Shown here piece after piece: positions 1 to 64,000 of a stretch of 64,000 nt of DNA. A program made the translations under genes and the position numbers. The notes beneath the pieces were generated by a model. That model made no database searches and was not told the DNA's origin. It saw only the letters and a list, made by a program, of their open reading frames with translations. Every line of letters starts with the position of its first letter. Positions within the stretch are counted from its first letter, which is position 1. Source of the stretch: Ophiocordyceps camponoti-saundersi (nom. inval.) (taxonomy: Eukaryota > Ascomycota > Sordariomycetes > Hypocreales > Ophiocordycipitaceae); the NCBI GenBank assembly GCA_003339415.1, contig PDHQ01000133.1, forward strand, positions 1-64,000, written 5' to 3'.

Positions 1-130
<130 letters not shown>

Positions 131-1334
131 CTTAATAAATAACTTATAAGCTTATAATATAGCTTAAAGTTTAAGGAAATATAAGCTATAATTAAGCTTA
201 AATAAGTATCTTAAGTAGCTAAAGTTTAAATATTAAAAATAAGGCTATAAAAGCTACTTTTAAAAAAGTAACTTATAAAGTTATTATTTAACTTTAAAAG
301 GGCTTTATTAAAGTAGTTTTTTAAATAATTTTTTAACTTAACGTAATAAATAAGCTAGTAATTTTTAGAAAAAGTTAATTTAAAATTTAAATAAAAGGAA
401 AATAACTTACTAATTATAATAAGTAAAAAGCTTATTAAAAATTTTAGAGTAAATTATAAAAAAAGAAATATTTATAGTTAAAAGAAAATTAAAAGCTAAA
501 TTCTAAGCTAAATTAATATTAAAAGCTAAACTAAGTTTAACTTAGCTTATTTTTTAAAAATATTTTATAAATTTTTTTTAATAAATTATTCTAATATAAA
601 ATTAGTAAATTAATAATAAAAAAGCTAAAAACTTACTTTTTTTAAGTTTTTTTTAGAATTTTTACTATAAGTAATTATTTTATAATTATTTTTATAATAC
701 TAGGATAAATTTAAAGCTTAAAACTTATAAACTAGAAAAATAAGCTTTTTTAAATAGCTTTTTATATAAAAAATTTAATTAATAACGCTTTTTTATAATA
801 AATAAATAAAAGAAAAAAATATTAATATAATATAAATAACTTTTACTTTTTATTTTTTATTTTCTTTAATTAAAAGAAGCTATTAAGTAAATAAGCTATA
901 CTATAAAATCTAAATTTTTAAATTCTTATCTAAGCCTAATTTAAATTCTTTTATATTATATTAAAAAATAGCTATTTTTTCCTTTTCTTTTCCTTTTTTT
1001 AAAAAGCTTAGAAATTCTTAAAAAAGTTCCTAATCTAAAAACTTAATACTATTTAATTTTATAATTATATTGCTATTATAGCTATTAAAATTAGCTAAGG
1101 TTACTTAAGAAAGCTTTTTTTAAAAAGTAATTAAAAGCGTATAATTAAAGTTAGATATTTTGCGAGAGATTAAAGAGACTAAGCTAAAAGCGGTTAGCTT
1201 TATTATATTCTTTAGGAAAAAACCTTTTTAAAAATACCCTTTTTATATTTATAGCTTATTTAGAAAAAGTTATAAAGTAAATTAAAGTTATTATATATAT
1301 AAGTTATAATATATAATTATAAAGTTAAAGAAAA
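131..1334. other. Unassigned RIP-degraded sequence
   Basis: Very AT-rich sequence with stops in every frame that I could not match to another part of the window. It probably belongs to the same element as repeat D, which follows. No motif was recognised. Confidence 0.6.
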
Positions 1335-1691
1335 AAACTTAAAATTTAAAATTTTTTTCTAAATATAAGGAAAATAAGTAAAGGTACTTAATAATACGCT
1401 AAAAAAAGCGCCTTACGCTATATATTCGGTTATAAACTTACTTTTCTAAAATATACCTTTTTTATATTTTTAAAATATTTTTTAATAGTAAGGTTTAAAA
1501 GTTTACTTAAAACCTTATATTACTTATAAGAAAGGGTAAGTATAAAAGGCTCTTTTATATTAACTTAAAGAAAAAACTAAGAAAAAGTAATAAAAAAGTA
1601 AAGAAAAAATATATAAGATTCTTTATAACTTTAACTATATTATATTTTTTTTATAATTTTAGCTATTTTTAGTTTATTTTAAATTAATTTT
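1335..1691 (+). repeat. Repeat D, copy 1 (first part, interrupted)
   Basis: About 350 bp are clearly similar, after allowing C/T and G/A differences, to 10,610-10,960. The similarity resumes at 4,148-4,247, after copy A1, and is broken again by the Copia-like element at 4,248. The two D copies lie in the same orientation about 9 kb apart, so they could be LTRs of one older element enclosing this stretch; no termini or duplication were found to prove that. Confidence 0.65.
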
Positions 1692-4147
1692 TTATATTAA
1701 CTTTTATATATTTTATAAACTTCGCGCTTATAGTAACGCGGATATAAACTTCTTATTTTTATATTATAAGTAAACTCCGCTCCTTTTATTACCTTATAAT
1801 AATAGCTAGCTATACTTAAAGCGACTTTAAAAAAGAGGGCGACGTTATATAAGTTAATAATAACTACGAAAATTTTTTACTTAAAATATAGCTTTACTCT
1901 AAATCGTAATAATTTTAAACTTAAAAGTTTACTATACTTATTACCTTATTAGAAGCTAAGGTAAATATTAATAAGATTATTTTAAGAGATATTTTTATTT
2001 TTATATAAGTAATTATTAAATAAATAACGGAGTTTAAAAAGGTTTAAGGAGACGCCTCCTTTACTTTAACTTTATTAGTTAATAGTATCTTTTTAATTAT
2101 TATAGCTATAGTTTCCTCTCTTTTTTACGGCTTTAAAGGGAGTAAAATTTCTCTAATATAAGCTATAATTATAGCTAAAGCGCTAGAGAAGATTATTAAA
2201 AAGTAAATTTTTAAATAATATAAGTAATAGCTTATAATTAACTTTAACTTTATAGCTACTCCGCTTTAAGTTTAAAGCTTTAAAGTAATTATAATAAATA
2301 TTAATCGCGGATTTTATAAATAAAGCTAAGCTTTTATAATAAAAAAACTACCTAGCGGTAATATTATAATAATATTTTAAGATATTATTTATAAGCTTTA
2401 ATTTAATCTAAAATAGCTTTATATTATTTTTTAAAAAAAAGCACGCTTAACTAATAAAAGTTATACTCTTATTATAAAAGGGGTGCTAGCGCGGGCCTTA
2501 TAGTAAAATAATAAGGAAGCTTTTTAAAAAAAGATTAAATTATTAAATAAGGTTTTAATAATATAACTATATACGAAAAAATATTATTTTAGAACTTAGC
2601 GGAGTTCCCTAATAGTTATTATTAATAGTATAGCGGATATAAACCGGATTTATAATAAAAATATAATAATATAAGCGGAAATCTTTAACGCTAAATTTTA
2701 TACGCTAAAAGTTTAACTTTAGTAATATTTTAAATATTACTAACTTAAGTATATTACTAAATATTATATAATAAAGCTATAATATAATAAATACCTTATT
2801 ACTTTATATATAAAAAGTAAGTTTACTTACCTTATAATTTATAAAAAAAGATTATATTATTATCTTTTTTATAAAAGGTTTTACTTTAAGTAAAGATAAC
2901 TTTACCTTAAAATAAGAGCGGTATAAGACTAGGTAGAAAATATATACGCTACTTAACCTTAAAAGTTTATAAATTAAAACTTTATATATACTACTTCTCC
3001 TCCCCTTTTAACGCTAACTAGAAACTAATAATAGCTAAGGTAAAAACGTTAAAAAGTAAATATAATAATACCCCCTTTTTTAACTTTAACTTTATATTTA
3101 TTAATAGCTCCGCTATAATAATTTAACTATTTTTTAAGATTAGCTATTATAAGGTTTATTATAAGATAGTAAAACCTTTATATATTTCTAAGCTATATTA
3201 ATAAAGCTTTAATTAATCGGATTATTTAAGGCTATTTTAATTAAATATAAGGATTTATTTTATAATAATAATAATAGTTAGGAAAATAAGTAAGCTATAT
3301 AAACTCTATATTAAACTTAGTTTACGCGTACTTTTATTACCGCGTAATTTACTTTAAGGGAAATATTAGCTTTTAAATTGCTAATTAATACTTAACTTAT
3401 TAAATATATAAAGTGCTAAGTATAGGCGGGGTCTAACTTAAAGCTTAAGTAACGCTTAAGAGGGGGGTTTTATTTTAAGTTTTTTAGTTTTTCCCTTTTT
3501 TAGAATATATATTATTATTATTATTATAGTACTCTAGAGGCTATAGAAGTAGCTGCTAGAACCTTAGTAGTAAGTCGAGTAGGAAAAACCCTCCTAAAAG
3601 AGGTAAAACCCCCCGCTATATAGTAAAACCGCGTCCGGCTCGGGGCCGGGCTAGGCGCTCTGCGCGTATAAAGAAAGTAACCGTCGGTTATAGTAATACT
3701 ATATAACGTAAGGAAAGATAAGAAAAGATAGATAAGATAAGGAAAAGATAATAGTAGCGGCGGTACGTACTGCCTGTATATGCCGGTATATACCTCCCCG
3801 GCCTCTAAGTACGTACTACTTAACCCTTAGGTACGTAGCTACGTACCTCCTCTACGTACGGTACGTACCTAGGTACGTACCCCTTTTTTAAGCTTTCCTA
3901 ATCGGGAAGCCTTCCTAATCGGGAAGTTAGTCTTTATAAATTAGTAACTTAAGGCCTAAGGGTATATAAAGGAGGGGGGGGTCGCTCCTGCCGGCATAAG
4001 CGGGCCGTCGTTATCTCGTTATTTCTTTAGTAATTTTAACTATATAAGTAATCCTTAGTACGCGTAACTAGTCCGTGGCTTAGAATATATATAAGATAGT
4101 TCTAAGCTATATAAGGTATATTAGCGTATAAATATTATTATTATTAT
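1692..4147 (+). mobile_element. Repeat A, copy 1 (non-LTR-type insertion), itself interrupted
   Basis: One of four copies of a roughly 1.87-kb family (also 5,154-7,029, 21,676-23,547 and 51,483-53,342). It is flanked by an 11-bp direct repeat (AAATTAATTTT at 1,681-1,691 and 4,148-4,158) and ends in an ATT-repeat tail. Variable-length target duplications plus a simple-repeat tail point to target-primed reverse transcription, as for LINEs and the SINEs they mobilise. All copies share the same 5' end, so they are not random 5' truncations. I could not recognise a protein in either strand. This copy is longer because of an insertion of about 580 bp near its 3' end. Confidence 0.85.
3512..4091. 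mobile_element. Insertion of about 580 bp inside repeat A1, rich in GTAC palindromes
   Basis: The copies at 7.0 and 23.5 kb read straight through the position where this copy carries an extra 580 bp. The insertion is flanked by a 12-bp direct repeat (TTAGAATATATA at 3,500-3,511 and 4,080-4,091). Its left edge is a run of TTA repeats, which would be the tail of a retroposon inserted in minus orientation. The body is GC-richer than its surroundings, keeps some CA and TG, carries several overlapping TACGTAC palindromes (about 3,755-3,885) and a TATA-like site near 3,961. A solo LTR is an alternative, but no TG...CA termini were found. Confidence 0.6.
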
Positions 4148-4247
4148 AAATTAATTTTAAAAGGAAATAAAGATATATTTTTACTACTTATTAAAATATA
4201 TTCCGTAAAGCTACCGCGGGGTAAAATACTTTTTAAAGCTTTAATAA
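4148..4247 (+). repeat. Repeat D, copy 1 (second part)
   Basis: This continues the D1 sequence after copy A1 and matches about 10,965-11,050, including the shared GGGGTAAA(A/G)TACTTTTTA motif. It ends where the Copia-like LTR begins. Its first 11 bases are the target duplication of A1, and its last five are the left duplication of the LTR element. Confidence 0.6.
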
Positions 4248-4754
4248 TATTAGAATATATATATTACTAGCTGCTTAGGAATATAATACGCGTTAAATAC
4301 GCGTAATACGCGTTATAGAGATTACTATCTCTATATAGATAAAATAGGAGGTTAGAAGTATATATAAAGAGGAGTCGAACTTAAGATAATACCGATCCGA
4401 GACTAATATAATATTAATATAATATATATTATTAATATAATAAGAATTAAGGGCAGGAGGGAGTATAGCTAGAATATATATATAATATACTTACTTTTCT
4501 ATACTTTTTAAAAAAGAGATAAGTTATAAGTAAAGTTATTATTTAATCTTTTATAACTTTATTAGCTAAAATATATTATATAGTAAATATAATATTCCTA
4601 TACGCTATATAATTTAAATAAGTTACTTAAACTTTATTATTTAAGTTAATATAATATATATATTTTAAGTTTAATTTATTAATATTTTTATTATAAGAAG
4701 TTTATAATATAACTTTAGCTACCTATTTAGCTTAAGAAAAATACCTAACTAATA
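4248..4754 (+). repeat. Left LTR (507 bp)
   Basis: Aligns over its whole length with 9,099-9,605. Nearly all differences that I saw are C/T or G/A transitions. Confidence 0.9.
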
Positions 4755-5153
4755 CTAATTAGTAATAAAGCTAAGTTATATTATAGACTTAATTACTTTT
4801 TATTACTTAAAACTTAGTTAACTAATATAAGCTAAAATACTAGCTTTATTATTATTTAACCTTAGTTTAGATTAGAAATAGAAAAGTAATTTAAATAGTA
4901 AATATTTATTAAAATACCGATTTTTAAAAAACTATAATTATTATTTTAATAACGTATAAATATATTTTAACTAATATCTAATTAGTAACTTAATAATTTA
5001 AATATCTTAATACTTAGCGATAACTTATTATAAGTTAATATTATCTATTTTTTCTTCTTTTTACTTTTAGTTTAGGATTTTTAGGAACTTATTTTAATTT
5101 TAACTTAAAATTTTATTAACTTTAGATTAGTTTTAATAATTACTTTATAATTA

Positions 5154-7029
5154 AATTATATATAACTCTTATATATTCTACGAATCCCGCGCTTATAATA
5201 ACGCGGATATAAACTTCTTATTCTTATATTATAAGCAAACTTTACTTTTTCCGTTACCTTATAGCGATAGCTTTAAGCTACGCCTAGAGTAACTCTAAAA
5301 AGGAGGGTAATACTATATAAGTTAATTATAATTACGAAAATTTTTTACCCGGAATATAGCTTTACTTTAAATCGTAGTAAACTTAGATTTAAGAGTTTAC
5401 TATATTTTTTACCTTATTAGAAGCTAAGGCGAGTATTAGTAAGATTATTTTAAGAGACGCCTTAGTCTCTATATAAGTAATTATCGAATAAGTAGTAGAG
5501 TTTAAGAGGGTCCGGGGAGGCGCCCCCCTTACTCCGATTTTATTAATTAATAGTATTTTCTTAGCTATTACGGCTATAGTTTCCTTTCTTTTCTATAACT
5601 CCGGGGGGAGCGGAATTCCTCCGATATAAGCTATAGTTATAGCTAAAGCGCTAGAGAAAACTATTAAAAAATAAGTTCCCGGGCGATATAAGCGTTAGCT
5701 TACGATTTACTCTAACTTTATTATTACTCCGCTTTAAATCTAAAGCCTCGAAATAATTATAATAAGCGTTAACCGCGGACTTTACGGGTAAAGCTAAGCT
5801 TTTATAATAAGGAAATTACTTAGTAGTAATATTATAATAATATTCTAAAACGCTATTTATAAGCTTTAATTTAATTTAAGGTAGCTTTATATTATTTTCG
5901 GAGAAAAGGCACGCTTTATTAATAAAAATTATACTCTTATTATAAAAAGGGTATTAGCGTAAGCTTTATAATAAGGTAATAAGGAAGCTTTTTAAAAAAA
6001 GATTAAGTTATTAAATAAAGTTTTAATAATATAATTATATATAAAAAGATATTATTTAAAAACTTAGCGGAGCTTTTTTATAATTATTATTAATAATATA
6101 ATAAATATAAATTAAATTTATAATAAGGGTATAATAATATAAGCGGAGATTTTTAATATAGAATTTTATAAGCTAAAAGTTTAACCTTAATAATATTTTA
6201 AATATTACTAGCTTAAATATATTACTAAATATTATATAATAAAGCTATAATATAGCTAGTATTCTACCTTTTTATATATAAAAGGTAAGTTAGCTTACTT
6301 TATAGCGTATAGAAAAAAACTATATTATTACTCTCTTTATTAAGAAACTTACCTTAAGTAAAGTTAACTTTACTTTAAAATAAGAGCGGCGTAGGACCGG
6401 GCGAAGGATACTTATATTTCCTAACCTTAAAGATTTATAGACTAAAGCTTTATATATACCGCCCCTCCTCCCCCTTTAGCGCTAACTAAAATTTAATAAT
6501 AGCTAAAGCGGAAATATTAGAAAGCGAATATAATAGCTCCGCCTCTAACCCCCTCTCTAAACTTATTTATAGCTCCGCTATAATAATTTAACTACTTTTT
6601 AAAATTAGCTATTACGGGGTTTATTATAAGCTAGTAGAACTTTTATATATTCCTTAATCGCGTTAATAAAGCCTTAATTAAATAGATTATTTAAGATATT
6701 ATAATTAAGCGTAGAGATTTAATTTATAGTAACGATAATGCTTAGGAAAATAAATAGCTATATAGACTCTATACTAAACTTAAACTACGCGCACTCTTAT
6801 TACCGCGGACTCCGCTCCGGAGGAAATATCGGCTTCCTAATTACTTATTATTACCGGACCTATTTAAGGTATAAAGTATCGGGTACGGACTTAGTCCGGC
6901 CCTAAACTAAAGTAACGCTTAAGGGGAGGGTTTTACTCCGAGTTCTCTAGTTTTTCCTACTCTTAGAATATATATAAGATAGTTCTAAGCTAAATTAAGC
7001 ATATTAGTATATAAATATTATTATTATTA
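5154..7029 (+). mobile_element. Repeat A, copy 2
   Basis: Full-length copy of the A family (1,876 bp), nested in the Copia-like element. A 20-bp direct repeat flanks it (5,134-5,153 and 7,030-7,049). It ends in an ATT-repeat tail just before the right duplication. The 5' end starts near a shared AACT(T/C)TTATATATT motif. The coding content is unknown. Confidence 0.9.
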
Positions 7030-7049
7030 TAATAATTACTTTATAATTA

Positions 7050-9098
7050 TTATTTATTAAGCTTTTATAAGTTTAGTATTAGAAGTCTTTTATAATTAAG
7101 TTAATTTAGTAATATATAAGAAATAAAAATAATAAAAAATAAAAATAATAAGAAAAGAAAAAGTAAAATTTTTAAAATTAAAGTCCCTTACCCTTACTCC
7201 TAACGCGGATATTTAAAAGGGCGCGACGTATAATAATTACGTAAAGCTAGCTAAGTAATATTATTATATTAATAATATTAGTTAGATATTAACTTAAATA
7301 TAAATAAAGATTAGATTATTATTAAACTTATTTTAATATACTAATCCTTATATAAAAGTATATTATTACTTATAAATATAATAAAAGCTTATATAAAAAT
7401 AATAATAGCTAGGATAATTTATTAAATTAGTATTAGTTTATATAAAGTTAAGTTTTAATAAGCTATATATATATTATTATATTAGATATCTTTTTTAGTA
7501 TATTAATAATAAGCGGTTACTAATTAAAAAACTTATTCCTAATAAGCGTTAATTTTTAGCTTTTACTTACTTATATAGCTAATATAATTTTAATATAAGA
7601 GTACCTTTTTAATATCGCCGCGCTTAATATTATTACGCTACGCTTAAGATAATAGCGTAAGCGGCGGCGGGGATATAAAAAGATTACGCTTAGTAGGTTA
7701 TATTTAATAAGGCGTAATAAGTATTGCCGCTAGCGTAAGCGATAATATTCGCAAACGTAAGCGAAAAGTAATTATAGATATTATAAAGGGAGCTTATAAG
7801 AAGCGCGTAAAAAAGATAAGAGTAAGATATATATAATACGTATTCGAAGCTAAGTTTAGAGTATATTAGAAACTAGGTTAATCTTAACTTATAGCTAATA
7901 TAAATTAAAGCTAGAATTAATATATTTTTACGCTACTAGCGAATTAAAGCTTTAAGAATATTATTATTATTAATATTATTCTTAGACTCGGGACTTAAAA
8001 TAATAATCTAATAACTATATAAAGCGGTAAGTATATAAGGGGGCGGTTTTAATATATAATAAATCTTAAGTTAAGGTTAGTAAAAGCTTATTATAATACT
8101 AACTTAAGATTAACTTAAACTTACCTTTTTATATATAATAATAATAATAATAATAATAAAAGTAAAAAGAATAGGAAAAGAATAAAAAGCTTAAGCGTAA
8201 GGTAATTTATAAATAAGGTGCTAAGTTACTAATTTACCCCGCTAAATAAAATATATACTTACCCCTCCTATAAGTAATATATTAGTATATACTAACCTCT
8301 CTTATAAATATAAAAAGTACGTACCTTCTAAATATAAATACTCCCCCCCCCCTTTTAAAATTTTTTTTTTCCTTTCTCTTTTTATAATTACTTTAGTTTT
8401 TCTTATTTATTTTTCGTAGATAACCTAGCAAAAATTTACTAAATATCGCGTTCTTTATTTAGTATATTATATTATATTTATTCTTTATTTCTCTAATCTT
8501 TAAACTAGAAAAGAAAAGCTATTAGGGGAGTATAATACCCTTACTATACCCCCGAGGCTACGATATAAAGAAGAATAATATATATTATAGAGGCGTTAAA
8601 CCGCCTTAAGGGTATAATAATAATAATTAAATAGCGAGGATAAAGCTAAAGATAATAAAACTAAGTTAACTTTAACTACTAGTCTTATAGCTATCTAGAA
8701 ATAACCGAAGTTACGGGACTAGCTAATAAACTTAAATATTTTATTATAGTATTATATTATATTTTCTTAGTAATAATATATAATATCGCGATTATTACCT
8801 TATAGCCCTTATCTACCTTTAATAACGCGAAAAGATAATATAAAAGATAATTCGATACGCGTTACTTTAAAAAGTAATATTAAAATTAGTAAGAAAATAA
8901 TTAGATATTTACCTAATATTAACCTAAACTTATTAATAAATTAATAAGGTAAAGGGTATCTATAAAACCCTAAACTATATAAGTCCTTAAAAGTAGAAAA
9001 ATAATTTAATCTATAATAGCTACTAAAAGAACCTAATTATACCTTAATTACTTATATAGTAAAACGAATATTCCTAACTAGAAAAGAAAAATTACTAA
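7050..9098 (+). other. Degraded internal region of the Copia-like element
   Basis: About 2 kb of RIP-mutated sequence between A2 and the right LTR. No protease, integrase or reverse transcriptase motif was recognised in either strand. A purine-rich stretch at about 9,081-9,091 is a candidate polypurine tract. Confidence 0.6.
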
Positions 9099-9605
9099 TA
9101 TTAGAATATATATATTACTAGCTACTTAGGAATATAATACGCGTTAAATATACGTAATACGTATTATAAAGATTACTATCTTTATATAAATAAAATAAAA
9201 GGTTAGAAGTACGTATAAAAAGGAGTCGAACTTAAGATAATACTAATCTAAGATTAGTATAATATTAATATAATATATATCGTTAATATAATAGGAATCG
9301 AGGGTAGGAGGGAGTATAGCCGGAACGTATATATAATATACTTACTTTTCTATACTTTTTAAGAGAGAGATAAGTTATAAGTAGAGTTATTATTTAATCT
9401 TTTATAACTTTATTAGCTAGAGTATATCGTGCGGTAAATGTAATATTCCTATACGCTATATAATTTAGATAAGTTACCTAAACCTTATTATCTAAGTTAA
9501 TATAGTATATATATTCTAAGTTTAATTTATTAGTATCTTTATTATAAGAAGTTTATAATATAACTCTAGCTACCTATTTAGCTTAAAAAGGATACTTAAC
9601 TAATA
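9099..9605 (+). repeat. Right LTR (507 bp)
   Basis: Pairs with 4,248-4,754 and is followed by the AATAA duplication at 9,606-9,610. Confidence 0.9.
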
Positions 9606-9610
9606 AATAA

Positions 9611-10609
9611 TTTAAAAAAAGATATAAAATAAGTAAAAAAAGTAAAAAGAATTATTTTATTATAAATTAGCTTTAAAGCTTTTATTATAAATTTTTAATT
9701 TAATTTATTTATTATTTAAAGCGTATTTATAAAATCAAGTTATAATATTAAATAGTATATATAGCTTTATTTTTATTATAGAGTATTTTTTAAATAGTTA
9801 CCTTATAAGATAAAAATTATATAAAAAATCTAAAAAAAATATTTATAATAATTTATTCTAGATAAGATTCTTCTCTTTTATATAATATATTTTATTATAA
9901 GTAAAATACTAGTAATTTATAATTTTTTAAATAAGCTAATAAATAGAAAGTATATTTAAAACTCTTAATTATATTAAAAAAAATCTAAAAAGATCTACTT
10001 TAAAAGGCTTATAATACTTATATTATTTAGATTATTTTTTAAAAATTTTAATAAGAAAGATAAGCTTTTACTATAAATAAACTATAATATCTTATTATAA
10101 ATATCTTTAATAAACTCTTTTATATACTATTTTTATATTAGTATTTTATTATTTTTAGGCTCTATATTATAATAGGGTTCTCTTACCTTTTCCGCTAATT
10201 TTCTAGCTATTTTATAAGCTTTTTTCTATATTTTTATATTTATTTTTTACTTTTTTTCTTACTTTTTACTTATTTTTCGAGGAAAAGGCTTAAATCGCCT
10301 AGCGTATTATAACTTAATTTACTTAATTCTCTTCTATAAAGTAATAATAGCTAAAAATAATTAGTATTTTTAATTATAAAGCTTTTTTAAGGTACCTTAC
10401 TTAAATTAATTAAGGGAGGAGTAGCTTTTTAAGCTATTTCGATAAAGCTTAAAAAAGCTACGGCACTAATAGATAGCGTTATCTTATTTTTTAGTAAAAA
10501 AGCTTCTTTAAAATATTAATTTTATCTTTATCGCGTTAAAATTAAAAGTAATAGAGGAATTTAAAGTTAAGGTTATCTTATAAAACTACTAAGTTATTAA
10601 AAAAAAGAG
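9611..10609. other. Unassigned RIP-degraded sequence
   Basis: AT-rich, with stops in all frames. It continues the D1 context after the Copia-like insertion. No motif or repeat partner was recognised. Confidence 0.6.
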
Positions 10610-11060
10610 ACTTTAAAACTTTTTTAAAGTATAGGGAAAGTAAGTAAGGGTACTTAGTAATATACTAGAAAAAGCGCCTTACGCTACGTATTTAGTCGTA
10701 AACTTATTTTTCTAAGATATACCTTCTTTATATTTTTAGAATACTTTTTAGTATTAAGGTTTAAAAGTTTACTTAAAACCTTATATTACTTATAAAGAGG
10801 GGTAATTATAAAGAGCTCTTTTCTATTAACTTAAGAAAAAAACTAGGAAAAAGCGGTAAAAAAAGTAAAGAAAATAAGTATAAGATTAATAAAAGCTTAA
10901 GCTATCTTATATATTTTTTAAAAAAATTTAGCTATTTTTTATCTATTTTAAATAAATTCTTCGAAAAAAGAGAAATATATTTTTACTACTTACTAAGTTA
11001 TATACCGCGTACTAAGAACCCCCTACGGGGTAAAGTACTTTTTATAACTTAAGTAATTTT
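10610..11060 (+). repeat. Repeat D, copy 2
   Basis: Uninterrupted counterpart of D1 (1,335-1,691 plus 4,148-4,247), about 450 bp. It shows what D1 looked like before A1 and the Copia-like element landed in it. Confidence 0.65.
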
Positions 11061-12164
11061 AAAAAAAGTATAGGGTATAATAAAATATAATTTAAAAATA
11101 TAAAAAAAACTACTTTAGCTTTAAAAGCTTACTTATATTTTTTATAAGGTATTTCTCTAAGTTAATATAATATTATATAAAATAGCTACTTATTCCCTAA
11201 GTTTAATATATTGTATAAAAAAGATATAAAGGGATATAAAAAAAAATTAAAAAAGTAAAAAGTTATATATTCTTTAAAGCTATAAGCTATAACTTTCTTA
11301 TATTTTTATAGCTATTATTAGCTTTTCTATTAAATCTTTTATTTAAATAAAGGAAGTCTTTTAAGGTTAATAATATAGATAAAAATAAATTAATAGTTAT
11401 AATTTTAAGTAAAAAATCTTATAAGAAAGCTTAAAAAATCTATTACTTAAAAAGATTTAATTTATATTTTTAACCTTATTATTAAAGGGGTTATTTTTAT
11501 AAAAAATTAAAATTTTATCTATATCTTAGTTTACTATACTAAAAAATAACTTAGTAAGGAAGAAAGGGTAAAAAATAGAAAATAATTTATAACTAGGGCT
11601 ATTCTAAGCTTACTAACCTAAGAGAAGAATATTATATAAAAGAGACCTTTTTCTTTCTTATTAAATTTTTATATTATTTTCTTCTTTTTAATTAAGCTTT
11701 TAAAATAAATATTAGTATTTTTAGTACTTAGTATAAAATAGTAAATAAAATATTTATTATTTTTTTAATAATTTATTTAAAAATAAAAAAAACTATAGCC
11801 TTATAAAATATAGTATTTTAAGTAATATAAGTCTTAAAAGCTTTTAAAATAATATTATTCTATACTTATAATAAATTCTTAAAATAACTATATTCTTTTT
11901 ATTAATATTTTTATAATAATTATAAAAAAATAGGTAAAATTATAAAAAAGTAGTTTTTAGCTATAATAATACTTGTTTCTTTTTTTAAATTATTATTTAC
12001 TATTATATAATTTACTAAGGTTTTTTTTATTAATATTTTTAAAAAATATTTTTTAAAAAAGTATTATTTTTAACTTTTTATTAGTAAATAAGTAAAATAG
12101 CTAAAATTATAAAAGAATTACTATTAAGAAGCGCTTTTAATAAGATCTTTATAAAAAATATAAA
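11061..12164. other. Unassigned RIP-degraded sequence
   Basis: AT-rich, with no open frames and no recognised repeat partner in the window. Confidence 0.6.
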
Positions 12165-12360
12165 ACAAATTATTAATACTAGTAACTAAGTTCTTAGTCT
12201 TTACTTAGTTACTAACTAACTAAAAACTAAAAGTAACTAATTAAAATTAGTTACTATAAGGACTTTAGTTAGTTAGTAACTAATTTAATCTTTAAAAATA
12301 AGGACTTTAGTTAGTTAGTTTAAACTAACTAAAAAAAAACTAAAAAGTTACTAACTAATT
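12165..12360. repeat. Cluster of short direct and inverted TTAGTTAG/CTAACTAA repeats
   Basis: The 19-mer AAGGACTTTAGTTAGTTAG occurs twice (12,258-12,276 and 12,300-12,318). Complementary CTAACTAACT runs lie on both sides, so the stretch could fold into hairpins. It may be the remnant of a MITE. No target duplication could be defined. Confidence 0.7.
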
Positions 12361-12632
12361 TTAAACTTTAAATATAACTATATTTAAATTTTTATTTATA
12401 AGCTAAGTAAAATTATTACTATATTATTAAGTAAGAAGAAAAATATAGCTAAGGTACTTATAAGATATTATTTCTAATATATTTATTATTTTTTTAGTAT
12501 ATTAAATATATAAATTATTAATAATACTAGCTTATTTATCTTAAGATTCTTTAGAGAAATTAACTAGTTAATTAAAATTAACTATTATTATAATAACGCC
12601 TTTTACTTTTAAATATAAGAAAGCGTAAAGGT

Positions 12633-13881
12633 AACTAACTAATATTTAGTCTAAAAGCTATAATTTTATATAAGCAAATATTAAGATAATTAAAGTACCT
12701 TCCTTCTCGCTTTAGATTTTATATATAACTCCTTATAGCACGCGTTAATTTATATAGCTCTGCTTATAATCGCTTTTAGAAAGGCTATACGGAACCCCCT
12801 TTTAATTACTAGCCCCCCGGATCTTTTTAATATCTTAAGCCTTATTATTATAGCTTATATACTTATCGTTTAAGCGTAGGAAATATAATAGTAAGCTTAA
12901 GCTATAGCTAAGAAAGCTTACTATAAGTAAAAAAGTAAGCTAATAAGAAGCGTTACTTAATAAACTTTACGATTAGTAATAAGGTATTTCTTAGCTATAA
13001 AGGTTTCTTTATAACTATATTTATAACGCGCCTTAATATATAGTAATTAAAACTTTTTATAGTTATTAAAGAATAAGGGTATAGCTATATCCTTAACTTA
13101 TTAAGTAGCTATTAGATAATAAACTTATTTTACGCTAACTATGTCCGTAAAGCTATTATAGATCCCTTACCTAGCTAAAAGTTATCCCTTACCGAACTAA
13201 AAAATATTAATAATATACTAAAGTAAGAAATTAACTAAATTTTTTAATCTTATATTATAAAATAATACTATTAACTAGAATACTAAGTTTACTAATAAGG
13301 TTATAACTTAGATAAGATATAGTATTTAGCTAAGAATTTTTAATATATACTAATATTACTTAAAGAATTTTATAACTGTTTCCTAATTACCGCTAGCCCG
13401 CTTATTAATCTCTAATGCTAAATTAAAGCCGCCGCTATAAACTATAATTATAAGGATAATAACTAAGATAATATAGCGATTTCCCTAAGTAAACTTTTAT
13501 ATAGTAAGTATTATTAGTTTTAATAAGTATATTAAAACCTTTATTAAGGGGTAATATTATATGCTAGCACTTATAAGGATTTCTTTTAAGATATTTTATA
13601 GTAGTTTTTAAGGATTTCCGATTATAGTTTTATAACTTATAAAAACCTTATTATAAAATTACCTAGAAAAAACTTTAGGGGAAATTACTAGGAAATATAA
13701 TTACTTCTTTATTTACTATTTTAATATACCCTCTCTTATCCCTATTAGCATATACCCTTATATATTTTACTAAGATTTCGCTTATAAGAGTTTTCCCTCT
13801 TTTCTTTCCTTTCTCCTTAGCTTAGAATCTTTATTTATAATATTTATATTATTATTTACTTAATATATCCTAGCTATAATA
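12633..13881 (+). repeat. Repeat B, copy 1 (about 1.25 kb)
   Basis: Similar over its whole length to 49,584-50,832, in the same orientation. Similarity starts at an (A)ACTAA(C/T)TAATATTTA motif and ends at AGCTATAATA in both copies, which suggests a discrete element. I found no terminal inverted repeats and no matching flanking duplication. The right end abuts the Gypsy integrase remnant here, but abuts repeat C at the other copy. The product is unknown. Confidence 0.75.
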
Positions 13882-15290
13882 ACTATAAAATATTAAGTTT
13901 AAAATAAGATTTTATATTATATTAAATTAAATAAGTAGTAAGCTAAGTATTATTTATAGTTAGATATCTAGTTAAAGTTATAAAATGCTTATAATATATT
14001 AAGCTATTTCTCTAAGGAAAAGACTTTAGCGAATTTAAAAGGAATCTTTTAATAGCTAACTTATTAATTAAATATTACTTATTATTATATATCTTATATA
14101 ATCTATTAGTAAACTATATTACGCTTACTTAAGTTTAAATATAAATAGATTATAATATACTAGCTATAAAAAATAATAATTATTAACTTCTTAGGACCTA
14201 TTACGCTTATTAATACTTATAGATATTAATATATCTTAGTAGCTATAAATTATATAACGCGTTTTCTTTTAACTTAACTATATAAAAATATAACTAGCTT
14301 AGAGGTAATAAATATATAGTAATAATACTAGAGTTTAGTATTTAGCTAGCTTAAAGCTATTTACTTAGATAATAAGCGCTACTTCGCTAATATTATTATA
14401 AAAAATATAGTAAAGTAATATAAAGTTAAGTAAAAATTCGGCCTAGTCTTATACTTTTAAAGTATAAGATTAGCGGAGAGGTATATTTAACTAATTAAAG
14501 ACTAACTACGAAAATAAAGCCTCGAGTATTTCGGTATCTTTTTAAAAGTATAAAATAAGGCGTTACCTTAAATTATTAATATACTAAATTTATAAAAAGT
14601 TAAAATATTAAAAATAATATTAGTAAAAGCTATATTAAAGTTTAACCCTGTAATTATATATTAAGATAAAAATAAACTTAAGAGTAAATAAACTAACTTA
14701 AACTTTAAATATATTGACTAACATATTTAGGTAGTTTAAGATTTAATATTAGTAATAATAGAAAAGAGGGATAAAATCTAAAATTATTTAGCAAACTTTA
14801 ATATAATTAAATATAATATTAAGCTATAATAAGCTTTATAAGTTAGTAACTTTATATAGGAAAGGTAAAATAAGATAAATATATTATATAGAAAATTCGC
14901 TACTATATAAGATAAGCTATTTATTATTATTAAAGTTATCTTATTTATTATATATTTAATTTAAAGCGTTATCGGATATTAAACCTTATAAAAGCTTTAT
15001 ATAGATAATCTTAAGCTTTTTATATTATATAAAGCGTACCTTATACCTCCGTAACTTATTACTTAAAATATAATAACGCGATAAGGCTATAAGTTAGGCG
15101 AGGGAATAGATAACTTTTAAGGTAATAACTTAAATACTTATAAGCACTTATATAATAATATAAAGGAGGGAGAATAAAGAAAATAAGAAGATAAGATATA
15201 GTTTAATAATAATAGATAGTAATAGTTATAGTAATATAATAAGTAACTAATAAGTAATAGCTAGGTAATAGCTAGTAATAGCTAGAAAGC
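13882..15290 (+). pseudogene. Ty3/Gypsy integrase remnant (RIP-inactivated)
   Basis: Plus-strand translation around 14,150-14,280 gives a FLGPITP-like strand followed by a YILVAINYITRF-like stretch, which is the start of a retroviral-type integrase core. About 14,370-14,560 gives LDNKRYFAN and then SIRLAERY-like text, the second part of the core. His, Cys, Gln, Trp and Met codons are missing, and many stops are TAA or TAG where such codons would stand. The same region occurs in minus orientation within 21.1-24.3 kb, which supports the reading. No protease or reverse transcriptase precedes it; instead repeat B abuts it, so this is a 3' fragment of an element. It is non-functional. Confidence 0.85.
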
Positions 15291-15600
15291 TATTTATATT
15301 TACTACTAAAACTAAATACCTAAACTAAGTATTTTTTTTTCTAAAAATTTTATTACGCTCCGTTTCCTCCCTATATATAAACGCTATATTTCTTCCTTAT
15401 ATATAACTAACTATTATATATTATTATTATTAATATATAATCTATTCTCCTTTTATACTTATTTCTATTTCGTATATTACTATTATTTTTCTTATTTAAC
15501 TTACTTTTTATATTTATCTTCTCTAATATTTTCCTCCTCTTACACTTATCTTTATTTCGCGTATTATTATTATTATATTTCTCTTTTATCGCTATAGCTA
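15291..15600 (+). repeat. Pyrimidine-rich 3' segment of the Gypsy remnant (possible LTR)
   Basis: This T/C-rich tract follows the integrase remnant. It resembles the complement of about 20,480-20,977, which follows the integrase in the minus-strand copy. The shared start is a T(A/G)TTTATATTT motif. It could be an LTR start or a 3' untranslated region. No matching 5' partner was found. Confidence 0.45.
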
Positions 15601-16669
15601 CTTAAGATAACTATCTAACTCTTAAAAATATAAATCCTTTAAAAAATAAAATAATTAATATTTAATATTAGAAGATTTATATAAAATACGAAAGATATTA
15701 GGTTTTCTTTACTAATATAATAAAAATAAATTAGAAAGTAAAAGTTACTAAAAACCTTAAAATTATTATAATAACTAAAACTTCTTATAGTTATATCTTA
15801 GCTAAATAAGCTATAAAGGAGGAATAGCTATTATAATATATTACTAAAGTAATATATAAGGAAACCGCTTTAGTAATAGTAACTTAAAATATCTAAAAGT
15901 TTTAAACTCCTAATAAGAATATTATAAAAAATATTTTACCTTAAAATTAGCTAATTCTATAACTAGAGTTAAAATAATTATATATTATAATATATTATTT
16001 TATATACTATATAATAAAGAAAATAATAAAGGTAATTTTCCCCTTATTTTAGAAATTATCGCTAAGATAAGGAAGATAAAAGAAGCTATTTTACTTAATA
16101 TTATAAATTTATTTTTTAATACTATATAAGAATTATAAGAGCGAATAATTTTTAATATTAACCGAATAGTATATAATAAGCTACTAGGTATAATAAACGC
16201 TAATATATTAAAGGCGGCTTTATTAAAGTTAGCTTTTAAAAGCTAAAGCTATTATAATTAAGATATTATTATTATTATTTACAAGTATAAGGTAAGATTT
16301 TAAAATCTAGAAAAAGTATTAAAATTTAATATAAATTAGGTTATTTAATAGATATTAAGCTAGCGAGCTAACTAGCTTATACTACTTTAAGTACTAATAA
16401 AACTAATAAGCGAAATAAAAGCTAATAATAATATAGAAAATTTATTAAATAGATATACCCTTATATTAATATTTAAAATAAGAAATAAAGATATAGTTAA
16501 ACTTATAATATCTTCCTTAAAAACGCTTTAAAGACTTAAAACTATATTATATATATATATTATATTACTTTAAGAACCTAAAAAGTATCTAAGTATATAA
16601 AGGGTAAGAAAAGGGGAAAAACCGGGCCGGGCTTAAGGGAAAACCCCTTACTAAGTAATTAGTAGCTAA
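15601..16669. other. Unassigned RIP-degraded sequence, coding-like on the plus strand
   Basis: Long stretches on the plus strand are interrupted only by TAA or TAG, as in RIP-mutated coding sequence. I recognise no domain. It sits between the Gypsy remnant and the 210-bp LTR that opens the large nest. Confidence 0.5.
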
Positions 16670-16879
16670 TATAAGAGATTAGTTTATAACTAATCGTAGC
16701 TAGATAAGGGGGATTATAGCGGATATATTTAGGTCTTCCTAATAGCGCTTAGTTATTACGCGGAGTATATAGCTAGCTTAGGAGGGGGGCTTCTCTCCCC
16801 TCTCCTTCCTTTTTTTAATAGCTTTAATTATAACTTTACTTTAGCTTATTTCTATAATCGCCTTAGTAAAACCTTTATA
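16670..16879 (+). repeat. 210-bp LTR (left, outer element)
   Basis: One of four copies of the same LTR in the window (others at 36,648, 53,437 and 55,002), all exactly 210 bp. Confidence 0.92.
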
Positions 16880-17964
16880 TTAATTAAAGCTCCTTTTACC
16901 GCTAACTAAATATAAGAGTAAGATCTTAGTATAAAACGCTATTAAATTTTACTTATATTAAAGCTGCTCTTAGCTTATTTTAGCCTAGACTCTTAGCTAG
17001 CTACTATATATACTAAATTTATAATTAATAAAGCTATAATTAGGAAGCCTAAGTCTTAGTTTTACTATATCTTTTCTTATCTTAGTACCTTTTAGTAGAT
17101 ATTTCTTCTATATATTATTATAGCTATAGATTTTTCTTACTAGCTTAAAGCCTTTTTAGCGTATATCTCTAAGCTTCTTAGGGAGAGTTATAAAAAGCGC
17201 TAAATAGGTCTTTCCTTAGTTAAGATATATTAGGGGCTATTAGAGCCTCTTAGAGAATATATTATAAAGTAAGAATATACCTTTTTTAAGGCTAGACTAT
17301 TATACTAATCTAACTATACTAAGATTATTTTACTCTTATTAAGGCTATATAAGGAGCTATAGGAGCGCTTAGATTATAAGAACTAGCTTATAACGTATAC
17401 GGCTTTTACTAGCTTTTTCTAAAGCTTTAATAAAGTATTTAATTTTAGGAATATTCCTAACGCGCTAGTTAATTTACCGCCCCCCTTTTTTACTAACCTA
17501 ATAGATATCGCGTTTATATAATCTTATTTTAATATTACTAAGTACTAGTATTATTATTAATATAACTAAATTAGTTATTTTAAGCGTAACTATCTAAAGT
17601 TTTATAGGTAAATAGAGATATTAAGGTTAAGGCTTTTTATAAGTAAAGCGGGGTAGTTAGAGGTAAATTTAAAGTATTTTAATTAAGGGGATAACGAGTA
17701 AAAAAGGATAAGTATACGCTAAATATTATAGCTTAGGTAATTTCTAGCTTTGTTATATTACGTTATATAAAAATAGTCTACGCGTAGCTTAAGCGCGTAA
17801 ATTTATTAGTAAGTATATACCGTAATTATATTACGCCCTAGCTTATAAACTAGCGCTAGCGGTATATAGTAATAAGTATATAGCTAGCTTTACTATTTAC
17901 CGCGATTAGGGTATTTTTTAAGCTTCCCGTAACTAATATAATACTACTTAGTCTTATATGCTAG

Positions 17965-18149
17965 TAAAATCCCTTAATCGGTCTTAAATTATAAGATTAG
18001 ATTAGATCGTATAATATTATACGTTAGGGTATTAATAGTCGTAATCCCTTTTTATTAGTTTAATAGTAAGTCTAATAATAATAATAATAATTCCTCTAAG
18101 TCCCCTTTTCTTATCCTCCTATCCCTTATCCTCTAACGCCTGCCTAATA
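17965..18149 (-). repeat. 185-bp Gypsy LTR (3' LTR)
   Basis: Nearly identical to 36,188-36,372. The differences seen are transitions. Confidence 0.9.
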
Positions 18150-20479
18150 AAGTAAGGGGGCATCTTTATTATAGTCGCCTATAACTACCTTCTCTATCTA
18201 AACCTCTCTATTATAACCCTCCTTAAATAGCTTAGATTAGAATAGCTTAAATTAGGGCAATATACTCCTAATTTCCGTTAACTTACTTAACTTAGTAAGA
18301 GACCTTTCTTCTCGTTCTAAGTCCGATTAGTCCGATAGCTTTACTTTTTTAACTACTCTATCGCTTAACTAGGTAGCGGTAATAGGCCTCTTTAACTTAG
18401 GTATTTAGTTAGAATATTATATAAATAGGTCCGACGTTATTTATTTATTAAACTCTTCGAAAGACGCTTCTATTACCTAGCGTAACGTTAACTTAATAAC
18501 TATACTTAGAGGGGTTTAGATAGTATCTTAAATCAACGTAAATTAAAAAGTATTATATATTATTTCTTTAATAACCTCCTAGATTAATATCGATTAGAAA
18601 ATATCCCGTAATATTTCCTTAATAGCCCCTTATAATTAAGTAGCGTTAGTTATATTTATTAGGAGTTTCTTTAATTAAAGCGATATCTAATTAAGTATCC
18701 TTATTAACTTGTTATAAACTATAAGGATTATCCTTTTATTCTCCTTTATAAATACTATCTATCTAATACTTTACTTTATTTTTATCGCTAACTAAAATTC
18801 TATACGTTCGTAGCGGATAATTTCTCTTATTTTAGTTATTTATTAATCTCTTTATTTATTTATTATAGTTCGTTACTTAGTTAGTTATCTAACCTTTTAC
18901 TTATTTATAATAATTATAAGCGTTTCTATCTTAGCGCTTATTATATTCGTAAGTGCTTCTATTTTAGCCTATTACTTAATTATTAATATAGTTTATATTT
19001 TTTTTTATAAATATTCGAGTTCGTAGTTACTATATAGATAATCTAGGCGGCTTATAGCTACTTAGGTATAGGCGGGATCGTTACTACTAATATAGGGATT
19101 TATAGAATAGCTATCTTTATAGGAATAGATATCTATAAAGTAACTATCTTTCCTAAAGCTATTACGGTAAAGGTAATAGCTTTAGAGGTAACTATTATTA
19201 GAACCTAGGTATTAGAATTAAAGGTAGGGGTTATAATAACTTTCTTTATTAGAGCTTAGGTAATAAAACTAATAGGGGTTATTTTTATAATAGTAGAACT
19301 AGTAGGGGTTATCTTTATAATAGTAGAATTAGCAAAGGTTATCTTTATCTATCCCTATTTAACGGATTTCTATAATAGCCCTAATAAGGTTATTTAAGAG
19401 GGAATCGGTTAGCTACCTAATAGGGTTATTTAAGAGGGAATCGGTTAGCTTATTAGAATAGATATCGCCTTAGTAGAACTTAAACTCGGGGTTATTAGCT
19501 TAGCTAAAGTTAATTTTATTAGCGTTTTTATTAGCGTTTTCGTAAGTATATTATCTATTAACGAACGCTATTTATCCTTATTACTAATTCTATTTATAAA
19601 AACTAAAATATAATTATCCGATTTATCTTCTTTTTATTTATTTATTAGTTTAATTATCGGTTCTATAATAGAAATTAACGGTATAAGCTAGGTAGCTTTC
19701 CTTTCGATTACGTATTATATATTCTAATTAACCTTAAACTTAGATACCTTCTTAGCGTTCTAAGCTCCCGCCTTAAAGCTAGGTATAGCGACTACTTATT
19801 ACTAGTTATAACCGTTTCCTTTAAGTGCTAGTTTAGATAAGGCGGCTCCTAGTATATTTATATTTTCCTAGCCCTTAAGCTTATCTTAAATTAGTTACTT
19901 AATATTAATAATTATACGATTATATAAACGCTAAGCTATTTTAGAGAAAGATTTACTAATAGTAAATAAGATCCGTTTCTATATATCCTTTATTATTATA
20001 ATAATCTTTATTATTAAAGGAAATTTACTATCTTTGCCCCTCTTAACCTTAATATTAGCGAAATTATACGCTATTTTATATTACCTCTAAAGCTTATTTA
20101 GCTTTATAAGCTAATTTTTTAGTAATATATCTATTATAATATCTTATTCTAAGACCTAGAATTTTTAAATATTTACTATAACTATTAAAAATGCTAATTT
20201 ATTCTATATAACCTTAGTAAGGCCCTAAGCTACTTAGTCTCCTTTAGCTACTTATTTAGCTAAAACGTAGCTATATAAAATACCTATAATAGGAGAGATT
20301 TTTAAGTTTTTAGAAACTTTAAACTTCTAATTTTCCTTTATTTATTCGTAAAATATTTCCTAATATTATTTAAACTCCTAGCATATACTCTTATATTATT
20401 TATAAACGGTAAAGTTCTTCTTAAGGTTAATTTCTTTTTCTATTAGGTAATCTATAATCTTATATACTTATATAAGGAT
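18150..20479 (-). other. Extra 3' region of the Gypsy element with in-frame tandem repeats
   Basis: This lies between the 3' LTR and the pyrimidine-rich segment that follows the integrase. It contains a 30-bp tandem repeat (19,271-19,348, about 2.6 units) and a 36-bp tandem repeat (19,381-19,452, two units). Both periods are multiples of three, as expected for a low-complexity protein region. No domain was recognised. Confidence 0.6.
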
Positions 20480-20977
20480 AACTATAAGAAATAAGAGACG
20501 GATAATATATAAGGGTATAATATATATAAAGACGGTAATATATAATAAGAAAAATAAGTATACGATAAGAGAAACGAGTGCACGATAAGGAGAAGAAAAT
20601 ACGCGATAATAGATCGTAATATATAATAAAAAGAAATAAGGAAAAGGAGCGTACGATAAGAAAACGATAGTATTAATACTTAGTAAGATAAAAAAAAAGA
20701 GAAGGGATACGAAATCGTATATACCGATAAGTTAGAAGAGGTATATATAGGCAAGAAGAAGAGGTTATATATAGTATATATAAGTAAGAAGAAGAGGTAA
20801 GTTAAATAAGAGAATAGTTAAAAGAGAATAGAGTGCACGAAGATATAATCGGGTATATAAAACCTGCGAAGGTATACGAGGTTTAAGGTATGCGAAGTAT
20901 AGTATATTAAAATAAAAAATAAAAGAGAGTACTAAAATAGAAAATAAAAAAGAAAGATAATAAGTAAAATAAATATA
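20480..20977 (-). repeat. Purine-rich segment downstream of the Gypsy integrase
   Basis: A/G-rich on the plus strand. Its complement is related to 15,291-15,600 and begins TGTTTATATTT. It carries several GAAGAAGAGGT and ATACGATAAGA-type short repeats. It may be an LTR remnant or a 3' untranslated region. Confidence 0.45.
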
Positions 20978-21109
20978 AACAACTATTAGCGATCCTTAGC
21001 CCCTTAGCTAGCTAATAGCTATTAATAATTACTATTAATATATACTTACCGTAGTAACTTAATATTTACTATAGTAATTTAATAAGTTATTATTTTTAGT
21101 TTATTCCTA

Positions 21110-24100
21110 CTTAACCCTACGCGTTTCCTTACCCCCCCTAACTTCTTATAATAGCGAGTTCTTATAAGCGTAAGGGTTTTTACCCTAAAGCTTATCTATT
21201 CCTTCGCCTAACTTATAGCCTTATTAGGTAGCTATATCTTATATTACTCGCCGTAAGGGTATTAAATATACCTTACGTAATATAAATAATTTAAGATTAT
21301 TTACGTAAAGCTTTCGTAAAACTTAATGTCCGATAACGCCGCGGATTAAATACGTAATAGATAAGACGACCTTAATAATAATAGATAGGTTATCCTATAT
21401 AGTTACGAACTTCCTATACGATATATTTACCTTATCTTACTTTTCCTATATAAAGTTACTAACTTATAAGGCACGTTATAGCTTAGTATTATATTTAGTT
21501 ATATTAAAGTTAGCTAAAGTATCCTAAATTATATCCTTTTCTTCTACTATAGCTAATACTAAATCGCGGACTATTTAATTATTTTAGTTAAAATAGTTAA
21601 AGTTAAATTATTTAGCTTTAAGTATTTTTTTATTTTAATATATAACTATAAGGTTAAATCCTAATATAGCTTTTATATAAAATAACTTTTATATATTTTA
21701 CGGATCCTACGCTTATAGCGATATAGATATAGACCTCTTATTTTTATATTATAAGTAGATTTCGCTCTTTCCGTTACCTTATAGCGATAGCTTTAAGCTA
21801 CGCTTAAAGCGATTTTAAGGGGGAGGGTAATATTATATAAGTTAATCGTAACCGCGAAAATTTTTTACTTAGAATATAGCTTTATTCTAAATTATAGTAA
21901 ACTTAAACTTAAAAGTTTACTATACTTTTTACCTTATTAGAAGCTAAGGCGAGTATTAGTAAGATTATTTCGGGGGATATTTTAGTCTCTATATAGGTAA
22001 TTATCGAATAAGTAGCGGAGTTTAAAAAGGTCCGGGGAGGCGCCCCCCTTACTCTAACTCTATTAATTAGTAATATTTCCTTAGCTATTATAGCTACGGT
22101 TTCCTCTCTTTTTTATAGCTTTAGGAGAAATAGAACTTCTCTAATATAGGCTATAATTATAGCTAAAGCGCTAAAGAAAATTATTAAAAAATAAGTTCCT
22201 AAGCGATATAAGCGTTAGCTTATAATTTACTTTAATTTTATTATTACTTTACTTTAAATTTAAAGCTTTAAGGTAATTATAATAAGCGTTAATTATAAAC
22301 TTTATAAGTAAGGCTAAGCTTTTATAATAAGGAAACTACTTAGCGGTAATATTATAATAATATTCTAAGATATTATTTATAAGCTTTAGTTTAATCTAAA
22401 GTAGCTTTATATTATTTTCGAAAAAAAGGCACGCCTTATTAGTAAAAGTTATACTTTTATCGTAAAAAAGGTATTAGCGCGAGCTTTATAATAAAGTAAT
22501 AAGGAAGCCTTTTAGAAGAAAATTAAGTTATTAAATAAAGTTTTAGTAATATAATTATATATAAAAAGATATTATTTAGGAACTTAGCAGAGCTCCTTTA
22601 TAATTATTATTAATAATATTATAAATATAAACTAAATTTATAATAAAAATATAATAATATAAGCGGAGATTTTTAATACGGAACTTTATAAGCTAAAAAT
22701 CTAACCTTAATAATATTTTAAATATTATTAGCTTAAATATATCGCTAAATATTATATAATAAAGCTATAATATAGCTAATATTTTACCTTTTTATATATA
22801 GAGGGTAAGTTAGCTTATTTTATAATATATAGAAAAAGACTATATTATTACCCTCTTTATTAGGGGACTTATTTTAAGTAAAGTCGACTTTACCTTAAAA
22901 TAAAAGTAGCGTAAGACTAGGCGAAAAATACTTATATTTCCTAACCCCGGAGATTTATAAACTAGAACTCCGTATATACCGCCCCTTTACCCCCTCTAGC
23001 GCTAATTAGAGTTTAGTAATAGCTAAGGCGGAAACGCTAAAAAGCGAATATAATAGCTTTACTTCTAACCTCCTCTTTAAACTTATTTATAGCTCTATTA
23101 TAATAATTAGGCCGCTTTTTAAAATTAGCTATTATAAAGTTTATTATAAGCTAATAAAACCTCTATATATTTTTTAATTATATTAATAAAGCCTTAATTA
23201 AATAAATTATTTAAGATATTATAATTAAGCGTAAAGATTTAGTTTATAATAATAATAACGCTTAGGAAAATAAATAGCTATATAAACTTTATATTAAACT
23301 TAAACTACGCGTACTCTTATTACCGTAAACTCCGCTCTAAAAGAAATATCGGCTTTTTAATTATTTATTATTACTAGACTTATTTAAGGTATAGAGTGCT
23401 AAGTGCGGACCTAGTCTAGCTTAAAACTAAGGTAATATTTAAGGGGAGGGTTTTACTCCGAGTTCTCCGGTTTTTCCTACTCTTAAAATATATATAGGAT
23501 AGTTTTAGGCTATATTAGGCATACTAGCGTATAAATATTATTATTATTAATATAGCTTTTACTAGAGTTACCCTTAAAGTCTTAACTTTTCGAGAATTTA
23601 GTATATTAATAATTTAAGGTAACGCTTTATTCTACGCTTCTAAGAAGATACCGGATCGCTTAAGACTTTATTTTTATAATTAGTTTTTTACTAGTTAGAC
23701 GTACCTCTCCGCTAGTTTAGTACTTTAAAAATATAAGACTAGGCCGAATTTCTATTTAACCTTATATCGCTTAGCTATATTTTTTATAATAGTATTAGCA
23801 AAATAGCGTCCGTTATCTAAGTAAATAGCTTTAGGCTAGCTAAATATTAAACTTTAGTAATATTACTATACGTTTACTACCTCTAAGCTAGTTATATTTT
23901 TATATACTTAAGTTAATAGAAAATATATTATATAATTTACGGCTATTAAAATATATTAATATTTACGAGTATTAATAAGCGTAATAAGTCCTAGGAAGTT
24001 AATAACTACTATTTCCTATAGCTTATATATCGTAATTTATTTATATTTTAACTTAGGTAAGTATAGTGCGGTTTGCTAGCAAATTATATAGGATATATAA

Positions 24101-25726
24101 TAATAAGTAATATCTAATTAATAAGTTAGCTACTATAAGATTCCTTTTAAATTTACTAGAGTCTTTTCCTTAAAGAAATAGCTTAATATATTATAAGTAC
24201 TTTATAACTTTAACTAGATATTTAACTATAAATAATACTTAGCTTATTATTTATTTAATTCGATATAATATAAAATCTTATTCTAAACTTAATATCTAAT
24301 AGCTATCCTTTAAATATAGCGATATTTATTATTTAGTAGTGCTTATATCTTATTAACGAGAAAAAGCACGATTTCCGTATATTATAAGTTTTCTAGCTAA
24401 GGGGGTATAGCCGCCCGGAGGTAAGATACCTCTCTACTTACTAGCGGTTTACCTAATAGAAGTTAAGTAGCCTTAATAATATTTAATACTAGTATAATAT
24501 AGCTCTCCGTATTTAAAGCGTTACTTTTTAAAGCGTTATATAATCTAAATATACTATCCGTAATTCTAATAATCTTTATTATATTCGGGCGGTAGATATA
24601 TTTAATATCCTATTCTTAAAAAATATTAATTTACCTTATAACTTTACTATACGTTTCCGCTATATTCGTTATTAAGTTAATAATATTAATACCCTTATAA
24701 TCTATATAAATCTTAAGGGGATATAGGGATATATCTACTATTTATTAGTATTTCTTAATTACGTAAATAATAGCTAATATTTCTTTTTTAAGTATAGAAT
24801 ATCGCCGCTCTAAATTATTTAGCCGAAATAATATTTATATAATAATTTTTATATCTTAGAAGTTAGAGTCTCTAATAGATATTTTATTAAAATAGTTATT
24901 AAGTTAGTAAAAAATAGCCCCGGTCCTAGTATCGGATATATCTATTATTAGGTAAAATTATATATTCGTTTATACTCCGAATATTACGTTATTCTAAACA
25001 GCCTAGTATAGGAATTATAAAGCTTTTACCGTTTTTAGCGTTTAAATAGGTTTATCTTAATATCGTATCTCTAGTTATATAGATTAGCGTCTTAATAAAG
25101 TTACCTTATTTACCTTTTTAAAGAACGCTTCCTTAATAAGTCTAGCCTTATCTACTCTCTTTAGTATAAAATAACGAAGGAACGGGGTTAGCTATAGCAC
25201 CGTTTAAACTTTTTCTTAAGATTAAGGGGGATATTATTAGAAATAGTCTCCTAACTACGTAAATCTCTGCCGATATTTAGTTCTTAAATAAAATCGCCTT
25301 ATTTCTAATTTAAACCTAACTAATTTAGCTATACTATTAAATAGCTTTATTTTTTTACCCGTAAGACTAATTAGCGCTTATACTACTTTAAGGAAATATT
25401 AATATCGAAGGAAATCGAAATATCTATTAAAGGTTTCGCTACTAAGGTTATAATTATCGATATAAACGAATATTAATATTAAGTACTTTATAATAAAACC
25501 TAGTAATATTTAATATTTAACCTTATCCGCTAATATTAATTTACTAAACGCGATATCCCCGTACCTTACGTATATAAAAGGGGCGCTTATTAATTCTTAT
25601 AGTATATTAATATATTCCTATATATTATTAAGGGCGGTAAAGCTTATTTTATATATATTCTCCGGCTATATTAAAATTAATTAAAACTTATTAAATATAT
25701 CTAGCTAAGAGAAAACTATTAGTTAT
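21110..25726 (-). pseudogene. Gypsy pol remnant: integrase and RNase H (minus strand, split by A3)
   Basis: The complement of 23,560-24,300 matches the plus-strand integrase at 13.9-14.6 kb, including FLG-ITP-like and AIYLDNGRYFAN-like stretches. The C-terminal part continues at 21,110-21,661 and matches 14,790-15,110. Upstream on the minus strand, about 24,650-24,950 reads as RNase H (PLRIYIDYKG-like, then ERRYSILKKEILAI-like). Reverse transcriptase would occupy 24,950-25,726 and continue beyond 32,029. A3 splits the integrase. All frames carry RIP stops. Confidence 0.75.
21676..23547 (+). mobile_element. Repeat A, copy 3
   Basis: Full-length copy (1,872 bp) inserted in the Gypsy integrase. 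A 14-bp direct repeat TAATATAGCTTTTA flanks it (21,662-21,675 and 23,548-23,561). It ends in an ATT-repeat tail. Confidence 0.9.
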
Positions 25727-26136
25727 TATTAGACTTATATAAGAATAACTAAAATCTATATATATATAGAACAAGATCTATATATACTTAGGATAGGGGG
25801 AAAAGGGGTATATTACGCAGGATATATTAAAGGGACTTAGGTAATAAGAAGTAAGGTAAGTTTCGATTATATTTTTATTATAGTATTTTAAATAGGAGCT
25901 TTAATAGACTCCTAGTCGATATCGGATTAGTTTCGGGAAAAGATTAGATTATACTTAATCTAATATCGAGTATAGAAGAAGAGAGTATACGTAAGGATAT
26001 TTTATATATAAGTAAACGTAAAATTCCCTTTATTTTAGAGAAAATATAAATAAATATTATAAACTAGAAAAATTATACTTTTAGTATTAGTAATTATTAT
26101 TAACTTTTATATACGTACTACGAAAGCTAACTAATA
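25727..26136 (+). repeat. 410-bp Copia LTR (left)
   Basis: Aligns over its full length with 31,614-32,023. In the stretches compared, essentially all differences are G/A or C/T. Confidence 0.92.
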
Positions 26137-29100
26137 CTAATTAGTAGTTAAAATTTAGTTAACTATAAATTAGTAAGGATAGAATAATTAACCCTAATAG
26201 TAGACTCTTACGAAAGTAACTATATAGAGGTAAGCTATAATCGATTAAAGAGTTAATAAAGGGCTACGTAGGACCCCCTCTAGAACTCTTAAAAAAGCTA
26301 ACCCGAATACTTTACGATATCTATCTAAAGCTAGTTCGAAAACTTACTTATAACTATAAGCACCCCTCCCGAAAATAGAATAGAACTCCTTAAATACTAT
26401 AACTAGCTAACTTAGGAAATATTTAAATATACTAAGATCTTAAAACGATATTAGAATTAGTTTAACTTAGATTACTAAGATAATAATATATTAGGAGACT
26501 ACGAGAACGTAGAGATAATTAAACTAGCGATAGCGAGATTTATCTTATTCGTCGAAAGCGATAAGTAACTCTTTAGTCTCGCTTTATTTAACCTCTTCTA
26601 ATAATATTTTAATAGCTAGAAATCGAAGACGTGGGAAATAGGATAAGTATTTATAAGAGACCTTACCCGAAGCTTTCTTATAAGACGAGGAATTTATATC
26701 GGCAAATCTAAGAAACCCGCCCTAAAAAAACTTAAAAAACTTCTAAATATAAACGAACCTCCTATATAGCTAGCCTAAGTATATAGTAAAACCTCTTTTA
26801 AACTAGGACTTATAATCCCTATTAAATTAATATTAAAAACTAAGATAGAAACCTAAATTACTACTATACTTACCTTATAATAGTAGATAATACCTTAACT
26901 AAGGCCTAGCTTAGATATTAAGAACGCCTAAATCTAAATTATCCCTAACCTTTAGGTATTATAATTAGACGTATTATCTTAAAACTTACTAGTTTAACTT
27001 ACCTAGTAACTAATAATATACTAATTCTAAGACCCTTAAGCTACCGCTCGAAGAATATAATCCCTATTAGATATACTTATTAAAAAACTATTAGCAAGTA
27101 TAGCTAAACTTAATATTAATAGCTAAGGTCCTTATTCGGATACCGATATAGAACTTTATCGATATTAATAAGGACTCTTATCGAAAATACCTCGATTTTA
27201 GGACGAACTTATACCGGACGCTTCTACTTTTTTTATATTACCCCCGATTAAATTTCCTAATATATATATTAATTTAAAAATAATTACTTAATTTACTAAA
27301 GTTTAGGATAAGAATATTATATATTTAAACGAACCTTATAACTTTTTAGATAATAAAGTTTATATCTTTATAAATACTTACTTTATATTAAAAATTTACT
27401 TATTTTATTTTTATACGATTTTTCTACGTATTCTTTTAAGCTAAGTAAGATAATATTATTTTAATTATATTAACTAATCTTTTACCTTTCGCGATATATA
27501 TCTTTAAATATAGAAATATTTTAATATAGATATTAACTACTCTTATTATTATATAAATTAGATATTTACTATTTATTAGATAGTTTAGACTTTATATCCT
27601 AAGAGTAAACTATATAAAGTTTTATAGAAACTTTTTAATAAATTAGATTTTTATTAGTATGCTCTTAGTTCCGATTATGCTAGTAACGCCTTTTTACGGA
27701 TAACCCTTATTAACGCTTACTAAGGCGTCCCTAAATTAGAATTTATACTTTTTAGACCCGCGAAAGATATAGAAACGCTTATATCTAACCTCTATTCCTC
27801 TCTAGAAATAGCCTTAACTTATTAATCTAATAGCTTATAGTATATTTAAAGCTCTTACCTATTATTACCTCCTCCTAACGCTCTAAGCCTCGATACTTTT
27901 TACCTTAATCGCCGATATTAGAAAACCTCTAACCGGCCCTCGAACCGATATCGTAACGATAGCGGAAATAACTTTACTCGTAACCCGAGGGCCGATACCT
28001 TATAGAACCGTAAATACTTCGTTTATAGTAAAACTAGATACTAATCTTCTAAATATACGGAAAAGGAACGTAAAGCGTTTAGACGTTTATTTCTAGCTTA
28101 TTATATTTTTACCGGTATATAGGTTAACTTTAACGCCTATCTTATAAATTTTAAAAAAATAGAAAAAATACTAGAGGAGGATAGCGATAACGGATAAGCA
28201 CTCTAATCTTATAAACTTACCGAAACTCTATATTATACTTTATCGTTTATATAATTAACTTAAGTATTTTATATACCTTAAATTACGGAACTAATAGAAA
28301 ACTTACTATCGATATTACCTTAGGTAGCTAAAATATTATACTAGTTAGTATATATATACTTCCTAATAAGAGATAACCCCTATAAGCCCGCACCTTTTAT
28401 AGCTCCCGCTACTTATTTTACCTTAATAGACCGCTATTCCTAGATAATATTTTAAGGTATTCTAATCGATACCGGTACGGTATCTATATTAATATTAAGT
28501 CGATCTTAGTTCGAAGTATTACAGCTCCTTATATCCTTACTATCCCTTAATAAGTTTACCGCTAGCTAAGTATTTATTAAATTTAGTAAAAGTTAAATCG
28601 TTACCTCCCTTAGCTTTATTTAAGTTATAACCCCGGTAGGTAAGATTATATTCTATATCTTACTTAGTTAAACCCCGTTCCTTTTATATTTAGTAGATAT
28701 AGATTAACTAGGAATATTCTTCCGTAATATTTTAAATTACCTTATCTACGGTATAACTAAGATCCTTATTATATATAAATAAGGTTATCCTTAGTTTTTC
28801 CTTTTACTTTTAGAAGAAGTAATATCGTATTTTACTAAGTAAGAGATATACTAAATTTATAGATAATTCGGGCACCTTAGCGTATCCTATCTATACTAAT
28901 TACTTACTTAAGCTAGATATAATACTAATATCTAAGCTATTAAGGCTATCTCTAAGGTTTATTATTAATATTAACTAAATAGCCCCGCGCCCTAATAATT
29001 TAAATTTAAGCTAAAAGACAATTACGATTTTAACTTTAAGGTTATTATAGATATTTTCTATATTAACTAATAAGCTATCCTATATACTATCGACTAGGCT

Positions 29101-31613
29101 ATAGCTTTCTAAGCTACTTAGTTTCTCCTATCTCTCTTTATAAAAGATACTTAGAATACCTTTCGTATAATTTAGATTAATACTTACCTTAAACCCCCTA
29201 ATATTATTTATTATAATATTAGAAAGAACTTTAACTTTTAGGAGTTCCGTTCTAAGGCCGCTACCTTAAGTATTATATATACCTAGGTCCCTATTAAGGT
29301 ATATTAGTTAGTTAGGAAAGTTAAATAATACTATGCCCCCTTTTAATATACCTATAAAGTAATCTTAGCTAAACTTTAACCCGATATTAGTTAGGATTCT
29401 ATCTTATAAATAGCTATAAAAGTAGTTAACGATATAATAGGACTTAATAAACTTATCCTAACTTTTTTAGTTTTTAAAGCTTACCTACGTATATACCCTA
29501 ACTTAGCTCCGACCCCGTTTATTTTATAATAAGCTACTACTATTTAGAAAGCTATAACTAAACTCCGGAAATACTATACCTAATAGATAGTCCGCGACGC
29601 TTTATTTATACGAAACGGCCTTAATATCTCCGATATTTTATAGCTACTTTTAAATAGCTAAGTTCGTATTTAGCGCAAACCCGGCAAATAAATAAGACTA
29701 TATACTTTTCTTTTTATTAATAGCTATAACGTTACCGTTAATCTTTTATATAGACCTTATTCTTTCCGGTTTACGTATATCTGCCCTTTTCTAATACCTC
29801 CGTATAAAGGCCCCGAATCGATGCTAACTTTGCCTCCTCCTAATATTAACTTAACTTCGGTATTATCCCGAGTAACGCCCCGTCTAAGGATTACTATATA
29901 TATTCCTCGAAATCTCTCTACGGATAACGCCTTTATAATATAAAAGGAAAAAGATAATATATCGTTATCTTTTAAGCTTCGGGCTAAAAGAAAAATTATA
30001 ATAGCTAGCTAACCTTTTAAGGCCTTAAATACCTAAAAGATTAATAACCTCGTTAGCCGTAATATCTTTTCCTTTAAAAAGTATAATATCGTTAAATATT
30101 ATAGCGTTTATATTTTTAAAGCTTATATAGTTTAGGAAATTAAAGGAATAGGCACCGACTACCTATACGAAAAATCTAAGCTTATTATTATAAGTTATAA
30201 CGATAAAGGTAAAGATATTATTTTTACCTAATCCCTAACGATATAATAGGTTAGCTAGTAGCTTATTTTCGCTCTTACTTTTACTACCTTTCTATTAAGC
30301 TTTAAACTAGCTTTATATAATATTACCTAAGTATACTTATAGTTATAATTTAACCTTAAAAAGATTATTATCGCCACGCTTCCCCTTAAGATAAAGAACT
30401 AGTACCCTTTAGATATTATAATCCGTATTATTAAGCCGCTATATAGTATTACGGAGGCTAGTATCTACTAATTTTAAACTTACTAAAATTACTATTTTTA
30501 ATAGCTATAGATATAAATATTAACTTTCGATACTTACCTCCTTATTAAGTATAGTGATTAAGTATATTTTAAGCTTATTAGTTTATAAACTAATAATACT
30601 CTTATACTTAGTATAAAGGCCTTTAGATAACTAGAAGATAAGTAAATAACCGCCGCTTAGTTCCGCACTAAACCTAAGATTATCCTCTAAGTTAAGGATA
30701 TTATAAATTTTAATAAATCTTAGATCGACCTTACCCTAGGTTTAATCTCCCTTCGATAAAAAGGCTAAGCGGCTAAGATTTAACCCGTTAACTACTCCGT
30801 ACTAGATTACGCTTAATAGTACCTTAAATAATATACCTAAGGTGCCTATATCGCCTTTATCTATTAACCTAAAGCTACTTATAATCTTTCCGTCGCTACT
30901 TAGAAATAGTTTCTAAATAAAAAAAACTATAAGAAGCTTAATAAAAGGCTACGATAATAGTAAGAGTATTAAAACTAAAGATTATAATATATCCCTATAC
31001 CGCTAGATAGTATAAGGCTTTATATTTTTACTAATAGTTCTTTTATAAATAACTTTAACTTATTCTTATAAATCGGATACGTTATTATACTTAAATAAAA
31101 GACCGGCGATAAAGAGAAATTTACGCTTTCCGGGAATATTATCTACTAAAGCTTAATAAAGTATAAAAAGGTAATACGGTCTATACTAATATCCGAAATA
31201 TACGGGATATCGGCTAGCTTCGATATTAATATCTTTATTAGCTCGATATTAATAAGAATTTAGTCTAAACTTAGATTAAGCGTAATCTAAACTATTATCT
31301 ATACTAACTTATACTCGCTATATAAATATCTAATAAAGCTTAGGATTACGAAAGAAAAAAGGTTAATAATTAATATTATATTAATAAAAAAGTCCTATAA
31401 GAACCGGGAAATTAAGGAAATTAGATAGATAAATAGTTTAGATAACTTTATAAACGCTATAATTAAGGATAATCTAAATAAGGCGTTAGAACGCTTAATC
31501 GATACTAATACCCTTAATATCTAAGTTTAAGGCTTTATAACTTAGAAGGAGAAATACCTAAACTCGGCATAGGCCGAGGAATCGCCCCTTCCTAAAAAAG
31601 AAAAAGTTACCGG
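26137..31613 (+). pseudogene. Copia gag-pol polyprotein remnant
   Basis: Gag: a knuckle-like segment at 28,015-28,056 fits a C-X2-C-X4-C-X4-H pattern, with all four ligands now Tyr codons. Protease: the catalytic ILIDTG motif survives at about 28,460-28,478. Integrase C-terminal part: about 29,427-29,495 reads NDIIGLNKLILTFLVF, close to the NDTAGPxGLVPTLLVF stretch familiar in fungal Copia polyproteins. Reverse transcriptase lies at about 30,000-30,700. RNase H: about 31,160-31,230 reads KKVIRSILISEIYGI, matching a CKRVTRSVLASELYGM-like stretch. One long frame is interrupted by many TAA and TAG codons where Gln and Trp codons would stand. It cannot encode a functional protein. Confidence 0.9.
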
Positions 31614-32023
31614 TATTAAACTTATATAAAAATAACTAAAATCTATATATATATAAAATAAAATCTATATATACTTAAGATAGGGGGAAAAGGGGTATAT
31701 TACGTAAAATATATTAAAGGGACTTAAGTAATAAGAAATAAGGTAAGTTTCGATTATATTTTTATTATAGTATTTTAGATAGGAGCTTTAATAGACTCCT
31801 AGTTAATATCGGATTAGTTTCGGGAAGAGATTAGATTATACTTAATCTAATATCGAGTATAGAAGAAGAGAGTATACGTAAGGATATTTTATATATAAGT
31901 AAATATAGAATTCCCTTCGTTTTAGAGAAGATATAGACGAATATTATAAACTAGAAGAATTATACTTTTAATATTAGTAATCGCTATTAACTCCTATATA
32001 CGCACTATAAAGGCTAACTAATA
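31614..32023 (+). repeat. 410-bp Copia LTR (right)
   Basis: Pairs with 25,727-26,136 and is followed by the GTTAT duplication. Confidence 0.92.
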
Positions 32024-32028
32024 GTTAT

Positions 32029-35000
32029 CTAATATATACTTAATCTAAATTAACCTTTAGGTTATAATATAGATATCTTAGTTTTACCGTATTCCTATTA
32101 ATATCGTAGTAATCGTAAATTATTTTCTAAGCCGCCGGGTCTAGTAAGTACTTCTTAATAAATAAAGTTCTAGCTACCTATTCTATATTATCGCCGATAA
32201 GTCGAATAATATTTACTTCTTCTATTATTAGGAATACCTTACTTATAAAAATCTATTTAAGCTTACTATACCTTATTTATTTAAATATAGCTAGTATTAC
32301 TCCCTCCTTTAATTTAATTCGATAAGTAATTAGTTATATAAGCTAAATCTCCTTAAGAGTAGAAATAAAGTAATCCTTATAAGTAAAATATAATCTTATA
32401 ACCCTCTCTCTCTATTTTTTTATCTTAATATAATCTTTTAGCGTAATAAGGCTTTATTTAAATTACGTATTAATTTCCCTAATTAAGGTATCCGATAAAG
32501 GATAAATAACTAAGTTTAAAGTAATATTTTTATAAGATATAAGTCTTAAAGTTATAATACTTACCTATTTAAGATATAATATATAGTTAGTATTATCCTT
32601 ATTATTTATTTTCTCCTAGTTTATTTAATATTAAAGATACTTTAGAAAGTTTATTATATTTAGTTTACTATAGTCGCAGATTACCTTTTCTATATTACTT
32701 TTATCCCTAGCTATTTTATTTTCTTTCGGGTTAGCTAATTCTATTTTTAGTAACTTTTCCACTCCTCTAAGCTATCTTAAATACTTAAGTAACTATCTAT
32801 TTATTAACTTTAGTTTCTCCGCTATCTATTTAAAACTTACTACCTTATATATTTTCTTCTATATAAACTTAGGTAATATTACTTTTACCTACTTACTAAT
32901 AGATATTACTAGCCTTTACTAAATCTAAAGCTATAATACTTTATTTATTTTCTTTTATATTATTTTTAGCTATTTTACTATTTAGCCCTTATAAGAGGTA
33001 GCTATTAGTTTTTTAGAGAGTCTTACTTTACTTAAGAGGCTAGTTATTTAGTAATAGTAAATAAAATATTCTTAACTTTTTCTAAAATAAGCTTATTATT
33101 TTCGATAAATATAATCTTATCTTTATTATTAGTAACCGCTTTTAGATATTTAAGAGCTTACGGCGTCTTCCTATCTAGCTTAAATAAATTAGGTACTAGG
33201 AAAATCGGAATAATCTAAGTAATATTTTCTAAGCTAGTAATCTCTAGCTATTTCTTTATATAGTATTTTACGGCCTTAACGCGTCTTAGCTATACGCGGC
33301 TTAATAGAATATCCTAATCGTTATAGTCTCCTAGTATATATACTTTTATATTAGCTAGGATTCCTACTATAACTACCTAAAGGTAAGTAACTTTTTTAAT
33401 AATCGCGAGTTTATTATTCGCTATTCTAACTATACTTAGTTAAGGTAACTAGATTATAAGGAGGGCGTTATTAGCTATAAAGGCCTTATTAATTAGATTA
33501 ATTATAAAGCCTCCGTTTAATATAATAGTAATATACCGATAACTTTTAATATAGCTTTCGATATACCTTAATATTAATAAGATAGCTTTAGCTAGCGCTA
33601 TAATATCTCTTTAAATTACCTAATTAAGTATATTATAAGATAGAATATCCGCTAGCGGGTTTTACGATTCGAATAGTTAGACGAGATTTATAATAACCTC
33701 CTTACTTTTTAGGGACTTAATCTTCTTCCGATACTATATTAGTTTATTAAGTTACGTATAAATCGATAATATAACTTAAAATAATTAAAAGATACTTAAT
33801 ATTACTAGGGTATTTTTTAACCTATCTTTTAATTTAAATAGCGGAATATTATATTTTTCTATAGCTTAGATTTTCTCTAACTTATAAGGTTTTTTAGCTA
33901 GCTTAAGCTTTTAAAGGTAAGTCTAAACTTTTACTTCTAGGGGTAGTAACTAAGTAATTAATCTTAAGATAAGCCTAGGAATAGTTAAAGTTAGTGCGTC
34001 TCTTAAAGCCGGGCTTTCCTTAGCGTTATTATTAAGCTTTATACTTAATATAACCGATCGGTAACGAATTTCCTACTCTAATTTATCCTATTATAGTTTA
34101 TTTAAGTTATCTAAGTTAAATTCTACTTTAGGGCGCGGTTTAGTTACGCGGCCTTATATAGGTTAAGAAGTCGGCACCGTCTTTTCTTTCTAATAAGAGG
34201 TTTAAATATTAAGTTTCTAAGCGGTATAAGTTTATCCCTATATAAAATTAATATTAAGCGTAGTAAGATCTAAAGCTTTTCTATTTAAACTTTTTACTAT
34301 AAGTAATACCGGTAATATCTTAGTTATATATCCTATTAGTAGTTAAATACTTATATCTAAACTAATAACTATTAAATTCTTTACTAATAGTTTAAAGCTA
34401 GTACTTTAATATAGTTACTAATATCTTTATTCTTTTATCTCCTCCGCGTAAGTTTCCTAATAAGCTTTCCGCTACTAAAACGCTTCTCTATTAAACGGAG
34501 CTATAAATAGATAATTATAGCTTATATAGCCCTATTCGCTATATTTAAAATATTACTATAAATCTAAGTTAGGAGGTTAGTATTTAGGTCTTATACTTAG
34601 TAATCTAAGGGCTTAGGGTTACTATTATAATATATTTAAAGAATTTTATAATAGATATCTTTAATTTTATACTTAGGTATTAGTTTATCTAAGTATACCT
34701 TATATATTCGAATATTTACTAGTAAGACGGCCTCCTAAGTTTTATAAGTATTTACTTAACTTACTCGCTATTATAATATTAGATTATTCTATTAATTTAG
34801 CTATCTTAATTATTATCTCTTATTACTTAGCTATTACTCTTTACGGATCTATCTTTATAGCTAGTACTTTATTAATATCTCTCTTAATCTTTTTAGATAT
34901 TATATTATATAAGTTATATATAGTAAGTTAAATATTAAACTATATTAGGCTTACTATTATTATTAAAAACTTCTACTTACTATTAACGTAAAGGCGCTTA

Positions 35001-36187
35001 ATAATAGCTTACTTATATTATTTATCTTTCTTAGCGTCTTTAATTATTCGATTTAAAAAGTTAGTAAATAGAATTTATTAAGTTTCTAATTTTACTTAGC
35101 TATAAAAAGCCTCCGCTTATTTTATATAATTAGCTAGTAATTCTCCCTTTTTATAATTAAACTTATATACCTTTATAATAAGGGTACTCTTTATAACTAA
35201 GTTTACCTCCTTAAACTTATTTATAAATAAAGTTATTAACTTAGACTAGGTATAATCTTTATTATCTAACTTATTATATTAGTTAGTAGCCTTACTATAA
35301 AAACCCGAAAAGAAAATCTCCCTAATAATAATATTATATATCTCTCCTTAAATACCTAATAGTACTATATTAATATTATACTAATTAAGGTACCTTTTAG
35401 CTAAGACGTTTTTCGGGTATTTAGTAAATAGCTTAAGCCCTAATAATAGAGTTAATACTATTATAACGTAACGCTTGCCCTTTAGTTTAGTAATACTCCC
35501 TTATATTAGTATTAAGTATACGATTATTAGACCGGTCTAACTTACTAAGGGAAGGGGATAAAGTAAATAATATAGTAAATTTTCTAATAAACTAGGTAAA
35601 CCTTATAATAAACCTATATCTATATCTAATATTATTTTCTAATCTTCTACCTTAGAGCACTCCTTAGGTATACTTTAATAACTTACCTTTACTTATAATA
35701 TTTATAATTATTAAATATCTAGCGAAACTAAGTCTTCTTTTATTAGATATATCTATTTCTTCGAATTAAAAAACTTCTAGCGTTAATCTATTTAGGAAGA
35801 TTATACGCCCCTAATCCTTTTTACTTACTTATCTTAATATTTTTCTTATCTTAATTACTTTTAGCGATAATAAAGAAGGGAAAAAAAGGGAAGACTATCC
35901 GCACCTACGGGGTCTTCTTATATTCTTTTATTCTCTTTCCCCCCTTATTCTCGCTTATATAGTCCTTCCTACCTTACTTATTATAAGGCCGCTTTTCTAG
36001 TAATAATAAGCAGCTATAGCTAGACTTACTTTAGGTAGCTCCCGCTTAACTTAATTAGAACTCGCTTCGCTTCCTAATTTAGTAATTTGCCGAAATCCTT
36101 AAATACTTAGCTATCGTTATTAGATAATACCGTCGTATTAATTCTATAGCTTATATAGTAATACGCTAAATCCTAGTCTTATTACTA
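32029..36187 (-). pseudogene. Gypsy gag and 5' pol remnant (minus strand)
   Basis: Continues the minus-strand Gypsy element to the right of the Copia insertion. About 35,000-35,450 reads on the minus strand as a Gag-like stretch, including SKLMTLFINKF and KKGELLANY-like text. The remainder should hold protease and the front of reverse transcriptase, but I could not pin their motifs. A possible primer-binding region lies just left of the 5' LTR at 36,188. Confidence 0.6.
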
Positions 36188-36372
36188 TAAAATCCCTTAA
36201 TCAGTTTTAAATTATAAGATTAGATTAGATTATATAGTATTATATGTTAAGGTATTAGTAATTATAATCCCTTTTTATTAGTCTAATAGTAAGTCTAATA
36301 ATAATAATAATAATTCCTCTAAGTCCCCTTTTCTTATCTTCTTATCCCTTATCCTCTAACGCCTGCCTAATA
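36188..36372 (-). repeat. 185-bp Gypsy LTR (5' LTR)
   Basis: Pairs with 17,965-18,149 and is followed by the CTAG duplication at 36,373-36,376. Confidence 0.9.
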
Positions 36373-36647
36373 CTAGCTATATAAGTAAGTTTTTATTACT
36401 AATATATAAGTTTATTAATTCTTATTTTAAATAATACTATAATTTTAAGCTTATTAGAATCTTTCTTATAAGGATTAAGGTTTAATTTCTTAAGCTATAA
36501 AGGAGCCTTTCCGCTCTCTTATCTTTATTTTTACGAAAGCTATTAGGCTATTAGCTAAGGACTATATAAAATATTTCGCTAGCGTAATAGTATATAACTT
36601 TTCCGCCCTATACTCCTACCTCCTCGGCTAGCTTAAGGAGGGGGCTA

Positions 36648-36857
36648 TATAAGGGATTAGTTTATAACTAATTATAGCTAGATAAGGGGGATTATAGCGG
36701 ATATATTTAGGTTTTCCCGATAGCGCTTAGTTATCGCGCGGGGTATATAGCTAGCTTAGGAGGGGGGCTTCTCTCCCCTCTTCTTCCTCTTTTCGATAGC
36801 TTTAATTATAACTCTACTTTAGCTTACTTCTATAGTCGCCTTAGTAAGACCTTTATA
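36648..36857 (+). repeat. 210-bp LTR (right, outer element)
   Basis: Pairs with 16,670-16,879. A purine tract lies immediately upstream. Confidence 0.92.
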
Positions 36858-38399
36858 GCTAGTAAGGTAAGAATAGTAAGTAAGGAGAGGGTGCTATAGC
36901 GGGCCTCGTGCCGGTCCGCTAAGTTATAATAGCGGGTTTAAGGTAGATTAAGCTAAGGTTTAGGGGTCGCTAAGATAGAAGTAGCTACGAACTTTAGCTA
37001 TAAGAGGGTAAATATAAGCTAAAACTTTAGTAAAGGAAGGAGGTATATATTATTATAAAGTAAAGAGGTATATATTAATATATATTATAGCGCCTTATAA
37101 TTAGTAAGTAAGCTATTATAAGGTATAAAATCTTATAGCTTATATAGCGTAAAGCTTTTTTTTTTATAAATAATATTAACTTTAATTTCCTTTATTATAA
37201 TAATAATAGCTTATAATTATAATATAAAAATTAATAATAAATAAGCTACGCTTTATAATAGTTATATTTTTAAATTTACTTAAGACCGCGTTTACTATTT
37301 ATACGCTAGCTATTAAGATTAGCTAAGTAAATTATACCTTATTTAAGCTATATATTAATAAAATTAAGCTAATATATAGTAACTATAAACGCGCGCGCGT
37401 ATATTACTTATATTTAGATAAATTTTACTTATATATTTATATATCCCTAACTTAAGAATAACGCTAAAAAGCTATATATTATATAAGCTAAGCGTTATAA
37501 TAAATAATAAAAGTTTAGAGGGGTATAAGCTATATCTAAGGAGAATCTCGCCTTAATTTAAAATTTAAGCTAAAGCTATATTTATAAGAATATAGTTAAG
37601 GTAAAAAACGCCTTAAGAGGTATCTATATTAAGGTTATAAAAAAGGTAAAAAAAGCGGAGAGAGGGGGGGGGAGATATCTATCTCTATACTTAAGTTAAT
37701 CTACGTTACCTTAAAATAAGTTAACGCTTATATTAATTAATAGATTTTAAGCTTTATAAGTATAGCTTATAATATACTAAACTTAAGCTAGAAAATAATA
37801 ATAATATTTAAAAAGCTAAGAGAGCTAGCTTAAGCTCTGCTTAAGGTAAGGGTAAGTATAACTTATAAGGTAAATAAGACGCGTAAGCTAGCGATAATAA
37901 AGCTTACTAAGGCGGCGCTTATAGCGCCTTTAAAAAGTAAAAGTAAAAAGTAAATATCTCTTATTATAGTTTAAACGCGCCTTACTAAGAAAAAAGCTTA
38001 TACTATACTTAAGATTCTTATAATTATACTAAATATAAATAATAATAATAATAACTTATTACTTATTTCTATAATTAATATAAAGTATTTATATTTTATT
38101 AAGGTATATTTTAGGGAGAGTAAGGGAGGGAGCTTACGCTAAGTTAGTTTTAATAATAATAAAGTTCTAAAGTTAGAGGCTACGCTAGCGCCGAATATAG
38201 TAAAGATAAGCCCGACTAATAAGGGGGTAGCTAAGTTACTTATAATAAAGGAGACTCCGGTTAAGGCGGCGGATATTATAGCGGCTACTAATACTTATAT
38301 AGCTATAATAAACTATAATATTATTATAATAAGGATAAATTTAGCTAAGTTTTATATTTTTTAGTTACTTAAAATTACCTTATTTTAAATTACCTAGTT
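36858..38399. other. Unassigned RIP-degraded sequence
   Basis: Begins with a GC-richer patch (about 36,890-36,980) that keeps a few TG sites. It has a CG run (CGCGCGCGCG) near 37,390. Coding-like stretches on the plus strand between 37,700 and 38,380 have no recognised domain. It may include the 3' end of the minus-strand LINE. Confidence 0.5.
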
Positions 38400-41300
38400 A
38401 CTTAGCGTTAGCTAGGAGTTTTAATTACTCGGTTTTTAATATAACTTACTTTTTACTAACTTAAAGTTATTAAAGAAATATAAACTTAAGCTATACCTTA
38501 GTAGAATATTAAGGAGGCGTAAGGGGCTCCGTAGTTATAAGCTATCGCTAAAATATCTAAAGATTTTAAGGTTAGATAAGTTATTCCTTAATAAGAATAA
38601 TAAATTAACGCTAACGATAATTACCTTTAATAGTACGCGGCTTACTATTACGCTAGATTTTATTATTACTTTAAGCTTATCTTAGCGATAAGTAACTTTG
38701 CCTAAGCTAGTTATTACTTTAAGCTTATTATAATAATAAATAACCGCTTTATAGCTAACTACTACGCTAAACTTATTATAAGCTACTATACTAATAGTAA
38801 CTCTAAGTAGGACGCGCCTTACTTTAAGTTTTAGTAGCTTTACGCTAAGTAAACTTACGTTACGGGGCTAGCGTTAGTTTACGGTTACTCTTACTAATAA
38901 GGTAGCTAAAAAAGTTAAGGAGTTATTAAATAAGGAAAAAGATAATAATTTAAACTTAGTAAACGTAGATTCTTTCGAAATATAAAGTAAATTATAAATA
39001 AGGCGGGTAAATTAATAATATTATAATTATAGTAATTTACGTAAGATAAAGCTATATTTAGCCTTAGTTAAACTTAAGAGTATTAGCGTAAAGTATATTA
39101 GTAAGCTAGAATTAATATAAGTTAGTATATCGGAGTATTTACTTTATAATTATAGTTACTAATAAGTAGCGGTTAAGCTTTAATTATAGTTTAATATTAA
39201 AAAAGATAAGCTAAGGTAATTCGTAGCGCTATTTAACTAATTAAAAGTATCGAAAGAGTAAATAGTAAATATTCTCTAATCCGGTTTCGTATTAATATAA
39301 AGGGGAGACTATTTCTAATATATACTTATAAAAAAGGAACTTTTTAAGATTAATTTTACCTATATAGAGTTATATAATTATAATATTAATATATTTTAGT
39401 AAATCTTTATATTTCTTAAGCGATTTTATTTTATTAAGGTAAGGCGGGAAATTAGAAGGAAATAAGGTAAGCTTAGAATATTTTATATATAGTTAGTTTT
39501 TAGAGTCCTCTTACTATATTTTCTAATCCTAGTAGAGAAAGTTTATTATAAACTTTTTATTTAAAGGTAATATATTATATCCTATCTACGTTTAAACTTA
39601 ATATATATATTCCTCTAATAGCTACCTAGCTTTTTATTATTTTATTAGTTAATAAGGGGGGAAGCGCGATAAGAATTTTAAGATATTTTTAGAAGCGGTT
39701 TAGATCTTATCTAATATTATTATATCTTCTAAGTAGCGGAGGGTATTAGTCTTCCTTTTATTTAAGTAAAGATTAAGTAAGGGAACCTAAGATTTAGCCT
39801 TAAGGTAATAAATAAGTATAGCTTTATAAGCTTTAAGTATTATTTTAAGGTATTATAACTATTCCGGTCTTAAGGCTCTAGCTAAGCTTAGTAAGTTTCC
39901 GCTTATAAAGGTAATAGTATAGAATATAATAATAATATATATAATAAGTAACCGGATAACTTTTATATAAAGTTTATAAGCTTAGGTAAGAGGGTAATTT
40001 TAGGTAAAAGTAAATAAGAGGGAAAAGGCGAGGTTTTAGCGGAGGAGCTTAGTATATATAATTCGTAAATAGGGTAACTATTATAGCCGCTAATAAATTT
40101 AGACGCTTAGGAGTTTTACCTTAAAAATAAGGTAAACTTAGTAATCCCCTAGTTAGATTAAATCTATTTTTAAAATATATTTTTAGGAAAAATATATAAG
40201 CTTACTTTTCTCTAGCCCGAATTTTATATTATAATTACGCGCTTATTATTCGTATATTACTTATATAGCTTAAAGCTATCTTATAGTTATCTTAAAATTA
40301 AGCCTAACGCTAAGGAGGTTTATATTATTTATAAAACTAATTATTTATATTCCTTCCTTATATATTAGCTAGTTATAGAGCGGGGCTATATATAGAATAA
40401 ATAGGATAGCGGAGAGCGGCGAACTTTAAGAAACTTTAGTTTTAATCTAATACGGTTCCGAAATCTTACTATTAAAGTAAAGTTAGGAGGTATAATTTTA
40501 TAAGTAGCTATTAAGGAAAGCTAGGATTTAGTTTAGGAATCTTAAATACTTAAGTTTAGTAATAAGTTTATTATAATATATAATATTAAATACTCCCTTA
40601 ATATTAAGTTATAAGAAAAACGCTACTTTTTTCCTAGCTTAAGTAGCTTAAATAAGCTTAGTAATTATAAAAATAGCTAGCTTCGTAAACTAATTCCGCC
40701 TATTACTTATTTAGCTTTTAAAGAGAAGTTAGTATAACTTCGTAGCTTTAGTAATTTATTATCTTACTATAATTTCTAAGATTTTACTTAAGTAATATAA
40801 TAAGGATATAAGCTTATAAGTACTTACCTCTTAGTAAGCCTCCGGTTTTTTTCTAAACTTACGTAAGATAATTATAATAGTAAACTATAGCTAAGGCGGG
40901 AAATAACTAAATTATATATACGCTTAGAAAATTATAGCTAGCTAAGTAATAAAAATAAGGTAATATATTTTAAAAAATCTAGCGGGAATATTATCTACTT
41001 TAGCTACCTTTTAGAAAATTATTAACTTAAGCGTTATAGAAATATTAGTCTAAGTAATCTTAATATTAATAAAAAATTTAAGTTTAAGTAGTTTAATATT
41101 AATTAGGGGTATATTATAAAGCTAAGGAAAAAACCGATTAGCTAAAATATTAGCTTTAGCTATATAGCTATTAGCTTAAGATTTATTAATTATCTTTAGC
41201 GTAAAAAGATAAATTAGATTTTAAGGAAGATTATTTTAAATATAAGCTTAACGCTTAATATACTAAAACTTAAAAAGTAAGCTAGTAATAATATAAAGGA

Positions 41301-44022
41301 AAAATCGCTAATAAGTATATTTTACTAAGTTTATAGCTATTTTCTAAGTAAAAGCTATCTCCTAAAGCTATTATTAAAAGAAGTCTAAAAAAAGGGACTT
41401 ATATTTACGCTAAGCTTACTTAGCTACTCGAGTAGCTAAGGCCACGGCTAAGGTAAATTACGCCGCTTTATAAGAATAGGAAAAGGCGATAAATAGTATT
41501 ATCTAGTTAATAATAAGTTATAGTTCTTAATAAAATTAGTTAAAAGTATTATCGATCTTTATTAAGTTAGTAAGAGGGGAAAGTAAGAGGGTAATCTTAG
41601 TTAAGGATTTATAATAAATTAAGTCTAAGTCCGCTTATCTTTATTATAAGCGTAGTATATACGCTATTATAAGTATAAGGATATTAATTATAAGAGATTA
41701 GGGGATATAGTTAAATTTAATAAAATTAAAGTTTAGATTAGTATAATATATATATATAAGTCCGCTATAGCTTAGATTAAGTTTAGCGTATTATTTTTAT
41801 ATTTATAGAAAATTTAAGTATATTCTCCTTTTAAGGTAAGAAGTTAAAATTATAGCTTAGTTATTTTATAAATTAGCTAATCTAAGTTATCGGAAAGCCT
41901 CTTATAATATTCCTAAAGCGGGTAATATAAGTTAAAATTACTAACTAAGATATAGTTAGGGTTTAGAGGAAAATCTTAAAAAATTAAGAGGCTACCGCTA
42001 TAAGGAGTATTAAGGGGAGAGTAGATAAAAATAAACTAAAGTTTAGAATAGAAAATAATACTTATCTAGTCCTCCCTTATTTCCGGGAATTAAGTAAATA
42101 TATTATATCTTTTATAAATATAGATTAAAGTATAGCCGCCGCTATAAACGAGGCGGTAAAGCGAAGTCTTAAGTAGAGGAGGCTCGGCGCTAAGGTAGCT
42201 AATAATTTCCTAAAAAGTAATAATATTATAATCCGATTTACTACTAAATATTAGCTTAGCTAGCTTAGTACGCTTATTTATATTTTAAAAAAGAACTTTT
42301 ATAAATATAAGGAAATAGTTATAATAGTATTAGTTTCTTTACTATAATTTCTTTATAGCTTAATTATAGATCTTATCTAAGTCTAGGCCGGGGCTAAGGT
42401 AATTAATACTTTTACGCTTTTTTAAATAGTAAGGTTAAGTTAAATTAAAAATAAAACTAGTTTATCGATAATTTATATAAGTAAGATACTATTTATATCT
42501 TAAAGGAGGGAGGCACTCCGGGCCCGTTAGATAAAGCGTCTTATTACTTTAAGGGTATTTTTAATTACTTATATTTTAATAGCGGGGCGGCCCCTTTTAA
42601 AGCCTAAAAGTTATCTATATTTTCTTCTAATAATAAACTAGCTTAGGGACGCACTATATATAATAATATTTTTAGTTATTACTAATTTTATTTATTATAA
42701 AATAGATTATAAGCTAGGCTTAGTAAATCTAACTAATTATCTTTTATAGTAAGCTCTCGCCTAATCTTAGTACTTAATAGTAATAAGGTAAAGCCTAAAC
42801 TATATAAAATAGTCCTTATTATAAAAAATATAATAAAATAAGTATCTTTTAATTCTAATATAGTAATTATCCTTATTCTTATAATTAGTCGCTTTATACT
42901 TATTATAAAGCTTAGGGTATTTATATATTTTAGCGATATACCTAAAATAATAATAATTATAATATTACTAGGAGCGGACCGCGTTTAAAAATAGCTCCGT
43001 ATAAAAAATCTAAGTATTAATAGCTAGCTTATTATTATAAAGTTTATTAGTATTAACTAGTAATTTAAAGCTAATAATAACCGCTATTTTAGTAAATTTA
43101 AGCTAGGGCTTAAGCGCTTATAGATAAGCTATAAGTATTTTATTAACTTACGCTATCTTATTAAAAAAGTTATCGCGTTCCCTAATAGCGAGGTTTAAAG
43201 GAAATCTTTTAGTAATAATATTATAAATCTTATTTATAATAGTTACCTTATCGCCGAAAATAAGCATAACCTAGCTTAGGTCTTAAGTAAAAGTAGCTAT
43301 ATCCTTATTAAAAGTAAGTCTAATATCCTTATTATTAAGATAGTATATAGCTAAGTATAAGTTAAAGTAAATAGCGGTATTAATAGCTTATATAATATCG
43401 CGTACTATCCTATTTATAATATTATTTATTATATTCGCTAAGCGAATAATAATTTCCTTCCTATAATATAAGGGAAGTTTTTTTTCTAAGTTATATAATA
43501 AAATTAAAGCTAATATAACTTATACTTATATTTAATATCCTCCTTATTTCGTTATCTTTAAATATAATAATTTACGAAAAGTAATAATAATAATATTTTT
43601 AATTTCCTTATATATAATATAATTAATCTAAGTCTAAATTTAATTTAATTTAAGTTCCCTATAAGCTACTATTATAGCCTAAGCTACGCGGAATACGTTA
43701 GCTAATATAATACTTAATAGTTAATAATATAATTTTTTCTTATTTTTATTAATTAAAACTTATAATAATCCTTAATTATATTTAATATATTTTCTATTAA
43801 AATTAATATTTTTAAACTAGTATATAGATAAATTTAACTTATATTCGGAGCGTATTATAACCTTAGTTCCTCTATAAAAATTTCTTCCTCCTCCGCCGCG
43901 GTTATAATTACCCCTAGCTAGAACTTAGCTAAGCATAGCCTTACTCCGAATTAAATAGCGAATCCGACGCTACTAACGTTTTACCTTTTCCTTTTAGATC
44001 GCGCCTTATATTAAGCGCGTGT
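38400..44022 (-). mobile_element. LINE-type non-LTR retrotransposon, minus strand (approximate ends)
   Basis: The minus strand at about 40,385-40,440 reads TKV-SSPLSAILFILYIAP, matching the TGVPQGSPLSPxLFxLY motif of non-LTR reverse transcriptases. About 40,321-40,345 reads SFINNINLL, the catalytic FxDD box with both Asp codons changed to Asn. About 40,700-40,880 holds an upstream part of the same domain. The 5' part (about 42,900-44,022) matches a plus-strand copy at 57,675-58,800, including an ORF1-like zinc-knuckle segment. ORF1 followed by reverse transcriptase fits Tad1-like fungal LINEs. The 3' end (about 38,400 or lower) is not resolved. Confidence 0.8.
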
Positions 44023-45559
44023 TAAGCTTTTTCCTAATAGTAAATAAATATCCTTAAAACTATATTACTTATTCTTAATTAAAAAAACGCAGGTTAAAGT
44101 TAGCTTAAATTATTAGAGTAAACTTTAAAAGTAAAGTTAGTATAACTTATTATTAGGATAAAGCTATAATTTTTTATTATATAAATATTAGCTACTATTA
44201 GCTTAAAGCTTTTTTTATTTTCTATTATATAGCTTTTAGTTATTACTAACTTAAAATCTTTATATATTATATAAACCTCGCTTATTATAATAAAAATATA
44301 ACTTACTATTATAATAAAATTATAATCTTTTATCTTAAAGCTTTTAATTATATTATTTACTATATCGCTATTTTTATATATTCTTATAATAGTAAAAAAA
44401 ATACTAGCTTTAACGCTTATATTTATTATACCGCTATCTTTAAGTATTTTTATAATTTATATACTTTTAGCTACTTTTAGAATTTAGAGTATAACTATAT
44501 TAATTTAGGCACCTTTAGCTACTTTTATAATTTAAAATATAACTATATTAATTTAAATATTAAAAGATAAGGCTATTTTTAATATTACCTATATTATAAC
44601 TATAAGAGCCTTTACCGCTTTTTATTAAAAGGAAGCGTTTAAATTATTATTAGCTAAGTAGCGAAATCTAATAGCGCGGTAGTTAGAGAGGAGTTAAATA
44701 TAGATAAACAAATAACGGTTTATTATAAGGGATTAAAAAAAGCGATATAAAGCTAATTTTAAAGCTTTTCTTAAATGTTAACGAATAGAATTTTAGTAAG
44801 TTATTTAAGTAGAAAAATTAACTACTTATACTAAAAGAGCTATTAAGTAGATAATAGCTTTAGAGAATTTAAAGAAACTTTTCTTACTTATTTATAATAA
44901 ACTAATTTATATTCTAAATAAGTCCTTAATATAATTAAAGCGGCCCCTTTTTACTAATATTAAAGAAAATAATATATATTTAATAAAAAATATTATTAAA
45001 GCCGCGTTATAAAAAGTATTTTAATCTATAATAATAAATAATATTATTTAACTATTATTAAATAAAGCTATCAAATTAACTCTACGCTAAGTTATAAAAG
45101 TAAATTTTAAGGAGTTTAATTAACTTATATTATAACTTATATTAAACCCCCTTTTATAGCCTTCTAACTAACTATTAATATTTAAGCTATTATTACTATA
45201 ATTAAAAAGGCTTATTATAGCTACTTAGTTTAATAAAAGATTAATTAAAAAAGTAAAGCTATTTAATTAAGGAAATTAGGAGACTAGATTAAATAAAATT
45301 AAGGAAACACCCTTAAGACTAAATAAAGATAGGAGCGAATATAATAAGGAAGTTTAAAGTAATCGGGCTAATTACTATATAAAATACCTTATTTTATAAA
45401 GGGAGTATTAGCGTAAAGGAGCGGATAATAGAAAAGGGGATAGGGGATAAAAAAAAATAAACTTAGTATTATTATTATTAAACTTACTATTAAACGAATA
45501 AAAAAAAATTATAACTATTATTACTCTAATATATAATATTATATAATTTAATTTAATCT
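44023..45559. other. Unassigned RIP-degraded sequence, coding-like around 44,690-45,450
   Basis: The plus strand from 44,690 can be read for long stretches with only TAA or TAG interruptions, ending in lysine- and isoleucine-rich text. No domain was recognised. No partner was found in the window. Confidence 0.45.
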
Positions 45560-46605
45560 TTTAACTTAAGACCGAATAAGGGATTTTAATATTATTTATC
45601 TTATATATTTTATTTTTTATAAGCGCTTAGAATAAGTAATTAATATACTTATTATTAAATTTATAAATAATATTAATATTTTTAATACTAAATATACCTT
45701 TACTTAAGTTTACCGCTAGCTTAAATAAGCTTAGAGTATTTATTATAGCTAAGTAGCAGAGTATAAAATAACCTTTTAGCTATTTAAAAGTAAGCTCCTT
45801 TATTTTATAAAAGCTTACTCCGCTAATATAACTTTATTAGTTTTTAATAAGAATATTATTTAACTTATATAAAAAGTATATAATTTTAAAGTTTAAATTT
45901 ATTATAAACTTTATTTAAAGCTTTACTTTTACTATTTTATAAAGAAGCTTACTTATTAATAGCTAGCTTTAACTAAGCTTACTTTATTTACTTAAAGCTT
46001 TTTACTTTTTTAAATAAAGGAAATTTATATTAAAGTTATTAAGTTTATAATCGCCTTTAGCGCTATAATTTACTTTACTTTAACTTTACTAAGCGGGGAA
46101 CTTAAAAGCTTTATCTTTTAATAGCTAGCTATAACTTAGTTTAAATACCTTTATATTATTTTTAAAGCGTACTAAGTAACCTCTTCTTATTATATTAAGT
46201 CTAAAACTTTTATCCCCCTTATTAATATTTACTTATTTTACCGCGCTACTTATAACTATTAACTCCTTTATAATAAAAAACTTATAGCTTATATTTACTC
46301 CGCTTTTAAGAGAATTACTATATACCTTTACTAATAATATAAAAGTTAGCCTAACTTTACTTATATCCCCTTTAAATCTCTTTAATCTTTTTTTATTATT
46401 ATTTAAGTATAGATTTTAGATATTTTTACTTAGTTTCTTAAAACTTTAAAAGCTTATTTTTAAAAAAAAATAGCTTTATTAAAACTTTAAGGAAAAGAAG
46501 CTTTAAAAATATAGCTAGTTTTTTAAATACCTTATTAATAAATTACCTTAACTAAAACTTAATAACGCTTTATAAATTTATTAAAGCTTTCTAAAATTTC
46601 TTAAT
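45560..46605 (-). repeat. Repeat C, minus-strand arm
   Basis: About 1.05 kb whose complement matches 50,843-55,517 once A4 (51,483-53,342) and the short LTR element (53,437-55,211) are removed from the latter. It supplies the empty-site sequence for A4: at about 45,950-45,980 it reads through CTAGCTATTAATAAGTAAG without a break. The element class is unknown. Confidence 0.75.
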
Positions 46606-47537
46606 AATACCTTAACTTAACTTTATAATAATAAAATTAGCCTTAATAAGTTTTTTTATCTTTATAGTATTTTTATAATTATAACCTCTTATTACTTTTA
46701 TAATAATAAGGAAAATAAGATAATAACTTATTTTACTTTATATTATAAACTAATTACTTATTAAAAGACGCTTTTACTTATATTTTTTATAAGTTTAATT
46801 TAAAATTATAAAAACTTTAATAAAGCTTTTAACTATAAAATTATTATAAGCTTTTTCGCTTTATAATTTATTTACTTATAACGCTTTAACTAATTTAACT
46901 TTTTTATATTATTTTATAATATTTAAGTATATTAAAATATTTAAATATAAAATTTAAGCGCTAAAAATAAATTTTAATATTTTTACTATATAATTACTAT
47001 TATTTATTTACCTTATATTTTACTTTTAACTTTACTCCTTACTTTACTTAGCCTTACTTAGCCCGCTTAGCTTTTTTACCCCTTTTCTTACCCTGCTTTC
47101 CGCTTTATTTTCTATACTTAATAATACCTCTAACTTTTATAAGCTTATTTTTTAAGCTATTATTATCGCTCTTTACTATATATTTAACGCTATTAACGCG
47201 GATTTTATAAGAGAAAATTCTAGTACTCGAATAAGGTTTAGCTTAAGCTTTAACCTTTTTTTTACCGCTTCCTTTATTTTTATCTCCCCCGCTACTCCCT
47301 TATCCTCCTTTATATTATTTACCTCCTCCGCTCCGTTCGCCCTTTTAACTTTATTCGCTTTTTTCTTATTTTCTCTAACTATTACTTAATCTAATTTACT
47401 TTTTAATATTAATATAATAAGAATTAGCGTTTTAGCCGCTACTTTATCTTTTACCCCGCTTTTAACTTTAGCTCTTATTTTAATAAATTTAAGTTAAAAG
47501 TATATTAAATTTTAATAATATTTTTTAAAATATATTC
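46606..47537. other. Unassigned RIP-degraded sequence, pyrimidine-rich to the right
   Basis: T/C-rich on the plus strand between about 47,030 and 47,350, so the minus strand would be rich in Lys, Glu and Gly codons. No domain was recognised. Confidence 0.5.
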
Positions 47538-47551
47538 AAATTAGTTAATTT

Positions 47552-47895
47552 CACCGCCTCGCCTCGCACCGCCCCGCACCGCCCCGCACCGCCCCGCACC
47601 GCCCCGCGCTACGCTGCACCGCCCCGCTCCTTCCGCCCCGTGCCTCACGGACTTTCCTTTTCTCCGCACTCCCCTCCCTACCCCACTTTTCTTATATTAT
47701 TCGAAACCACCCCTAGGCAGCAGGCTTATTATACTACACCACCGCTAGCTACCGCTATGCCCTTATATAAGCGTATAGCAAGCCTTCCCTTTATAGTTAG
47801 GGGGTTTTGCCCTATTTTAGGGGATTTTTCTTACTTAATATATTATAAAAGCTCTAGATATTATAAAGGCCCCTAGCGTATAAATAAATAAATAA
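47552..47895 (+). mobile_element. Unmutated SINE-like retroposon (344 bp)
   Basis: A 14-bp duplication AAATTAGTTAATTT (47,538-47,551 and 47,896-47,909) flanks it. It begins with tandem CACCGCCCCG-type decamers and ends in a TAAA-repeat tail. CA and TG are common in it, unlike the surrounding sequence, so it either inserted after RIP or escaped because it is short. A 78-codon reading frame within it (47,640-47,876) is not convincing as a gene. The second copy at about 49,240-49,583 is the same sequence after RIP. I could not identify polymerase III A and B boxes with confidence, so the class rests on the tail and duplication. Confidence 0.85.
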
Positions 47896-48058
47896 AAATT
47901 AGTTAATTTTAATATAATTTATTATTTTTTAATTAATATTATTTTATATTTAGTTAAAATTATATATTATATTATATATAATAAATTAAAAGTTTTATAT
48001 TTTTAAATATATTTTTAATAAAAACTTTTATAAAAATAATATAATAAGGTTTTTCTAA

Positions 48059-48330
48059 ATAATAATAATAATAATAGTTATTATTATTATAAATATTATT
48101 ATTATTATTATTATTACCTCCCTTATCTCTATTATAAACTCTGCTATTATTATTATAGCTATTATTATCTAAGCTAGCGCCTTTACCCCCGCGCCCCTTA
48201 TTATTACTTTTATTTCCTCCTCCGCGCTTACTATTATTATTACCTCTACTTATAGTTTCACTATTATATTTATTACTGCCGCTATTATTACTATCGCTTC
48301 GCCCCCCTCCCCGCTTTTTACTCCGCTTAT
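48059..48330 (-). repeat. Trinucleotide-rich low-complexity segment
   Basis: ATT and TAA trinucleotide runs are followed by T/C-rich sequence. Read on the minus strand it gives text rich in Gly, Ser, Asn and Arg, as in the disordered part of a Gag or ORF1 protein. No knuckle or other domain was identified. Confidence 0.5.
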
Positions 48331-49239
48331 ACTAATAATTATTTATTTATTTTATATTTTAAGATAAATTAATATTAGTATATAAAACTTTTAAAAAGAA
48401 ATATTAATAATTATAGTAGTAAAAGTAATATTAAAAATAGCTATTAAAATAGCTAACTTTACTAAAGCGCTTACTTAAAGTATTATTATTATTATATTAA
48501 GTTAAAGCTTTAATACTTTATTCTATTTTTATATATTATATAAGTTAACTTAAATTCTTTCTTATTATTTATTATTAGCTATATTTAAAACTTCGCTCCG
48601 CTTCGCTTTATTTTATATTTACTAATAAGCTACTTAGCTATCCTCCTTTACTAATATACCGCGCTATTTTTATTATAATAATATATAATTTCTTTAAATA
48701 TATTTATAATTTAATTAATATCCTAAACTTTAACTTTAACTTTACTTTTAACTTTTAGCTTTACTTATTTTTTAATATTTATATTAAGCTTTAATATAAT
48801 TAAAATAACTAATTAATTATAAGCTTATATACTTTATTAGCTTTATATATAGCTAATATTATATAATATTATTTATTTTATTATTTCTAATATAAAATTT
48901 TATAATTAGCTAGCTAAGCTATATATATAATATAAAAAAAGTTATAAAGCTTATTATAAATAATCTTAAGTATATTTATTATTATTATTTTATTAATATA
49001 GCTATATAACTTTTATTATTTTTCTTTTATTATAAAGATTAAAGGGAAAAGTTAAGGAAAGAGGTTAAAAATATACCTTTTTCTAAAAATAATAAAAAGA
49101 AAAAAAAGAAAAGAAAAAATAAAGTAAAAGAGAAAAAGATATAGCCCCCCCTTTTTTAATTATTAATAGATAATAAAGCGGCTACCTTATTACTTTACTT
49201 TACCCCCCCCCTTAGATTTTCCTTCCCCCGCTTTACGCT
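48331..49239. other. Unassigned RIP-degraded sequence
   Basis: AT-rich, with stops in all frames. A purine-rich stretch lies at about 49,075-49,140. No repeat partner or domain was recognised. Confidence 0.5.
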
Positions 49240-49583
49240 ATATTACCTCGCCTCGCACCGCCCCGTATCGCCCTATATTACCCTATACCGCCTTACGCTA
49301 CGCTATACCGCCCCGCTCCTTCCGCCCTATACTTTATAAACTTTCCTTTCTTTATACTCCCCTCCTTACTTTATTTTCTTATATTATTTAAAATTACTTA
49401 TAAGTAATAAGCTTATTATATTATACCGCTATTAGTTATTATTATATTTTTATATAAGCGTATAATAAGCTTTTCCTTTTATAGTTAAAAAGTTTTATTT
49501 TACTTTAGGGAATTTTTTTTACTTAATATATTATAAAAGCTTTAGATATTATAAAAGCCTTTAATATATAAATAAATAAATAA
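49240..49583 (+). mobile_element. RIP-mutated copy of the SINE-like retroposon
   Basis: Aligns along its length with 47,552-47,895, including the CG-rich decamer start and the TAAA tail. Where the intact copy has CA or TG, this one usually has TA: for example GGGGGTTTTGCCC against AAAAGTTTTATTT. The right edge abuts repeat B exactly at the end of the tail. The left boundary is approximate and no duplication was found. Confidence 0.8.
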
Positions 49584-50832
49584 AACTAATTAATATTTAA
49601 ATTAAAAGCTATAGTTTTATATAAATAAGCGTTAGGATAATTAAAGTATTTTCCTTCCTATTTTAGATTTTATATATAACTTCTTTTAATATATATTAAT
49701 TAGTATAGCGCTACTTATAATAGCTTTTAAGAAAGATATATAGAATCCCCTCTTAGTTTTTAGCTCTTAAAATACCTTAAATACTTTAAACCTTATTATT
49801 ATAGCTTATAAACTTATCGCTTAAGTATAGGAAATATAATAATAAGCTTAAGTTATTATAAATAAAGCGCGCGGTAAATAAAAAATATAAGCTAATAAAA
49901 AATATCGCCTAATAAACTTTATAGTTAGTAATTAGGTATTTCTTAGCTATAAAGGTTTTATAATAACTATACTTATAATAAGACTTAATACTTAATAATT
50001 AAGTCTTTTTATAATTTTTAAAAAATAAAGCTATAGCTATATCCTTAACTTATTAAATAGCTATTAGATAATAAACTTATTTTACGCTAACTACTTTTAA
50101 AAAACTATTATAAATCTTTTACTTAGCTAAGAAATACCCCTTATTAAACTAAAAATTATTAATAATACGCTAAAGTAAAAAGTAAACTAAGTCCTTTAAT
50201 TTTATATTATAAAATAACGCTATTAATTAAAATATTAAATTTACTAGCGTAATTATAACCTAAATAAAATATAGTACCTTATTAAGAATTTTTAATATAT
50301 ACTTATAGCTTTTAAGGACTTTTATAACTATTTCCCTAATATTATCAGCTTACTTATTAATTTCTAACGCTAAATTAAAGCTCTTAAAATAGATTATAAT
50401 TATAAAAATATTAACTAAAATAAAAACGTAATTTCCCTAAGCATATAGCTATATATTAAATATTACTAGCTTTAATAAGTATATTAAGGCCTTTATTAAG
50501 GGGTAGTACTACGCGCTAGCTTTTATAAGAATTTCCTTTAAATATTTCCTAAAGATTTCTAAGAATTTCTAACTATACTTATATAACCTTAGAAACCTTA
50601 TTATAAAATTACCTAGGAAGGACCTTAAGGGAAATTACTAGGAAATATAACCGCTTCTCTATTAGATTTTACTTTACCTTTTCCCGTATTTACTAGCATA
50701 TATTTTTATATATTTTATTAGAATTTTACTTATAAAAGTTTCTCTCTTTTTTCCTTCTTTTCTCTTTAGCTTAGAATCTTTATTTATAAGATTAATATTA
50801 TTATTTACTTAACGTATTTCTAAGCTATAATA
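49584..50832 (+). repeat. Repeat B, copy 2 (about 1.25 kb)
   Basis: Same orientation and extent as 12,633-13,881. It is bordered by the SINE copy on the left and repeat C on the right, which suggests that B is a discrete unit. Confidence 0.75.
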
Positions 50833-51482
50833 TTAAAAAACTTTAAAAAGCTTTAATAAATTTATAAAATAATATTAAGTTTTAATTAAGGCAGTTTATT
50901 AATAAGATACTTAAAAAGTTAATAATATTTTTAAAGCTTTCCTTTTCTTTAATTTTAATAAAGCTATTATTTTATATAAAAATAAGCTTTTAAATTTTTA
51001 AGTAATTAGAAAAAAATATCTAAAGTTTATATTTAGGTAATAAAAAAGGTTTAGAAGAGGTTAAGAGTAATATAAATAAAGCGGGGCTAACTTTTATATT
51101 ATTAGCGAAGATATATAATAATTCTCTTAAAAGCGGAGCGGATATAAGCTATAAGTTTTTTAATATATAAAAGTTCGTATCTATAAGTAGCGTAGTAAGA
51201 TAAGTAAATATTAATAAAAGGGATAAAAATTTTAAACTTTATATAATAAGAAAAGGTAGCTTAATATACCTTAAGAATAATATAAAAGTATTTAAACTAA
51301 GTTATAATTAGCTATTAAAAGATAAGGCTTTTAAGTTCCCCGCTTAGCGGAGTTAGAGTAAAATAAATTATAATATTAAAAGTAATTATAAACTTAAAAA
51401 CTTTAATATAAATTTCCTTTACTTAAAAAAGTAAAAAGCTTTAAGTAGATAATATAAAACTTATTAAAGCTAGCTATTAATA

Positions 51483-53342
51483 ATAATAATAATATTAATA
51501 CGCTAATATACTTTATATAGCTTAGAACTATCTTATATATATTCTAAGAGGGGGAAAAATTAAAAAGCTTAAAGTAAAACCCTCCCTTTAAGCGTTATTT
51601 TAGCTTTAAGTTAAACCCCGCCTATACCTAGCACTTTATATATTTAATAAGTTAAATATTAACTAATAATTAGGAAGCTAATATTTCCTATAAAGTAAAC
51701 TCCGCGGTAATAAAGGTATATATAAACTAAGTTTAATATAGAGTTTATATAGCTTATTTATCCTCCTAGCTATCGTTATTATTATAAACTAAATCCCCGT
51801 ATTAAATTAAAGCGGCCTTAATAATCTAATTAATAAAGGCTTTATTAATATAGCTTAAGAATATATAAAAGTTTTACTATTTTATAATAAACTCTATAAT
51901 AGCTAATTTTAAAAAATAGCTAAAATATTATAATAAAGCTATAAATAATTATAAAGTTAAAGTTAAAAAAAAGGTGCTATTATATTTACTTTTTAGCGTT
52001 TACGCTCTAGCTATTATTAATTTCTAATTAGTACTAAAAGGGAAAAAGAGGCGATATATATAAAATTTTAAATTATAAACTTTTAAAGTTAAGTAATATA
52101 CGCGTTTTTTATCCGGTTTTATACCGCTCTTATTTTAAGGTAAAGTTAACTTTACTTAAGGTAAAATTCCTAATAAAAAAAGTAATAATATAATCTTTTT
52201 TTATAAGCTATAAAATAAGTAAACTTACTTTTTATATATAAAGTAGCTAAGTATTTATTATACTATAGCTTTATTATATAATATTTAATAATATATCTAA
52301 ATTAATAATCTTTAAAATATTATTAAAATTAGACTTTTAATATATATAGTTTAATATTAAAAATGTCCGCTTATATTATTATATTTTTATTATAAATTTA
52401 GTTTATATTTAGTATATTATTAATAATAATTATTAAAGAACTCTGCTAAATCTTTAAATAGTATCTTTTCGCGTATAGTTATATTATTAAAACCTTATTC
52501 GAAAACTTAATCTTTTTTTAAAAGGTTTCCTTACCGCCTTATTATAAAGCTTACGCTAGTACTTTTTTTATAATAAGAGTATAACCTTTACTAATTAAAT
52601 ATACTTTTTTTTTAAAAATAATATAAAGCTATCTTAAATTAAACTAAAGCTTATAAATAATATTTTAGAATATTATTATAATATTACCGCTAAGTAATTT
52701 CCTTATTATAAAAGCTTAGCTTTATTTATAAAGTTTATAATTAATATTTATTATAATTACTTTAAGGCCTTAAACTTAAAATAAAATAGCTATAAAATTA
52801 AAATAAATTATAAGTTATTATTTATATTACTTAGAAATTTACTTTTTAATAATTTTCTCTAACGCTTTAGCTATAATTATAGCTTATATTAAAAGAGTTC
52901 CACTCCTCTTAAAGTTAAAAAAAAGGAAATTATAGTTATAATAGCTAAGGAGATATTATTAATAAATAAAGTTAGACTAAAAAAAGCGCCTCCTTAAATT
53001 TTCTTAAACTTTACTACTTATTTAAAAATTACTTATATAAAGATAAAATTATCTTTTAAAATAATCTTATTAATATATACTTTAGCTTCTAATAAGGTAG
53101 TAAATACTATAAACTCTTAGGTTTAAAATTATTATAATTTAAAGTAAAGCTATATTCTAAATAAATAGTTTTCGTAGTTATAATTAACTTATATAGCGTC
53201 GCCCTCTCCCTTAGAGTTACTTTAAATATAGCTTACTATTATTATATAGTAATAAAAGAAGCAGAGTTTACTTATAATATAAAAATAAAAAGTTTATATT
53301 TATATTATTATAAGCGTAAAACTTATAAAATATATAAAAGTT
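51483..53342 (-). mobile_element. Repeat A, copy 4 (minus strand)
   Basis: Full-length copy (1,860 bp) in reverse orientation, so its TAA-repeat tail is at the left. A 15-bp direct repeat AGCTAGCTATTAATA flanks it (51,468-51,482 and 53,343-53,357). The uninterrupted target is visible in the other C arm, which confirms the insertion limits. Confidence 0.92.
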
Positions 53343-53436
53343 AGCTAGCTATTAATAAGTAAGCCTTTTTATAAAATAGCGGAAGTAAAGCTTTTATTAA
53401 AGTTTATAATAAATTTAAACTTTAAATATATATATT

Positions 53437-53646
53437 TATAAGGGATTAGTTTATAACTAATTATAGCTAGATAAGGGGGATTATAGCGGATATATTTAGG
53501 TCTTCCCGATAGCGCTTAGTTATCGCGTAGGGTATATAGCTAGCTTAGGAAAGGGGCTTCTCTCCCTTCTCTTTCCTTTTTTTAATAACTTTAATTATAA
53601 CTTTATTTTAGCTTATTTCTATAATCGCCTTAGTAAAACCTTTATA
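53437..53646 (+). repeat. 210-bp LTR (left, short element)
   Basis: Same family and length as 16,670-16,879 and 36,648-36,857. Confidence 0.92.
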
Positions 53647-55001
53647 TTAATTAAAGCTCCTCTTATTACTAACTAAATATAAAAGTAAAATCTTAATATA
53701 AAATACTATTAAATTCTACCTATATTAGAGCCGCTTTTAGCTTATTCTAGCTTAGATTTTTAGCTAGCTATTATATATACTAAATTTATAATTAATAGAG
53801 CTATAATTAGGGAGCCTAAGTCCTAGTTTTACTATATCTTTTCTTATCTTAGTATTTTCTAGTAAATATTTTTTCTATATATTATTATAGCTATAGATTT
53901 TTCTTACTAGCTTAAAGCTTTTTTAGCGTACGTTTTCGAGCTTCTTAAAAAAAGTTATAAAAAGCGCTAAGTAAGTTTTTCCTTAGTTAGGATATATTAG
54001 GGGCTATTAAAGCTTTTTAGAAAATATATTATAAGGTAAGAATATACTTTTTTTAAGGCTAGACTATTATATTAGTTTAATTATATTAAGATTATTCTAC
54101 TCTTATTTAAGCTATATAAGGAGCTATAAAAGCGCTTAGATTATAAAAATTAGCTTACGATATATATAGCCTTCGCTAGCTTTCTCTAAAGCTTTAATAA
54201 AATATTTAGTTTCGGGAATATTTTTAATACGCTAGTTAATTTACCGCCCCCCCCTTTTACTAACCTAATAAATATTATATCTATATAATTTTATTTTAGT
54301 ATTACTAAGCGCTAGTATTATTATTAATATAACTAAATTAGTTATTTTAAGTATAACTATCTAAAGCTTTATAAGTAAATAGGGATATTAAAATTAAAGC
54401 TTTTTATAAGTAAAGTAAGGTAATTAAAGGTAAATTCGGAGTATTTTAATTAGGGGGATAATAAGTAAGGAAAGATAAGTATATATTAAATATTATAGCC
54501 TAGGTAATTTCTAGCTTTATTATATTACCTTATATAAGGGCGGTTTATATATAGCTTAGGCACGTAGATTTATTAGTAAATATATATTATAATTATATTA
54601 CGCCCTAGCTTATAAGCTAGCGCTAGTAATATATAATAATAAATATATAGCTAGCTTTACTATTTACTATAATTAAGTTATTCTCTAAGCTTCCTATAAC
54701 TAGTATAATATTACTTAGTCTTATATAGTAGCTATATAAGTAAGTTTTACTATTAATATATAAGTTTATTAATTCCTACTTTAAGTAATATTATAATTCT
54801 AAGCTTATTAGAATCTTTCTTATAAAGATTAGGGTTTAATTCCCTAAGCTATAAGGGAGCTTTTCCGCTTTTTTATCTTTATCTTTACGGAGGCTATTAG
54901 GCTATTATATAGGGACTATATAAAATATCTTACTAGTATAATAGTACGTAATTTTTCTATCTTACGCTCTTACCTCCTTAGCTAGCCTAAGAAGGGGGCT
55001 A

Positions 55002-55211
55002 TATAAGGGATTAGTTTATAACTAATCGTAGCTAGATAAGGGGGATTATAGCGGATATATTTAGGTTTTCCTAATAGCGCTTAGTTATCGCGCGGGGTAT
55101 ATAGCTAGCTTAGAAAGGGGGCTTCTCTCCCTTCTCCTTCCTCTTTTTAATAGCTTTAATTATAATTTTACTTTAGCTTACTTTTATAGTCGCCTTAGTA
55201 AGACCTTTATA
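55002..55211 (+). repeat. 210-bp LTR (right, short element)
   Basis: Pairs with 53,437-53,646 and is followed by ATATT. Confidence 0.92.
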
Positions 55212-55517
55212 ATATTTTTTATATTAGTTAGATAATATTCCTATTAAGAATTAGCAAAGTTATATTAATAAAATAAGGTTTTATAAAATAAAAAAGCTTA
55301 TTTTTAAATAGCTTAAAAGTTATTTTATACTTTATTACTTAATTATAATATATACTTTAAGCTTATTTAAGCTAATAGCGGACTTAAGTAAGGGTACGCT
55401 TAATATTAAGAATATTAATATTATTTATAAATTTAATAATAAGTATATTAATTATTAATTTTAAGCGTTTATAAAAAGATAAAATATATAAGATATATAG
55501 TATTAAAGAGAGTAAAA

Positions 55518-57674
55518 AGCCTTAAAAGATTTTAATAAAAATAAGGAAAAAGTTTAATAATTTACTATTAACTTTTAAGCGGGAGGTATAGTTAAAATAG
55601 TAAAAGTAAAGAAAAGCTATAATCTATCTAAGGAAGCTAAAAAAGTTAAGGATTTTTATTAGCTTAAAATATAAAATATAATTAAAAGCGCTTATTATAT
55701 TTAATATTAGAAAGGAAGCGAAGCTTTAAAAGCTTTAAATAATATAAATAAACCTTATTAAGAGAAATAAAAAGCTATTAGTAAACTAATTAAGCTAGTC
55801 CCCTATTTAATTTTATAATAAAACTTTTATAAATTTTATTATATAAGATATTATTTTTATAATTATTTTCTTAAAAATCTTAATTATAATATTAAGAAAG
55901 GAGATAAGATAGTAGCTACTTAAAGTTTAATAAACTTTTAAGCTTTTATTAGCTTTTTAAAAAACTATAATATTAAAAGTTTAATATTAAGTAAAGAAAT
56001 ATTTATAAGTAATATATTTTTAAAAAACCTTAATTAAGATTATTATAAAGGGTTATTTATAGCTTTTTTAAAAGCTAATAAGGATATTATTAAGCTTAAT
56101 AAATTTCTATAATATAATATTAAAAAAAGCGGAGTAAACTTTATTTTATATAATTTAAGAGAGAATATTTATTAAGAGGAAAAGGTTAGTAATAAGAAAA
56201 TATAAAGTATTTTTTAAAAAATAAGAAAAAAACTTATAAGCTAAAAGCTTTAACTTTTTAGAAAAAAAATAATTAAAAAGTAAAGTTTATATTTTATTAA
56301 AAAAAGGAAATATATATAAGCTTTAAAAAAGCTTAGTTATAAAGTTTTACTTACTAAATTATAGACTATATAATAATTAAGTTATTACTTATAAAAATAA
56401 AAAATTATTTTTAATTATTTTTTTTATTTTCCTTATAAATAATTTTTATTATATTATAGTATTTTAATATATTTATTAATAATTAAAGTTTAGCTATATT
56501 TATTAATATTACTTAGTATATTTTATATTTAAAATTATAAAAGTAATTTTTAAAATTTATTATAAGTAAAAATAAAAATTATATTATTAAGGTAATTTTA
56601 AAACTATTAAGCTAGGTATAATATTTAATTATTTATATAGCTAAATTATTAAATTTTTAATATTTATTATAAATTCCGCTTAGATAGCGGAAAATAAAAA
56701 GTAATTTTTTATTTTTACTTATAAGATATTAAAGTTAAAACGCTTTTAGTATAATATTAAAGTAAAGTTTAAAAAAAATTAATAAAAAATATAAATTAGA
56801 AAATATAATTAAAGCTAAAAAATTAAACTTTAAGCTAAAATATATAAAAAAATAATTAAGTATATTTTAAATTAAGTTAATAATATTAATCTTTTACTTA
56901 TATATTTTATAAGTAATTTTATAAGAAAAAGTAAAAAATTTAAAATAAAGTTAGTAAAAAGTAAAGAGAAGTTTTATAAAATAAAGGAAGGTATATTTAT
57001 AAAAATCCTAGAAGGGGTAATAAGCGTTAAAGTTACCGAAGATAATTAGTAAAGCGGAGGTAAAGGTAAAATATAAAGAGGGAGGAGAAGATAATTAATA
57101 TAAGAGAGGTTTAATATATATTCTAAATAATAAAAAGTAAATAATAAATATTTAAAGTTTATTATAAAAAAATATTTTAAGAAAGTTAAGCCTTATAATA
57201 AGGTTTTAGTTATTAATTTTATATTATTTATATATATATAAAAAAAGCCTTATTTTTACTTTAGATAAGGTAATAAAAAGTGAGTTTTAAAAGTAAAGAG
57301 CGATTATATATATTAAGTTAAAATTCTTATATAGCGATAATATTATAGCTTTTCTTATTAAATAAAATAAGCTAAATAAAGTAATTAATCTTTTATATAT
57401 TTTATAATAAAGTTATAATTTTTATAAAAACTAAGTATTAAAAATAGTTATTTATAATTATTTTTTAGATTATTATAAAGCTAGTTATTAGTTATAATAT
57501 TTCTTATATAGCTTATAGCTTTTATAAATATTATTAAGTTAAGAGCTTTTTAAAAAAACTTAAATAAATAATATATTATAAAAAAAGCGCTAAGGCGTAT
57601 TTTTAAAAAACTTATAATATACTCGCTTTTTAAAAAAAACTATAATAAAGCTTTTACTATTTTTATAAAGTTAA
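55518..57674. other. Unassigned RIP-degraded sequence, coding-like on the plus strand
   Basis: Between about 55,560 and 56,350 the plus strand reads as lysine-rich text with only TAA and TAG interruptions, perhaps a DNA-binding transposase N-terminus. No diagnostic motif was found, and no partner in the window. Confidence 0.45.
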
Positions 57675-59085
57675 TTACGGAATTAAAAGAAACTTAATAT
57701 ACGCTTAATTTAAAGCGCGATCTAAAAGAAAAAGGTAAGATATTAGCGGTATTAAATTCGCTATTAAATTCGGAGTAAGGCTATATTTAGCTAAGTTCCG
57801 GCTAGGGGTAGTCGCGACCGTAGCAGAGGAAGAGAGAATTTTTATAAATAAACTAAGGTTATAATACGCTCTAAACGCGGGCTAAATTTATCTATATACT
57901 AATTTAAAAATACTAACTTTAATAGAAAATATATTAAAAATAATTAGGGATTATTATAAGTTTTAGCTAATAAAAAAGAAAAAAAATTATATTATTAATT
58001 ATTAAGTATTATATTAGCTATTATATTTTATATAGCTTAAGCTATAATAATAGCTTATAAAAAACTTAAATTAAGCTAAACTTAAACTTAAGTTAATTAT
58101 ATTATATATAAGGAAATTAAAAATACTATTATTATTATCTTTTATAAATTATTATAATTAGAAATAATAAAATAAGGAGGATATTAAATATAAGCTTAAG
58201 TTATATTAGCTTTAACTTTATTATATAATTTAGAAAAAAAGCTCTTTTTACGTTATTAGAAGGAAATTATTATTCGCTTAGTAGATATAATAAATAATAA
58301 TATAAATAAAATAGTATATAATACTATATAAGCTATTAATACCGCTATTTACTCTAACTTATACTTAGCTATATACCGCCTTAATAATAAAAATATTAGA
58401 CTTATTTTTAATAAAAATATAGCTATTTTTACTTTAAACTTTAGCTAAGTTATTTTTATTTTTAGCGATAAGGCGATTATTATAAATAGGATTTATAATA
58501 TTATTATTAAGGGATTTCCTTTAAATCTCGCTATTAAGGAATATAATAACTTTATTAATAAAATAATATAAGTTAATAAAATACTTATAGCTTATTTATA
58601 AGCGCTTAAGCCTTAGCTTAAATTTAGTAAGATAGCGGTTATTATTAGCTTTAAGCTACTAGTTAATATTAATAAATTTTATAATAATAAGCTAGCTATT
58701 AACGCTTAGATCTTTTATATAAAGCCCTTCTTAAATATAATCCGCCTTTAGCGATATTATAATTATTATTATTTTATATATATCGCTAAAATATATAAAT
58801 ATCTTAAGCTTTATAATAAGTATAAAGTAATTAATTATAAAAATAAAAATAACTATTATATTAAAGTTAGTAGATATTTATTTTATTATATCTTTTATAG
58901 TAGGGACTACCCCGCGTAGTTTAAGCTTTACCTTATCGCTATCGAGTACTAAGATTAAGCGAAAGCTTATTATAAAAGATAACTAATTAGATTTACTAAA
59001 CTTAGTTTATAGTTTATTTCACGATTAATAAATATAATAGTAGCCGAGGATATTATTATATATAATATATCCCTAACTTATATCT
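57675..59085 (+). mobile_element. 5' fragment of the LINE (ORF1 region), plus strand
   Basis: Matches the complement of about 42,900-44,022, the 5' part of the minus-strand LINE. It continues with an ORF1-like segment rich in former Cys and His codons (about 58,740-58,990), followed by a RDYPAQFKL-like stretch. LINE insertions usually lose the 5' end; this piece keeps the 5' end and lacks the reverse transcriptase, so it was cut by a later deletion or rearrangement. It ends where normal base composition starts, 235 bp before the start codon of the AMA1-like gene. Confidence 0.75.
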
Positions 59086-59320
59086 AATCCTAAGCTTCAT
59101 TCCTTCGCCACACAGAACACATCTACCTACCTAGTGGAATATACCTATTTTTAAAAGACTTATTCGGTCCAATATCCGTTATCAGAATCAATGCTGGTTG
59201 CGGCGGGGAGCTCTTTTTCCACAACACGGTTTCATTATCATCGCGATCACATATGACTCATGAGTCATAACGGTGTCATATCAATGGCCGTTGGTTTGAA
59301 GCGAGATCCCTGCCGCTGCA
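59086..59320 (+). promoter_or_regulatory. Upstream region of the AMA1-like gene
   Basis: 235 bp of normal composition between the RIP-mutated LINE fragment and the start codon. Any remaining promoter must lie here unless it extends into degraded repeat. It contains the 18-bp palindrome at 59,252-59,269. No clear TATA box was seen. Confidence 0.6.
59252..59269. promoter_or_regulatory. 18-bp perfect palindrome with two overlapping TGACTCA bZIP sites
   Basis: TATGACTCATGAGTCATA is its own reverse complement. It contains TGACTCA, the Gcn4/AP-1-type site, once on each strand, sharing the central bases. It lies about 50 bp upstream of the start codon. A role in regulating the gene is inference. 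Confidence 0.6.
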
Positions 59321-61657
59321 ATGGATGACCTCATATTCAGCCGCCCCCTTTACCTACGACTCTCAGGTTTAAAAAACAGCTTGAAAGGGGATAATGACAA
59401 CTTTTGCGCGGTTGACCTCATTCTAGATGGCTTGGGCTACGGATCCGTGGACGATAGTCATCAATCAATAAGCCTTTCGAAAGGGCGGCAAAGACCACTG
59501 CTCTACTTGGACGGACAGGAATTTTCGGACGAGCCTCCAACCTTGGAAAAGGAGTCCACTTGTTGGCTGATATCAGACCTCACCACTAGATCTTCGCGCA
59601 CCTCCTCAACATCAAGGTATGCCCCCGAGAAGGTAGGGACGCAAAGCTTTTGAGGCTGTTTCGAAGTCGATAGTGATGATTCCTCAAGCACGGAATGGGA
59701 TGTACGCACCATGTATAACTGCGACAGGTTTGTTCCAGTTCGTAGTGGTTCACACACAGCCACGGAGCGCTACCACACTGTCGAGCACTCGCGAGCGCTT
59801 TCATTGTCCGAAAGATCTATTACAAGACACGGAAGAGAGTCTTGCAGTCAGTCAGTAGTGACAAGGTCCTTAAGCAGTTTAGCTCTCAACGAATCTGCTG
59901 TCGACGATGGTCGTGGCCATCTTCTTTGGCGACGATCAAATGCGCGTCTGTTCATTATGTCTGCTCTTGCGGCAAAGCCAAGTTCTCATGAGGAACTCAT
60001 GCGCTACCGTGGCCGTTTAGCACTCGCGCTTGAAATTGATCGCGTTAGTGAGATTCTCGATTTCGCTTCGACTTTGTCGGCGCCGATCTGGCCAGCCGGA
60101 GCCTGCACTCCCTGGAATAAGGGCATCGGCTGGCCGGAACCTGGGCGTTACCGTGAGTAGCCCAGGGCATGTGTGCTCTGGTGGCCGCTAATTCCGCAGC
60201 AGCGGCCTTCCATCCACATCCGAGGAGACTGCTTCCAGCTGCGCCTTTCAGGTACATATTTGTGGTCTAGCCAGCCAGGTACTCGCTGTTCGCTGATCTT
60301 GCATAGAGTGCTGGACGCTCCAAACCTGAGAGACGACTATTACTGCTCGATTTTGGCATATTCGGCCACCTCTCAGACACTTGCGGTTGGCCTAGGAAAC
60401 GTCCTCTACACCTAGTCGGAGGGACAAGGCGCCCGTACAGTGAGCGGCATCCGAAGTGACAGCATTTGGCTTACTTCAGTTGCCTTTTCGTCTTCTTCCG
60501 GTAACAGGAATATCCTCGCGGCTGGCAGGTCCGATGGCTCACTCATTCTGTCTTCAGTGAAGGACAGTTCTCCCAGATTCAAGATTCATCAGCCAAACCC
60601 GGTGACTTGCCTCAGCTGGAGACCATGCTGCGTGCCGCGCTCTTCGCGCAATCCCTGCAATCCTGGGTCAATGGTACAGACAGAAGACTTAATAGTGGGA
60701 GATGAGACAGGTACTTTGTACTACTATGTGGTCGAGTGGCCGATGAATTAGGACGTCTCACGAAATACCTGGCCCGGTTCCATGTATCTGACCGCCACAA
60801 TCTCACTTCACAGTCAACAAGTGTGTGGCCTGGCATGGTCGCCTGGCGGCCGGTTTCTTGTCTCAGGTGGAAACGACAATTTCTGCTTTCTGCTGAAGGT
60901 AGGGGAGATTCTCGGGGAGAATCGATCGGCTGATCCGTTGACGCGCCCCAAAAGGCTGGAAAAACGGTTACTTGACATTGACAAGCCTGAGAGTGACTTA
61001 GCGAAAAGATACCGGCAGATCACCGTGAATTCCGGCACGAGCAGGCTCAAGATACACAAGGAAATCAGTCTGGTCCAGGAAGGCGTCGCACACATGCGCA
61101 AATTCGGGCCCGGTTGCGAGACGCAGGCGTGGGTCCATCGAGCCGCTGTCAAAGCCATAGCTTTTTGCCCCTGGCGTGAGGGTTTAGTCGCCACCGGAGG
61201 CGGTTCTAACGACAAGTGTATCCATTTCTTTCACACGTCCTCAGGCTCTGCGCTGGCCACCATAGCTGTCGCAGCACAGGTCACTTCCTTGGTGTGGTCG
61301 ACTACCCGACGCGAGATAGCGGCCACTTTTGGCTACGCTCAACCAGAGCATTGCTATCGCGTCGCCGTCTTCAGCTGGCCGGAATGCAGGCAGATCACAG
61401 CTATCCCTTGGGCAGGAGACCTTAGGGCTCTGTCTGCTATCCCCTATCCGCGTGAAGGCGATGAGAGGAGCAGGGACAGCATTCACCTTGGTTCTGATGG
61501 CTGCATCGTGGTGGCATCTAGCGATAAGACCGTCAAGTTCCACGAGCTTTGGCCCGGGGGCGAGATGGCGACCATGACCAAATCGGGTATGCTGGCCGGA
61601 AGTGACATACTCGACGACTTGGACGGCATCATGAAAGAAGGAGACGTGATCCATTGA
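59321..61657 (+). CDS. AMA1: AMA1-like APC/C activator (Cdc20/Fizzy family, WD40), with two in-frame TAG codons
   Basis: Ama1-type proteins bind and activate the anaphase-promoting complex in meiosis and spore formation, recruiting ubiquitination substrates. Exons: 59,321-59,616, 59,674-60,152, 60,200-60,251 and 60,307-61,657, about 725 residues. Seen: a C-box DRFVPVR (59,723-59,743) in a long N-terminal region; LLPAAPFRVLDAPNLRDDYY across the third junction; then a WD40 propeller with LAVGLGNVLY, VGDETGTLYYYVVEWP, VCGLAWSPGGRFLVSGG, CPWREGLVATGGGSNDKCIHF and AATFGYAQPEH stretches, the last two typical of fungal Ama1. It ends in Ile-His where the family usually ends in Ile-Arg. In-frame TAG codons at 60,413 and 60,749 stand where Trp is expected. 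It is either a RIP-damaged pseudogene or a gene needing mRNA editing. The start ATG follows CTGCA. AMA1 over Cdc20/Cdh1 is a family judgement from memory. Confidence 0.8.
59617..59673 (+). other. Candidate intron 1 of the AMA1-like gene (57 bp)
   Basis: GTATGC donor and ATAG acceptor. The length is a multiple of three, so the frame is kept with or without splicing. Splicing removes an in-frame TGA at 59,651-59,653. I see no convincing branch site, so the alternative is that the TGA is a third nonsense mutation (for example CGA to TGA). Confidence 0.5.
60153..60199 (+). other. Intron 2 of the AMA1-like gene (47 bp)
   Basis: Consensus donor GTGAGT, branch-like GCTAAT and acceptor CCGCAG. Removing it joins WPEPGRY to PAAFHPHPRRLLP and links the frame carrying the C-box to the frame carrying the FRVLDAP motif. 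Without it the upstream frame stops at once. Confidence 0.85.
60252..60306 (+). other. Intron 3 of the AMA1-like gene (55 bp)
   Basis: Donor GTACAT, branch-like GCTGATC and acceptor GCATAG. Splicing assembles the Arg codon of the conserved PFRVLDAP motif across the junction and brings exon 3 into the frame of the WD40 domain. Confidence 0.88.
60413..60415 (+). other. In-frame TAG codon 1 (expected Trp)
   Basis: Lies in GLGNVLYT-stop-SEGQG. Family members as I recall them read LYxWSE here, so the ancestral codon was probably TGG. T precedes the A, the preferred context for fungal A-to-I editing. TGG to TAG is equally a CpA-type RIP change on the other strand. Confidence 0.8.
60749..60751 (+). 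other. In-frame TAG codon 2 (probably expected Trp)
   Basis: Lies in VVEWPMN-stop-DVSRNTWPG, between two WD40 strands in unbroken frame. Trp fits the family here, though Gln (CAG) cannot be excluded from this sequence alone. T precedes the A here as well. Confidence 0.7.
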
Positions 61658-62140
61658 CCACCGTATTTTGGAGCGAGACATTGCGCATGAGGATAAACGT
61701 GGGGCCCTAGATCCAGCGCGCAAGAAGATACTGCTAATTGAAAATTGATGATGTTCAAGACACGAATCCAAGAAGTGGAAGGTTCCAACATAGAACGCCA
61801 TTGCTCCAAGTCGTAAATCCCACAGTTGAGGTATTTTTGACCCATTCTTTGCTGAGTTCCTCAAGCCCAGCCAAGTGTGCAGAGTGCCCTCTTCGCCGTC
61901 ATCTGTACATATGTGTGTAAAGAGGCCCGGCAAGATGAACGCGACTTTTTGGGTGAGACTGCCACCTAGAAATTCGGGTTGTCTTTGTCCGGTCATGTAC
62001 AGGGGTAACGCGTTATCGGAGAGGATCTACAAGTGTATATGTAGTCTTGCATCAGCTAGACAAGCTGGAGGCTAAGGGATCAAATAAGCTAATCACAAGG
62101 CACACAGAATAAGCTCAAGGCAGCGATTAATTGAACGCCC
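61658..62140. other. Downstream region of the AMA1-like gene, normal composition
   Basis: About 480 bp with ordinary CA and TG content and no convincing gene. It presumably holds the 3' untranslated region and terminator. No clear polyadenylation signal was picked out. RIP-type composition resumes at about 62,141. Confidence 0.6.
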
Positions 62141-63780
62141 CTTGATTAATAATATATATATATTAAGTCTTAAGATAAGAATGCCTAACCTAGTAACTAG
62201 AGAAATAGTAGTTATATAACTAAATAACGTAACCCCTTTTAACCTTCCCCCTCTAGCTAGTCTATTACTAATACTAAAGTAATAAATTAAAGTTTAAAAA
62301 TAAAAATAGATAAAAGGAAAAATAAAAAGTAAGATAATAAATTAGAGGGAAAATAAATAAAGGAAAGAAATAAGCTATAATAGCTAAGTAAATAATTAAA
62401 TCTTACTAAATCTTATTATAAATAAAGATTTTATAGATAAGGTTTTCTAGTTAAGTTTTTTAAGTATATTAATAGCGTTTAAAACTTATTTAAGAAAAGC
62501 CTAATTATTATAAAGTTTTTTCCGTAGCTTATTATTTTTTTCTTTAAGTATTTAAAGCTTATTATTAACTTTTATTATCTATTTAATAAGAGGTAATAAA
62601 TATCCTTATTTAAGGTTATTAACTTTAAAAAGAGCGTTAATTTTCTTTTATATTCTAATTATAAATACCTTTTTATTACTTCTAATAGTCGCTTAATTAG
62701 TCTAGTTATTATTATTATTATACTTTACTATATTATTAATAATAGCTTTTATTATTATAAGTTTAATTACTATTAATTTAGCTATTATTATTAGCTTAGT
62801 AGCGGTATTTTTTATAAAGATATTATTTATTTATTAGTTAATAACTTAATTATTATTATTTAAGGAAAAGTTAAAATTAAAAATAGCGATAAGAGGAGTC
62901 TTATTAACTATAAGGGTTTAAGCTAAAGCTTTTATAGTTAATATACCTTATTTTTAATAGCTTATCTATTTTATTATATAACTTTTAATTATAAATACTA
63001 CCTTAGTAGCTATTATTAGCGATAATAATAATATTATAGCTATTATTATTAGTAATAGCTTTTTTACTAATAGTTTTTATTACTTATATTTTATAGCCGC
63101 CTAATAGTTTACGTTATCTTATACCGCCTTATTAAGTAATTATTTTAATATACCTTAGCTAATATTTAATAACTTAATAAGGGCTATTATAGTTTATATA
63201 ATATTAATATTACTTAGGTTAGTTTATAGTTTATTAATCTATTTAATAGTTTTTACTAGCGCTATATATATCTTTATCTTATTACCTAACGCTAAGTATA
63301 ATATATAATAGATTTAATATAATATTACTTAATAAATTTAGTATTTAAAATATCTAATTTAAATTACTATTATATTTTTAATTAGGAGGCTATTAAGAGG
63401 GTTTTAAATATAATTATTAACCTTAAGCGTTAAGCTATAAGAATCTTATAAAAGCGTTTAAGCTAAGGTAAAAAATATAATATTAATATTATTAGTAATA
63501 AGAAATAGTTCTTTTAAGGTATATAAATATATAAGCGGGTATTATAACTTAAAAGCTTTTATTTTAGAGATTCCTTATAACTTAATAATACGAAATATAA
63601 TAATATTATTTTCTACCTTTATTTATATTATTTTAATAATTAGCTAAGCTACCTATTAGCTATTTTAAGCTTTATTTTTAAAATTACTATTAGCTAGCTT
63701 AATTATATAATTTATTATTTTCTTCTAAGATCTTAAGACCTTAATTTATTTAAGGCGGTAATCGCGAGTAAGGTAAGCGT
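62141..63780. other. Second RIP-mutated AT-rich block
   Basis: CA and TG are almost absent again. The minus strand reads as protein-like text with only TAA and TAG interruptions at about 62,410-62,700 (Gln- and Lys-rich, coiled-coil-like) and 62,880-63,760. No diagnostic motif was found, so the element class is unknown. There is no partner elsewhere in the window. Confidence 0.6.
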
Positions 63781-64000
63781 ATACCTAGTTAAATTTTACC
63801 TTGGAACTACCTATATAGGGGCCGCTATATTAGCTAGCTTATTAGTATCTGCTAGTAGAGGTAAAGGGTGCTCGTCCGTTAGCTCCCCTTTAGCACTTTG
63901 CCCTAGCCTACGGAAAATAAAGTTCGTATCTTACGACTAAAGGAAGTAATTATATAGTATTCTTATAAGTAGGATATATTTATCTAGGCGGATAGGACGC
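63781..64000. other. GC-richer, less mutated end of the window
   Basis: Some CA and TG sites persist here and GC content rises. It may be the start of an LTR or another less-affected element cut by the window edge. No gene was seen. Confidence 0.4.

What the first reader, a model, noticed from the sequence alone, without database searches (positions are those of the whole stretch)
60413..60751. Two in-frame TAG codons at expected Trp positions in an AMA1-like gene: candidate A-to-I mRNA editing that would restore the protein
Seen: once three introns are removed, the AMA1-like frame runs from the start codon to the end of the WD40 propeller with only two stops, both TAG and both preceded by T. 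The first stands in LYT-stop-SEGQG and the second in EWPMN-stop-DVSRNTWPG; Trp is the residue I expect at each. Known: in Fusarium and Neurospora, sexual-stage A-to-I editing changes UAG to UGG and rescues genes with premature stops. I recall an AMA1 orthologue in Fusarium graminearum being among them, but cannot verify that here. Inference: the gene may be translated in full only during sexual development. Rival explanation: TGG to TAG is also what RIP leaking from the flanking repeats would make.
Basis: partly seen in the sequence, partly recalled or inferred. Interest (0 to 1): 0.92.

Follow-up and report, generated by a model that had tools for sequence, protein, structure and literature searches.

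The report
Meiosis gene stops, likely RNA-edited
A fungal gene of a family that helps run meiosis carries two internal "stop" signals exactly where relatives have the amino acid tryptophan, and relatives show stops at the same kind of places, which fits a known fungal process that rewrites such stops in the RNA during sexual reproduction; the RNA itself was not seen.

Summary
An AMA1-like gene (59321-61657, +, three short introns) reads through 725 codons with only two internal stops, both TAG, at codons 312 (60413-60415) and 424 (60749-60751). Relatives have Trp there: 114 of 120 aligned proteins at site 1 (6 gaps), 99 of 120 at site 2 (18 gaps, 2 Glu, 1 Ser).

RIP decay fits badly: no RIP signature in the gene; identity to the nearest full-length relative is 70, 72 and 72% before, between and after the stops.

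Stops recur in relatives. Gene models of Ophiocordyceps polyrhachis-furcata and O. unilateralis end exactly before site 1; 28 proteins end exactly before site 2; 26 models skip site 2 by an apparent false intron. Of 60 truncated relatives whose end could be placed, 58 end at a Trp position (28 others could not be placed). The same genome has a kinase with TGG-TAG matching the published PUK1 editing site, plus Tad2-, Tad3- and Ame1-like genes.

Best reading: sexual-stage A-to-I editing restores UGG, already published for AMA1 in Fusarium. Not shown: edited RNA, or the codon letters in relatives. Against it: the otherwise invariant C-terminal Arg is His. A known kind; these sites and their spread were not found in the papers searched.

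The parts
59321..59616 (+). exon 1 of the AMA1-like gene (ATG at 59321)
   Evidence: open frame and splice sites
59674..60152 (+). exon 2; holds DRFVPVR, which resembles the C-box of APC/C activators (motif recalled)
   Evidence: frame continuity
60200..60251 (+). exon 3 (a second in-frame acceptor lies 3 nt downstream)
   Evidence: frame continuity
60307..61657 (+). exon 4, WD40 propeller, terminal TGA 61655-61657
   Evidence: CDC20/Fizzy WD40 family PF24807; alignment
60413..60415 (+). site 1: TAG at codon 312, Trp in relatives; candidate edited base 60414
   Evidence: models of O. polyrhachis-furcata and O. unilateralis end at the preceding residue
60749..60751 (+). site 2: TAG at codon 424, Trp in relatives; candidate edited base 60750
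   Evidence: 28 proteins end at the preceding residue; 26 models skip it
61652..61654 (+). last codon CAT (His) where relatives have Arg; loss of the Ile-Arg tail
   Evidence: Arg in 118 of 118 aligned relatives with a residue there, 2 of 120 gapped
59617..59673 (+). intron 1, 57 nt
60153..60199 (+). intron 2, 47 nt
60252..60306 (+). intron 3, 55 nt

Best explanation
This is the single AMA1-like gene (meiotic APC/C activator family) of an Ophiocordyceps-like fungus. Its two in-frame TAG codons are most likely changed to UGG (Trp) in the mRNA by the Sordariomycete Tad2-Tad3-Ame1 A-to-I editing machinery during sexual development. Unedited RNA would give a 311-residue fragment that ends near the start of the WD40 propeller; only RNA edited at both sites gives the whole propeller. 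Shown here: the two TAGs, Trp in relatives, conservation after the stops, truncation of relatives at the same codons, and the presence of machinery-like genes and of a PUK1-type stop in the genome. Inferred: that this RNA is edited, in which tissue, how completely, and that the fragment is inactive.
For: Both stops are TAG at Trp positions. Identity to O. camponoti-leonardi 83/118, 80/111 and 217/301 before, between and after the stops. The window departs at 6 of 155 highly conserved columns, the O. camponoti-leonardi protein at 12 of 154. Gene not RIP-like: index -0.61 against +1.51 over 1-58900. Two Ophiocordyceps models end exactly before site 1; 28 proteins end exactly before site 2 (3 near-identical pairs among them). 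58 of 60 placeable truncated relatives end at a Trp position. 26 models resume just after codon 424, 22 at the next codon, which needs AG at the end of codon 424 if the intron ends there. On the tree the 54 stop or false-intron rows all lie in the group holding the named Sordariomycetes, where this editing is reported to originate (PMC11087585, passages). Tad2-like, Tad3-like, DUF726 and MAT1-1-1 loci present. PUK1-type TGG TAG in the genome.
Against: No RNA data. The stop codons of relatives were seen only as protein ends, so TAG is not shown there. The C-terminal Arg, invariant in 118 of 118 relatives, is His here, so even the restored protein may not be normal. The nearest full-length relative has Trp at site 1 and Glu at site 2, and O. 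sinensis and O. australis have Trp at both, so the stops are not general in the genus. Predicted RNA folds do not discriminate: site 1 is paired and site 2 in a hairpin loop in the best fold, and 105 of 280 exon-4 adenosines are in hairpin loops. Site 1 context is only 4 of 6. The matched parts of SPO22 and of two DNA methylase loci have no stops, although orthologues of SPO22 and RID are edited in F. graminearum.
Confidence: 0.86

Rival explanations
1. RIP leaking from the flanking repeats, or ordinary G-to-A mutation, made both stops, and the gene is a young pseudogene.
For: TGG to TAG is in the CpA context that RIP prefers. The flanks are strongly RIP-like. The last codon also looks like a G-to-A change, Arg to His. 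Five of the six departures at conserved columns can be made by one G-to-A change.
Against: The gene shows no RIP signature. Conservation does not drop after the stops. The same codons are stops in other species. Mutation alone should also hit Gln and CGA codons (10 CAG, 6 CAA, 9 CGA against 17 TGG left in this gene), but 58 of 60 placed ends in relatives are at Trp.
Confidence: 0.09
2. The stops are removed by alternative splicing: the segment before codon 424 is a real, optional intron whose 3' end is the TAG, as reported for FgBUD14 where splicing and editing coexist.
For: 26 gene models of relatives have such an intron; 14 of the 26 share the left edge EDLL or EDLI. FgBUD14 precedent (PMC11156358, section 6).
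Against: The other 12 left edges differ. The excised part is conserved propeller sequence present in the Trp-bearing relatives. It would not remove site 1. PMC4817773 reports that such introns were annotation errors in 69 genes plus PUK1.
Confidence: 0.03
3. UAG is read as an amino acid at translation here, by general reassignment or programmed readthrough.
For: Both stops are UAG and the frame is conserved after them.
Against: Internal TAG is rare elsewhere: of 146 WD40-family matches, 10 have any internal stop and 3 of these a TAG, one being this gene; of 142 kinase matches 8 have a TAG, and 7 of these look like introns read through or begin at a splice site. TAG is the first in-frame stop after 5 of 18 other matched segments (some may lie in introns).
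Confidence: 0.02

Closest known systems
FgAMA1 (FGRRES_10728), Fusarium graminearum: AMA1 orthologue with premature-stop-correction editing
   Same: Same gene family; in-frame UAG changed to UGG in perithecia (PMC4817773, PMC11156358).
   Different: The position of the Fusarium stop was not found in the papers I could read. Fusarium gene models break at Trp330 and the F. graminearum model keeps Trp at both window sites, so I infer a different codon there. The window gene has two stops.
PUK1 (F. graminearum UAGUAG, N. crassa UAGUGG, F. verticillioides UGGUAG)
   Same: Editable stops at Trp codons, position varying between species, false introns in gene models (PMC4817773).
   Different: Kinase; its two stops are adjacent, whereas those of the window gene are 112 codons apart. 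The window's genome has its own PUK1-like locus with TGG TAG.
CHE1 of Fusarium and the OLD-ZAO pairs of Neurospora
   Same: Conserved premature stop corrected by A-to-I editing, with truncated, late-starting or false-intron gene models in relatives (PMC11169179, PMC12754623, passages).
   Different: Zinc-finger gene edited in hyphae, or antiviral genes edited by OLD deaminases. No OTT_1508 deaminase match was found here, but that search rang in no control genome either.

Membership tests
AMA1 orthologue (by sequence) | CDC20/Fizzy WD40 propeller, closest to proteins called AMA1 | tested here: met
   PF24807 E 7.7e-40 on the piece after site 2; best hits include proteins named AMA1, e.g. P0002, P0015; Cdc20/Cdh1-type genes are separate
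Working APC/C activator (Cdc20/Cdh1/Ama1) | C-terminal Ile-Arg tail (role recalled) | tested here: not met
   window ends Ile-His; Arg in 118 of 118 relatives with a residue; the family's best match on contig C104 ends IIR. Hence filed as an AMA1 orthologue by sequence, not as a proven activator
Working APC/C activator (Cdc20/Cdh1/Ama1) | meiosis-stage expression and APC/C activation | not testable with these tools
   no expression data
Premature-stop-correction (PSC) edited genes of Sordariomycetes | in-frame UAG where Trp is expected | tested here: met
Premature-stop-correction (PSC) edited genes of Sordariomycetes | frame conserved downstream of the stop | tested here: met
   217/301 identical to O. 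camponoti-leonardi after site 2
Premature-stop-correction (PSC) edited genes of Sordariomycetes | stop shared with relatives | tested here: met
   protein ends at the same residue: 2 for site 1, 28 for site 2; the stop codon letters of relatives were not seen
Premature-stop-correction (PSC) edited genes of Sordariomycetes | A-to-G in sexual-stage RNA | not testable with these tools
   no RNA reads
Premature-stop-correction (PSC) edited genes of Sordariomycetes | editing machinery Tad2-Tad3-Ame1 in the genome | tested here: met
   Tad2-like, Tad3-like and three DUF726 loci; candidate Ame1 on C8 has Ile-Val at the Met-Val spacing (placed by spacing only)
Premature-stop-correction (PSC) edited genes of Sordariomycetes | preferred flanks and hairpin loop | tested here: inconclusive
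   flanks 4 of 6 and 5 of 6; folds not diagnostic
RIP-mutated pseudogene | loss of CpA/TpG and excess of TpA | tested here: not met
   gene: substrate index 1.27, product index 0.66; 1-58900: 0.05 and 1.56

The most novel reading that the evidence does not exclude
AMA1 is a repeated target for editable stops: across Sordariomycetes, stops have appeared at up to seven different Trp codons (312, 330, 380, 424, 551, 606, 644), have been kept, moved and lost, and have left scars at codon 424 (Glu, Gln, Tyr: one step from TAG, two from TGG). The meiotic APC/C activator would then have been put under RNA-editing control many times, as a lock that keeps it off outside sexual development, and the lineage of this window has doubled the lock. 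The His at the Arg tail could even be a further, missense site (weak context, 3 of 6).
Probability: 0.45. Interest if true: 0.8.

Novelty: new member of a known kind. Interest (0 to 1): 0.64.

Why it matters
Why fungi keep stops that must be edited out, rather than encode Trp, is debated (neutral accumulation or adaptive switch; passages of PMC12754623). A gene in which such stops seem to recur at different codons in many lineages, while the rest of the protein stays conserved, makes this testable: gain and loss of the stop can be mapped on a species tree and set against life cycle. It also warns that AMA1 models in public fungal genomes are often cut or gapped, and that a stop inside a fungal gene is not by itself a sign of a pseudogene.

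Tried and rejected
Intron 1 was first placed at an acceptor that breaks the frame; the acceptor ending at 59673 keeps it. A hairpin-loop argument was dropped as uninformative. The position of the FgAMA1 stop was not found: the primary paper and two further papers were not held, and the passages seen in PMC11156358, PMC9600606, PMC4817773, PMC12582100, PMC11050156 and PMC9499528 do not give it. A scan of viral contigs for DNA of relatives gave none; no eukaryotic genome collection was on hand, so the relatives' codons could not be read. SPO22 and two DNA methylase loci show no stop in their matched parts. All 8 kinase matches with a TAG, of 142, were translated: 7 look like introns read through or begin at a splice site, one (L058) has the TAG inside an unbroken conserved motif; first read some loci on the wrong strand, mended.

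Not found in print: ten searches of the held library listed no paper on editing of AMA1 in Ophiocordyceps or on recurrent AMA1 stops. In two papers listed the passages seen hold nothing on it. The library lacks most subscription papers, among them the FgAMA1 paper.

Full report
What is there. The region holds one gene on the + strand in a roughly 3-kb stretch of normal base composition (about 59.1-62.1 kb) inside AT-rich DNA with strongly RIP-like dinucleotide ratios. With introns of 57, 47 and 55 nt removed, 725 codons run from ATG 59321 to TGA 61655-61657 with two internal stops, TAG at 60413 and TAG at 60749. The pieces match the CDC20/Fizzy WD40 family. The best protein hit is from Ophiocordyceps camponoti-leonardi (411 hits at E <= 0.001, best 120 listed). 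I take the window as an Ophiocordyceps-like fungus; the species was not identified. The own assembly (45.7 Mb, 733 contigs) holds this sequence once; the family search found two matches over the cut-off on other contigs, without stops.

Is Trp expected? In an alignment of the window protein (X at both stops) with all 120 listed hits, site 1 is W in 114 and a gap in 6; site 2 is W in 99, a gap in 18, E in 2 and S in 1.

Is the gene decaying? Among 155 columns where at least 95% of relatives agree, the window departs at 6: the two stops, E425D, Gly to Ser at 166 and 167, and the last residue, Arg to His; five of the six can come from one G-to-A change. The O. camponoti-leonardi protein departs at 12 of 154; the median relative departs at 0.65%, so both are above typical. 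Identity to O. camponoti-leonardi is 83/118 for residues 190-311, 80/111 for 313-423 and 217/301 for 425-725: no drop after the stops. RIP indices are normal in the gene and extreme in the flanks.

Do others stop at the same codons? The protein collection holds ORFs and gene models cut at stop codons, so the last residue of a truncated relative can mark a stop. A search with the 147 residues from the start of exon 4 to site 2, open only to proteins of 81-257 aa, returned 56; 21 end exactly at the residue before site 2. A search with residues 1-423 (223 hits, best 120 listed) added models of O. polyrhachis-furcata BCC 54312 (P0177) and O. unilateralis (P0200), both ending in GLGNVLYT, exactly before site 1, and 7 more proteins ending exactly before site 2. 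The 28 site-2 ends include three near-identical pairs.

I then took all 241 proteins of the three searches. 152 have a natural C-terminus and over 400 aa, and one shorter protein also has it. Of the other 88, the last 15 residues could be placed on the full-length set for 60 and not for 28. Of the 60, 54 end right before a Trp and 4 more at codon 424 where the best reference has Glu: 58 of 60. The other two lie on contigs of 508 and 1021 bases. Positions: 312 two, 330 one, 380 fifteen, 424 twenty-eight, 551 two, 606 two, 644 eight. The rows are related, so these are not 58 independent events, and the query ended at site 2, which favours ORFs of that length though not an exact end at Trp. No control family was tallied. 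Stops made by mutation alone should also hit Gln and Arg CGA codons; the window CDS has 10 CAG, 6 CAA, 9 CGA and 17 TGG.

The gaps. In 26 models the sequence breaks off upstream and resumes right after codon 424, at the next residue in 22 and one later in 4 (counted from the list; total 26). An intron that ends right before the next codon needs AG as the last two bases of codon 424, which fits TAG and not TGG. Left edges: EDLL or EDLI in 14, scattered in 12. PMC4817773 and PMC11169179 (passages) describe truncation and such false introns as effects of edited stops. Several Fusarium models break at Trp330 and resume at the following Leu, which is my guess for the published FgAMA1 site.

Where in the tree. 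A quick tree of residues 277-404 (224 rows, 130 columns, many forks unresolved) puts all 54 stop or false-intron rows, the window included, in a 183-row group (support 97) that holds the named Sordariomycetes, with 92 Trp rows; outside it, among Botrytis, Sclerotinia, Lachnellula, Pseudogymnoascus and others, are 32 Trp rows and no stop at this codon (Fisher p 3e-6, not corrected for kinship). At least 13 changes between Trp and stop are needed, 20 with the false introns. Tad2-Tad3-Ame1 editing is reported to originate in Sordariomycetes (PMC11087585, passages). Against this neatness, two proteins that end at Trp644 (P0223, P0226) lie outside the group. Non-Trp residues at codon 424 inside the group are Glu 2, Gln 3, Tyr 1 and Ser 2; the first three kinds are one step from TAG and two from TGG. 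The two Glu rows, P0001 and P0003, are grouped with the window (support 90), which suggests an older TAG there; inference.

Can this fungus edit? The assembly has a Tad2-like locus, a Tad3-like one, three DUF726 loci, of which the C8 copy has Ile-Val where FgAme1 has Met-Val, placed by spacing from the catalytic Ser (PMC11087585), and a MAT1-1-1 alpha box. Contig C273 carries a kinase frame read RCDW*SIGIILYE, TGG TAG at 964-966 (minus strand), inside an otherwise continuous conserved motif. PUK1 of F. verticillioides is UGGUAG, edited in perithecia, and PUK1's stops lie in the ninth kinase subdomain (PMC4817773, passages). I take this locus as the PUK1 orthologue from motif and stop; no tree was made. 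Flanking bases fit the published preferences at 4 of 6 (site 1) and 5 of 6 (site 2) positions; predicted folds do not discriminate (preferences from PMC9600606, section 6).

Verdict. Restorative UAG-to-UGG editing at both sites is the best account (0.86). It is a known kind of event in a gene already known for it in Fusarium. New, as far as the held library shows, are the two sites, the double stop, the sharing of site 1 with two ant-parasitic Ophiocordyceps (their hosts recalled), the recurrence at codon 424, and the near-exclusive truncation of AMA1 proteins at Trp positions. Open: the missing RNA, the unread codons of relatives, and the lost Arg at the C-terminus.

Noticed in passing
L058 (G000:C273:964-966, minus strand): Kinase frame with TGG TAG at the Trp-Trp of the subdomain IX motif, matching the edited UGGUAG described for PUK1 of F. 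verticillioides.
   Followed up: partly
window 61652-61654: Last codon is CAT (His) where 118 of 118 relatives with a residue there have Arg; a single G-to-A change, cause unknown.
   Followed up: partly
P0154, P0156-P0167, P0169-P0171: Sixteen proteins end exactly before Trp380 (..VACVS or ..VACLS); most fall in one clade with Coniella lustricola, suggesting another recurrent stop.
   Followed up: partly
P0030, P0179, P0206, P0221, P0223, P0225, P0226, P0236: Eight proteins end exactly before Trp644 (..AAIP or ..AAVP), including Fusarium and Trichoderma models and two rows outside the Sordariomycete group.
   Followed up: no
alignment column of codon 330 (WLTS): Besides W in 179 of 223 rows this column has His 33 and Tyr 10, and Fusarium models break here; possibly traces of an older stop.
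   Followed up: no
G000:C8:89043-90101, L018: Candidate Ame1 (DUF726) with Ile-Val where the Fusarium editing activator has Met-Val and its ancestors Lys-Asn.
   Followed up: partly
window 1-58900 and 62200-64000; L059: AT-rich (about 0.2 GC), RIP-like DNA around an isolated gene island; the next stretch of normal composition lies at contig 37 about 64.0-65.5 kb.
   Followed up: no
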